A stretch of DNA of 64,000 bases from Sipunculus nudus (lineage: Eukaryota; Annelida; Sipuncula; Golfingiida; Sipunculidae), in contig CM049320.1 in assembly GCA_026874595.1 (NCBI GenBank), positions 9,985,464 through 10,049,463 on the forward strand. The letters run 5' to 3'. Each line of letters starts with the position of its first letter. Position 1 is the stretch's first letter. Below the pieces are notes generated by a model. It had not been told where the DNA came from. It worked only from the letters and a program-made list of their open reading frames with translations, and made no database searches. The position numbers and the translations under genes are program-made. Shown here in pieces: positions 1 through 64,000 of the stretch.

Positions 1-2192
1 TGAAACATTTCGTCCATATTAAGCAATTTTCTAAAATTATATTCATTAGGTTCATGGTATGTTATTGGCAAATATTTATTACGCAAATCCGTGTACATAG
101 GACACTCTAGCAAAAAATGTGCTTCATCTTCAATAATATTAAAACCTTTCTTAAAACAATATTCACAGATCCTCTCTTCTCTGTTGATACCCAGTTGACG
201 GCCAACTTCTATAGCTAATTTATGACTAGAACATCTAAATCTGGCCAATGCATTTCTGTAACCTTTGTTTGTAACACATATTAAATATTTTTCAAGTGTA
301 AGCATAGATTTGAAAACTCCATAAGCATATAATTTACTACTAATATTTATATCATTATGCCATTCTTGTACTGCCATATCTTTTAGTCGTTGTTTGATAC
401 ACATGAGAAAACTATTAGAATCTCCAACATGTTGTGCCATCCACACATAACCAAATCCAGTGTGAAATAACAAGGATCTCATATGGGTAGCCCATGTTGT
501 TTTTCCCTTATAATCTAGCTTTACCAACATATTATAAATGTGTTTGGGATACCTACTTTCATCCATATGAAGAAGTCTAAGCCAATATTTCAAACAGCGC
601 TCAGAGGATTTTATAAATAAAGGAAGACGCCTACAGTCTCCTAATACTGCTGCATTTACAGTGCTACTATTTACTTTTAAAATATATTCACAGAATTTAT
701 ATTGAACTCTTTCTATCAACTCAACTCTACTAAAGCCCCAAAGCTCACTTCCATATAAAATAATTGGTACAACCATAATATCGAAGAGCTTAAAAAGCTG
801 ATTGATATTTAGATGCTGGTATTTATAATTAAATTTTTTTATCATACATACTACTTTATTTGCTTGTATTACTTGTTGCTTTTGTGTTTTTGTCCAAGAA
901 AGTTTATTAGTAAAGGTGATTCCAAGGTATTTGTAGTGAGATACAACATCTAGTTTCTTACCTTCAAAAAGCAATTTTCCGATTTTCGTAAAATACCTCC
1001 TCGACGACAAACCATAACTTTAGTTTTATTTAAATTTACTTTCATACCATAATTGCGGCAAAAATTGGCAATATGATCTATTTGTCTCTGAAGTCTTCCC
1101 GTTGTATCTGAAAAATTTACTATATCATCTGCAAACATAAGAGTAACTAAATTTGGAAGGTGTTCATTAATATAAGTTCCCTTACAACCAGAACTATTCA
1201 GTGTCAAATAAAACTCATTTATAAATATAGAAAATAATAACGGACTTACCATACATCCCTGTCTCGTCCCTAAAGTGCAAGAAAAATATCCTGTAGTTCC
1301 ATTATCTGTAAGAATACATGATTGCATTTTGGAGTACATTGACCTGATGACTTTTAAAATTTTTCCATTAATACCCTGTTTTTATAAAATATACCATAAA
1401 ATATCATGTTGGACACAATCAAAAGCCTGAGAAAAATCGATATAAATGCAATAGAATCTCCCCCTTCTTTTACTTAAATATTTTTGTATTAACCCCTGCA
1501 AAACAAAAGCATTATCAATTGTACAATAACCCTTCCTATACCCTGCCTGTGCCTCTGCCAATATATCTGAGTCCTCCACATAAACAAACAATCTATTATT
1601 CAGAATTTTAGTGAATAATTTACCAAATACATTTAATAAAGTTATTCCCCTGTAATTAGCCGGATCGTTTATCTGTCCACTTTTGTACAAAGGATATATA
1701 ATTCCTTTGCTCCATTCATCTGGGAAAAAACCTGTGTATAATATACTATTGTACAATTTTTCTAACAATGGAAGTAAAAATTTGATAATAAATTTTATCA
1801 TATCAAGTGTCAAACCATCTGGACCTGGTGCTTTACCTGTCGCCATCTGCTTAACTGCATATTCAATCTCATGTGTAGTGATATCATTATTAAGATAACC
1901 ACAATGCTTATTTTCATCAAAATGTTCTGCTATATATGCATTCACCATATTGTTTCTATGTCCTTCAATTTCATTTCTACTACCATTCAGCAAATCTTTA
2001 AAATATTTAAACCAGCAATCTGCATCAATACCAGTTGATATTCTTTGTTGTTTAAAGTTCTTTAGATATCTCCATAATTCATTAATATTTTTAGTGTTCA
2101 AAACTCTTGATATGGAATTATTTTCATGTTTTTCTTTCTTTTCAGCACATATATTCTTAAACTTTTGTCTTAATATTCTATAAGCCTTCAAG
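1..2192 (-). pseudogene. LINE (non-LTR retrotransposon) ORF2-like reverse transcriptase, 5'-truncated, runs off left edge
   Basis: On the minus strand a conceptual frame from 2192 to base 1 encodes a reverse transcriptase plus a C-terminal tail. Visible blocks in order are KAPGPDGL, the PANYRGITLLN stretch, IDFSQAFDCV, LGTRQGCMVSPLLF and the catalytic FADD (about 1125). A zinc-knuckle-like C-x2-C...H-x4-C follows near 100-170 (CEYC ... HFLLEC). Only two lesions are seen: an in-frame TAA at 1382-1384 and a frameshift near 975-990. After the frameshift the last ~325 codons stay open to the window edge. The endonuclease domain is missing, because the 5' end is cut at about 2192 where LTR sequence begins. 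The ATG at 2210-2212 is LTR-derived, not the native start. Family assignment within LINEs is not possible by eye. Few lesions suggest a fairly recent insertion. Confidence 0.9.
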
Positions 2193-2755
2193 CAACAAGT
2201 CAATACAATCATAGAGAAAATAATGTATGTGCACAGTATCTGGATACCAACGCCATCACAACGATAAGTCCTTTAAAAGTAAACTCTAGGAGAATGACAG
2301 TCCAGTGGAAAGTTCTTGCAACAACCAGAAAGTAAACTGACGTCTAAATGTATAAAATCGGGGAGAAAGTCTTTGAAAATCTATAATTGCCGCATTCTTC
2401 GGATAAGGTCCTGACACACGCTTCTGCGTCTGCTGCAATCTGCTCTGCTGTTCTCTCTGCCTTCCCGTTCTAAAACGCAGCCCCATTATATACCTTCACA
2501 CCTCAAGCCGAGAATTTTCCACTTCTCGAACAGTTTGTAAGGACCCTACTCAACAGTAAACACGCGTTTCAGGAATTCTCTAGAAAACATCGCCGTGCCT
2601 CTACACACCATGGTGTACACGTGATCTCGCCCCAAGCCAGCACAACAACAAGAGTTCAACCAGTACGGAATAACATAGAATGTAATACGCGGCCAGACAC
2701 GAGCGCCACAACAGGGGTTTCGCCCGTCTCACATAATAAAAAGAGCACTGTAACA
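2193..2755 (-). mobile_element. LTR fragment, TGTTACAG family (copy A)
   Basis: The minus strand starts TGTTACAG at 2755 and follows the same course as the LTR copies at 15915-16752 and 27269-28115, including a TATA-like block near 2490 and the CGAGAATTTTCCACTTCTCG block on the plus strand. It stops at about 2193, where the 5'-truncated LINE begins, so roughly the last third of the LTR is absent. Its outer end touches an (AT)-rich tract (GTAACA followed by atatata). Short open frames here are by-products of the LTR. Confidence 0.75.
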
Positions 2756-4379
2756 ATATATATAAATAGAGGGAAAAACAAAATGCAAGCATGGTCGAGA
2801 ACATAACCTCCGTGGCACAGACAGATTAGGTGAATATCTCGGACCGATTAACCATTTAATATTCCACCCTATGTCCACATTAACTCAGTGGGCTCATATC
2901 AAACAAACGAGTTCTGCAGAATTTGGGACAAAAAATATAAAGTAATTATTCGTATTTGATATGACATTAAAGTCAACATAGAAAAAAAAAACCACAGACA
3001 ATGGCCAAAAATCAACGTTTTTGTCGTGATTTTATTATGCGCTCCAGGTAAACTCATTATACACGTTTCAATTAACTTCATGGTAAATATTCTTTAAATG
3101 TCAACACATTCTGCCATCGCTGTAGTCTGAGAGCTCAATATTATGCAGAATAATTCGTTTGCTATATTTCAGGTTGCTATAGAAAGGAGGTTATTGTAAC
3201 TGATTTGATTAATTTTATTCGGGAAATGAGATTTGTTCACATAATAAATGCCTGTTTGTCAGGTTTATTGCATAAAGGCGTAATTTTATTTCATTTTGTT
3301 ACCGGTCATTACGTTTTCAACAGACAAAATAACGTTAAGCCACATCACACTTTTATTGATAATAACCACATCCAGGGATAGAATAATGCGTCATCTTTTA
3401 CACAGAATCTTTGGGAATCCTAATCATAAAGGTTACCTGGAAAGTGATATAAAAACTGTGAGACTGTTAAGATCAAGTATTCATAGTATATAGCATGGGT
3501 GTGGATTGCATTATTTCCATCCCTACATCCTGCATGGCAATTAGTCTTTCATTAGTTATAAAAACTAGTTGTACAATCCATATAAAATAAAAAAAAATAA
3601 TATGTGTAAGACCCTGTTACAGCGATCGAGAACAGGTGTATTATCATGGTTTTTTCTTATTGAAAAATATATTAGTTTTTATGGGGACGTGGGTTGTCAT
3701 ACCATTAAGTTGAAAAGCATCGTGTGTATGACGTAACTATCAGCCAATAAGATTCTTCCTGTACACAACGCTTCATCAACATCATGCAGCACTCTTTCAA
3801 AGTAGTTCCTCGCAGAGACAGCTTACATTAAGAAATGATTTTTTTCTCAAAGCCACAAAAAACCATACACTTAATCCGTTAATCAGTTACCCGACGACAA
3901 TGGGTGATACGAATTGTCCAACCAGTCGTTTTGACTTCACGTGGCGAATCTAAAAAAATTAGGGCAACACCAACAGCACGAGCGTAACGAGTGTAGCCAA
4001 TACATAACACGACGCACGTTGTTAACATTTTATTACAGTAGCTTCCGCTTATCAGAGATACATTGTTTTTTTGTGAAAGTTGGTAACCAAAATCCTCATC
4101 CAATTTCTTCAAGTCATGATATTTTTTTAATTTTTTTTTTTTGTTTGACGTTACCATCTTAATTAAGCATACGTGCATCTGAAGTATTTTATTCTGGTTT
4201 CGGACCACATGACAGGGCTGTATATCCCGCTTCCTCTCATTTTTTATCCCGGAGTTAACCAGGCCCGGTGACTTCTTCACCTGTTGGCCCTGGGTGTGCC
4301 GTCTCCGTAGCTGGGTCATACCACCGAGTCACCCCGAAAGGCGCACTCGTTTTTAAGTTAAACAAGGCTGCTGGGCATG
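2756..4379. other. Intergenic, no recognised feature
   Basis: AT-rich sequence with short open frames that show no recognisable domain, codon pattern or splice context. I see no repeat shared with the rest of the window. Confidence 0.5.
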
Positions 4380-4465
4380 GCCTTCCCATTAAGCCTGTAG
4401 AGCGCTCACACTAGCTGGAGGTCGACCGTTGCTTTGAGTCCTGTAATCTACCCCTGAGCCACAGA
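4380..4465 (-). repeat. tRNA-derived repeat head (SINE-like)
   Basis: The minus strand reads an A-box-like TGGCTCAGGGGTAGA near 4455, followed about 30 nt later by a degenerate B box (GGTCGACCTCC). This suggests a decayed tRNA-derived SINE head. No clear tail or target-site duplication is visible. Confidence 0.35.
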
Positions 4466-5009
4466 TGCCGGTAAAGCATGAAATCTTATATTTATAATTT
4501 ACATATAAATTGTTTCACTAAGGGAAGCTTCTACAGCACATTGAAAGTTCTAAGAGGAAAATTCCTCTTTCAGGTTTTTTTCCCTCAGAATTTTGTATTT
4601 GTGGGGAAAAGTGTAGTGTTCGAGGTTTTATTAAATTATAATTTATACTACTCTGAAAAATTAACTAATCATTTAAACCTTCAGAAACAATGTATTATTT
4701 GTATAGACAAACCCTTTACTTTATATCAGTTCTGGTAAATAAAGAAAACGAACTTTTTCAAATAAATGAGTTTGAATAAAAGTGATATCGTTTTCTTATG
4801 ACATTTGTTATCATTAAATATAAAATATCTTATATGACCGTGTCTAAGTGTGATCATGTGGCCTTGAAATAAAACACAATTTAAGTTAAGATATACAAAA
4901 ATGATGACCTTTAACGGATGATGAATTATCTATAAGTTGTCGACTTGTCGTTAGAAACATGAGGCACCTAAAACATTTCTACTTCAGATAATTAAAGGTC
5001 AATGCCCGG

Positions 5010-5208
5010 TGTTACCGGATGCAGATAAAAGCCGACCAAGCTGTCTCGCTGTTGGAGCTTTCTTTTCCAGCGAAGCGGTTGAAATACCGGACATGTGCGC
5101 CCCCGACATGAGTTCGAATCCCGGATCGGTCTGTCACACCCCAGGAAGAAATGGACGACCAGGTTTCTTTAAACGCTAAATCAGGCAGATTGAAACTCTC
5201 AGGTAACA
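5010..5208 (+). mobile_element. Solo tRNA-like LTR (TRIM-related, longer subfamily)
   Basis: It starts TGTTACC and ends GGTAACA. The order of blocks matches the minus strand of the 49-kb TRIM LTRs: ATAAAAGC, then GACCAAGCTGTCTCGC, then A box CAGCGAAGCGGTTG (5069), then CCGGACATGTGCGC, then B box AGTTCGAATCCCGG and GATCGG. The 3' half differs and is longer. Neither a primer-binding site nor a polypurine tract flanks it, so it is called solo. Confidence 0.65.
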
Positions 5209-5291
5209 CAAAAAAATGAAAAAGACATTAGTAAACCAACAATAGGATATGTTAAAATATATTAACATTTCTCTGGAGAGGCCTTCTACAC

Positions 5292-5293
<2 letters not shown>

Positions 5294-5331
<38 letters not shown>
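5294..5331. repeat. (TA)n microsatellite
   Basis: Interrupted TA repeat. The ~90 bp before it (5207-5295) is about three-quarters alike to 11204-11290, which also leads into a CA/TA tract. Confidence 0.85.
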
Positions 5332-5404
5332 AATATAAAAGATGATCACTATAGTCCACATAATTAAAAACTATCACTAAGTTATGTTTACTCCTTTGAT
5401 AAAC

Positions 5405-5920
5405 ACTCGCAGTTCACTTGTTAACACCTCCCCGGATCACATGATCGACGCGCAAACGTGACATCGGAATGTAACCTATAAGCTCAATCTGCTTACACGT
5501 TGTGTACACAAGGATTCTTCAGCGCTACACGCCACCAATCAACTGTCCTTCGCGAGAGTACGCGCTCGTCCCTCAAAGCAGAGTCCACAAAGCACAGACT
5601 GATAGGCGCACAGCTTATTCTAAATGAACTTAAAAGTAATGTCTTGCACAGCTGGTGATTTCATCCAGCATCAAATACCTGAATATGCCCCCCCCCCGTA
5701 CCTTTATCGTTTAGCGTATAAATAATATCCCGGCCTGTTACTGGAAGTGCTCATGGTAGTTACAGATCGCCGGTTTACCAGTCCTTCGGTTTTTTCAATA
5801 CCCTCTCTGTAGCCCGTTACATAGGTATCTGCGTGGCCGTCCCGAAACAGTGAAGATTTACGCTTACAGCTGTTTAGAATCTGATAAACGCAGACATGCC
5901 TCTGGACTGCAGACAGTCGT
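5405..5920. repeat. Unnamed ~520-bp dispersed repeat, copy 1
   Basis: It aligns along its whole length with 16762-17288 in the same orientation. Shared blocks include CCGGATCACATGATCGACGC, GCGCACAGCTTATTCTA, AAGTAATGTCTTGCACAGCT, CTGTTACTGGAAG and AGAATCTGATAAACGCAGAC. No coding capacity. The pair brackets the Gmr1-like element, so they may be its LTRs, but I find no primer-binding site or polypurine tract at the inner edges. Confidence 0.7.
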
Positions 5921-6710
5921 CATACTACACCCAACTGGTGCGCTGATCAGGCGTTTGTAACGAGGTCTTGTTATCCATGGTTTATATATGTCTATCGATA
6001 TCACACGTCCTGACCGTCATCTGACCAATCATTTCACAGAACTATACGGCATGTCATAAACTGCATAAATCTTTAAATGGACACGTCTCCAAAGATCAAA
6101 TCCTGAGGAAAAAAGCAAAATAAGCCGGTGCGCCGCTTTTGATGTTGCTATAGGAACTGTCGAGACATGAGTCGGTAAACTGTACTGAGAAGTAAACTGT
6201 ACTGAAATAAACATCATATTAGGCACCTGTGTTCTCTAAACTAAGTCCCAATAATCTAAACAAGATACTCCATATTAAGGTACAATAAATAATAAAAAAA
6301 AATCTGGTAATACTTCTTACTTAAATACGCAATAAAATAACTAAGTCACAGTCCTTTGGTGACATGACCCCCCCACCCCCACCCTTGAAAGAAAATATGT
6401 AGTATTTATTCGATGCGTATAGATCCATTTCAGGTTATATGAAATCATTATGCAATATATCTACTCATCTATATATATACATTGTTCGTTTTAACCAAAG
6501 TCAACAGTATCAAATTCAATACATCACTCTGGTCACCAACTTAAAAAGTCAGGCCCATAAGTAAGTTTGCCAGAAACAGCCTGTATCTCAAATTTAAACT
6601 CTTGTCATGTCCATTTCAGTGTTCTCTTGATTACGCAAATGGCTTTGATAATACACTTGAGGGTGTTGTGGATTGTTTAAATCGTGACCGGTCTACATGA
6701 CATGGAAATC
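5921..6710. other. No recognised feature
   Basis: AT-rich spacer between the ~520-bp repeat and the RNase H relic, with a C-rich run near 6367-6384. I see nothing coding. Confidence 0.4.
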
Positions 6711-6980
6711 TCAAATTTCTAAACTGCCAAAACAATGGCCAAACACTATGGTAATTTCGATCGTAGAGTAATTTCTCTTTCTAGCAAGTAATTTCCTGCT
6801 AGCATAAGCAATCAGATGTAGCATCCATTTTTGCTCCTCCTTAAGGAAACTTCCGATTCCGACATCCGACGCATCGCATTTCAGGTAGAACCGCTTACTA
6901 AAATCTTGCATTCTTAGAATGGTGGGATCAGCTAGCTTAGCTTTAAGGAAGCTGTACACATGCACATGAACCGCTGCCAA
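6711..6980 (-). pseudogene. RNase H domain fragment of Gmr1-like Gypsy element
   Basis: The minus-strand frame shows CDASDVGIGSFLKEE followed by HLIAYASRKLLARKRNYST, the usual N-terminal RNase H block of Ty3/Gypsy pol (CDAS carries the first catalytic Asp). It lies directly downstream of the RT relic in the element's own direction. The C-terminal half of RNase H is not recognisable. Confidence 0.85.
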
Positions 6981-7198
6981 TCCAGTTTGTTGGCTGCCCT
7001 TTCCTAGTAAGGTACGTTAGCGGAACTGCTATCCTGGCATAGTTCGGTTCGACCTTTCGGGAATAACGGTAAGGCTTTAAACGGCTCGCAAGGTTTTGTT
7101 GGTTTTCGGTCTTTCTGCGCTCTGGATTTTCTTAAGCAGCTAATTATTCAGTGCCTACAAGATGGCCCTGATCTTCTAGACTGGGATAATCTACATTG

Positions 7199-7700
7199 TT
7201 ATTCATTCATTGCATAGATCGCTATTTTAGCCGCAAGGTTGGCTCGTTCTAGTCTGGCTAGCACTTCTCTGAGTGTCCTTACATGCTCGTCCCACCATTC
7301 CGCGTATACAATCACGTCGTTTCGTAGCAGATCACGTTTGACATGCCGCTGAAAAACTTCCACATCATTGCGGATAAACACTGCCCCTGAACTGGTAATG
7401 TCCGTCAGGCGTTACAAAAACCGTTTTGTCTCTAGATACATCAGACAAAGGAATCTGCCAGTAGCCTTTCGTCAGATCGATCCAGATAAAGTACTGGCTT
7501 TTTGCTACTTCCGTGAACAAAATTTCCGGTTCTGGCATCGGTTCTTGATCGCATAGTCTCTCTCAACTCAAACGTAACACGATACGGTTTTGACTTCATG
7601 GGTGTATCGGACGTGAGTCGAATATGACATGCAATGATATCGGTGAGTTTGAGGACATCTGTGAATACTTCCCTGTACTGTTTCAACAGATCGTGTATCT
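7199..7700 (-). pseudogene. Gypsy reverse transcriptase, frameshifted, catalytic site mutated
   Basis: Three minus-strand frames together give an RT. At 7686-7560 is the N-terminal block (REVFTDVLKLTD, then HIRLTSDTPMKSKPY). At about 7498-7370 is the palm block (IDLTKGYWQIPLSDVSRDK, then PDGHYQF). At 7381-7199 is the region expected around the YVDD box. There the sequence reads RNDVIVYAEWWDEH, so the first of the two catalytic aspartates is Asn. At least two frameshifts and a short deletion separate the blocks. It cannot encode an active enzyme. Confidence 0.85.
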
Positions 7701-7741
7701 CGCGCCGATATCACTTTACAAGCTCGGCATTAACCTGTACG

Positions 7742-8830
7742 TCACGTTGATGGTAACGACACACGGGAGAATTCGTCTACTCCCTCGAGGTTTAGTTCTC
7801 CGACTAAAGGAGATTTAGATTCACAATCCGGATTATTCGGTTCTGGTACAGTTTCGTTCGTACTCAAGGTGACCGCAACTAAGACATGCTGAGGATCAGC
7901 CGTGATCCAATAGCGTTTCAGCATATTCACATGGAAGATCTTGACCTTGTTGTCGACCTTGACCCAATCGCCTAGGCCAACTACTTTACCTACAATGCTG
8001 TAGGGGCCTTTCCACTGAACTAACAGCTTGTTTCCGTCCGTTGGGATGAATAGCAACACTTAAACCCGATCTCAAAGGATTGACTCAAAGCTTCGTTAGA
8101 TAACGCGCCCGTATCGCTCAACTTGTCCTGGCGGTCAAGCACGTATGGATACATAGTCTTTGTTTCCGCATCCGCATCGCGCTCGGTTCACAGATCGCGT
8201 ATAATTCGCATTGGACCTCTTACAACTTGCCAGCAGAGCAACGTGCTCTCGTGTGGTTTTTCTCTATATGCAAAGAGCACTGCGCTCAAATATCGGTCCC
8301 AAACTCATGGTCTCACCGTGCACATCCGCTTTAACATCAGTTTCAGTGTACCGTCGAATCTTTCTACATTCCCGTTGGACATCGGGTGATACGGTGTAGT
8401 AGTAAGCTGCTTACCAGACAGCACACGGCTAACTTCCCTCAAGAGGTCAGATGCGAACAGACTCCCAATGTCTGTGAGTACTTCCGGCGGTACTCCTACA
8501 CATACATAGATGTCGACTTACGCGTCGGCTACGGTCGCGGTGTCTATATTCTTCTAGGCCACTGCCTCAGGTTAACGCGTAGTGTAGTCCATGATGGTAA
8601 GTATGTAACAATGACCCTTGTCGGACGCGGGATGGATAGGCGATCCTACGCCAAGGGTTGTCGATAAGGGGCATCTTTCCTAACGTTGCCCCAGGCACTT
8701 TGCCTTTCGGTGTGGCTTTTTGACATATGGAAAACGACTTGCAGAACGCTGCTTTTCAGCGTGCATCCCCTTCTAGTAGAACTGATCCGATCTACGCTTT
8801 GATGGCCCGCCATAATCTCCCCAAGCCCAT
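7742..8830 (-). pseudogene. Integrase of Gmr1-like Gypsy element, located upstream of RT
   Basis: In minus-strand order I read FY(stop)KGMHAEK and CKSFSICQK (zinc-binding region, about 8785-8720), then GKMPLIDNPW, PIHPASDKGH...DYT, PEAVA, PPEVLTDIGS, FASDLLREVSRVLS, and GNVERFDGTLKLMLKRMC (about 8370-8320). The C-terminal block at 8059-7742 (LLVQWKGPYSIVGKV, FHVNMLKRYW) completes it. One Cys of the expected CxxCxxC region is Phe. TAG and TAA stops interrupt the core. Its position between protease and RT is the notable point: standard Gypsy elements put integrase last. Confidence 0.88.
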
Positions 8831-8976
8831 CTTCATAACATCAGTCCGTAATGACTAGGGTACCACGATCCCCGATCCATGCGAATCACCTCATGGATCT
8901 CGCGCAATTCGGAATAAGAATTCGTCCTTAACCTTGAAAGTGCTATCATTTCCGATAGCAGACTTCCAGTACGGAG

Positions 8977-9420
8977 TTAATAACGGATCTTTTCCTTCGC
9001 CTTAAAAAAATCGACCGAACCTACATTAGCGACTGGACTGGCTACATATGAACTTCGCGTTGGCAACTTTCGCTTACATACAGCGGCACGAGTTTCTACC
9101 TCGGACGTAACTTCCGGTGGTGACTCAACGTTACCACTTACTATGTCTGGATTCCGACAAGACTTCCAAGTAGGATTCGGATCGTTCGGAACTGGCATTC
9201 CTGATACGTTTTCTAATGCTAAGCCGCAAACGACATCTCCGACTACTATCGCTTTGATAGTTCCCACAAAATAGGGAAAATCTGTACTCATCATCGCTGT
9301 AGGAAAACGTCTAACTGATCCGTCAAACAACCGACACTCGAAGTTGTGTCCGATGAATTGGTCCGGATCCACGTATGTAACACCTACTTCTGCTGAAGGG
9401 CAACCGGAATCGTGTAACAC
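8977..9420 (-). pseudogene. Aspartic protease region of Gmr1-like Gypsy element
   Basis: The frame begins VLHDSGCPSA, matching the retropepsin D-S/T-G motif context. It continues FECRLFDGSVRRFP, then MMSTDFPYFVGTIKAIV and PVPNDPNP, the layout usual for this Gypsy lineage (DGS, then SPYFVG, then a DPDP-like end). It sits between the gag and integrase relics in the right order and strand. Confidence 0.75.
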
Positions 9421-10181
9421 CTTGGCACCATGCCGTTATATAACCCTTCGCAAATTGGTAAAGATCTACCCCCCTCTTCCAGAGCAGTCGAACCGTATAA
9501 TTGACCCTGTTTATCCGAATCCGGATTATCGGAACAGACGGTTTCCGACTCGGACTCCGTAACAACTGTTGACATAGACTCGGACTTACGCTGAGGTAAA
9601 GTCCCCTACCTACTACTCGGCTTAGCCCACGCTGTTCAACAGCTGAGTGCAAGGCTGGTTGGGTAGACCTCGGCACTGGTCTGATTACATTCACGCGCCT
9701 TATGCCGCAACCGTTACATATGAATTAGCCTAAGCCTTGCGATGGCTAACCTGACTGTTCACGTAACTTGTGATCAACATCACTTTTCTCTTGGCTGAGT
9801 TATTTGCTGCCCTGCTCGGGGAGCACTATTACGGGAACTCACCGTAAAACTGTGTAAGTCGTTGGCCTCCGTTTAGCTCTTGGCCATCTCCGCCATGCTA
9901 TCAATATCGTGACCCTGATAAAACACAGAGAGATCCTTGCTTCAAATCTCCAAATACTGTTCACGTATCAGCAAGTCAACTAACTAATTGAAATCATCGC
10001 CTATACCTGCCATCTCGATCCAATGTCAAATGTCCACTAAGCCGTACCACGAACTGACCGGGAGCTTCGCCACATACTGGCCTACAAGTACGAAACTTGT
10101 TACGTAACCTTCCATAGTCATCTGGTAACGCTTTAGAAGAGGTAACTTTAGCTTATCGTAGTACATGGCGTCGCTAACTGC

Positions 10182-10418
10182 TTACTGCGTGTAAATATTG
10201 AGCGCCTTACCACGCAAAGAAACTGCAGTACAAAGCCCAGCTATCTCGATCGTAGTTACGACACAACGCTCAAATCGCTCTAGAAACACGTCTGGCTTAT
10301 CGTGCTGCACGTCAAACGGAGAAGACTTGAATTTCAGGGCCGATTCCCTACTCGTCTTCTGTTTACTATCACCTTCAACGCTAGACTCTTTACTGATGGC
10401 TGCCTTTAATTGTAGCAA
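10182..10418 (-). pseudogene. Gag-like fragment of Gmr1-like Gypsy element
   Basis: A 78-codon minus frame has a polar, Lys/Ser/Glu-rich N-terminus, then PFDVQHDKPDVFLERFERC and a short LRGKALNIY block. This is the common core of metazoan Gypsy gag proteins. Only this core is legible, and the rest toward 9.7 kb is too degraded to read. Confidence 0.6.
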
Positions 10419-10550
10419 TTCTATCTCGTCAGCTCTGGCTACACGTTTCCGTTTTATCGCTCTCTCTTTACGATCTAACCCTCTTTGTCTAGCCCTTTCG
10501 TCGCGCTTGGCGTCTGCCTTTTGCTTGACTTAAAGCCACATTCGTGAATG

Positions 10551-11280
10551 GACTTCAAAGTTTCCATGTTTACGGTTAAACTTACCGACTATGCAAGTGA
10601 ACCGCGTAAAATATACAAAAATATGCAAACGTAAACAATAAACGCTGGCAAAGTGAACTGGTGTTACCCTAACAATCACACGCGGGTTGCACCGAAAATC
10701 AAAAGACGCACGGACCGACGGATAAACAGCAAGTGTGTGATATTAAAGTCTGAGTACACCAATCAAAAGGAAACACCTACCTATCGTATGACTTCTTTCA
10801 AAATATCACCACTTAAATCAATTAATTTAATTAAACTAAACAGTTCTTACTGTCAAAGCTCCACTCTAGTCTGAATGCTTATCAAACGTGTAACAGTGGT
10901 TTACCATATCAGTGAGTAATTGCCGAGCACATAGCAGTGGTCTACCATATCAAAGTATTAATCTGCATAAATTCAGCACTAACTCTCAATTTCAAATATT
11001 ACAAAGCATTCATCAATCCGGAGAAGATATACTGATTACCAATATGAAAAATTTACTAAATACTCAGGAAATAACATGTGTGACATGATGTTAGTTGAGA
11101 AATCCTGGAAACATGCTCGCTATTAAATGTTACACCCGAAGGACTGGACGATAAGGTTCCTTAAAACGGTAGACCAGACTGGCAAAAACTTTCACATACA
11201 CTCCAAAAGATGAAAAAAGCGACGAGTAAACATACAATAATTTATATTAAAATACACTTACATTTCTCTTGAGAGGCGTT
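10551..11280. other. No recognised feature
   Basis: AT-rich spacer. It holds a short local duplication (CAGTGGTTTACCATATCA near 10895 and CAGTGGTCTACCATATCA near 10935). Probably the decayed 5' leader of the Gypsy element, but this is a guess from position only. Confidence 0.35.
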
Positions 11281-11281
11281 C

Positions 11282-11317
11282 CACACCCACACCAACATAC
11301 ACACACACACACACCCT

Positions 11318-11380
<63 letters not shown>
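11282..11380. repeat. (CA)n then (TA)n microsatellite
   Basis: CA-rich repeat to 11330, then 25 TA units to 11380. The tract stops abruptly at TGTTGTGAGC. Confidence 0.95.
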
Positions 11381-11386
<6 letters not shown>

Positions 11387-11952
11387 GAGCCACTGAAGCA
11401 CTGATGTCCCCTAAAGCCACCATCACACGAGAAGGAGATCTAACCTAGCAGATCGGCGTTGATCGACATGAACATGGGAAAAACCGTCCATGTGTGACGG
11501 CTATGCCGCTGTCAATAGGCTTGCACGACGTGTACAATTGCTATATTCGGCCGTTTAATGCCGTTCCTACCACGTTGTATGGCGCTGCTACACCGTCGCT
11601 TATGATCAAACTGCGTTCCCCTTACGTCCACATGAGGTCCCTACAACCCACTGAAGAGCTCAGTCCACGACAGGGCTGCGATCATGATGATCCCGCAACA
11701 ACCGGCCCCCTGTAGGATTTTTCCCACATATAACAGAAAACAACACAGAATTTTTAAATTACAAAGTTGCCGAAATATCTGTCCTTTATATTTTACTGCC
11801 AATCTGATAGATACACGTGATCAACAGGGAGCTAGCAGGGTCGTGGCAGGCTACTGAACTTCGCCTTATATCGATTATCCTTAGCCCCTTAACACGTCTA
11901 AATGACTAAACCTAGTGCTGACCAGACGTATGCCAGTTGCCCACGTCTGCAT

Positions 11953-12090
11953 CATTCAGGTGCACGCAGAAGAGTGGTCAGGCCTGAACATTCCCGGCTG
12001 TAGGCCAGCAACCTTTACAATAGGGGTGGCCTATAAATGGGCCAGTCCAAATACTGATAGCTGACGGGTAGTAGGCCTGATGTCTTACAC
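11953..12090 (+). repeat. 138-bp direct repeat, left copy
   Basis: From CATTCAGGTGCACGCAGAAG to GATGTCTTACAC, it is nearly identical to 14140-14277. Both copies are exactly 138 bp long, with only scattered substitutions. Confidence 0.9.
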
Positions 12091-14139
12091 TCCCCCCCCC
12101 CTTATTTAAAAAAAAAAAAAAGTTTGTTTGTGTTAAATAAAGAAGACATCTTGGCCGTATACAGGCAAAAACAATTTTGAACAGACGCACATTACAGCCT
12201 CAACGTAAAAAAAACTGGAGACAGATTCCAGGAAAAACTATGAGCTTGTAATTGTGCTTGGAGATGACAGGTCTGGCAGTATTTATCTTATATAACTGTA
12301 ATATCTTAATCTGTTCCTCCTCCCACAATTTGGTGTATTGGTAAGTTTATTCAAATAAACACATCAGATAGTAATGAAATGATAACAACAAAGAATCGAA
12401 TTGCATGCATCTGTAAAACATTAATGTGAGCAAAATATTTTGCATAATGTCCAAATTGGCAGCACTGTGTCAGCATAGCACGAAATATAAGACAGTCTTA
12501 CTCATAAATCACTAAGCATGTAGCATTCAAAAATGTCTTTCATTTTAACTTTGCACAAGGTGGCAAATCCATAGGCAGATTTTTATTTATTGTATTGCTA
12601 TATATATATATATTTTAATATATATGTTTGGGGCACTGCTGCTGGGCAACATCAACTGTAACCCCCGTGTTGTAACTTGTAGCTGTGCTGAACATACTGG
12701 TGTGTGCAGGAGGCAGAACATGTACGTCTTTCTCCTGCAAAGAAATAAAACAACGCCGCAGTATCTATTCAACACAAATTTTATCACAATATATATCAAT
12801 ATTGAACAACTCTGGCTTAAAAGTCAATGTGATTTTCTTTTTTTAATGACTACCCATTAGAGCTTACAGGTCTGAATTACTCTGACATTGTATACTGATC
12901 TGGTTAATGAAACAATTATCATATACAGGTTGAATGAAGTATATGGTCAGGTCATAACAATACATTACCAGGGTTTATATGTACCTAAATGGATGCAAAC
13001 TTGCACGAATAACAATTAAACTCATAAAGTATAATCAAATGTTTTCATAATCAATTGTTATATTGGTTTATGCAAGTTATGTTATACTAAGAGGAAGAAG
13101 GTAAATACCCTTAAACTGTAAGCTGTAATAACAGAATAGTATATCAGATTGCTAAAAGACCAACAGAACAGTTGGTCGAATTATGAATAAAATATCACAC
13201 TATTTATTATAAATATCACACTATTTATTCAATTCTTCAATGCAAGAGAGTGAACCAGCTAATAACAAGCTAACAGTAATATATTGGGTGTAATTCCCAA
13301 ATCAACATGTCTGTTTTAATAGATGTAATTACTTACATTTTATGTTTTAATCCAGTACTTTAAAATGCGTACTACTAGAAGTAAAAATGACCTGTTAATT
13401 TTAAATGTCCCATGTTGTTCAAATTAAAAAAAAACTGTGTTAAAGGTGGTTAATGGCATCCCCAAATATTACAATTTGTTTCCTGTTTCGTAAATGCCAC
13501 CTTAAACACACTTGACAGTCACCAAACACGCATACTTCTCAGCCAGATATAACTAATCTGGGATTACCAGACTTATCAGTATTTCCTGACACTCGAAAGG
13601 TACACACAGCTACTGCACCTGATAACCTTTTTGACAACTGACTGCTTAATAAAAAGAGACATGACATAAGGCCTGGTGCTTAGCTGATATCAGACTTTAT
13701 ATATACAGGATTATATAGTGTGATTTAGGGACCACTGTTATAAAATAAGCGTTTTGGAGTCACAAAGGCTGACGGCCATTGCGTGTTACATCATCTAATA
13801 CCAGTATTTTGGCTCGACAAATATGCCTGAACTTGTGACCTGTATTATCTGACTGTGAATGCACATGTGACTGGGCATGTGATAGATTCTCACAATATAG
13901 CTATTTACTGACTTTAAAAATATCTCTTTCAGTTGCGTCAGGTGTTAACTAGGGGCTTTATTTTTCTAGGCACAACAGAAATATATTTAATTTGTATCTC
14001 AGAGAGAAGTAGTTACGTTAATTTAATATATATTATTCAGAGGGGAACTCCTGTGTCTGGTTTGTTATTTAGTAATATTTACGACTTAAGAGTTTTCATT
14101 AAAAGTTTAGATGATTGATTTTAACCACACAAAAATACC
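12091..14139. other. AT-rich segment between the 138-bp repeats, no gene seen
   Basis: About 2 kb of non-coding AT-rich sequence with a C-run (12092-12101), a poly-A run, and a short tandem duplication of ATAAATATCACACTATTTATT-like sequence near 13190-13235. No domain recognised in any frame. Confidence 0.45.
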
Positions 14140-14277
14140 CATTCAGGTGCACGCAGAAGAGTGGTCAGGCCTGAACATTCCCGGCTGAAGGCCAGCCTAC
14201 TTTACAATAGGGGTGGCTTATTAAAGGGCCAGTCAAAATACTGATAGCTGACGGGTAGTAGGCCTGATGTCTTACAC
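14140..14277 (+). repeat. 138-bp direct repeat, right copy
   Basis: Same unit as 11953-12090 in the same orientation, 2187 bp further on. Confidence 0.9.
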
Positions 14278-15440
14278 CCCGATCAGTCAGCGATCAAGAC
14301 GACGGAACTGCGCGCTGCTTCAGACTGGCAGTCGTTGGTTGCCATGGTCCCCATTGTTGACTAGTACACATAACATGACCGGTGTAAGAAAGATTAGTGA
14401 AGCCACACATGTCAGCATGGACAGAACCGGCCTGTCTGCAAGGCCAACAGATCAGGCTGCTCCACGAACAGCTGGCAGTGGCCAAAAGGAGGCAGCAGGA
14501 GGGAAACGGATAGACCGATGCTACCATGTTAACAGGCGATCGACCTGCGCTGTCAGGAAGCTGGTACTGCGCTGTTAGGAAACTGATGGCGATCGAATTC
14601 CGATCTCACTGCGCTTTTAATCCCAGGCGACCCCACAGCGGAAATTTTGTCCATGTTCAAAACCGGTCGCCACTCATGGCGTTCATGGTGACCATATGAA
14701 GACCCAAGGCGACACTATCTCGCTCCTACGAAGTTCATAAAAACTTAAGGACACTCTGGCTGCGCTCTACGGCGACCTGCCTCAATTCGGTGATCGCAGC
14801 GAGATCGCCTTCTGGTGTGACGGGGGTGTAAGTGGATCTCTCCCTGTCGTTTGAGCGCCTTCCCGGGTCCTCGGTCGTCTTTGTGTTGTCAACCAGTAAT
14901 GACGCACAAACAAACTCGCCATGGAATAAAAGGACTTCACGTAGAAACAATACACGGAACTCAGCAAATAATTTTTACCGCCCTGCAATTCATTAAAAAA
15001 TAGGCTTGACTCGCGAATTCACTTGAGGATTGTAATTATCAACCCTGGATCCTGGTTCCGTGGCCTACGCTGGTCGCTGTTGGTTCCTCCCCACGGATAA
15101 AATGCGGACTTCGTAATATTATTTACGCTTGCCAGCGGATTTACCATGGACTGTCGTTACCCGCTGTAAACTTTTGACAACTGTTTCCAGTGTTGTCTTA
15201 CAAGGAATCCATGAACATAAGGGACTTCAGTTAAGTATTTCATTTATGTTAGAGGACTTACCAGGGACATCGTTAAGCTTTATTATGCGAATATTCTATC
15301 TTTTCGCCTGTTGCTGTATATATTGTGAAGAATATGATTATTTTTGCAATTATTGTCTTCGAGTTTATCTATAAGGATACGTGTCTGAAATTATGTGTTG
15401 CGGTCCGTCGGGTCATGTTTGCCGTGTGAACGACGCCCGT

Positions 15441-15444
<4 letters not shown>

Positions 15445-15487
<43 letters not shown>
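15445..15487. repeat. (AT)n microsatellite
   Basis: Uninterrupted AT repeat immediately following CCCGTAACA. Confidence 0.95.
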
Positions 15488-15494
<7 letters not shown>

Positions 15495-15636
15495 TATTTA
15501 TATATCAATGATCACTGTAGTAAACATAATTAAACACATTTACTATATTACTATATTACTATATATTGTTCACGTGCATGTTATAATTTATTAGAAGCAA
15601 GGCTGATCGTATTCGATAACACTTTGTAGTGTAGTT

Positions 15637-15792
15637 TGTTATGAAGACAAATTGTTAAGGGGAAAATTCTTGGCTGATCCGGGAGTCGAACCCATGTCGG
15701 TGGCGAACAAGTCCGGCGTACCAACCGCTTCGCTAGTGCAGCAAGCTTCGCTAGCGAGACAGTTCGGTCCCCTTTTATGTCGCCCCGTAACA
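15637..15792 (-). mobile_element. TRIM-type tRNA-like LTR (3' LTR of a chimeric element)
   Basis: 156 bp. On the minus strand it starts TGTTACGGGGCG and ends TCATAACA. It carries an A box (TAGCGAAGCGG, about 15731), a B box (GGTTCGACTCCCGG, about 15695) and a TTTT run shortly after. It is about 90 percent alike by eye to the LTRs at 49001 and 49429. Directly upstream (15803-15793, minus) lies the purine run AAGAGAGAGTG, a polypurine-tract candidate. Confidence 0.8.
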
Positions 15793-15914
15793 CACTCTCT
15801 CTTAAGAGCGTTCTGCTATCAGAACAAGACTAATTATCCCAGAAGTCACACTTTGGTGAGCTTATTTCCTGGGCCACAAGGTTTATCGTCATCCCGGACG
15901 AGCCCCCAATTTTA
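15793..15914 (-). mobile_element. TRIM-type internal region with primer-binding site and polypurine tract
   Basis: 122 bp between the 838-bp LTR and the 156-bp LTR, with no coding capacity. It matches the 120-bp internal region at 49157-49276, including TTCTGATAGCAGAA, AATTAGT, and GTGTGACTTC / AAGCTCAC. Confidence 0.8.
15891..15908 (-). promoter_or_regulatory. tRNA-Pro primer-binding site (18/18)
   Basis: The minus strand reads TGGGGGCTCGTCCGGGAT, the exact complement of the 3' end of tRNA-Pro including CCA. This is the primer site known from gammaretroviruses such as murine leukaemia virus. It lies 6 nt inside the end of the 838-bp LTR, which is the correct place for initiating minus-strand DNA synthesis. 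Confidence 0.85.
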
Positions 15915-16752
15915 TGTTACGGAACCTAATAGCAACAGATCATGTATGCGTGATGATCAAATATTTTGTCAAGGAGATAAAAAAATCAGATTCTGTTACA
16001 CTAGGCAGCGTGAAATGTCTAGGGCAATGAATAAAGAAGTCAGTGTTTTTTTGTTAACAAATAACTATAATTTATTCTTAAAACAACCCTACATTACAAT
16101 ACACTAAATCAATACAATTACACAGTATAACAGCGGTATAACAACAAAGCAATACAATCACACTGTAAAATAAACAAAGAGCACAGTACCTGAATACCAC
16201 CACTGTCACAACGATAAGTCCTTTTAAATGTATATGCCAGATGAAAAGTCCACGCCAATCCTTTCGGAGAATAACAGTCAAATGTAAAGCTATTGTAACA
16301 ATCAAAAGGAAAGTAAACTTGAGGCAGGCAGCATTAAATTGTTTAGATTTAGTAATAGTAGAATCCCTGAAATTACTGGATAATCGGACAGGTACCACAA
16401 ACTGAAATAAACACGTCCGTGCCCGCCGGAATATTTTCTCACCTCTCTCTCTCGGCTCTCTCACAGCCACCTATTTATAACTTCTTGCCCCGAGCCGAGA
16501 ATTTTCCACTTCTCGAACAGTCTAAAGGATCTAACATAATATCCAGTAAACACGCGTTACAGGAATCATCTAGAAGAACATCGCTGTGTCTCTACATACC
16601 AGGGTAAACACGTGAGTCCGACCCGGCCCGGCCAGGCGAAAAAACCCCAAGCTAGCATGACAACGAGAGTTCAACCAGTACGGATTAAACTGAGAGTGCA
16701 ACTACAACACGAGTTACACCCGCGTCACACAACAAAAAGAGCAACTGTAACA
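15915..16752 (-). mobile_element. 838-bp LTR, TGTTACAG family (copy B), next to PBS
   Basis: On the minus strand it runs from TGTTACAGTTGCTC to TAGGTTCCGTAACA. It has a TATA box (TATAAATAGG, about 16480), an AATAAA-type signal (AAGAATAAATTATAG, about 16072) and a U5-like tail. It is followed by the tRNA-Pro primer-binding site, so it occupies the 5' LTR position. A 130-codon open frame (16470-16078) lies across the R/U5 region and is also open in copy D. Confidence 0.85.
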
Positions 16753-16761
16753 GCAGCACTC

Positions 16762-17288
16762 ACTGTTAACTTGTTCAAACGTTTCCGGATCACATGATCG
16801 ACGCGCACACGTGACTTCGGAATGTCGCCTTTGAGCTCAGTCCGCTCACACGATGTGTACATACACATGGACTCTTCAGCGCTACACCCCACAGATCAAC
16901 TGTCCTTTGCTGGAGTACGCGCACGTCCCTCAAAGCAAAGTCCACAAAGCAATAACATATAGGCGCACAGCTTATTCTATATGAATCAGAAGTAATGTCT
17001 TGCACAGCTGAGGTCTCCTGGATTTCTTACCTGAATATGCTCTTCCAACCCCCTACCCCGTGACAATATTCAGTACCTCTCTCGTATCGCGTGCATATAA
17101 TGTCCTAACCTGTTACTGGAAGCGCTCACGGTAGATTATAGTCCTAAGGTAATCGCGATACCCTCTATGAAGTCCGTTACAGAGGTATCAGCGTGGCCGT
17201 CTTTAGACAGTGACAACTTGCACTTACAGACATCGTCTCTTAGATATCAAGAATCTGATAAACGCAGACATGCCACTGGACTACAGTC
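16762..17288. repeat. Unnamed ~520-bp dispersed repeat, copy 2
   Basis: Direct-orientation partner of 5405-5920, roughly 75-80 percent alike by eye over the whole length. Starts just 10 bp after LTR copy B. Confidence 0.7.
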
Positions 17289-17406
17289 AATTGGGGAATG
17301 GTGGCTTGAAGTAATGGGTTAATTACTGCCACCTAGTTCACCAAAAAGTGTGACTACTGGGTAAATTAGTCTTTTTCTGAAGGCAGAACGCTCTAAAGAG
17401 GAGTCG

Positions 17407-17538
17407 TGTTAATGAATGAATATAAGAGTGGACCGAACTGTCTCGCCTGTAAAGCTTGCCGGACATATACGCCATAGACAGGGGTTTAAATCCCGGATCG
17501 GCTCAATATTTTCCCCTGAGAAAAATGTTTACGTAACA
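17407..17538 (+). mobile_element. Solo tRNA-like LTR, internally deleted
   Basis: Starts TGTTAATG and ends ACGTAACA. It contains GGACCGAACTGTCTCGCC and AAGCTTGCC, then jumps directly to GGACATATACGCC and a degenerate B box (GGTTTAAATCCCGG). The A box region is therefore deleted. It then shares CAATATTTTCCCCTGA with the other TRIM LTRs. Confidence 0.7.
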
Positions 17539-17977
17539 CCTGTCAGTGTCATTTCTTATTTAATTAGGATGATAGTAACCATATACCAACATTATTATGT
17601 CTTAACTTCTAGATATAGCTAGACTTCTAGATGGACGGGGTTAGGAAAAACCGTAGGATAATAACAAGGCAGAGCAAATCTCTGATGATCTATCGAGATT
17701 TCAACATTTCACCTATGTTACTCTTATAGGGTTCGAATTCAGTGGACAAAAAAACTTTGATTAAAACAATAAATTTGGTACTAAGCTTTATCAGTGGTGT
17801 CATATTACTGCTCACATACACATTCAGTATAAAATCAATGACCATGCCCTCATACCTGCACCTTAAATGATGTAACTCTGCTGACGACATCTGATATCAA
17901 AGTCTTCTCGTGGTACAACGTTATGATTAATCATTTTCCTTTGTGACAGACAATATTGATTAGTCATGAGGTAAGTG

Positions 17978-17979
<2 letters not shown>

Positions 17980-18023
<44 letters not shown>
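17980..18023. repeat. (TA)n microsatellite
   Basis: About 22 TA units. Confidence 0.95.
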
Positions 18024-18027
<4 letters not shown>

Positions 18028-18640
18028 CACACATATATACATCGTATTGTAATTGTTATTGATATTATTATTTTTTTTATCATTGTAATTACTACTATTA
18101 TTATTACTACAACTGAACCCGAATGAGGTCACGATTAACTCTTGAGTAAAATGTCACGTTCTTTCAACATTTGCATTAACCTGTAAAACGTCCTGTATTT
18201 CATTACTCACGTATCTGGAGGAAAAAAATGTACCAATCTCTGTTATATTTAGGAAGCTTATTTTCCAATCATTTTTGTATCTTTGTCTTGATGGCAGTTC
18301 GGGAAGTCCCGCATTCGGATGATGATTTTTTTTTCATCGCAGTGCACTAAAACGGGGAAATAACCTGACTCTTGAGCAAGCTAATTAATCACCTAGGCCG
18401 TAAGGTGCCTTAACTTTTGACTTATAAGTTGTACTGTATTGTAATCAGTCAAGGGCAGTTTTATTTTTATTCTTTGTTCCAATGCACTCATTTTCTGGAG
18501 AAAAAGTTAACGATACTATACGTGATGTTTCCGAAACAATTTGAAATCCTTTTTCTTACTTATTTTGGAAAATTGCAAAAGCGAAGACAGGATTAAGTAA
18601 AAGGGAGAGGGAGGCTGCTAAAGAGATGCCGAGTCGGGAG

Positions 18641-18826
18641 GCAGGGCGGATCTAGGATTCGGAGTAAGGAGGGGTGCAACCAAGGAGGACTAATGATAAA
18701 ACCTAAAAAAAAGTCAACATGTCCTTGAAAAGGGATCATGCCGCAAATACTCGAGTGAAACCCCTACAAAAAGGTTGCGGCAGCTAAAAAAGAGGTTGAG
18801 GGATCCGAAACCCTGGGGACCCGCAT
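18641..18826. mobile_element. hAT-like MITE remnant (GGCGGATCCAGG family)
   Basis: Starts CAGGGCGGATCTAGGATTC. Its body (AACCAAGGAGGACTAATGATAAAACC) matches that of 56036-56206. The right end CTGGGGACCCGC is a degenerate inverted copy of the left end. Assignment to hAT rests only on the CAGGGGCGG-type terminus. Confidence 0.5.
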
Positions 18827-18959
18827 GCGACCTCACAGTGCTGTCAACCTGGAACAGTTATGCTGACTACTGAGACACAACCTAGGTGGCGCACTTTCAA
18901 TACAAAACTTCCAGGACTTGGCAAATCACATTGCGCAGCCTCGGACGCACGAGAGTAAG

Positions 18960-20340
18960 TTTTAAAGCAGTTAATACAGGTTACAACGTTTGGCGAGTAA
19001 ATGTTTGATTTGGCGAGATATGTGACCACGTTTATACGTCTTTTCAAAATATTAATTAATTATTATATAATTAAAACGGAGCAAAGCTATACATTATTAA
19101 GTGAAATTAATCCAGGAGTAAAAGTATTCTAAATTTAATTCCTGTTGCTGCATAAAATATAATTGAAGGGGTCATGCTGTCGGAATAGAACGGAACACGG
19201 CCTTTACATCGAAGCCCAAGTAAAATGCTGTAACAATTTGTTTTATTGTTTGGTATACGTTTAGGAATCGTGAGTCGATTGGTTGAGTATTGAATGCTCA
19301 GGTCATCAGTAATATATCTATCACTGTACTGGCGTCAGAGTCAAATAAAATCCCTTTTATTCTCATTCGTGGCATGTACATAATGACTGATAATTACATT
19401 ATTTTCTGGAGTCTGAACGTGCCCCATTTAAGTGTTTTTAGTAGTGCTTTCATACTTTATAGTTTCTGTTAATTGAGATAATTTATAATGTTCCCGATAT
19501 ACAATTGCTTTTATATAAATCTAAATCAATAAAACGGCTACAGACGACTCTTAGCAGCCATTAATATACGATTATCACTTCTTGTAAATGTTCCGATTAG
19601 ATTTATAATTTTTAATATCATTAATATAAAAACATGAGCAGAATGGACGAAAGCCAAAATTGGTGTATCCCATGACACAAAATCTGCATTTACTATGTTC
19701 CCTGCCCACGCTATTTTATACAGATACGTTAGGTTATAATTGTGAACACTGGCAGGATATGAATATAATAAAATCGACAAAGCCAATACTAAAAAAGGGA
19801 TGCTTGATAACGAGATGTGTCATATTGTCTTTGTACGAATAGATAGCTAATTATTCAAATATATATTTTTTATATTGTACGCATTTACATTTGAACTAAG
19901 TTTATGTGATCTATTTCATAATCTTGAGGTCACAGGAAATTATATATCTAATTCCTCAAATAAAGCCATCTGTATATTTTACCTGTAATGAGAAGTTTGA
20001 GAAAAACTAACAAGTTTCCATGCCAATGTTCTCCACGATGGACCCCTAAGAATGTCAAGGCTAAGAGCCCTGTTAAATTCCGAAAACATGCTGGTAACCA
20101 TGCGGATTCCAACAAAGAACTATTAAAGAGATTCAAGGCAGAATTGTGCATAAAATCCGTGCTGGTACTACAGTATTCTCTCTACGATTTCTCCGTTAGC
20201 TTGTCCAAAGCTTGCTTTTAGTAGGGATGTTCGTTTTCTCCATCAGGTGGTGTGCACAATGTTAGGGCTGATTGAGGAGATGGGGGGGGGGGGGGGGGGT
20301 TAATATCACCGGGCATGAGCGCTCTCCATAGTGCCACACA
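18960..20340. repeat. Segmental tandem duplication, unit 1
   Basis: Aligns in order with 20700-22110 at an offset of about 1.75 kb. Anchors include GCGAGATATGTGA, TTAGGAATCGTGAGTCGATT, CACTGTACTGGCGTCAGAGT and GGTGTGCACAATGT, ending in CA-rich sequence. The two units are about three-quarters alike. A 77-codon frame at 19988-20221 in unit 1 is not preserved in unit 2, so I do not call it a gene. Confidence 0.8.
20282..20299. repeat. Poly-G tract (18 G)
   Basis: Uninterrupted G homopolymer. Confidence 0.95.
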
Positions 20341-20699
20341 CGCACACACTACCTCACGCACGCACACACACATACACGAACGTGTACGTTACAAATGGAT
20401 GCCCTTCCTGGATGTCGTCCAACTTTGTGGACGGGAATGGTGGTTTGAATTAATGGATAATTACTGCCCACAATTCACCGATCCTTAGAATTGGTGTTCT
20501 ATTATGACTTCCATCATGACTCGCACAGCCCTATCAGTTTATTTTAGAAGGCCTGAGTGTCATGTTGTCTAACTAGCTTATACAATGAAAGAAACGTTTT
20601 TTTACATAGTAAACAACACATATGATCATTATATCACGCTTTTACGCGTACACCAGCAGACGAAAACAATTAAACGAGATAACATGAAAATTTTGACGC

Positions 20700-22110
20700 A
20701 GGTTTCCGTGGTTTTGCGAGAAAAAAAGTTTGATTTTGCGAGATATGTGAACACGTGTGATTCAGGAATATTACCGCCTTTCCAACATATTAATAAAATA
20801 AGAATTTATAAAGACGAGGCTAGGCTAGGCTTTATTAAGTGAAATTCATCCTGAGAATATATGTATTCGGGTTTAATTTGTTGTTGTATACGAAATGAAT
20901 GAAGGGATTACATTTTTCTTAAGATACATTGTCTGAATAGTATGGAATATGGCCCTTACATTGTGACCGAAATAAAATGCTGTACCAAGTTTTTTTTTAT
21001 TGTTTGGTATATGTTTAGGAATCGTGAGTCGATTAGAGTAATATTGAATGCTGGGTTCATCGGTGATACATCTATCACTGTACTGGCGTCAGAGTCAATT
21101 AAAACCTCTTTTATTCTCATGCGTAGCATGTACACGAAGACTGACAAATACACTATTTTCTGGCGCCTGAAAAAAAAATGAAAAACAGACAAAGCATCCT
21201 GTTTTATATATAGCAAGTATATAAGTATAGCGATTTACTTTATAGAAATTTATATTAATAGAACGTCTACAGATTACTCCAAGCAGCCAGTAATATAAGA
21301 TTGTCAGTTCTAATGCAAATAACGATTAGATTTATTATTTTTAATATCATAAATATAAAAAAGAGCAGAATGATTGAAAGGCAGAACAATTATGTCTAAT
21401 TGAATAAAAATTACCTGCATGTACTAGGCCTATATACCCTGCCCACGCTGTTTTATTTTCTTTTATAACAATATACGTCAGGTTATATTTGTTTGCACTG
21501 GCAGAATAAAGAGTACAATGAGAACGATTAAGGTACTATATAAAGAGAAGGCTAATAACGAGGTGTGCCATATTGTTTGTGTAGAATTCTATATCTTATT
21601 ATTTAATGTTATCTTTTTCATGCTGTACGCATTCACATTTTAACGTTGATCTGATCTATTTTAACGTTCCATGATCGAGAAACCATTATCATCTTGAGTT
21701 CACGGAAAATGATTTATCTTATTCCACAAATAAAGTCATATTTATATTAACTAAAATGAGAAAGTAAAAAAAAACCTAACAGTTTTATATGGAAATTTAA
21801 CCATAATGGACCCATCAGAATGTTATCGCTACGAGCCTTGTTGGATTCCAAAACATGCTAGAACCATGAACATTCTGACAACGAACGATTTTGGAGACTC
21901 TAGGTAGAACCTTGCACGAAATCACTGCGGGTACTACTATATTCCCTGGACGCATTCCCCGTATGCTTTAAAAACTGCTTGCTTTAAAAAGGGATGCTAA
22001 TTTTCCTCACCAGGTGGCGTGCACATTGTAAGGGGTGGTAAATGTGGTGGTGGGGAGTTGATGCCCCCGGACATGCCTGCTCTCCATGCAGCAAAGTTAC
22101 ACACCCACAC
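20700..22110. repeat. Segmental tandem duplication, unit 2
   Basis: Second copy of 18960-20340 (see anchors there), ending in the CA/CCCA-rich tract at 22095-22210. Confidence 0.8.
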
Positions 22111-22210
22111 CCCTCCCACACATCCACACCCACCCTGACACACACACACACACATATGATCTCCATGCCGCAAAGTTACACCTACACACACACACACACT
22201 CACACACATA
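22095..22210. repeat. CA-rich microsatellite cluster
   Basis: (CA)n blocks, with the phrase TCCATGCxGCAAAGTTACAC occurring twice (22083 and 22162), so part of the tract is itself duplicated. Confidence 0.8.
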
Positions 22211-22259
22211 TCAGGGATTGGGTTAAAGCAATATGTAATAGTAATTACGTTTTCTAATA

Positions 22260-23030
22260 AATAGTAATAATAATAAATAAATGTTTAGGATAATCATTTA
22301 TTTTGTGGTTATTATGAACCTGCCGGAACTGTGATTATACTGTACTGATCATGATCTTGCCGGAAATAAATAATGCTGAAAGCAGCCAATCTTTACGCAT
22401 TAATTGCGAAAGCAAACCAATTACCATATTTCCTTTATCAGACACCGGGCTTAAGTAGTCGCTTGCTTTATTTAATCGCCGGTACAAAACAATGTCTATG
22501 AAAATTTAACACCGGCCTTAAAAAGACGGCGGTCTTGTCATCAGGCCTGGTGTCAGTTTCCGTGTTTGCCGCCGGATGTCTTTTCCTTTACTATAATTGG
22601 CGCGTTTACCGGTCAAATTGACCATAGATTATTGTATGAATTTCGGTTTGTTCTGTATTGATAATATATTTAATTCTTCCATAAACCATTCCATGAGGGA
22701 CACCAGCTATTCCCGATTCGTCCCATCATGATATAGGCAGATCACCGATCCAAATACACGCTACACAAATACGTCAGCAGTGAGAAAGCTTTAACTATCA
22801 CTGCTGTCAAGCTAGGTAAAAATATTACTGCTTGACACAAGCGGAATAACTTGGCGCGATGAAAGACTGCTTCGCGGATGGTTGAACAGAACTGTTCAAA
22901 TTCGTTTTGGCACATGTTTCTTGTGTAGCATGAAGACACCATATGGTTGTTTCAAGAGGTACAATTTGTAGCTACTGCCATGCTCCTTGCTTTCATATTT
23001 GAAGCGCTTTTAAGTGCGTCCCCACTGTTA
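22260..23030. other. No gene recognised; diverged repeat near 22430-22560
   Basis: The stretch with ACCGGCCTTAAAAAGACGGC resembles 26395-26500 (GCCGGCCTTGTTAAGACGCC), so a shared repeat lies here. Nothing else is recognisable. Confidence 0.4.
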
Positions 23031-23039
23031 CCAAAACCA

Positions 23040-23460
23040 ATATATAACTAAATATACCAGGTCGGAAACGCTTGTATACGCTGTGTCAAGCTGAATCAGT
23101 TAAAAGTCGGACGGAAAATGTCATGAAAACGAAATACGCGGTGCCGATATAGGTACCAACGCCCCCCCCCCCCCCCCCCCCCCGGATTTTGATGGAACCA
23201 TTTTTACCAGTTGTACGCGATGCACAGTTTGATGGAAGAGCTAACCGTAATTAGTATATACCAGGTTAGAAACCCTTGTATACGCTGTGTCGAGCTTATC
23301 AGTTTAATATTTGACGGGCGGAAAGTGCCATGAAAATGAATTACGACGCTATGCCGTTATAAGTACCAACCCCCTGTATTCTGTATTTCGACGGTACCTA
23401 TATCACCTGTTGAACGTGGGGAACAGTTAACGAAAGAGCCACCCACGCGTGTTCAGAGGA
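23040..23460 (+). repeat. Two diverged tandem copies of a ~220-bp unit
   Basis: CCAGGTCGGAAACGCTTGTA (23059) recurs as CCAGGTTAGAAACCCTTGTA (about 23264), each followed by TACGCTGTGTC, GTGCC/ATGTCATGAAAA, then TACCAAC. The end of the second copy and what follows (to about 23580) match 26020-26235. Confidence 0.75.
23162..23183. repeat. Poly-C tract (22 C)
   Basis: Uninterrupted C homopolymer inside the ~220-bp repeat. The sister copy has only CCCCC at the same place. Confidence 0.95.
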
Positions 23461-23593
23461 AACAATGTTACCATCTGCACGCGGTGTAAAATAAATGGAA
23501 TAGCCACATGAAAAACCTTGGTACCTGGATAGAATCTTGTGGACAACTGCAGTCTCTCACTGTGACTCACCGTAGTTGCGTGATTGCAAAATC

Positions 23594-23635
23594 AGGAGCG
23601 GATCCAGGATTTTGCAAGTGGGGAGGCTAGTAGAT
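23594..23635 (+). repeat. hAT-like terminus (CAGGAGCGGATCCAGGATTTT)
   Basis: A single terminal motif of the GGCGGATCCAGG family. An inverted partner lies at 25835-25854 (CTCTGGATCCGCCCCTG), which would make a 2.26-kb element, but no clean target-site duplication is seen. Confidence 0.45.
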
Positions 23636-23647
23636 ACTTTGTATAAT

Positions 23648-23649
<2 letters not shown>

Positions 23650-23692
<43 letters not shown>
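23650..23692. repeat. (TA)n microsatellite
   Basis: TA repeat, followed by more interrupted TA to 23740. Confidence 0.95.
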
Positions 23693-23696
<4 letters not shown>

Positions 23697-23819
23697 ATCT
23701 TATTATCTATATATATGTACATATATATATATAATATATTGCAGTGTAAACTTCTGATGTTCAAAAGGTTATAATGGGTGAATCGTTGGATACAATTTTT
23801 TTTAATTTCAGTCACATTT

Positions 23820-25555
23820 TACCTATAAAAGCATAATTCTTTGCCAGTTTTAAAATAAACTAAAACCCGCCCTTTTTCTTTTCTTAAACTTCAGAATAAT
23901 GATTTTACAAAAAAAAAATCAACCGTTATTGATGGATGAGAGAAAGAGGTATTATAGATGACCACTGCCACATTCAATCTCTTGTAAGCATGTAGTCTTA
24001 GTTTCAATCTAACATTAAATAATTTGCAGACTAGAAAGTAACAAGACATGACTCCAGTGCTATAGATATCAAAATATACCTTTTGCATTTTTCCACTTGA
24101 TATACGATCTGACAATCAGTAAATTGTGTAACTATTGTCAATGGGGACAGATGTGCAATTTATTATATTTTCACGAGACACAGTTTACAACCGGAAACTC
24201 ATGAACAAAGTTGAGACAAAACGTAAATGCAGACTTTGAAGTCAGACAATTTCTATTATGGGTATTTTTTAATTTACATTTTGTAGCGCGATGATTATAT
24301 TTATTCATGAGGAATGTGTGACAAGTTCACCAACTCGATTTTGCATAACCGGTCTGATCGCCCCTTTCGGAAATTTATATTCAATTATAGATATACCTAA
24401 AACCAAAAAAAAAAAAAAAAACGGTCTGGTCATCACTTTTTTCACAACAGTAAAGCATCTTTTAAATAAAAATATTATTGTGACCCTGGTAAACTCTAAA
24501 TTATTTTGGATTTTTTTCTGGGTCTCCTCATAAGTCCGTCTATAACTGTTGAGTAGAGCTGCTAACAGACGAACCAACTAACGTCGATAATTAAGTGATA
24601 AACCTTGCTTCGCAGAGGATTATTTACTCTGATAATAAAGACTTCTCTGGAGCAAGCAGTAAGAATGGGGAATTCATATCAAAAGAGTAAATGATCTGGA
24701 CATTATTTTTTTTTTCTATCAACTGATCAAAAAATAAAAATAAGACTTGCGTATATTAATAATCTCTTTTTAAGTTATGGTATAAAGATGAACATGAGAT
24801 GTGAGCACAAGTGCCCAAGAAGTTTAAAAAAAAACCACAACTATATATAAACATTTAAGTGCACTAAAACATCATTAAAAAAGGCAAACGAATAACTCAT
24901 GATTGAATATTATTCTTTAACTACTTTTTAAAATATTACTCACCAGCGTTTATTCTGAATAACTGGTATAGCTTTAATTTCTTTTCCCTGTGTGCAGTTA
25001 CTCCTTTAGTCTATAACTTGCTTTTATATACGTTCAAACGTCAGACCTCGTTGATATATACGTCTGAAGTATAAAATGCATTTCTTTTGGTCACATATTT
25101 ATGCATTATCGTTTAAATATTTAATTGGTAATTTATACATTTGTAATCGATAATAAATCTTCCATAAAACGATGCTATAGGTATTAAACATTGTCAGTTT
25201 ACTAAAGTTTCTTGTACCTTTTTGTAATTTTTTTTCTTTTTAAGAGGACAAGGACAAATAATTTCAAAACAGATTCCCCATTGAGAATTCCAACTGATTA
25301 ATAGGTGAAAAAAGGTGAAAATGCTTGTTTTTGTTTTCATTCAAACGCTTAATCATGTTCACAAGCAAGATGTCCAAGCCCAAGGACAGCTGGAGCATTG
25401 CATGAGAAATGCTTGAGGGAGCCACGGTTGATAGATCCTGTAATTCGAAATTTTTAACGTCTCTAACCAATGATGCCCAATTAATTATTTAAAAATATAA
25501 TAGGACCTAGGGCCACAATGCTCCCCGGCCATATGTTAATCAGGAAAGTGTGACA
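23820..25555. other. AT-rich, no gene recognised
   Basis: Short open frames only, no domain and no convincing splice-flanked exon. Contains a poly-A run at 24404-24420. Confidence 0.45.
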
Positions 25556-25804
25556 TCAGTGGGGGTGAGGGACGGACGGACGGATTAAAGGAGGGCCTAA
25601 CAGACCCGGACCATTTTAGTAGTCCTCTCACTTAACGGTGGGGAAATAAAAAGATGATTGATCCTGGTGTAGACATGCGTTTCTCCGATTCCTTGGGTAT
25701 TCAACTTTTTCTTTTTTTTTTTTTTGTTAAAGATGTGATATTTGTATGACGGCAACTGAAAAAAAAATCTTCTCTGATAAAAAAATTATTTTCCACCCTG
25801 GAAA

Positions 25805-25854
25805 GGGGGGGGGGGGGCTTCAGCCCCCAAAGCTCCCCTCTCTGGATCCGCCCC
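25805..25854 (-). repeat. G-run and hAT-like terminus
   Basis: Twelve G (25805-25816), then AGCCCCC and CTCTCTGGATCCGCCCCTG. This is the usual right end of the GGCGGATCCAGG family. Confidence 0.6.
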
Positions 25855-25855
25855 T

Positions 25856-26340
25856 GAAAATATATAATATCATTAAAATATATAAACCCGTTTCATTTAC
25901 AGTCGAGGACAGTCGAGGGGTAAAACGCTTAGCTCTCCACTGGCGATCTGGGTTCGTTCCCCGGTGTGGCTATGAGAGTGGGTTGTAGTTGCCTGTCCAA
26001 GGCCGGTGTTTTTCTGCCGTTAAAAGTACCAACCGCCCGTATTTCGATGGTACCAATGTTACCAGTTGTACGTGGAGAACAGTTAATGGAGGAGCCACCC
26101 CGTGTTCAGAGGGAAAAAATGTTTCCAACTGCACGCGGTGAAAAATAAATGGAATAGCCACATGAAACGCCTGGGTACCTTGACAGATTCTTGTGGACAA
26201 CTGCAATCTCTCATCGTGATACCCCGTTGGTGCGTGATTGTGGAGATTGCTTGTGTCCATGTCACTATGACTATAGCATCTAAGGAAATTTCGTAAACAC
26301 AATCCGTGTACCGGCTTCAAATGTGGCCCTAAGTAGTGAC
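25856..26340 (+). repeat. tRNA-related repeat (family R), uninterrupted copy
   Basis: Begins AAAATATATAATATCATTAA and continues ATATAAACCCGTTTCATTTA. It then has a tRNA-like part (GGGGTAAAACGCTTAGCTC, B-box-like GGGTTCGTTCCCCGG at 25949) and TGAGAGTGGGTTGTAGTTGCC, and passes into the block shared with 23460-23580. The second copy of this family (26547 and 28116) is split by the LTR dimer. Confidence 0.7.
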
Positions 26341-26577
26341 CTGCGAGTTTATTTTTCTGGCGTGTTCTACTTTCCTTTGTCTGATGAGCCTGATAATGTA
26401 TTTTTAATAAACGCCTGCCTTAAATATAAGCCGGCCTTGTTAAGACGCCGGATCGAACCAGGGTCTGAAAAAAATAAACGCCCGGGCGTTTAAGGAAATA
26501 CGTTAATAAATAAAGGATTTCAGTTAAATTAGTTTGATTTTTAATTTTAAAAAATATATAATATCATTAAAATATAT

Positions 26578-27268
26578 TGTTACAGATGCCCCTTTTATTG
26601 TGTGCAGCGGTCTTACAGATGATTGTTTTATTGTGCACACGGATGTTCCATGTGTTGTTGGCATTTTGTTTGTAGGCCAAGCGTAGCTCGTGTTCTGGCG
26701 GCCTCGCCTGGCCGGATGTTGCAGGCTCGTTTAATCCGCATTGGTTGAACCCTAGAGACACAGCGTTCCTTGTTCTAGTATGTTCTTTGAAGGTGTGTAC
26801 TGTGTTAGATCCTTAAGATTGTTCGAGCAATGGAAGGTTCTCGGCTGAAGGTGAGAAGTTATAAATAGGGGGCTGTGCTTTAGAGCCGAGAAAGAGGTGA
26901 GAAAATATTCCAGCGGACACATAAGCGTGTATGTCAGTTTGTGGGACCTATTCCGATAAGTGCGGCAGTTATAGATTTTCTTCAGACTTTCTTCTGGATT
27001 TGTGACGAATCTTACTTTGTCTTCAGTTTACTTTCGGGATTGTTACAAGAGCTTTACACTGGACTGTTATTCTCCGAGAGAATTTGTGTGAACTGTTCGT
27101 CCGGCTTATACATTTTAAAGGACTTGTCGCTGTGACAGTGGTGGTATCCAGGTACTGTGCACTTTGATTATTTCACTGCGTGATTGTATTAATTTGTTGT
27201 TATACTGCTGTTATACTGTGTAATTGTATTGATTTAGTGTATTGTAATGTTAGGGTTGTTTTAAGAAT
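26578..27268 (+). mobile_element. LTR, TGTTACAG family (copy C), lacks its 3' tail
   Basis: Starts TGTTACAG and has the TATA box TTATAAATAGGGGG (26858). It stops at TTTTAAGAAT exactly where the other copies continue AAATTATAG, that is, at the AATAAA-type signal. Copy D starts at the next base. Confidence 0.85.
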
Positions 27269-28115
27269 TGTTACAGTTGCTCTTTTTTTTGTGTAACACG
27301 GGCGTAACTCATGTTGTGGCGCCCTCGCCAGGCCGATTGTTTCACTCTATGTGTAATCCGTACTGGTTGAACTCTCTCTGTCATGCTAGCTTGGGGCTTT
27401 CTCGCCTGGCCGAGGTCACGTGTGGACCCTGGTATGTAGAGACACATACAGCGATGTTCTTCTAGATGATTCCTGTAATGCGTGTTTACTGTGTTGTGTA
27501 AGATCCTTTAGACTGTTCGAGAAGTGGAAAATTCTCGGCTTGGGGTGAGAAGTTATAAATAGGGGGCTGTGTTTTAAACCTGGAGAGAGGTTAAAGAAGA
27601 TTCCAGCGGACCCAGACGTGTGTATGTCAGTTTGTGGGACCTGTCCGATTATACAGTAATTGCAGGGATTCTACTGTTACTAACTCTATACAATTTAATG
27701 CTGCCTGCCTCAAGTTTACTTTCTGGATTGTTACAAGAGCTTTACATTGGACTGTTATTCTCCGAGAGGATTGGTGTGGACTTTTCATCCGACGAAGGCA
27801 TTTTAAAGAGCTTGTCTTTGTGACGGTGTTGGTATCTAGGTACTGTGCACATTGTTTACTTTACTGTGTGATTGTATTGATTTGTTGTTATACCGCTGTT
27901 TTACTGTATAATTGTATTGATTTAGTGTATTGTAATGTTAGGGTTGTTTTAAGAATAAATTATAGTTATTTGTTAACAAAAATCCACTGATTTCTTTATT
28001 CATTCCCCTAGACATTTCACGCTGCATAGTGTTACAGAATCTGATTTGTTATCTCCTTGACAAAATTTCTGTTCATCACGCGTAACATGATCTGCTGATA
28101 TTAGGTTCCGTAAAA
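27269..28115 (+). mobile_element. LTR, TGTTACAG family (copy D)
   Basis: A full-length ~847-bp copy: TGTTACAG start, TATA box at about 27555 (TTATAAATAGGGGG), AATAAA at 27954, tail GGTTCCGTAAAA where CA would be expected. It differs from copy C at roughly a quarter of positions in U3, so the two are not the LTRs of one recent insertion. A 118-codon open frame (27634-27990) overlaps the one in copy B. Confidence 0.85.
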
Positions 28116-28330
28116 ATATAAACCCGTTTCATTTAAATATTTGATCCTGTTTCATTTACAGTCGATGACCGTGGAGGGGTAAACCGCTTGGCTCTCTCCG
28201 CTGGCGATCTGAATTCGATCTCCTGTGCGACTATAAGAATAGGTTGTAGTTGCCCGTCTATACAGCCGGTGGTTTTCTCCGGGTCCTACGATTTCCTTTA
28301 CTTCTACAGACTACCGAACGCCATCATCTG
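28116..28330 (+). repeat. tRNA-related repeat (family R), right part of interrupted copy
   Basis: Resumes ATATAAACCCGTTTCATTTA after the LTR dimer. It then has GGGGTAAACCGCTTGGCTC, a degenerate B box (AATTCGATCTCC) and AATAGGTTGTAGTTGCCCGTC. The left part is 26547-26577. Confidence 0.7.
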
Positions 28331-30686
28331 AGCCATGGAGAGTGCCTTGATTGGTACTATTTGTACAATCAATTTAAAATAAATAAGTTAATATATGGTG
28401 CTTCTGGATGCAAACAATGTTGTGAAGCCATTAGATGTCATTTAAAATATATTTTATCTTAATTTTAGACAAAAAAATGTGATCATGGTATGTGCAATGC
28501 AAAAAAAAAAGACTTTTTCTTCAACTGTGACGTGGTTATATGTTAAAGCTTAACGATATTAACAAGTTATCCAAGCCGTCCCATCAATCCTTAACTGCAT
28601 GGAAGAGTTTTTGTTCTGAATAAAAATGACCCCTGGCCGAAGACTGATCTCCTGGATTATGAATATATGAAATTAAAACAACTTTCAAGAAATATAGATT
28701 TTTTTCAGTTTCTTCAAAACTGTGTCGGATTCTAGAAAACCTGCTACCTCTCCAAGTTGCACCGGCTGACCCTCACTTCTCCTCACACGCCTTATTAAGA
28801 ACCCAAAAACCTTTGTTGACGCGTATCATGGAACAGCTGGCTGGTCATGCGTAATTACCAGCGCAATATCACTCCGCCCACGACACAGACGACAGTATGA
28901 CTCAAGTACTGCCCACAGAAGCTCGCCCGCTAAATAGCCCCAAGGGAAGGAATATAGTCCTCGCAGTGTTAGCGGAAAAGGGCTCTCTTCATGAATACGG
29001 GCTTTGTGCCGTACGAAACTCTCTTGGTGTTAAACACCTACTAATCCGTGCTCTGGTGGTGTTTTGGAACTAGTCCTTAATAGTGTTTAGTACCACATAT
29101 CCGGAAGCTGTTGACATTGTTACGAGAGCTAACACCCAAAACCAATCACGGGTCGCAAACGACGGTGTTTTATTCACCCTTTTCTCCGGCCTGACGCGTT
29201 TTATAACTTTTGTTAGGAGGACGTTACAAAATGCTCCGGCGTTTCCGCTGCTGGGCATATCATTTGAAACTGAAACTTCGTATTCATTTTTTTTTTCAAA
29301 AAGACTTCCATCTAAACACACAAACGTTTCATGTTATGTAACTTGTTTCAGGGGGACAACTCAATTCCTTAGGAAAATTAAAAGCATAATTATAAATTTC
29401 AAAATAGAGCCATCATCTAGTTTATCGTTTCTTTATTTTTCCTCAATTTGTTTGTTTCATTCTTGAGGCTCGTCTTGAGATAATAAGAGGCATGGCATGG
29501 GTCAAAGCCTCAATGAATATTAGTTCATGGTATGTTATTGAATATTTGTGATCTAAATTAGATAGAAAATCAGTTGCTGAAAACTGAGCGAACTTATATT
29601 CGTATGGCAAAAGTATATAGCCCATTCTGAAAAGTTATGATATTCTGGGCGTGTTTTCTCGGGGTCTTCTGTCCTTAAAAGATTTGTACCCCTCGCAGTT
29701 GTTTATCAAATAAGACCCATGGACTCGCTAAATTTATATAATTAGAAAAGCACTCAGAGAGCGCAGACCTCCGCTAAAGTAACTTATTACCCCCATATAG
29801 CATTGTCAGAATGCAACATTTTCCTTTGAAAATTTCTCAATTTGCAAAATGCTCGATATTTGTGACACATGTGCTTTATAATACAAAGAAAACTTTATGT
29901 ATGGAGATAAACATAAATGGTCAGGAACTCTCGCAGTACAATAACTTTTTTCGATGGCAAGAAATTCAGATGGGGACCTAGTACTGAATATTTTTGCATT
30001 TTCATCAGAAACGACTTAGATGACATAAGTAAACTACAGAAAATGCGGAGTATGTTCTTTCTAATATTTATAAACTTCTACCAAATTCAGGGATCTACCT
30101 CGAAAAATTGTTAATAATCTGTTCAAGTTATATGTGCAGCTTGTTTTATTGAGGTCACATGAGGAACATGAGGTATAAAAGTATGAAGTATATAATTAAT
30201 ACCTATAACACAGGTTTACGTACAGTTTTGAAACTACCCTACAAATACACCTAATCACTGTCAGTCGCCTAAAGTCTTCCATTTAGCCTGCAGATAGAGA
30301 ACAGATTGATCAAAATGAATGATAATATGTATGTGTAGGTCTAAAAATTTAATTGTTCCTTGTGCAGCTCACGGAGAGAGATATGATTTGTCTAGTTTTA
30401 TTGGTAACTATCTAGGTAATGTACATACGATTGAACTGTTAATTTAAAAATTCCCAAGACTGTGGGGGTCGATGTGGAAACGGTCTGAAGCATAGGGTGC
30501 GGTAGGGGTGGGGGTTGTAGCACGACTCAGTTGGCATTTATATTGAGCAGGTAACCCTAATTTGGTAATGTGCAGCGCTCACCTAACCTGTTGCAATAAT
30601 ATTGTAGTAATTAGATTTTCAACAAACATGAAGAGGGCTTGACCGATATGCTGTGTTAAAACGGAATTGTTCTCGCCAGGTAGGGG
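28331..30686. other. No gene recognised; GC-richer island at 28750-29240
   Basis: The island is more GC-rich with several CG dinucleotides and could hold a diverged repeat or an untranslated exon. Opposed open frames there (29083-29466 plus, 29321-29070 minus) show no recognisable domain, so neither is called. Confidence 0.35.
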
Positions 30687-30845
30687 TTGTTAGAAAGTAT
30701 ACTAAAACAGTCACGATTGGTCTGGTTTATGTCAAATGACGAGTCGCCTGCTTTTGAAACGCTCCAAGAGGTTATTAGATGCAACTGTCAGAGTAACTGC
30801 AGCACCATCAGATGCACGTGCAAAAAGACTGTGGTTGATTATCAG
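30687..30845 (+). pseudogene. Exon-like fragment with CXC-type cysteine motif
   Basis: The open frame encodes MSNDESPAFETLQEVIRC followed by NCQSNCSTIRCTCKK, a C-x-C-x3-C-x4-C-x-C pattern. Tesmin/TSO1-like CXC motifs and the short CXC tails of many uncharacterised mollusc and cnidarian proteins look like this. The frame runs into CAG|GTAGGA, a good 5' splice site at 30845/30846, but no upstream start or acceptor is evident and TAG lies just before. It could be a lone exon of a gene or a relic of a repeated host-like or transposon-borne gene. I did not find the expected second cysteine half downstream. Confidence 0.45.
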
Positions 30846-31900
30846 GTAGGAAGCCTTTTATTCATGTCATGAGCCAGCATTCAATAATTTCATACTACGT
30901 TTTTATTTTCCTTTTAATTAAAGTTTTGTTGTGTCTGTAGGTAAAATCTTATTTCCTTTAGATTATTGTAAACACATGTAAGTTGATAATGCAAAGCATT
31001 GATATACAAAATGTATACATGTAGCACCAACCATTAATGCAAGGCCACCTGTTTCTTAACGGTAACAAATAACTAATATATAGTACAAGTAAAACATTTT
31101 ACACAAGGACATAAATCTGCACAGGTCACAAAATACAAAGGCAAAACAGAGTGCAGTTACTTTGATCCACTGAAGTCATTTTTTGTTATTGTGGGATAAA
31201 TTTATACACATGGTATATGCTTGACAACAGAGTGCATGGATCTTTGAATATTATTAATAATTAATTTTGAATTTTCAATTCCAAATTTCTAGTTTCATTT
31301 TGCTTTGCTTTTCAGTTACAATTTTAAAAAAATCGGTTTGCAGTAGAATGACGTTTTTGAGACGAAATTGAATTTGGTGGCTTAGTTTTTTCTTCAAGAA
31401 AACCAGCTGAAAGTCCGGGAATAGTCTAACAAAACGTTTGCTGATCGGGTATTTTCAACATTTGGACGATCTCTTTGGATTGAACTTTCTAATGATGTTA
31501 AATGAAGCGAAAATATTGACGACTTTAATTGAAAATTGAAAACGTACCTTTTTCGACTTAGATTTTTATCAAATTTTAACTCTTGTGTCATAATATAATT
31601 TAGTACTTTTGTAAAGCGCCACTAAATAAAAATATTTATAAAAGTAGGCGCTATATTAAATAAATAAAGTTTAAATTTAAAAGTGAGAGATTTTTTATCC
31701 GAGTTGACTGCTGGAAACCCTGTGCGTAACTGACAACAGACACTTTGTGATAAGAATGGACAAGATGACGTCTGATTTAACATGTGCTCATTACATATCT
31801 CCATGATTTTATTGATATGGTGATTAAAAAAAATCTAAAATATAAACTAATAAAGATAACGTCTGAGCGGAAAAGGTAGTATAAGCTAGATATTGGTTGA
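30846..31900. other. AT-rich, no gene recognised
   Basis: Short frames only. Confidence 0.4.
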
Positions 31901-31919
31901 TATGATTGATCTGAACTGA

Positions 31920-32100
31920 TAAGTAAGAAAATTGTTGCAAATAATACTTTGTGATCTGACCATGTGTTTTCTAATGGTGAAACTGGAGCATGTGAGCAAT
32001 TTGTAAATATGAGATCTATACCATTTCCATGATCTGTGTTTGACATGTTGATAAGTTGTTGACAGCTCAGTAGTTGGAACGTTTGTTCAATTAAATCCAA
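31920..32100 (-). pseudogene. Endonuclease/exonuclease (EEP) fragment, probable LINE relic
   Basis: The minus frame gives LIEQTFQLLSCQQLINMSNT, then HGNGIDLIFTN and ENTWSDHKVL. This is the G-x-x-LDL-x-FTN ... SDH arrangement of the C-terminal part of AP-endonuclease-like domains in non-LTR retrotransposons. The His of SDH is the catalytic-type residue. The frame downstream loses similarity, so only about 60 residues remain. Confidence 0.55.
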
Positions 32101-32504
32101 ATCTTTTTTTTTTCATACCATTTTATACAGTTGCCTTATAATTAACGTCCCCAGTCCACAGGTGCAAGGACTTATGGTTGGGGAGGGATTTTGAGGCGCT
32201 GAATAGTGGGAGTTTCAACATCTCTGCATTTACATATGGGATATGAAACTTAATTCAACAGTTCGTACAGGAAAAAAAAGTAGATGCATAATTACTGAAT
32301 ATTTATAAATCAACAGACAGACAGGTAGACGAACAAAAATCTGATCACATTATTTCCCATTCTCCTTGGGCAGGAAATTGATGAACAAAAGTTTGCATTA
32401 GTTCCTCACTTTTTATTTTATCATTTTTTTTTTAGCTCAGCTGACTGAAAGTCATCTGAGCTATAGCGACACTCTTTGTCCGTCTGTCCGTCTGTCCGTC
32501 TGTC

Positions 32505-34480
32505 CGTCCGTTAACCAGGCACAAATCGTAACCGCTGGACCTAGAACCTTGTAACTTGGGATTCTGAGAGGTCCATAAAAAATCTCCTTGGAAACCAGAA
32601 ATTAGGTCTCTGTTACCCATATCCTTCGAGCTATGTGGCCCCAAAGTACCCCCCAGAAAAGTCAAAAATTTCATACAAAAACTTCAATATCTCATAAACT
32701 ACTTGACTGATGGTCATGATTTTTGGCATACATATTGATCATGAGATGTTACATCACTTCCTGCAGACTGGTGGCGATACCTGTATTTTTCGATTTTTTA
32801 CGAATTTTTTTCTCTATTTTTGAGACCTTTAAAAATGTGAACATCTGTAAACAAGGCACAAATCATAAAGACTAGACTTAGAATCTTAATTCTTGACACA
32901 CTGAGAGGTCCATGAAAATCTCCTTGGAAACCAGAAATTAGGTCGCTGTTACCCATATCCTTTGAGCTATGGGGCCCCAAAGTACCCCCCAGAATAGTAA
33001 AAAATTTCATACAAAAACTTCAATATCTCAATAACTACATCACTGATGGTCTTCATTTTTGGCATACATATTGATCATGAGATGTTCAATCAGTTCCTGC
33101 AGACTGGTGGCGCCACCTGTACTGTTTGATTTTTTACGATTTTTTCCTCTATTTTTGAGACCTTTGAGGATGCTGTCATCTGTTAGCGTGGCACAAATCG
33201 TAACGACTGGACCTAGAATCTTCATTTTCGACACACTGAGAGACCTATGAAAAGTCTCCATGGAAACCAGAAATTAGGTCTCTGTTACCCATATCCTTCG
33301 AGCTATGGGGCCCAAAATTACCCCCCAGAATAGTCAAAAATTTCATACAAAAACTTCAATATCTCATTAACTACATCACTGGTGGTCATGATTTTCGACA
33401 TACATATTGATCATGAGATGTTTCATCAGTTTGTGCAGACTGGTGGCGCCACCTGTATTTTTCAATGTTCACGAATTGTTTTCTCCATTTTTGAGACCTT
33501 TAAGGATGTAGTTATCTGTCAACAGGGTACAAATCGTAACGACTGGACCTAGAATCTTCGTTCTTGACACACAGGGAGACCCATGATAAGTCTCCATGGA
33601 AACCTGAAATTTGGTCTCTGTTACCCATATCCTTTGAGCTATGGCACTCCAAAGTACAGCTCAGAATAATGGAAAATTTGATACAAAAGCTAAAGTATCT
33701 GAACAACTAATGCAGAGATAACCATAATTGTTTGCATGGATATTGATCATGGAGTGTTTCATAAGTTTCTGCAGACTGGTGGCACCACCTGTATTTGTTC
33801 GGTTTTTATTACGAAATTTTTCTGTATTTTTGAGACCTTTAAAGATATGAACATCTGTTAACAGGGCACAAATCATAAAAACTGGACCAAGAATCTTCAT
33901 TCTTGACACACAGGGAGACCCATGAAAAGTCTCCATGGAAACTTGAAATTAGGTCTCTGTTACCCATATTCTTTAAGCTGTATGGGTCCAAAATTACCCC
34001 CCCCCCCAGAATAATGGAAAATTTGATACAAAAACTGCAGTATTTCAATAACTACAACACTGTGTGTCATGATTTTCGGCATACATATTGATCATGAGCT
34101 GTTCCATGTGTTCCTGCAGACTGGGTGTGCCACCTCTATTTTTTTTTCAAATTTTTACGAATTTTTTTCTTTTTTTTGAGACCTTTAAAGATGTGGTTAT
34201 CTGTCAACAGGGTACAAATCGCAACAACTGGACCTAGAATCTTCATTCTTGTCATGCAAGGAGGCCCATGAAAGGTGCCTGTGGAAACTTGAAATTAGGT
34301 CTCTGTTACCCATATCCTTCAAGCTATAGGACTCCGAAGTATCCCTCAGAATAATGGACAATTTGATACAAAAACTGAAGTATCTGAACAACTAATGCAG
34401 AGATCACCATGATTTTTTGCATGGATATTGACCATTAAGTGTTTTTATTAGTTTCTGCAGACTGGTGGAGCCACCTGTAT
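32505..34480. repeat. Tandem array 1: six copies of a ~340-bp unit
   Basis: The phrase CACAAATCGTAACGACTGGA (or close variants) starts units at 32518, 32855, 33190, 33528, 33866 and 34213. Each unit has CTCTGTTACCCATATCCTT, a CCCCCAGAATA block, CATACATATTGATCATGAG and ends GCAGACTGGTGGCGCCACCTG. The right copies are more diverged. Confidence 0.9.
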
Positions 34481-34484
34481 TTTT

Positions 34485-34514
34485 GTATCCGCCAAAACAA
34501 AGTTTTGCGGATAC
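34485..34514. repeat. Hairpin at the array boundary
   Basis: GTATCCGCCAAAAC, then AAA, then GTTTTGCGGATAC is an almost perfect 13-14 bp inverted repeat exactly where array 1 gives way to the next segment. The palindrome CCGCCGCGGCGG follows at 34536-34547. Confidence 0.8.
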
Positions 34515-34699
34515 TATGTTTTTGACCAAGTTCCTCCGCCGCGGCGGCGTTCGTTTCCAGAGAGCTCCTCGGAGACTAATGGACCGATTTTTCCCAAACT
34601 TACACCTATCATCGGGTCACATGTGAACTGGTGCCTAACCAATTTGCATTGACCTCTGACCTTTACTCTCTATCCAGTGTCCATTTGTGGGTCTGTTTC

Positions 34700-35560
34700 C
34701 ACTCATAAACCCTCATATCTCGGGAACCGTTTGACCGATCAGGAAATAAAATTGATACAAATGTAGCCCTTGGATTGCTTTATAACATACACAAAAAATG
34801 GTGGCGCCACCTGTAACCATGTTTGCACAGTGTCCATCTGTTCATCTGCCTTGGGTTAAAATCACTCATATCTCTGCAGTGAATTGACTAATTCACCTGA
34901 AATTCGTCATGTGTATACATCCAGGATAGCTTTCTTGATTTTATGACAGGTGGCGCCACCTACGTTCACGTTCACGCTGATGACATCCAAGCTTATATCT
35001 CGGGAACCGTTTGACCGATCAGGAAATAAAATTTATACAAATGTAGCCCTTTGATAGCTCTGTAACATACACAAAAAATGGTGGCGCCACCTGTAACAAT
35101 GTTTGCACAGCGTCTGTCTGTTAGTCTGCCGTGGCCTAAAATTACTCACTTCTCTGTAGTGGTTCGACATAACTGCCTAAAATTTTGCAGGTTTATACAT
35201 CGTGGACAGCTTTCTTGATTTTATGACAGGTGGCGCCACCTACATTCTAGTTTACGCTGGACACATCCAAGCTCATATCTCAGGAACCATTTGACCGATT
35301 GGGCCAAAATTGTGCATGTGTTTAGATCTCACATAGGTCTTTATTATACACAAAACTGGAGGGGTTACCTGCAAATTTTTTTGCACAGTGTTTGTCTGTT
35401 TGTCTGCCATGGGCAAAAATTGCTCATATACATGTAGTGGTTTGACTTTTCTGCCTAAAATTTTGCAGGTGTATACAACTTGGACAGCTTTCTGCATTTG
35501 TGGTAGGTGGCACAACCTACATACACATTTAGGCTGCAGACATCCATGCTAATATGCAAC
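34700..35560. repeat. Tandem array 2: three copies of a ~280-bp unit
   Basis: TATATCTCGGGAACCGTTTG-like phrases start units near 34710, 34990 and 35272. Units carry TAGCTTTCTTGATTTTATGA and CAGGTGGCGCCACCTAC. The third unit is more diverged. Confidence 0.85.
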
Positions 35561-36177
35561 ATACCTCACTCTATTTCCCCTTGCCACTCAATCCATGCCT
35601 CACTATCCGATTTTGGCAGATACATGTAGTCACTTGTCGGTTACCCGTATTCTAGTTTTAAAAGTTTACACATTTTTCTCTATTTTTGAGATATATAAAT
35701 ACAGACTAAATCTTGGCCTGTTGGTTAATCTGTTTGATGCTTCAGTTGAATGGGTATATACTACCATTCTGATGATAAAATTTCCTTTTGCGAATCTCTT
35801 CCCAGTCAGCTGAGCGTCATGACCCATGGGTCACTTGTAATTTATAATGTTCATACATTTTAAATATCATATGTATTTGAATATTCATAAATAAGTCAAT
35901 TCGAAATTCTACATATCATCATCATTTATCGCTAATTTTGCTCATATAACATCACATTATGCATACTGATGGATTTAATCTTATTTCGAAATTATTCAAA
36001 AGGAATTAAGAGCCACAATACGACAACATGGCATCTTGTAGATTACATTGGAGATAAAACAGCGTTTCAGTTTTGGAAATACAGTTCAAGCAATAACAAT
36101 TATTCCCTTACACTTTATGTATATTGCTGTGGGGGTAATGGGAGTGATTTGAGAATAACTGTACACCTTCGACAGCT

Positions 36178-36249
36178 GGGGGGGGGGATTATTGACAATG
36201 CAAATGGATCTTGGCAATGCAAGTGAATACAATAGAGCCCCCCCCCCCA
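36178..36249. repeat. Opposed poly-G and poly-C tracts
   Basis: An 11-G run and a 12-C run about 50 bp apart. They could pair as a hairpin stem. Confidence 0.7.
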
Positions 36250-36722
36250 AAGTCAAATTTTACCTCGCCTTGTTTTTGAGCTTTGATTTCAAATTTCATA
36301 TTTTAACCGATTAAATCCTTATGTGTATATACTGTGAAAATCAAATCAGCAGTGCTTACTAGAATAAAATGTGCCATGGTCAAAGTTGGGCAAAATTAAG
36401 TTACTAATTATACACTCATGCCAATAATTTTAAGAATTTACAAAAAATTGATCTAATTTCTTTCATACAATTAAATCTTAATTAAATAGTTGTTAACTTG
36501 AAAAAAAAAATCTCCAACTATAGCAGTTACCATGATAAGACAAAAAAATATATTTCTTTATATTTTGATAAGGTATCTTATTAATGCTTTGGTCCATAAT
36601 TTTTAAAAATTATGTAATATTGACCTAATTTTTGGCCCGTTCATAGGAAATATATAGCGGAAATTTATAAATGGTTATAAATATGAACAAACACAGACGA
36701 GGGTTTTTGATTTTAGGCAGTC

Positions 36723-36965
36723 ATGAGGTGTAACAACAGGTTTCTCCTTAAATTCTCGAAGGACCGAAGTCGCATTAGCCCAATTTTGGGCTTGGTAGGA
36801 GAAGTAAAGGAACTTATGGTTATCGAATTGTATGTCATATTTTCGATTTGTCGGTCTAATCGTTATAAAACGTGCCAGTCAAACGGACAGACAGACGGAC
36901 GGACGGATGACAGACAATGGATCACAACTATAGCTCAAATGACTTATAAGCGGCTGAACTAAAAA
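36723..36965. repeat. Fragment related to the 32.4-kb element, inverted
   Basis: The end GACAGACGGACGGACGG...CTATAGCTCAAATGAC...GCGGCTGAACTAAA is the reverse complement counterpart of the left end of 32434-35815 (TTTAGCTCAGCTGAC, then CATCTGAGCTATAG, then GTCCGTCTGTCC). Confidence 0.6.
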
Positions 36966-39900
36966 TCGTAATAAATGTCAACACTTTGGAGATTGATAAT
37001 GTTTTCCGGAGATCTTTGGTTATTGTTGTCATTTTCAGATAGTGTTGCTCATGTCATGATGTCCCTTTAATTCACAGATTGCTGATTTTATATATGTACC
37101 ATAGTGTCTTATAGTTCATGAAATACACTTTATTTAAAAACTACTTGAACAAGAATAAGCAAGAGGTTATAAGACGATAACCAAGAGATTATTCATACAA
37201 CACCGTTTGAACGCTGATGCATATATGGTGAAATAAAAGGTATTTTCTACTTTGTCAAATTTGACGATTTTCCAATTTTCCCCCCACACAATTGCTTAGG
37301 ACTTATTTTCTTACATTAAGGCCATACTAAGGAATCAAAATCAGTTGCGTTTGCTTTTGTTGCAATTTGTGTGAGGTTGACCACTTATTTCGGGTAAAAT
37401 GCCTGTACTAAAGGTCCCTAATTCTTTCTCTGAAAGTATGGTAAAACAAAACTGACTGCACATGTCGCAAGTGTGTCCTTCTTCTCCGTCTTTAATTTTA
37501 AATCCTGCCCAAGTTGCGTTCGAAATGTGACGCCCAGGACCTTTACTTGGATTTCTCGTCAGATGGAGGGCATAGTGTGGGACAAGAGTAGTTTTACAAT
37601 AACTATATATAATTTTTTAAATTTTTTTTTCTGTAGACAGTTTACTGTTCTAAGACCTATAACTGTATCTAGTGTTATGTCTTTATAATGTGGTTCAACG
37701 CCCGCCGCAGAATAGGAACTGCTGTCGGAAAAAGGAACATTACCAGTGTGTGACTAAGAAACATTTGGATATATTTTTTTTGCATTTTCTATAATTCAAG
37801 ATGTGTATTGCGACTTTTTAAAAGACTTGTTACGTTTGCATCTTTGCATTTTAGAGCATGTTTGAATTGCATTTCTATTTGTTCTGATTTCTCAGTAATG
37901 ACTTTTTGTTCTGAATGTTTCATATGGCCTTATGATTTTGTCCGGCGTTTGCGCCAGACTTTTTCATATTTCTGAGTAAAGGCTTCATTGGTTGCACTTT
38001 GATTTTGTATGCCCATTGATGCTACACAGATTAGGTAAGAAAAAATAATAATTATTATTATAATAATAAAATTAATAATAATACTACTACTAATAATAAA
38101 AATAAAAATATACTATGAACATGCCATAATTTAAGCTTGCATTTGTAATTAAAGTTCAAACTAGATTATTTCCTATGAAACTGCAGTTTGATTTCAAAGG
38201 TTTTTCTTCCAATTTTTAATGGTGATAAACACAAGATTTACACTGTATTCGAAATCAAGCTTTTTGTTTTTTGAGTATTTCTGAAAAAAAAATCACAGAT
38301 GCATACACACTCCCGTTATAAAGATAACCGAGTTAATAGTAGTGTTTTATCAATATCTGCAGTATATTATTATCCAGAAGCAAGATTCTGTGGCTCCGTG
38401 ATTACCATTGTAACATTTAGTGCCATCATTATCATCATCCTTCTTCATCTTCTTCTTCTCCATGTTGTTATCACAACTTAATCACAATCACTTATCATTT
38501 ATTAGTAATTATCTGTTTTATGTTTTATTAAATGTCGATTTTCTATTTTTAATATCTGCATAATTGGTATGGTATGGCCTATTTTAATTCTATCAAATGT
38601 CAGTTCTTTCTTATAAAAGCTAACCTTATAACTACAGAAATGATAATAATAAATAAATGACAGACATGTCGTGATCTATCCTTAATTGAACCACGTTATA
38701 TTTACTGACATGGGCACGCGCATATTTACTGATATAATAATGACTAAAGACACATTAACTCAATAAGTCCAGTATGACTGGTCCCTTATTTTCGAAAAGA
38801 AAGAAAAATGTAAATTGGTTGTGCTTCTGTTTTTTTTTTTTTTGTTTTTTTTTTTTTTTTCTAAATGGGCAAACTCAGTCACGCTGTTTTTTGTGACATG
38901 AAGAGGGTTTTCCTGGGGTTTATGGTAGTTAAAATTTTCTCAAGAATTCTCATTAAGCATGGCAGCAGAGTGCATGGGGGATATGCATCGTTAATAGGTA
39001 CAAACTTTTCAATAGACTATTCCCATTATTAACCTTGTAAATATCCTCATACATGTTAACTTTAACTTAATCATATCCGATTATAAGGCCTAAAAACTAG
39101 ACAGGGACATGACAGGCAAACAATCATATTACAGATTATTTATTCATCTATGGCCAATATACTGTTAAGTCACGACCACATGCTTTTACATGAAATAACA
39201 ATTACCTTTGTATGTGACTTCTTTTCTTATAATTTTTGTGAAACATCTATGTATGTGTATATATAAACTAGCACCGTTCTTGAAGATATATTGATATTGG
39301 GAATGCCTGAGCAAATGAGAGTCCATTAATTTATTTGTTCATGCTATAGACATGTTAGGTCACAAAAGTATAGAAATATTTTTATGTCGCAGACATATAA
39401 TCTGGATTTAAGGTTATATAATACTTGATTATTGTTATCAATAATATTATCACATACTATAGTTTTGAAAAGCTGTCACATACCAATTCTAGGTTTAATG
39501 CTTTATACAGCTTTTATTTGATTATGCAGTGTTAATAACATGTTTTGCCTCCAATTTAAAGAATGTTGTGACTAAAACAAAATTAGCACTAACGTTAAAA
39601 TAAATTGCAGTTCTTTTACAATTAAAAGACTATTGAAAAAAAAAGAATGCTGAAGCAAAGAATCGATGCATGTATTTTTTTTGTTTACTTTCGTGTTACT
39701 TTATTGTCTCTATATGTTTGGGCTATTTTGTCATTCTAAAATTCTTTTTAGTAACATTTCCCCTTTAATACACGTATCTATGGTTATCAACTGATTCGTT
39801 TTTTTCAAAGAAATGACTGGGGCTTTATATGAAAAGTAAATCATGTTCCCACTCTTACTAGTTATGAAAAAAATTCACTCTTTGTCGCATGAAAAATTTA

Positions 39901-40320
39901 TTATAATCCATGTGAAAGCATCTTGATGTTAACAGAGAATGAGATAAAATGCCAAATAAATAAGGGATAAGGATAATTTTTTTTTCGGATTGCCTAAAGA
40001 AACAATTAGATGGTCTCCGTTTATCTAAAATTGACTAGAAAATACACTTTGTCGATATTCTATCGCGCTGGCTGCTCTGATGAAGGGCAATACATTACAT
40101 TTTGATAAAACACATAAGCATTAAAACATATTCCATAGTTTACATTACTGTTGACATTATTTCAGTCAAAACAGAGAGATACATACGGCACAATGGTAGC
40201 GAACACAACTACCGGGGTAACCAGGACATCACTGATCACTTGTAAAAAAACTTAATGATAAGAAATATAGCTGTCTCCTGAAACTAAAACACATGGTTTG
40301 GAATCTTAAACAGTTTAGAT
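36966..40320. other. AT-rich, no gene recognised
   Basis: Contains an (ATA)n-like tract (38041-38112) and a poly-T tract (38831-38861). No coding exon or recognisable element seen on either strand. Confidence 0.4.
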
Positions 40321-40332
40321 TACGCATGCGCA
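40321..40332. promoter_or_regulatory. NRF-1-like palindromic site upstream of peptide gene
   Basis: TACGCATGCGCA matches the NRF-1 consensus YGCGCAYGCGCR at 11 of 12 positions and lies about 200 bp before the ATG, inside a locally GC-richer stretch (40320-40530). No clear TATA box. Function is inference. Confidence 0.35.
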
Positions 40333-40524
40333 CTAGCAGAATTCGATCCGACCTATGGGGATAAAGCGGAGGATATCCACCAACGGAAGGCGGGCATTGT
40401 GAAGGCAAACGTCAGACAGGGAGGGCAATTAAGACTCGTCTTGGTGACAAGGAAACCTACATAAGTCAGTACCAGTGGCTGCAAGAGGACAAGAGAACTG
40501 CCGCAGTCCTAGTGAAGACGAAAC

Positions 40525-40659
40525 ATGGCCAGCATCAGGGAGCTAACCACCGTGCTATGCTTGACCAGTCTATTGGTGCTGCTGACGACGGGCACTGACA
40601 GTGCTGCAATTGAAGATCCAGAGGACTTTGGCTACCAACTTTTACAGAGGCCAAGCAAG
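40525..40659 (+). CDS. Secreted peptide (prohormone-like) precursor, exon 1
   Basis: The ATG is in a strong context (A at -3, G at +4). The exon encodes 45 residues: a short n-region with Arg5, then a hydrophobic core LCLTSLLVLLTTG (residues 11-23), then polar TDSAA, with likely cleavage after SAA. Next comes the acidic start EDPEDFGYQLLQRPSK. The exon ends AAG|GTAAAC, a fair donor, in phase 0. Reading through the donor gives a non-specific hydrophobic tail, so splicing is more plausible than one 135-residue ORF. Upstream DNA is GC-richer than its surroundings, as expected of a 5' end. The family is not recognised. The layout (signal peptide, acidic spacer, later dibasic site) is that of neuropeptide or hormone precursors. 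Confidence 0.65.
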
Positions 40660-41198
40660 GTAAACAAAATCACTACTCACTTTATCTTCACTCCAAAACG
40701 TAATGTCAACTTTCTTAGTGACTGGTTGCCTTATTTCGGACCTTTAATTCCTTTTGTCTCTCTACATTCGATTCGCATTTTGTTTCTATTAAAAAACTAT
40801 TATTCTTTTCTTGAGAGATTTAACATTTTTTCCAAGATAACCTTGTGTGGAACATCGATCCGATGTACCTATCTTCAACATCAATTGTGTAATTGGTGCA
40901 CTTTGAAGTTTCTATCAGAATATCAATTCTAACATGTATTCACAACCCATCAGGCAAACCATGTTAATAAATAAAAATGGAATGTTCCTAAAAGTAAATA
41001 GAAACCGACACAATAATTTGAGATGCTTATCATTCTTAAGATCTCTTAACATAAACTTTAGGCGCTAGAACAAATCTCTTTTTTTATTTATGGGAATATT
41101 TAAAAAAAAAAACAGCGCGTTCAGCCTGCTGATTTCCAATAAGGTCCCAGTACAACATGCATTTAATTTTGAGCGTTCAGTATATATATTCTTGTAAA

Positions 41199-41201
<3 letters not shown>

Positions 41202-41238
<37 letters not shown>
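41202..41238. repeat. (TA)n microsatellite
   Basis: TA repeat in the first kilobase of the inferred intron. Confidence 0.95.
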
Positions 41239-41242
<4 letters not shown>

Positions 41243-42359
41243 TAATATTCCAAATTGCATGCATTGCTGAGACGTGGATTCTGAGCGATTATAAAGTCAT
41301 AATTAATGAAAAATAGTCGTGAGTCAGAAGCAAATTTTGAACGGCATGGAAACCGATTGAAAAAGATTGGACTACACAACAGTATAAACATTGATTTTAC
41401 GCCGTTCTGGCAAAAATAAATCACCTAAACTTTTCTTTCCCTATTACTTTTCTGTCTTACGTGTTATGTTCATAAACAAAATCATTTCCAGAAAAGAATA
41501 GTACTCCAACTAATAAACGTGGTAAAAGGTTTTCATAATAACAATATTTCTCATTACACCAGTGTATGGGCACTGTTAAACATTTATTAGCAGAATGTAT
41601 CTTAGCGTCCTGATATATAAATATAGGAAGAGCTTAATTAATTCTTTATTATTCTGTTTTGAAAGCAAAACACGAATATTAATTATTGTACGAATTTTCT
41701 TTGAATTGTTTTATCATTTGAAATTACTTTGATGCTCATTAATCCATTTAAACGGCATCAACCGTAATGGATAGGATTTGGCCTACAAGTCGTTATCCAA
41801 AAGGAAATATTAAAATTAAAGTAACAAAGGTTTCTATGAGAACTCAGGAACCCTAAAATGTAGAGCTGGCTAAAGAAAGATATGGTTATATATATATATG
41901 TTTTTTGCTATATAGGTTCTGCGATCTGTCACAGGTCAAAATAGCGCTACGGTTTGGAGGAGAATAAAAAACCGTTTAGTTGTGGACACTGAATATCATC
42001 AGAAAATTAGGGAAGATAGATCTGTGTTTTATTATTAGAAAGCCTGTCAAATACATTAAACTTACCACACCTAGACGCAACGTTGCCCCGATCAAGCAAT
42101 AATGTAGAACACGGTAAGAGCATGGTCTTAATGAGGAAAAAGGTTTTCAATTGCACAATATATACATGATTGGGCTGCACGTAATTTCCCTTGAAATATA
42201 TTTTTGTACTCTCATAATGTTTTTGGTATTATTTTCACTGCTGTACACTTTAAAAAAAAATATTTAAAAGCTCGTTTTATTGTTCTAGTAAGTAAAGTTG
42301 ACATCTAATGATTTATTCCGAATTTGTTGAGAGCTGTAGGTGTTCATACCAAGTCCTCT

Positions 42360-43917
42360 TAAGCCGGCGGCTCACTTACCGATTATATCGGACGATTCAT
42401 AGGATCGGCCGACTATGTATCGACGGGGGTACATTGTCGTGTAGTGTGACTACCCAAGCGACGCGATTTTGTCGGCGTCGGCGTGAAAAATCGCCGTCCC
42501 CAAGAGTCTGGTACCGTCAAAGAAAATCGGCCGATTTTATCGGGCGATTAGCGAAATCGTGTAGTGAGCCAATGTTTGCGACAAAGTCGGCCGATTTTGT
42601 TTATTTGTGTCTGGTCAGAATTCACGTTCTGGAAGTTGTAACTATAAGTCATTATTAGTGTATAATGACATATTTCTGTATTTCAAAAAGAATTAATGAC
42701 CGATTTTGGTATAGAATAAATTTGATGTATTCCTAAAAGACGACCTGCAATTTATTTATCATTGTAAAGGAATATCCATTCATATAATTACAATGTGCGA
42801 ACATTTCTTTAAACATAAGACTGAACGTTAGAGGAAATGAGAGAAGACATGAATGAATAGCCGAAAACTTTTGACTAATACAATATCCAATCCAGCGCAC
42901 GCAGCAATACCTGATGTTTACTGGTAACCCCATAGGCAAAAGCGTTCATGTTAACGGGTCTCTGGAACATTTTTTTTTCACGGAGTCAGCGGCATTTTTT
43001 GGCGATGGTGTACTTTAATTAGTTTTATTATATTTAATCTGACAGATAACAGAGAGTCGCCAGATATATAACTGATCATCACACGTCTACGGCAATTAAT
43101 AATAGAAATTTAAACCTAATCACGCAAAATATCTGCTGCTGTTGGCGTTTGTTGTGTGGAGCAGTCAAATGAAAAAGGATAATAAAGTGTTGGCTGGTTT
43201 ACAAAGGATAAAAAAATACATACAGCATCATTGAATTTCTAGAAACAGGAAATCCTAGAAATCACACAAACATGCAAGTAGAATGTCATTTTCTAAATTA
43301 GAGTTCGTTTCTGCTGAAATAGCCCTTCTGAATGTAATATCCTGATGCTGGATGTTTTGTTTTACCAAATCCTACAGATCACCCCCGCAATCGTCTTAAG
43401 GGTTTAAGACCGATTCTTTTGGACATTTTCCTGACCCGGGGACCTTTCTTTAGGTTTTGTTATTAGTACTCCTGGGTTGGACCCCTCTTTTCCTATATCC
43501 TGGACCCGCCCCTGAGATATGTGGAGAAAACCTTTAATTTGATGTAGGACGGTTAAACCTCCTGTCTCAGTTCGCATACAAGTGTATTGTTTAAATGCCC
43601 CTAATTCCTCCCCTTCTCTCAAGCCAAGGTTTCACCCACTAGTCACTCTTCCGACACATCATATTTCTTTTGATAAGCCACAAAGCGAACAAATATTTCC
43701 TTTTGTTTTTTTCTCCTAGAAAGCTCAGTATATCAGATCGCCATTATAAGACTTCTTCGGCGATAATCGAGAGGTGGGAACACGCGCGTCGGTAAATGTG
43801 ACACTGAAAATCGGCCAACTAAACCGAACCGATTTTCAGCCGATTTTGAGAAAATCTGCCCAAAATATCGCCCGACAATGTCGCTTGATAAGATCGGGTA
43901 GTGAGCACCCGGCTTTA
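42360..43917. mobile_element. TIR element, 1.56 kb, TA target duplication
   Basis: The left end AAGCCGGCGGCTCACTTACC and the reverse complement of the right end (AAGCCGGGTGCTCACTACCC near 43917) align over about 30 bp with few mismatches. Both ends abut TA, the target-site duplication typical of Tc1/mariner or of similar TA-inserting families. Subterminal DNA is GC-rich with many ATCGGCCGAT-like words (42400-42600 and 43735-43900). No transposase is seen, so it is non-autonomous. A hAT-like terminus (CTGGACCCGCCCCTGAG, 43500) lies inside. Confidence 0.65.
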
Positions 43918-45060
43918 GAGGTAAAGCTACCCTGCGGATTATCACCAGAGCCGTCGGAAATCCTACCGGTCTTCTCGCATTCAGCAATATATGGTTTCAC
44001 AGTCCCAGCCCTGCACATTTCATCTACAACTGCTAATTTAATTCCTACATTCAAATTGTCGGGGGTTTTAGTCTGTAATAAAAATGGCAGCCCTATTTGG
44101 AAATCTTTAAGAGGTCAGGGTTGTATATGTTATATATTTTTTTCAGAACATGCCCAGATTTAAGGAAACTGAAAATGATCAATAAATCAGCGTCATTTCG
44201 GGATCATCATCAAAGCCATCATATTTAAAAGGACAACTCACCTTTTGATGCTCCACCTAATAAATTAATCAACTGCTCCTTTAACAATGCCATGAAAAAG
44301 TATCACCCTGATTCAATGAGAAACCTATGAGTTCATAATTCCTTTAATTCAGGACAGGCATTTCTTTATCAACCAGATCGGCGCTATTATCACCTGTAAT
44401 TCAACAGCTCTCTTTTATCACTGAAATATTCTGTTTCTTAAAAGCATCTCATGATTGGATTTAAACATTACCGAGTGAGTTATTTAATACACTAGATTAA
44501 AACTTTCTTATAATCATATTCTTCATTAACTGTGATGCAACAAGAGCGCATTGCAATTAAATAACCTAAAAAGTTAATCAAAAGGTATGGCTTATTATAC
44601 CGTTATTTTGATTAATTTCGACTGCTTAGGTAGAGATAGTTGGAAAACCTCTTGCAAAAATATAATTATCTGATTTTTTCCTTTTAACGCTATAATATGT
44701 GCTTTTAGGTATAATTATCGGTAAAATATGCATATTTATTATCATCCCTGGTTAAACGATCGATTATCGATTAAATACAATTGGACGAAAAGATGTTCTG
44801 TAAATTTGCTTTATTCCCACAGCGTGTAATTAAATTTTAGCTGGATAGACTCTGTATTCTGATGTTTTCTATGCTATACAAATACACTAAGACATGATAA
44901 TGTCAATCCATCAGTGTGGATTGATATATGAATATCGATAGTTATACACCGTACAACCCACTGTCTTTTTACTGGAAATAATAATAGTTACGATAACACA
45001 CTTGACTGTAAACACTTCCATCCACTTATAACCTTGATATAAGTATGGGTAAAGTATATA
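43918..45060. other. Intronic, no recognised feature
   Basis: AT-rich; short frames only. Confidence 0.4.
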
Positions 45061-45061
45061 T

Positions 45062-45135
45062 AAGTGGGTTCGATTCCTATACGACTTTTTCTTTGTATTC
45101 ATGTTATGTATCTCTGTACAATAAACAAGCATGTC
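45062..45135 (+). repeat. SINE fragment (T-arm and tail)
   Basis: GTGGGTTCGATTCCTATACG is followed by ACTTTTTCTTTGTATTCATG and TTATGTATCTCTGTACAATAAAC, the same tail as in the fuller copy at 45301. Only the 3' part of the tRNA head remains. Confidence 0.7.
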
Positions 45136-45300
45136 TATACATAAATCTCATTAATATATGCTGCACACCTAAAAAGGTCATCAGTTCTCACTGCTGCATG
45201 CAAAGTCGCTTGACATTTAGTATGTAATACCATGATGGCACAACTGTGACGTCACTTCGCTGATTCCTATAATAGTTTGCTGATACACATTGGGGTTGAG

Positions 45301-45430
45301 GATCCCCTTAGCTCAGTTTTAGAGCAAACGACCGGCAATCGGAAGGTCTTGGGTTCGATTTCCATACGGACTGATCTGACTTTTTGCTGTGTATGCATGT
45401 TCTATATCTCTATACAGTGAATCAACATTA
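45301..45430 (+). repeat. tRNA-derived SINE
   Basis: The head is CCTTAGCTCAGTTTTAGAGC (A box), then the stem-forming GACCGGCAATCGGAAGGTC, then TTGGGTTCGATTTCCATACG (B box). A tail ACTTTTTGCTGTGTATGCATG and TCTATATCTCTATACAGTGAAT follows. The head is a degenerate tRNA, so this is a SINE, not a tRNA gene. Confidence 0.75.
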
Positions 45431-45439
45431 TAAATTATA

Positions 45440-46544
45440 ACTTTAGATACCAGGCCGGCGCTCATATTGAAATCTGGGTTTCAAGGCAGGTTACTGCCTC
45501 AAGTTTCATATTCCATAGTCGCTTGATAGCACGGGTGTCGCATGTTAATTTTCACAAATGTCTTTGTTTTAATCCGACTGATTTTATGCATGTGGTGAAC
45601 ATTGTTAGATTTCTAGAATATGTATATACAAATATCCAGGTGTAGGTGTACAAATTTCCTCCTTCCGTTAACACCTACTCCAACAAAATATAAAAAGAAT
45701 ATACACTGAAATATTTATATTATGAAAATTCAGGTACATGCGCCAATTCTTGTAAACGTTGACAGAGGCTTTTGTAAAAGTTATATTCTGCATGAGTTAA
45801 TTCCACTCATATGAAATATAATCATTATGGCCGAGTTTTCCCTTAGGGTTTTCTTCAAAGGCACGCTTAAAGGGCAGTCAGCAATGCTTCGTGATCAAAT
45901 AGGATAAGACAGAAACACCAATAATATTTATTTTTCTTTTGTTAAAGGGTTCCATCCCCCTGTTCTTTGTATCTTTGGCGTTTTCAGAGCTTTCTATACA
46001 ATTCTGAGCACAATGTAAGCTTTGTTGTAATTTTCTTGCAATGAAAGATGGCTGATCAAATGCCAGCCTTTTTAGTACGTGACATGACGACGCCAAGCTT
46101 GTAAAGGGGACGCTTATATTTCATAGCCACGGGTACATCTACAATAGATATATAATGTTAATTACAAACTCCCGAGAAACATATGAAATATTATTGTAAG
46201 AAGTATTAGTTTAGGAATTCATGTTTCATGAATTCTAAAACGTTTCCAAGAGATTGGATATCATAAGCTTGAAACCCCTTTTAAAGGATGTGCCGTGGCA
46301 GTGCGAATAAAATATACACATAAACAAGTGCAAATAACAAATTCAGTGTAAAATACTTTGATAATACATTCGTGATAATTGTAATTTCCTTGTATAATAT
46401 ATATATATATAAATATATATATATAAATATATATATATATGTATATATATATATGTATATATACCACGGGTGGTATATTCTTTTTATAATTTATTGGAGT
46501 AGAAAACATTTGTACACCGACACTGATATATATTTGTTCATATT

Positions 46545-46593
<49 letters not shown>

Positions 46594-47480
46594 TTTGTTA
46601 CACCTGTCCCATAACTAGGAGACGAAAAATGGAAAATATGTATTGTTTTTTAAAGTAGAAAATCTATATTTGGAAACATAGTTATGACGTTTTAATGACG
46701 TAATGGGGCCAACGCAAATACTCTAGCTAGTGTCGGAATGCCTGTGAGACCTAAATTCGTGGGCTGTTTATAAATATTAGAGTCTGATCTTTCTTACAAG
46801 ACAATAACTCATTAAAGGGGCCTAATAACTTATAAAGCATGTTGAACTGAAACTAAAAATAGCTTCTCCCCTTTAAATAACTTTGCATCTGGCAAAATAT
46901 TGCCCTGAAACCGTTTGCTTACTCCTGTAAACAAGTGTTAATAACAGTGCACCGGGCGCGATCAATTTTGTCAACATAAACAGCGCGTGTATCGTCCGGG
47001 CAAACACGTGTCATTCAGGAGATGCTCTGACTGACTTTACCCATAAAAATGAAATACATGTTCCTGCTGGCTGAAACTTCGCGTGTTGCGGCTCACAGAC
47101 ACACGTGGACTATGTTCACCAACAAGCAGAGCTATAAGAAAGTGTTTAACAGCCGTATGCGAGGTAATGGGACTGCGTGTTGGGCTGGTTTTCCTGGGAA
47201 ACTTTTGTATAAAACAAAACTGAACTGATAGTTTTAAAGGAAAAGGGCATAATATTGTCCCTGATTGTGACCCTTTAAGTTTATTTTACATGTTATTTTA
47301 TAACGTGAATCCTAGGAAATCACTGCAAAATGTGGGATTATATGATAAGTTTTTAGGGACGGAGTATACGAAAACGGTACGACTAAGTACGACCCAGTTA
47401 AATAAAATATATTTAATGTCTCATAGTTGTCGGATAAATGGGATCTTATTAAATAGTGATTTATTTTTATGGGCCTTATT
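45440..47480. other. Intronic, microsatellites only
   Basis: Interrupted TA tracts at 46397-46463 and a clean one at 46549-46591. No gene or recognisable element. Confidence 0.5.
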
Positions 47481-47489
47481 GGCCACGGT

Positions 47490-47880
47490 AACAACTGGGA
47501 TACGGTCGCCGTACGGCGGTTTGGGCTATTCCTACCGGTTGAAGTACGGCAACTGTGCGTTTTTCAAAGGCCGTGTTTAACACCTACTCGGCTACCCGAG
47601 AGACGTACTGTGTACCTGCAGCTGTCGTAAAGGGATCTTTACGGCTTCCGCAAAGTTAGCTTGCGGCGTCTGCAGGGTTAGCTTACTATACCGTGCGAAG
47701 TGAGAATGAGGAAGACGCCTTGCCGTTTCCGCACATCGGTCGAATAGGTATTCCTGCGGTTTAAAAGAACGATCTACGTTGCGGTGACCGCAGCGGTTTG
47801 TGACCGAGGCTTAAGTATTCCTGCGGTATAAAAACTGTCCGGTACTCGGTGTGCGGTGACCGCAGCTTTACGTTAACGTT
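47490..47880. repeat. GC-rich block with duplicated near-palindromes
   Basis: TGCGGTGACCGCA occurs at 47780-47792 and 47852-47864, and GTATTCCTGCGGT at 47748-47760 and 47815-47827. This indicates an imperfect ~70-bp tandem duplication in a GC- and CG-rich block within AT-rich DNA. It may be the end of an unrecognised transposon. Confidence 0.6.
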
Positions 47881-48956
47881 TAGGAAAATTAAAATAATTC
47901 TGGATTCAAATTCCAACCTCCATGATATGGCTGTAACTTTCTATGATCTTTTTTTTTAATGTAGACAAGATTCAAGCCCGAGTTATAAAAAATATATTTC
48001 ACCGGGATCGAATACCATATGAAAATAGATAATTTTGCAACTACGCCTTAACTTGCTTTAATTCCTAAAAAAAATTGTCAGTTTTGTTAAAAATAATACG
48101 AAATATTGTATAAAGACCTCGTTATATATCAAACGAGTGTTTTTTTTTTTTATTAAAAAATGGTGCATACTGTCGTGTCTTTTCTGGAAGCTGAATAAAT
48201 TGCAGATATTTAGTCTTCTTGGCAAATGTAACCGAAATATTCACTCTCTCAATTTCTATATATTATATTTATATACAGTATATTCATTGTCATAGAGTCC
48301 ATTTGAGATTTCCTTCCTTATGCTGTGTTGTGGGCCACACAAACTGTCCTGCCTCACAATTGTAAGGAATCAACTAATTAAAACATATAATTGCAATCCA
48401 GATTATTATAGAAATTCAAGTTATGTTCATGAGGAGTTGCCCTAGTCAAACATAATATTTCATCAACTTCCATTGATTCCATTAATTACTTCATTTATAG
48501 GGTCTATTCTGATATATGACGTCCAGTAACTGAAGAATCTTAATCTGTTTGACATAGGCTAGAAAATAGGCTAGAAAACGCTGGTCCATCCGCACAATAT
48601 TTGTTCGTTTTAATTATATTCAAATGTTTATAACTTTGAGGGGACAAGGACATCTGGTAGCACGTCAGACGAGACAGTATTGCAAACAGTGTTATGCAAC
48701 TATTATTCTCTCAGCTTCTGCATATGGCTGCTATTTTTGGTCACCTTTGCTTTGTATAGCAACAGTTTGTATATAGTAGGGATAACATTTTTTCTTAACA
48801 TGAATAAGATAGAGTTCATTAATTTGTACGCAGCGAAAGCCAGAAATCACATAAATTCAGAGGCATATACAGGATTTATGAAAGGGGTGTACTGCAGTCG
48901 GCTTGGGTTACGGGGGCGGGGGTGTGCAGCGAATCCGCTGACCAACATATATGTAC
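47881..48956. other. Intronic, no recognised feature
   Basis: AT-rich; a plus-strand frame from 48680 continues into the TRIM array and is not a gene. Confidence 0.4.

Positions 48957-48959
<3 letters not shown>

Positions 48960-49000
<41 letters not shown>
48960..49000. repeat. (TA)n microsatellite, left flank of TRIM array
   Basis: About 20 TA units ending immediately before TGTTACGAAG. Confidence 0.95.
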
Positions 49001-49004
<4 letters not shown>

Positions 49005-49156
49005 ACGAAGACAAATTATTCAGGGGAAAATACTGGGCCGATCCGGGAGTCGAATCCATGTCGGTGGCGCACAAGCCCGGCGTACCAACCGCTTCGCTAG
49101 AAAAGCAAGCTTCACTAGCTCGACAGTTCGGTCCGCTTTTATGTCACCCCGTAACA
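49001..49156 (-). mobile_element. TRIM LTR 1 (3' LTR of array), with internal Pol III-type promoter
   Basis: 156 bp, TGTTACGGGGTG...CTTCGTAACA on the minus strand, so its termini are 7-bp perfect inverted repeats. The A box TAGCGAAGCGG (about 49100) fits TRGCNNAGYGG at all positions. The B box GATTCGACTCCCGG (about 49060) has one change from the consensus. ATTTTCC follows as a T4 stop. Confidence 0.85.
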
Positions 49157-49276
49157 CACTCCCTCTTAAGACCTTTCTGCTATCAGAACAAAACTAATTA
49201 TTCCAGGAGTCACACTTTAGTGAGCTTATTCCCTGGACCATAAAAGTTTACCGTCACGTTGGACGAGCCCCCATTT
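49157..49276 (-). mobile_element. TRIM internal region with PPT and PBS
   Basis: 120 bp. On the minus strand it starts after AAA with the primer-binding site and ends with AAGAGGGAGTG (49167-49157) directly before the 3' LTR, as a polypurine tract should. The hairpin-forming TTCTGATAGCAGAA lies in the middle. Confidence 0.8.
49256..49273 (-). promoter_or_regulatory. tRNA-Pro primer-binding site (13-nt core)
   Basis: TGGGGGCTCGTCCAACGT on the minus strand. The first 13 nt match the tRNA-Pro complement, and the last 5 diverge from the perfect 18-nt site at 15891. Confidence 0.8.
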
Positions 49277-49381
49277 TGTTACGAAGACAAATTATTCAGG
49301 GGTAAATATTGGGCCGATCCGGGATTCGAACCCATGTCGGCGGCGCACATGTCCGGCATACCAACCGCTCCGCTATAAAAG
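49277..49381 (-). mobile_element. TRIM LTR 2, 5' part deleted
   Basis: It keeps the A box (TAGCGGAGCGG), a perfect B box (GGTTCGAATCCCGG), GATCGGCCC, the T run and the CTTCGTAACA end. The U3-like first ~45 bp and the adjacent polypurine tract are gone. Confidence 0.8.
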
Positions 49382-49407
49382 CCTGGGCCACGATGTTTTT
49401 TACCCTC

Positions 49408-49425
49408 ACCTTGGACGAGCCCCCA
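49408..49425 (-). promoter_or_regulatory. tRNA-Pro primer-binding site, second copy
   Basis: TGGGGGCTCGTCCAAGGT on the minus strand, 3 nt inside LTR 3. Confidence 0.8.
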
Positions 49426-49428
49426 TTT

Positions 49429-49578
49429 GTAACAAAGACAAGTTATTCAGGGGAAAATACTGTGCCGATCCGGGAGTCGAGGCATGTCGATGGCGCACAA
49501 GTCCGGCGTACCAACCGCTTCGCTAGAAAAGCAAGCTTCACCGGCGAGACAGTTCGGTCCGCTTTTATTTCACCCCGT

Positions 49579-49582
<4 letters not shown>
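49429..49582 (-). mobile_element. TRIM LTR 3 (5' LTR of array)
   Basis: 154 bp, TGTTACGGGGTG...CTTTGTTACA on the minus strand. The A box is intact (TAGCGAAGCGG) and the B box is damaged (GCCTCGACTCCCGG). Confidence 0.85.

Positions 49583-49658
<76 letters not shown>
49583..49658. repeat. (AT)n microsatellite, right flank of TRIM array
   Basis: Starts right after CCCCGTAACA and runs for about 38 units. Confidence 0.95.
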
Positions 49659-49660
<2 letters not shown>

Positions 49661-50235
49661 TTATGCTTATAACAAGCAGCAGAGTACTTCGATATCCTTG
49701 TAACATTTAATGACTCAAAACAAGGGAAAATGTTTTTCATGTTTTTATATTATTTCATATCATAATTTTCTAAGCAGCTATTTAGAATCTTGAAAGTTAT
49801 TCTGCAATATAACATAGAATGTAGGAGCTGGGGACGGTGGGCGTGGTCCCCTGGTTATCATAGAAAATGGCAATGAATAACTGGCTTTAAGAAATGCTGC
49901 TAACAGATAAGCCAAATTGCCAATGGAGGCATAAGCAAATTTCCCCACGTGGACGTAAACTCAAATAGCCCTATTTACATCTGCCCACGCCTTCTGACGA
50001 CTATAATCACTGATTGTGCTTCTGCCAAGGACCACATTTTTTAAGACCCAGTTCTGAATTTAATACTAGGTGTAGTATTTACTATGTTGTTCTCTCGTGT
50101 GCTCTAAACATTTAGAGGGTTATTAACACGACGCTAAGTAATATAAACCCGCAATCAGTGCAAGGTTTGGGTTTTGCATTCTGCCGTCATTATTGACATT
50201 AATCATCTCCGCGTATCGTGACGTACAGATATACC

Positions 50236-50239
<4 letters not shown>

Positions 50240-50284
<45 letters not shown>
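50240..50284. repeat. (TA)n microsatellite
   Basis: About 22 units. Confidence 0.95.
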
Positions 50285-50288
<4 letters not shown>

Positions 50289-50289
50289 A

Positions 50290-53200
50290 ATTGCTGAATA
50301 TCGAACACAGTTGAGATATTTTAGTAGTAAACATCCATTGCAAGTTTCATAAAATTTTATTAATTACTATTACGTCATCGCGGCGACACCACAAAGAATT
50401 CTGGTGACCTGTGAGCTCATTATACATGTACGGCTTTTAATCAGATCATCCCACTCAGGCGGGCTAATTAATTGGCAAATATTCATTGACTTAAAATTTT
50501 CATAAAACCTTTCAAAATTCCAGTAAGTTTTCCCGTCCACAGCAAAGGTGAACGGGCATTCAGACGCAAGCATACAGACGGACGGGCAGCGGTTATTTCC
50601 GAACCCCCTCACAGACTCGATTATTTCAAAGACAACAACACTGTATTTAGATTATATAGGTTTCTGTCTACTACACGTTGGATATCGTTGTTAATCGTAG
50701 GGAATCTGTCATTTTTACAAACTCATCGAAGGCTATATCGTAGCACCATTTCGACCCCAGCGTCAGAGTGCCTTTACATAATATGACGATGACCCTACTG
50801 TAACACTAAACAAGGACACAATAATTTTCCTTACTTTGGACAAAACTTTTTTTCTCTCGCGAAATAATAGAGAGTTTCGAAAGTGAAGCCAAGCAGTTTC
50901 TTTAGCCCAATGTTTTGCTGTATTTTGCTGAATTTTGCGTATGCGTTTCCATGCGTTGCTTTTTTTTTCATGTTCCCCCTCGATTATACGAACAATTGTT
51001 ATTGTAATGTCCAAAATTTTTCAACGCGGTTACGCCCACAACGCGAACGAAAACGCGAGGGTGGAAAACGCTATAGAGTGTCGGCCGATACTCACTTTTG
51101 CATCTAATCGATACTAAAGGGCCTAATGAGATAGGATATCGCAGGAAAACAATTGCATTACATGTGGGGCGTGTTTCAAAGACCTTCCATGAAAAACATT
51201 TTCCCTGGAAGCCACATTGTCATTTACCTGATACTGGGTAAAGAAAGGGTATCCTGCTTCAATAACTAATATTTCCCACAAATAAATGTTACTTACCTGT
51301 CTTATTATAAGGTCACCCAGATTTGACGCGTGAGAAGAGTGTTTCTTGTTCAGGCTGATGTAGGCGACACATCTATAGACCTTTTAATCCATTTTGACGA
51401 TTAAAAAATAGACACCTCAACAGAAGTTGACAAAATTGTTGAAAATACAAAAAAAAAAACTTAGCAAAATATTCTTTGTAATCTACATGTAATGAGTCAA
51501 CATTTGTACAAATGAAAAATTAACATGGATGGTTGAGTTTATCTATGGTGGCAAAACATAAATGAAATGATTATCACTGTATTTATGTAGGATTTAAACA
51601 CGGATATGTGTAGACGCGGCTGCACTATGTATTAGGCCAAAAGGGGTGACGAATGGTGTCTAGTAATATAACAGAGTTGAACTCATAATTTACCAATTAT
51701 TTTGATTATTTATTCTTTGTATAAAAAAGATGTGTGATTATTTAACTTACAAATTTCACAATTGCATGAGGAGGTTTTGTTAATTTATTCTTTGTATAAA
51801 AAGCAATACGATTCTTTTGCTTACAAATTCCACATTGATTTGTATGAGGGCGTTTTGACCATATTAAGATCTTTGCAAACACCAATTATTAAAGCGTGTT
51901 CAATCCGCATACACTGACTTCTTGTATATACTGTTAATATAGCGTTTATATAAAGAGAGTCTACTTTGAAGTCCAGCCGATGTTGCTGACGATCTTACTA
52001 AGTAACTTCCGACCAAAGTGAGTGTGAAAACTCTTTGGTCTTATTTTAACCTATTATCCACCTGTTTTCTGTATCCGTGAAAGAATAGATCGAGGAGGTT
52101 AAAATTAATCTAATTTAACCTCCTTAGTTTGAAGAAAGTTTAAGTATTTATTAAGAAACGTCGTAGAAAGATTCGTTTAGTCCCACCGTAAGAGTGGAAG
52201 GAACAATGGTATAAATCACCACAGACGTTTCCGGACAATAAGGGATTTGTTTGCTTACTGCAGGTTTGCAGTAAGAACTTTATTGTATACAATGAAATAT
52301 TTTTTTTAATCTTCCAGTTCTGCTATATGCGAAGTTACTTACATGTTAGAAATAAGTCGCTTTTCTTTTTATATTGGGGGGGGGGGGGCAGTTTATATGT
52401 GTTGTGCCGCATGCGTCAGCCAGAAAATCATTAGCAGATAATTCCATTTATTTATGATAGCCTACGACAGTTAAAATAAGCGGCACCAGGGATCTTAATA
52501 CGAATTACAGTATAATTAAAGTAAATAATGTTTAACTAAGTATAATTAAAGTAAATAATGTTTAACTAAGAATAATCTATAAAACCCCAAGGTTAATGGG
52601 TTCAAACATTTTTATGAATCGTCAGGAATATGTTTTTAATTGCCCTTGGTTGGTAGGTCGGTTCGTCATTTGGTCCGATTGTGAACTTTATTCAAAGAGA
52701 TATGAACGGATGTTTCCCACATTTTGTAGAGGGTTGCGTAACATCAAAAACACTCCACTTAAATTGTAGAAGTAATCTGGTTCTTTTTCCATGTTCTTAA
52801 CTGGTCCAAGATCAGTTTATGATGTCCGAGATCTGTTTATGATGTCCGAGTTCTGGTAACAGGGCCCTTCTTTGTATTCTGGCGGGAAGAGCTGACCAGT
52901 TATGCAACCATCGAAACGATGAATGGGCGCACATTTCTCTGGACTCTTTTTTACCTGTTTACTCCCATGTCTTTGAACAAGCCGAACTTTGTTTAGGATT
53001 CTGGTTATGTTTTGGATCTGGTGATCCATAAAATTGGCGGAGGTTTGTATGCGGTTTCATACTGCTTCTTAAAGATTTTTAAAAATTTTACCTTCATTGA
53101 AGTATGTTTACAGGAGGGGCAATCTCTTCTTTCTGTTGTTTCGTCCCGTTGTCCTTGAATAAAAGAATTAGCAGATTATGTCTGTGAGACACGGTTTTTC

Positions 53201-53685
53201 GAACTTAATCCGGATACTATGTTATAACCGACCGTAATGAAAGGGGCCGATCCGAAACTGACGCCAATGAACTAAAGATAATTACAAGAACCTTTATAAA
53301 TCTATGGCAGAAAACGCCAATCTCAACGCACAGAGTCTGTTAGTTTTGTTTATATCCGTGTGTTTATAACATGTGGGGGCCCGCGAAAATTATTCGACAC
53401 ATTCAACACGGGTATCCGGCGCCATTTCAGACGAAGCAGAATTTTTTCAAAGGGCTTTCTGCAACTAGTGACCTTTCAATTTCCACACATATGTAACACA
53501 TTCGTAACTTCTTTAATTAGGGTTTCGGAAGAGAAAGGTCTATGGCGTAAATGTGGCCCTGTTCGTTTTTTTCTATGAGGATGAAGAATCTTCATAAAGC
53601 TGTTATACCCACGGTGCTAGAAACAAGTCACTCGTCACAAAATTTAGTTGATATGTGGGTTGTCTTAGGACTTTAATTCTTTATC
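50290..53685. other. Intronic, no gene recognised
   Basis: Contains a G-run (52376-52388), a perfect 28-bp class local duplication (AAGTATAATTAAAGTAAATA at 52517 and 52538 regions) and a short duplication TTTATGATGTCCGAG near 52818 and 52836. Frames are short and unrecognised. Confidence 0.4.
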
Positions 53686-53689
53686 TTGG

Positions 53690-53790
53690 AGTCTTCCGAG
53701 GGGATTGAACCAGGGACTATCAGTTCTGTAGTCCAATCGGTTTCATGTCTCAACGTCGGGAGAGTTCGACTCCCAGCCGAGATCGGTTAA
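53690..53790. repeat. tRNA-like sequences in opposite orientations
   Basis: The minus strand has GGACTACAGAACTGATAGTCC (anticodon-arm-like stem) followed by CTGGTTCAATCCCC (B box). The plus strand has GAGAGTTCGACTCCCAGCC. They look like two tRNA-derived fragments head to head, not functional tRNAs. Confidence 0.45.
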
Positions 53791-53803
53791 AAAGTCACGA
53801 TTG

Positions 53804-53909
53804 CCCCCCCCCCCCCCCCTCCAGGATGAGCGCTTTGCAAGCTTTATTTCAAGGCTGTGTCCCGCAGCCGTTTATAAATGACAAACACGTCCAACTTGGG
53901 GGGGGGGGG
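53804..53909. repeat. Opposed poly-C (16) and poly-G (12) tracts
   Basis: C-run 53804-53819 and G-run 53898-53909. Confidence 0.85.
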
Positions 53910-55249
53910 TCCATCAAGGTTATGAGTCAGCAAAGGGGATGGTTCTACACACCCATAAGCCGAGGCCGCTGTAGATTCCGGGCAGGAGCGACACCAGGAA
54001 AGACATGAGACAGCTTGATTTATATACTACTTTTTTTAAAATTAAAATTGTATTCTTTAATTTGAAAATTGTCATGAAGTGTCCGTAGAAATCTTATTTT
54101 ATTTGTTCAATATTCAGCAGTATATAAGCAAATTATATTTATTTATTTTTAAATTGTCAAAAATTGTCCAAATAAATCTGATATAATTTGTTTGATATTC
54201 AAGAATATTTAAATATATTAAGAAAATAGTTGAAAACTGAAATCGTAATCTCAACCAAAGTGCCAGTTACTTTTTACCTCTGACAAAGCAATGTCAATTA
54301 GCAACCTTAGACAGCTAGAGTACGTACATTAAGATGATGTGAGCCGCATTTGAACTCAACATTGCACCGACATATGTTGCGTAGCCACGTTGCAATCCTA
54401 CCTTACACAAGCAGTTTAACCAGGTTAATATTATCACGAACTCCAGTATAATTGGACAGGTCTTCAGCTATTTAACAAAGATAATAGCCCTGGAGTTCGT
54501 GTAGTGGATGATGCATGATGAAACGAGAAAACAACACAATGATATCCCTTAATTTTCCGCCGATGCCCAGGTTTTAATTAACGCCTCGACAATAATCTGA
54601 CCAATTAAAATGTTAGAGCGGTCAGGCGTCCATCTTTGGCTTGTCACAAATCATTAATTTACTCCCGAGCAAGAGGCTTCAATTACCCAACACTCAAGCC
54701 ACGTTCAATTGACCATACGTACATCACGCGCCAGCATTTGGCCATTCAGTGTAGGCCAAACTATATCTTGCCGAATCTTTTGGTGAAAGACAATGCTAAC
54801 TGGTGGATCCATTTTACGACAATGCTATTTTCAAATGTGAAGCAAATAGGAGAAATTCTAATCATGTTAGTCATCGTTAGCAAATACAAAATAACATAAA
54901 TTACATAATTAACAGAATATTAAATTATTTTCGGGAAATTCTGTTATGATTTTATCATTGATGTGTGGATTATTGCACATTTATTGTTTCATGTGTTTTG
55001 TTCATTTATCACACTTTAAAATGATTTGTCTGTTATGTATCCTATATAAGTTATGAATTATGTATTCTGTGATTGCCGCTTTAGTCCAGGACCCTACAAA
55101 AACATTCATGCTGAATAAATCTTTTTGGTGAATACATATTATAAAGAAGTAAATAAATAAAGATTACTTGTAAATACATTAGGCAATGTTCTATTACTGC
55201 TATACTACCACCAAGAACTAGTTTAACCAATCCTGCAACTATTATTACC

Positions 55250-55263
55250 ACTACAACTGCCTT

Positions 55264-55298
<35 letters not shown>

Positions 55299-55452
55299 AA
55301 ACTACTACTATTACTTTTACTACTACTGCTACTACTACTACAACTACTGCTACTTCTACAAATACTACTTCTACTAGTACTACTGTTAGTCCTGCTACTA
55401 CTATAACTACTACCACTACTACTTCTACTACTACTACTTCTACTACTACTAT
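55250..55452. repeat. (CTA)n imperfect trinucleotide repeat
   Basis: About 200 bp of CTA/TAC units with interruptions. It produces long poly-Val and poly-Ser frames on the minus strand that are artefacts. Confidence 0.95.
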
Positions 55453-56035
55453 ACACTACTTACACAGCGGTTATACACTACAGTCGTTCCATAACACGGT
55501 CGTTTTAACCGTTGCTTTGTTTAGCAAGATTTTCGGGGACTCGACATCTGGACTGGTACAGGAACATTTTATGTTTGCAACGTAAGACTCGGGTTTGACT
55601 CTCTTACTAAGAATTCCCTGTAATGTCCAATACTTGTCCATAGCTTATCAACAAACTAGCTTATGGCAGCAGTGATAATCGAAGAAACATTCGTGCACTG
55701 TGATATGTATAAGGGAGGTCGGAAAAATAAAATATGTATTTGCTTTGTACTTTCTGGTTATATAAATACATATATTTCTGACGTGGCATATGTTTTTCTG
55801 TTCTTTGGGATGAATTCTTCATATAAATTTTCGCTGTATTTCAGCGGGAAAAATCCCTTAAACTGAAAATGTACTTTCGCCAGATAAACTAAATACGATG
55901 TACTCATTGTTTTTAATGTCACCTTGTACCGCAGCATCTATCTAATATCAAGGCTGTTGCACGTGATTAAGCCGAAATCATTTTTGCCAAACTGATCCAA
56001 ATCATACCAAAATCAACAGTCCACAGTAGTCAAAA

Positions 56036-56206
56036 GCACGATCGGATCCAGGGTTTAGGAAAAAGAGGGGTCTAACCAAGGAGCACTGATGACAACACGT
56101 AAAAAAGGTCCCTTGGGCTGGAAAAGGGGAGGGGCAGGCAACAGAAATTGGTCTGAAACCCTTAAAAAGTTTACACCCCCTGTACCCTCTCTGGATCCGC
56201 TTCTCG
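56036..56206. mobile_element. hAT-like MITE (GGATCCAGG family)
   Basis: Left end GATCGGATCCAGGG and right end CTCTGGATCCGCTTC are inverted. The body (AACCAAGGAGCACTGATGAC...AAAAAAGGTCC) matches 18641-18826. Confidence 0.55.
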
Positions 56207-56980
56207 AAACTGTTCACACGCCGTCTGAACAAGAACACGTGCCCAAAATACGGTATAAGTTTGCAAGCCCTTATTTGATTGGTCAAATAACCAATATCCT
56301 TATGACAATGCTATACGTTTCATTTAAAATAAAAGCTCATGTGTTTCGGCTTCACGGGTATTATACGGGTGTCATTAGACAGACTCCTTTGTGTGATTTA
56401 TTCGCAATGAAATAGACATGAGTGTGGTTTAAAAAGAAAGGTGTCTGACAGCGAAGCTGCCGGAGCCTTGTTGATAGGATGATATACCTTTGTTCCAAAA
56501 CTAGTAATCTGGCCGCCTATAAAACCTTTGGGTTTTGCTACGCATATGGAAAAAAAACAAGGTCCTTGAATCTAAAATGCTTCCAAGTTGATTAAAACGC
56601 CTCGATAGTAGCAGTCGATCAAACTCAGGCCATAGTTGATGATATGATAGCTTCGAGACTTGGAGCCTGTAAGATTTTGTTTCTCAGTGTACTTTCATCT
56701 TGGTGAAATATTTCACATGGCGAAAAACTTGTAGTTTTCCACACCCAGTCATCCTGATAGTAATATTCTTCTCTCTACACAAATTCTATAAGAAGTTGAA
56801 TTATAAATAACATTAAAATACGATTTGTTTGTTATTACAGTCAACATTACAATTAAAATTAATATGACGAATTTCGATTTATCGTTAAATAATAATCTCA
56901 AAATTTTAGATTTTTATGATGCAAGGAAAAAGTTGAGAAAGCATTCTGCAGTATCCGTTACGGAGCCACTGTAGAAACAT

Positions 56981-57242
56981 GGATGCTAGATTTATTTTGC
57001 GTTCCCTCGCGATCATTTCGCATCCCCTCGCGATCTCTTCGGGTTCCCTCGCAATCTTTTTCCTCGCGATCTTCATATCTCAATATCTCGTTGAAGTAAT
57101 AGGTTAATTGGTATTGTAAGGGAACGCTAGGGAACACGAAAAGATGGCGAGGGAAAGCGGAAAGATCAAGAGGGATTGCGAACAGATCGCGAGGGAAAGC
57201 GAAAAAAATCGCGATATTAACCAAAATAATTCTAGCACCCAT
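56981..57242. mobile_element. Foldback element with inverted CGCGATC minisatellite arms
   Basis: GGATGCTAGATTTATTTTG at the left matches the reverse complement of CCAAAATAATTCTAGCACCC at the right. Inside each arm are several ~20-bp units of the type TTCCCTCGCGATCTTTTCG (left arm) and its complement (right arm). No coding capacity. Confidence 0.65.
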
Positions 57243-57244
57243 AT

Positions 57245-59570
57245 CCGTTCAGGGGATCCGTAAGCAGTAATTACGATTGGCTTGCTAAAGTATTTACAAC
57301 AAGAGTGTGCCCCCTCCGCACAGTGGTAAATGAGTAAAAATGCAAGGGGGCGACAGGAAGCAGTGTAATGAAAATCCTTCTATTGTGGCTAGCGCTGCCT
57401 GGTTTGTGTGCGTCCTATGGACCTAAATAAGTCAAAAGAATGATGGCCCGAAGGACCAGAAAGGCAAAGTATATAGTCAGAGGAGACTGACATTGCAAGT
57501 GGAATGAGGATATTAACCCAATCTTTTTTCTTCTATTCCCGACGTAAATATTTGGTCTAGAAGTCTTGAAAGGGTGTATGGCCTTCGTTTAGAATTTGTT
57601 GCTCAAATATAAATTCTGTTAAACAGAAGTGAAGCTTTCATGTTTTACACATCGGACGGTAGGCACCAGCACATTGCAAAAAATAAACAAATCCTGTCAC
57701 GCTCTCAGCAGTGGGAGACAATCACAGACGATTTGTCGTTTTCTTGTGGTTTCTTTAAACTACTTCTTTGGTAAATAGGTCGCACCCGTCAAATTGTCCA
57801 AAGGTTGCCCGAGCGAAAGTATTGAGACTTTACATTGTCTGAATGGAGATTTTATTGGGTTAAAAGTCTGTACTCGAAAGGGAGAACCTCTTAAGTTTGA
57901 CGGTCGTCCATAACTTGCTCACTAGGCGTTTACAGCCTTAATGTGTCGCCTATACGGCGCTTGGGGATGGAACCGTCACAAAATGGGGTTGCGGGCTTAG
58001 GAGGTGATTTTGTTGGTTGTGAAACCGTCTTCAGGTGCGGTTTATCCCTGACAACCTTGTAGTTATAGTTATAGCACGTTCTTTTGTTTCGTGTTATAAC
58101 TCGTGTTGTTCCGAGCGTCTACACTGCCAACTTAACACGCCGATGGGGTCTTGCCATCGGGTGCAACAGTAAGTACCCAGAAAAGCCAAGCTATGCAATT
58201 CTCCAAGGAGCGCTACATAGGTGAAATGTGCACACTACCAATCGATTCAGCTTTTATATTATACAAGCTTGACGGGTATACGATCGTTTCTACTCAACTG
58301 GCAACATCTTATGCTCGCCCAGGGAGGGTAGCCAACATTTTGTCACACATTGTGTTTCTAAAGTATTGCTGACAAATAGCCGTGGCTTTTAAAAAGCCGG
58401 CCCTATCGTGTTAAAACTGGAGGATATTGCCCCGTAAGTAAGTGGATGACTGCTTTAAAATGACATTACTTCAAACATCAGAACTCCCGTAACGTTATCA
58501 TTCTTTTCTGTTAATATTAAAGCATGGCTATTGCATGATTGCGAGCATTATGCTCTCTTTATACATGTATGTTAACATATAGGTGTGTGTGGCATTCCAG
58601 ATTGAAAAACACGAAAAATAATTTTATTCTGCCAAGAATCAATCAATAACTTCAATATTCTTTAATGTCACTTTAAAACTAGGGAAACGGTCGCCTTTAA
58701 GAGAGCGAAAAAAGAATCTGGGTAGAAAATATACCGATCCACCCTGAATTTTACCTGACTCTCTCATTTTTTTTTAAAGTTTGCTTTTATTGCCTCTTCT
58801 TTAAATATATTAATATTTATGTATTACGGGACTTTCTTGACAGTTTTCTATTTGTATAACCAAATAACAAGATTGTTTGTGCAACATGTAAATTAAAACG
58901 TAATATCATCTTATTATATGTAGATTGAAACAAAATCCAATTAATCGCATTAAAGTGTCCCCAAACGTATCCCCGTAAAACTGTTCACATAAGCACTCAT
59001 ATGCAAGTGGCCTTTTTCATTCGGGTTTAAAAATGAAAATGACATTGTTTAACAAGGAGTTTCTTACCGGAAATCAGACTTGTAATAATGTAATATTTAA
59101 GGTGTCTAAAAACACATTTAAAGGAAACATTTAAAATAAGACACATTGCGTCATAGTCTAAAATAACCTGGATAACAAAGACTGGTTGTGAGAGACTTTT
59201 TGTCACTTGGTCACTTGCACGTAAAAAATAACCTTTATTATAAACAGTCATCAGAGAAGGTGAAGTATGCCGGTGGAAGTACTGCGTGATATGCGAGACC
59301 TGATTGTCAATGGCGTCAATTTATCTTCCAGGAAGGATGCGGGGTTGACACACACACACATATATACCTTTATGGATGATACATTTCGAATATTTATACT
59401 TAATCATATTTCAAATATATCAAAATTAAGTATAAGGTTTTAGAAAATATGATATTATGTTTTCAGTAGAAGTAAATTCTGAACCAGGTTTAGATATAAC
59501 ATTTCACTGAAAAATCATAAAGGGAACCAAAGTTCCATTTGTTTGGTGGGGGATAACAATTACGAACCCT
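57245..59570. other. Intronic, no gene recognised
   Basis: A moderately GC-richer patch lies at 57780-58160. No domain, element end or exon could be supported. Confidence 0.4.
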
Positions 59571-59616
59571 CCCCCCCCCCTTTGCCAATACGTGGGATAT
59601 TTACCCCCCCCCCCCC
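59571..59616. repeat. Two poly-C runs near a hAT-like terminus
   Basis: C10 (59571-59580) and C13 (59604-59616), followed by AACGCCCCTG at 59626. Confidence 0.8.
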
Positions 59617-59920
59617 TTATATTAACGCCCCTGCTGATTGTCATATGAGAGTGAATTGTTTTTAAACTTTCGGTATTTTTTTAAAGAAACAATCTTTTAG
59701 AAGCTATGATATATAACATTCAATAATAGGTTCATAACAAAGACGAAGCAACAACAACAAAAACATGATTTTGTTGAATGTCGAGGAGTTTGCATATGGC
59801 AGATTTAACGGCCCTCCACCAAAATGGACGGCATATCCCGCTATTTGGATAAGGCGAACCATTGCGTTTACGAACAACTCATTCAGACTTTTTCACCGAG
59901 AAAGACAGGCATTCTTGTAT

Positions 59921-59924
<4 letters not shown>

Positions 59925-59973
<49 letters not shown>

Positions 59974-59993
59974 CATAGAGAGAGAGAGAGAGA
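59925..59993. repeat. (GA)n microsatellite
   Basis: Two GA blocks split by ATACAT. Confidence 0.95.
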
Positions 59994-60029
59994 CGGAGGA
60001 AATGGTGTGGCCTGGTAATGTACCGTGAT

Positions 60030-61850
60030 ATTTTTCTCTTCTCCTATTCAATCAGTAGGTCAGGTGATCAATTAACTTGGCAGTCAGTTTGACCATATTT
60101 TATTTTATTTTTATATTGTATTATTTTCGTGATTTTCGTAAAATGAGTTCTGTGAAAGAAAACCATGATAAAGACATACCCATTATAAAGATACTGTGAG
60201 TCGTCCGATAGTCAAACTCCTAGAAAAGCATATTTTAATCCTTAGGTTTTTGCAGGAACTTTTGTCATTTGTTTCACTTATATGGTATAAAAATAGCTTC
60301 TGCTGGAATTCTCCAGGAACACCTTCCCCAAAAATATCAACATAGAAATAAAAAAAAAATACTCTTTTCCAGAATTCACCAAAAAAAATGGGGAAAGAGG
60401 CCTGAGGCAAATACAGGGTGTACGAATTTATAAGTGAGAAATTTTTTTCGATAAACACCATAGGTCCGACAGCTTCATTGCTTGGGAAATATCGTAAATA
60501 TAATTATTGTATTAAGAAGCATTCTACCGTGACATTATATGAAAGATGCTTTGTATTAGTTAAAGCTTAGGCGACATTGTGAAACACGATGTTTATTCAG
60601 TGTAATCAGTTGAAGGAATACACTAAGGCATGTTAACAGACACATGCTTTATTTGTATACTTATGCATGTATCGTTGAAGTCTCTTGTACGCGAAACGTA
60701 AAGCTGCCAATGTGAAAAAGATAGGCCCAGAAAAATGTATTCCAATAGTATTAAATATTTGGTTTGGGTATTGTAAATTGTCATGGAATGAAAAGCTTGT
60801 CTGATGCAAAATTGACAACTCTCCCAGAAAAAAAAAGAAAGCAGTTGATATATTTCGATGAAAGCATTTAGCAAAGAAACCACTTCAGCCTTGGTTCATT
60901 GCATTGTCTTAACGCAAAATTTAATATACAGATTTTACTGACAATTTGTAGAGGGGTAAAGTAAAACTGCATCCGTAATCCATTACATTTTTGGAGGTTA
61001 TCATAATCACCATAATATTTTTTTTCTTAAGTGTCATAGTCACAATTCCACAAAGGAATAATTATAAGGGGCTATTCCTTTGTCCCGAGTAGAAGCTGCC
61101 CATTCGTATGCAGTTGTTCTGCCAATCGCCTGGTGAACCCGTGTTTCTGAACCATGACAATGTTTTACATGAAACGTGCACCTATGAACGAACGACTGAT
61201 TCTGGCGAGGGTTCCAAAGTCCCCAAGAGACTGAGGACCCATATAAGTGTGTGCAATCCCCCCCCCCCCCCCCTCGGGCTTCCTGTTGAACATTTTTTTT
61301 TTCAAAGAACTCATAAATCTACCAAACTATTAAAATCATCGTTATCATGGCAAGATACTTCTGAATGTATACAAATCAACATACCTGTAAACCTATAAAA
61401 CGGTGATCGTGTATATGGATATAGTGGACCCGCGTGACCGCTTATTGCACGAAAATTCATTTTGGGCAGGATATGCGCTCTGGCCATGCACGATCTTAAC
61501 AGGCCAGTGAAAATCCCGGAGGCGCCTCCTGAAAAAGCGTCACAGGCATTGAGGACCTTACAGCATAAAAGAAATAGGAGCACCTGATGGGGAAATATTA
61601 AAATTAATTATTCGGCTTAATAAGGCAAAATCCCTCAAAATAAAACAAATTTGTCTTAGAAAAGCACACAACTGATACGTCTGCCGAATTTGGAGAGTCA
61701 AATCAGAACGGAAGCAGGTTAACCGTGGTCTAGAGAAAACCCAACTCCGTTTTAATATTAATTATATAGATTATTTGTTTCGAAACTTTCGGGACCCTGC
61801 TCACTGACATGTAACAAAAGGACGCACTGAATCGTGCTAGGGAATGAATA
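60030..61850. other. Intronic, no gene recognised
   Basis: Short frames only; a C16 run at 61258-61273 is the sole distinct feature. Confidence 0.4.
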
Positions 61851-61853
61851 TAT

Positions 61854-61859
<6 letters not shown>

Positions 61860-61908
<49 letters not shown>
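61860..61908. repeat. (GA)n microsatellite
   Basis: About 24 GA units. Confidence 0.95.
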
Positions 61909-61910
<2 letters not shown>

Positions 61911-61951
61911 TATGGTAAGCCATGCCCGTTCATTTTATATAGAGATGGAAC

Positions 61952-62064
61952 TAGAATACACAGAAAAGTCGGTTCACTGCCGATGGGAATCGAACCAATG
62001 ATCTTCCGATATCCAGATGGGTTCGATTCCCATCGGCAGTGAACCGACTTTTCTGTGTATTCTA
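61952..62064. repeat. Perfect 45-bp inverted repeat of a tRNA-derived SINE 3' part
   Basis: The arms 61952-61996 and 62020-62064 are exact reverse complements with a 23-nt loop. The right arm reads GGTTCGATTCCCATCGGCAG then CTTTTCTGTGTATTC, the B box and tail start of the SINE family at 45301. This is two SINE ends head to head. Confidence 0.9.
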
Positions 62065-62077
62065 CTATCATGTGTAT

Positions 62078-62107
62078 ACTATATATATGTGTGTGTGTGT
62101 GTGTGTT

Positions 62108-62138
<31 letters not shown>

Positions 62139-62158
62139 GTGTGTGTGTGTGTGTGTAC
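62078..62158. repeat. Mixed (TA)n/(TG)n microsatellite
   Basis: TA and TG blocks alternate: TG at 62088-62106, TA at 62107-62138, TG at 62139-62156. Confidence 0.9.
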
Positions 62159-62352
62159 ATATATTTAAGTAGTTGGCTTAGAAATAGTGATAAATCTTCA
62201 AATAAAGTTATATATATATATATATATATATACATATATATTCTAAGATATGGATGTAGATACGGTAATAGATGCATATTATACAGATACCTGTATAATA
62301 AATATACTGCCAGCTTGCCATATTTTAATTGTTTATATATTTGTTGCTACAG

Positions 62353-62518
62353 ACGCTGCAGCCTGTTAACCTTCGCTCCCCCCGGGATCCTGATCCTCTT
62401 GAACATTACTTGGAACTAGCTTACCGGTCGGCGGTCAGTTGGCGAAACCGGGTTAATTCTGCACTAAATGACCTTAAGACGTCCCGATTGGCATCCAAGA
62501 GACAACAGTCTAGCTCAG
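62353..62518 (+). CDS. Secreted peptide (prohormone-like) precursor, internal exon
   Basis: It is flanked by a pyrimidine-rich acceptor (TTTGTTGCTACAG) and a perfect donor (CAG|GTAAGA). It enters in phase 0, matching exon 1, and leaves in phase 1. It encodes 55 residues without a stop: TLQPVNLRSPRDPDP, then a probable amphipathic helix (LEHYLELAYRSAVSWRNRV), then NSALNDLKTSRLASKR and QQSSS. The Lys-Arg pair at exon residues 49-50 is a convertase-type cleavage site, and the following QQ could start a pyroglutamate-blocked peptide. GC content is clearly above the flanks. A helical pro-segment ending in KR recalls calcitonin/DH31-type or somatostatin/allatostatin-C-type precursors, but no mature peptide is visible here. 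It would lie in a later exon beyond the window. The link to exon 1 is inferred from strand, phase and character. Confidence 0.6.
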
Positions 62519-62946
62519 GTAAGAACAACTCTTAAAGTGTTAGGAGTAGATTGATAAATTATATTCGAAAATAAAAACATGGATCATTGATCGAATTTTT
62601 AATCTATCAGCACCAGTTGTCATTTTTTCCAACATTGGGAGACGCATTGCTTTTCTGATAACACAAAAGCATTCTTTAGCATTTCGTAATTCTGCCGATA
62701 AAAATCAATCGGAAACAGTAATAATTTAAAAATAGTTCTTCAGCTGTCACTGTCAATGAGGAATTATAAGACTGTTTTTACGCTATTTAGGGGATACCTA
62801 TAATATTGTGTTAGAACTGTAATAAAATATGTCTACGTCAGGCAGTTAGCCTGAACCATCTTTTCAAAATCTTTTTTTCATTTTCGATTGATACCGGATT
62901 TACATGCTTTTACATGTAAATTTATATATATTTATCAGTGAACTTA
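62519..62946. other. Start of next intron, no recognised feature
   Basis: Follows the GTAAGA donor; AT-rich. Confidence 0.45.
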
Positions 62947-63145
62947 CAAGGGCGGATAAAGGGGCGCAATCCTCCAGCCCTGTGCCCTTTCAACACAATA
63001 AAAATCTGAAAAAAAATCGCTTAATGCGGAAAAACAGTGCTTAATGATACTTTTAAGACAACTCTTAATAAAAAAAGTTTCAACACTGGGACGGGGTGCC
63101 CACTTCTTTACACCCTTTTTTTCTCAAATCCTGTATCCGCCCTTG
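62947..63145. mobile_element. 199-bp MITE with perfect 12-bp TIRs
   Basis: CAAGGGCGGATA at the left and TATCCGCCCTTG at the right are perfect inverted repeats. No coding capacity. The termini resemble the GGCGGATCC family. A clear 8-bp target duplication was not found. Confidence 0.65.
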
Positions 63146-64000
63146 CCTTATGACTATATATGCTTATGGGTGTGGCGCCGACGCATAAACTGGCTGCCGA
63201 CAGACCATGTCACCCTCTTGCGGCGATTAGCTACAACTGGTCACGCTAGTAACTCTTTACCCTTAAGTACATATTCTTTCCCCCGCACGTCTTTGGCTCA
63301 TTACCTCCAATGCTGGTTCGTAGCTTCAGTAAATGTTATCATCACATTACCAGGCAGGCACATATACACATTATGTATCCAACGGACCGTGGTTACGTCT
63401 CGCGTGGCCAATTATAATGGGAATAAGATCACTACCATGTGATGAAATGGATGAGATAAACCCATACTTTCTGCTTTGTTACTGTACTGTGTTAAGTTGA
63501 TACCACCGCCAAGGAGGCGATGTTAACTCCAAAGTATGTTTGATTTATTTGTCTTAGCAGGATTAGGGAAAAAAAACCTGCTGAAGTGATTTCCACGAAA
63601 TACTGTGTAAGGAACATGGCCCAGAAAATGTCAAGATAAATTGCGAGTCCCAATATAGAGATGGATCCATTGTTTTTTTTGTCCACCTCGTTGTGGTATG
63701 CCCCTTGCGTTTTAAATTAAGCCTACTGGCCCACTCCTTAATAGGGTTCAGATATTTTGAATTTTTTTTAAACGGCTCTAACGTTTTTCACTATTTGTTT
63801 CTTATAAATGAATAATATTATGAATTAACATATCTAAGCGTCTGGTACCTATAGCGTACGTCTCCGTTAAGTGATGACCATCATCATTATCCAGGAGGTA
63901 CACCAAACAGGCACGAATACCCCGTTAAAAAAGTTCATATTTTCAATATGTTACAAAATATAATTAATAAAAAACAAGATATAAACCTTTGAGCATCGAG
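63146..64000. other. No gene recognised
   Basis: No exon continuing the peptide precursor could be supported before the window ends. Confidence 0.4.

Follow-up and report, generated by a model that had tools for sequence, protein, structure and literature searches.

Layout of the repeat array at 49 kb

The stretch of DNA analysed here, which we call the window, is 64 kb long. On its minus strand, a 582-bp array between 49582 and 49001 reads LTR, tRNA-Pro primer-binding site (PBS), shortened LTR, PBS, non-coding leader, polypurine tract (PPT) and LTR (Table 1). Alignment of the LTR pair, which a preliminary description of this DNA had proposed, gave 91% identity between the outer direct repeats by BLAST within the window (49001-49156 vs 49428-49582). 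That description counted three LTRs of ~155 bp, each running from TGTTAC to GTAACA, separated by a leader of ~120 bp. Two LTRs are indeed full (155 and 156 bp), but the middle one is 106 bp long and begins shortly before the A box, without TGTTAC; the 3′ LTR has both ends as claimed, whereas the 5′ LTR terminates in sense GTTACA, which is the one end that the description had written TGTAACA. The leader length holds for the second internal region, and the first is a 45-bp remnant. The repeats are spaced by 276 and 150, so one unit is ~126 bp short and we read the array as LTR-I-LTR-I-LTR with one deletion. TGTTAC/GTAACA is an inverted terminal repeat of these LTRs, and the plus strand therefore also seems to begin an LTR at 49001. 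Elsewhere in the window, two tandem arrays close to one another occupy 32518-35555, with units of 336 bp (5.8 copies) and 280 bp (3.0 copies).

Table 1. Coordinates of the 49-kb array, its flanks and related copies in the window
Feature	Position	Strand	Remarks
(AT)n flank	48958..49000
3′ LTR	49001..49156	-	TGTTAC...GTAACA, 156 bp
T4 run, 3′ LTR	49027..49030	-	15 nt past B box
B box, 3′ LTR	49046..49056	-	GATTCGACTCC, 1 change
A box, 3′ LTR	49089..49099	-	TAGCGAAGCGG
TATA-like motif, 3′ LTR	49137..49142	-	ATAAAA, LTR position 15
Second internal region	49157..49276	-	non-coding, 120 bp
PPT	49157..49167	-	AAGAGGGAGTG, immediately 5′ of an LTR
PBS	49261..49273	-	13 nt, tRNA-Pro
Middle LTR	49277..49382	-	truncated, 106 bp, upstream third gone, no TGTTAC start
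First internal region	49383..49427	-	remnant, 45 bp, includes PBS
PBS	49413..49425	-	13 nt, tRNA-Pro 3′-end complement
5′ LTR	49428..49582	-	TGTTAC...GTTACA, 155 bp
T4 run, 5′ LTR	49454..49457	-	15 nt past B box
B box, 5′ LTR	49473..49483	-	decayed, GCCTCGACTCC, 2 changes
A box, 5′ LTR	49515..49525	-	TAGCGAAGCGG
(AT)n flank	49583..49658
Helenus-type LTR, truncated	5010..5129	+	A and B boxes, 1 change each
Helenus-type copy, LTR and internal region match	15637-15921	-	BLAST within window
Helenus-type LTR	15637..15792	-	156 bp, both boxes exact
Internal region of 15.8-kb copy	15793..15914	-	PPT; 18/18 tRNA-Pro PBS at 15908-15891
838-bp Pol II-type LTR	15915..16752	-	TGTTACAG...CCGTAACA, with TATAAATA and AATAAA
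Helenus-type copy, decayed	~17335..17538	+	partial internal region, PPT, LTR; A box deleted

The priming site and the PPT fared better than the repeat count, and both were found where the preliminary description had placed them. The two PBSs of the array (TGGGGGCTCGTCC, with a 2-nt spacer after the 5′ LTR end) lie directly past LTR ends and match the complement of the tRNA-Pro 3′ end at 13/13 of their first 13 nt, with 3 and 4 mismatches over 18 nt. A passage of PMC1769482 prints the 18-nt reference string as a tRNA-Pro PBS, and a passage of PMC10993922 gives the same string for a tRNA-Pro primer. No sense-strand open frame of at least 110 aa overlaps 49001-49582, and three antisense (plus-strand) frames of 124-209 aa do. 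BLAST within the window found three further copies of the type named Helenus (discussed below) besides the array, and the 15.8-kb copy among them matches tRNA-Pro at 18/18 positions of its PBS. The assignment of the array to TRIMs stands on its LTR size (TRIM LTRs are ~100-250 bp and elements <1000 bp), a PBS 3′ of the 5′ LTR and a PPT 5′ of the 3′ LTR, the lack of sense coding and the three further copies.

We considered whether the locus could instead be a tRNA-derived SINE or satellite in tandem, whose PBS and PPT are look-alikes. The tRNA-like sequence, the tandem layout and the (AT)n flanks would suit such an origin, but the 13-nt and 18-nt tRNA-Pro matches sit immediately 3′ of LTR ends, the PPT sits immediately 5′ of an LTR, the TGTTAC/GTAACA ends are inverted, and the independent 15.8-kb copy has the same internal region. 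In addition, a PBS scan of the window beyond these elements returned two matches only, each with 4/18 mismatches and neither starting TGG. We regard this origin as very improbable.

A possible, weak stem-loop lies in the Helenus-type internal region at 49195-49241 and 15830-15876 (minus strand), where reading the 49-kb against the 15.8-kb copy by eye shows a single pair altered on both sides, from T-A to C-G. This hairpin was set aside, with z = -2.05, -1.15 and -1.35 for three excised pieces, and neither internal region, folded whole, has it in its minimum-energy structure.

The tRNA-like segment of the LTRs

All three repeats of the array carry an A box (TAGCGAAGCGG or TAGCGGAGCGG) with 0 mismatches to TRGYNNARYGG and, 31-32 nt past it, a B box of the GGTTCGANTCC form with two mismatches in the 5′ LTR, none in the middle repeat and one in the 3′ LTR. 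The preliminary description had reported an A box and a GGTTCGA-type B box followed by T4 in each LTR: the pair is recognisable throughout, but only the middle repeat has a B box free of changes, and TTTA stands there in place of the T4 of the outer LTRs. Comparison of six LTR copies, the three 49-kb repeats and three others, found both boxes recognisable in 5/6; the 17.4-kb copy has lost its A box by deletion, and its best remaining pair has 4 mismatches. Dinucleotide shuffles (3000 per repeat, both strands) were performed on five of the six copies, leaving out the 17.4-kb copy. The box pair was equalled in 6/3000, 0/3000 and 0/3000 shuffles of the 5′, middle and 3′ repeats of the array, 0/3000 of the 15.8-kb copy and 2/3000 of the 5.0-kb copy. 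Across the 64-kb window and both strands, three A and B pairs have at most one mismatch in all (49375/49332, 49099/49056 and 15735/15692), every one within a Helenus-type LTR. At two mismatches three further pairs appear, in the 5′ LTR, the 5.0-kb copy and an unrelated foldback (62067/61996). The inverted repeat at 61980-62050 is a tRNA-half foldback with arms carrying the B-box-like sequences GGTTCGATTCC and GGAATCGAACC.

The tRNA search of the LTR that had also been proposed came back empty, since neither ARAGORN nor Rfam at its gathering score found a tRNA in the 49-kb LTRs. We reject a functional tRNA gene on these two results and take the segment as a promoter remnant and not a tRNA gene; this part of the LTR looks to serve as a promoter only. 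A permissive Rfam search of 48950-49650 gave 23 weak matches, none of which reached the gathering score or involved the tRNA family; 20/23 overlap (AT)n tracts, and all 23 are taken as chance. Two further features are not claimed. The predicted 84-85-nt Pol III RNA is no more stably folded than its mononucleotide shuffles (z -0.15 to -0.30, 3/3 LTRs folded). The copies are too few to show that the boxes are better conserved than the LTR around them: the 3′ LTR and the 15.8-kb LTR differ at 17/156 positions, including 0/11 in the A box and 1/11 in the B box. We infer that the 49-kb LTRs would be transcribed by Pol III and would yield a separate small RNA.

Relation to Helenus and proposed mechanism

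It had been suggested in the preliminary description that an animal TRIM with a tRNA-like LTR might be undescribed. This kind of element is already described as Helenus, defined as TRIMs with tRNA-derived sequence in their LTRs (Kojima 2024, PMC10886601) and known from fungi, one plant and six animal phyla, which for Helenus/TRIMp3 are Mollusca, Arthropoda, Chordata, Brachiopoda, Nemertea and Ctenophora. Animal Helenus families have 4-bp duplications and prime at tRNA 3′ ends, tRNA-Pro being among the bivalve primers; their PBS regions are shared with Gypsy elements, and a helper was inferred from PBS similarity and duplication length. Most Helenus are not predicted to encode a tRNA, tandem arrays occur in a zebrafish family, and Pol III transcription is putative (all PMC10886601).

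The 49-kb element fits the tested features of a Helenus-type TRIM (TRIMp3), with the published families compared by description only. It shares short LTRs with tRNA-derived A and B boxes, a tRNA 3′-end PBS, a short internal region, a PPT, the absence of coding, the order of parts and an overlapping size range, and its tandem layout resembles that of the zebrafish family. Unlike the usual Helenus boxes, which are TRGCY and YGG for A and GGTTC for B (PMC10886601), the fifth A-box base is G and not Y in the copies that keep the A box, and GGTTC is exact in the middle 49-kb repeat alone; the truncated middle LTR also sets the array apart from published Helenus. From its anatomy and the three further copies, the element is well supported as a TRIM with a putative tRNA-like Pol III promoter in its LTRs.

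As cited in PMC10886601, the plant TRIM Cassandra likewise has a Pol III promoter within its LTR, and the title of a 2020 paper listed there places it in tandem arrays; its promoter, however, is 5S-derived and it belongs to land plants, whereas that of the 49-kb element is tRNA-like. The biv-TRIM of bivalves (PMC6934838) is also an animal TRIM with tandem arrays and solo repeats, but has 202-218-bp repeats, a 77-80-bp inner domain and no unambiguous PBS. The 155-156-bp LTRs and 120-bp internal region found here fall outside those sizes, and the tRNA-Pro PBS is clear. PbTRIM of the harvester ant (PMC3532108) is likewise an animal TRIM. Among the titles and abstract openings listed in searches for Helenus (2023 on) and for TRIMp3, no later study of these elements was found. 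Exact-pattern scans of viral, bacterial and archaeal contig collections returned no relatives, a result with no bearing on animals.

LTRs with shared inverted ends, a tRNA-Pro PBS, a PPT and A and B boxes at tRNA spacing are directly present. We consider it probable that the array derives from a protein-less Helenus-type TRIM (TRIMp3), of which it is a tandem copy that has been rearranged and has partly decayed, and that the element worked as follows. The boxes would recruit Pol III, with a start ~10 nt upstream of the A box, and part of the transcripts would end at the T4 ~85 nt on, while others would pass a leaky 5′-LTR T4 and end at the 3′-LTR T4, yielding a genomic RNA with redundant termini. 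Its packaging would fall to a Gypsy-class helper, which would also prime on tRNA-Pro, make the plus strand from the PPT and integrate the product via the TGTTAC/GTAACA ends. Later unequal recombination would have produced the LTR-I-LTR-I-LTR array, in which a deletion of ~126 bp would have shortened the middle repeat.

Against this mechanism, many transcripts would end before full length at the 5′-LTR T4, which separates the boxes from the PBS; ATAAAA at LTR position 15 keeps Pol II possible; the 5′-LTR B box is decayed and the 17.4-kb A box deleted. The G at the fifth A-box position, the foldback pair at two mismatches and the unremarkable fold of the predicted RNA also weigh against it. The T4 and the TATA-like motif, which reads ATAAAA or ATAAGA at LTR position 15-16 in 5/5 copies keeping that part, favour a rival reading in which Pol II makes the genomic RNA from the ATAAAA motif, the tRNA-like segment being a captured piece of a SINE, either inert or the source of a short RNA alone. 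Pol III genes, however, can also carry upstream TATA-like motifs, which we count against this proposal. Furthermore, AATAAA or ATTAAA is absent past the boxes in all six LTR copies, the sole AATAAA (5′ LTR) overlaps the ATAAAA motif, and the boxes are recognisable at tRNA spacing in five of the six. In our assessment this rival reading is unlikely.

The (AT)n flanks, the 838-bp LTR and a candidate helper

ATAT/ATAT at the ends of the 49-kb array fits a 4-bp target-site duplication but is uninformative with (AT)n on both sides. Across the 64-kb window, (AT)n tracts of at least 16 nt run straight into TGTTAC at 3/24 outward ends; two of these three are both ends of the array, so they count as two elements. 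TGTTAC occurs 72 times in 128 kb (both strands), for which simple arithmetic gives ~0.01-0.03 expected at (AT)n ends. The start at 2755 of an 838-bp-type LTR, a second LTR type treated below, also has TGTTAC after a shorter AT run. Directly at the (AT)n tract at 15445-15487, another sequence starting TGTTACGGGCGTCG runs leftwards on the minus strand from ~15444. Drosophila errantiviruses favour TATA, CGCG or ATAT targets according to a passage of PMC5408687, a parallel that is suggestive only.

The 838-bp LTR at 16752-15915 is joined directly upstream of the 15.8-kb Helenus internal region, abutting its PBS. It shares the TGTTAC/GTAACA ends of the Helenus LTRs, but agreement is limited to the termini, and similarity between the two types is not significant (best E 2.2, sense strand only). 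Its relatives lie at 27269-28113, ~26641-27268 and 2755-2193, the last two 3′-truncated. Full-length members of this family are ~838-845 bp, two copies stand head to tail at 26.6-28.1 kb, and TATAAATA is present in 3/4 copies and AATAAA in both copies reaching that far. The flank of the 838-bp LTR at 16757-17000 is itself a repeat, with 83% identity to 5404-5644.

No coding region attached to the 838-bp-type LTRs was seen within the window. Decayed Gypsy-like frames at ~6.7-10.5 kb, assigned by eye, had no Pfam match for the two frames searched and no tRNA-Pro PBS upstream, so no coding helper is seen in the window. Among 8 open frames of the window only RVT_1 scored above the Pfam cut-off, in 2/8; non-LTR-type reverse transcriptase fragments (RVT_1) occupy two frames at 950-2272 (minus strand) and overlap the LTR match at 2193-2755 at its end. 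A protein search with the LINE reverse transcriptase gave 68 matches, the few organism-named ones being fishes, and two other protein queries from the window had no matches.

A normal reverse-transcription product carries two like LTRs. The recombinant at 16752-15637 has unlike LTRs and unlike 4-bp flanks (CTGC vs AACT), so we read it as recombination between integrated elements, with the recombination point probably at or near the shared LTR-end/PBS stretch. The 838-bp LTR is thereby a candidate LTR of the helper, and the junction hints at an element that may move Helenus. The 838-bp LTR abutting a Helenus PBS and the elements with TGTTAC/GTAACA ends beside (AT)n are what is new here. It is possible, but to us doubtful, that a Helenus TRIM driven by Pol III sits in the window together with the LTR of its helper, a Gypsy-class element driven by Pol II, that the two have only integrase ends, the site of tRNA-Pro priming and a preference for ATAT-type targets in common, and that the recombinant is a physical record of their pairing. 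We give close to an even chance to a helper unrelated to the 838-bp LTR, in which case the 15.9-kb junction is a chance breakpoint between adjoining repeats. The unmatched flanks, the lack of significant similarity between the LTR types and the other 838-bp-type copy with an intact 3′ end (27269-28113, with no PBS after it) favor chance, but the junction coincides with the boundary of LTR and PBS, and the two LTR types have their TGTTAC and GTAACA ends in common.

If the pairing of TRIM and helper is true, it would reveal short cues that suffice for trans-mobilisation without LTR homology. The 5′-LTR T4 poses a paradox, in that a genome made by Pol III has to read through the 5′-LTR stop and still terminate in the 3′ LTR. 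A helper candidate in the same genome, together with this T4, makes two points testable, namely the cues for helper recognition and a full-length Pol III genome that extends past an internal stop. Helenus suggests that a captured tRNA promoter can drive LTR elements as it does SINEs.
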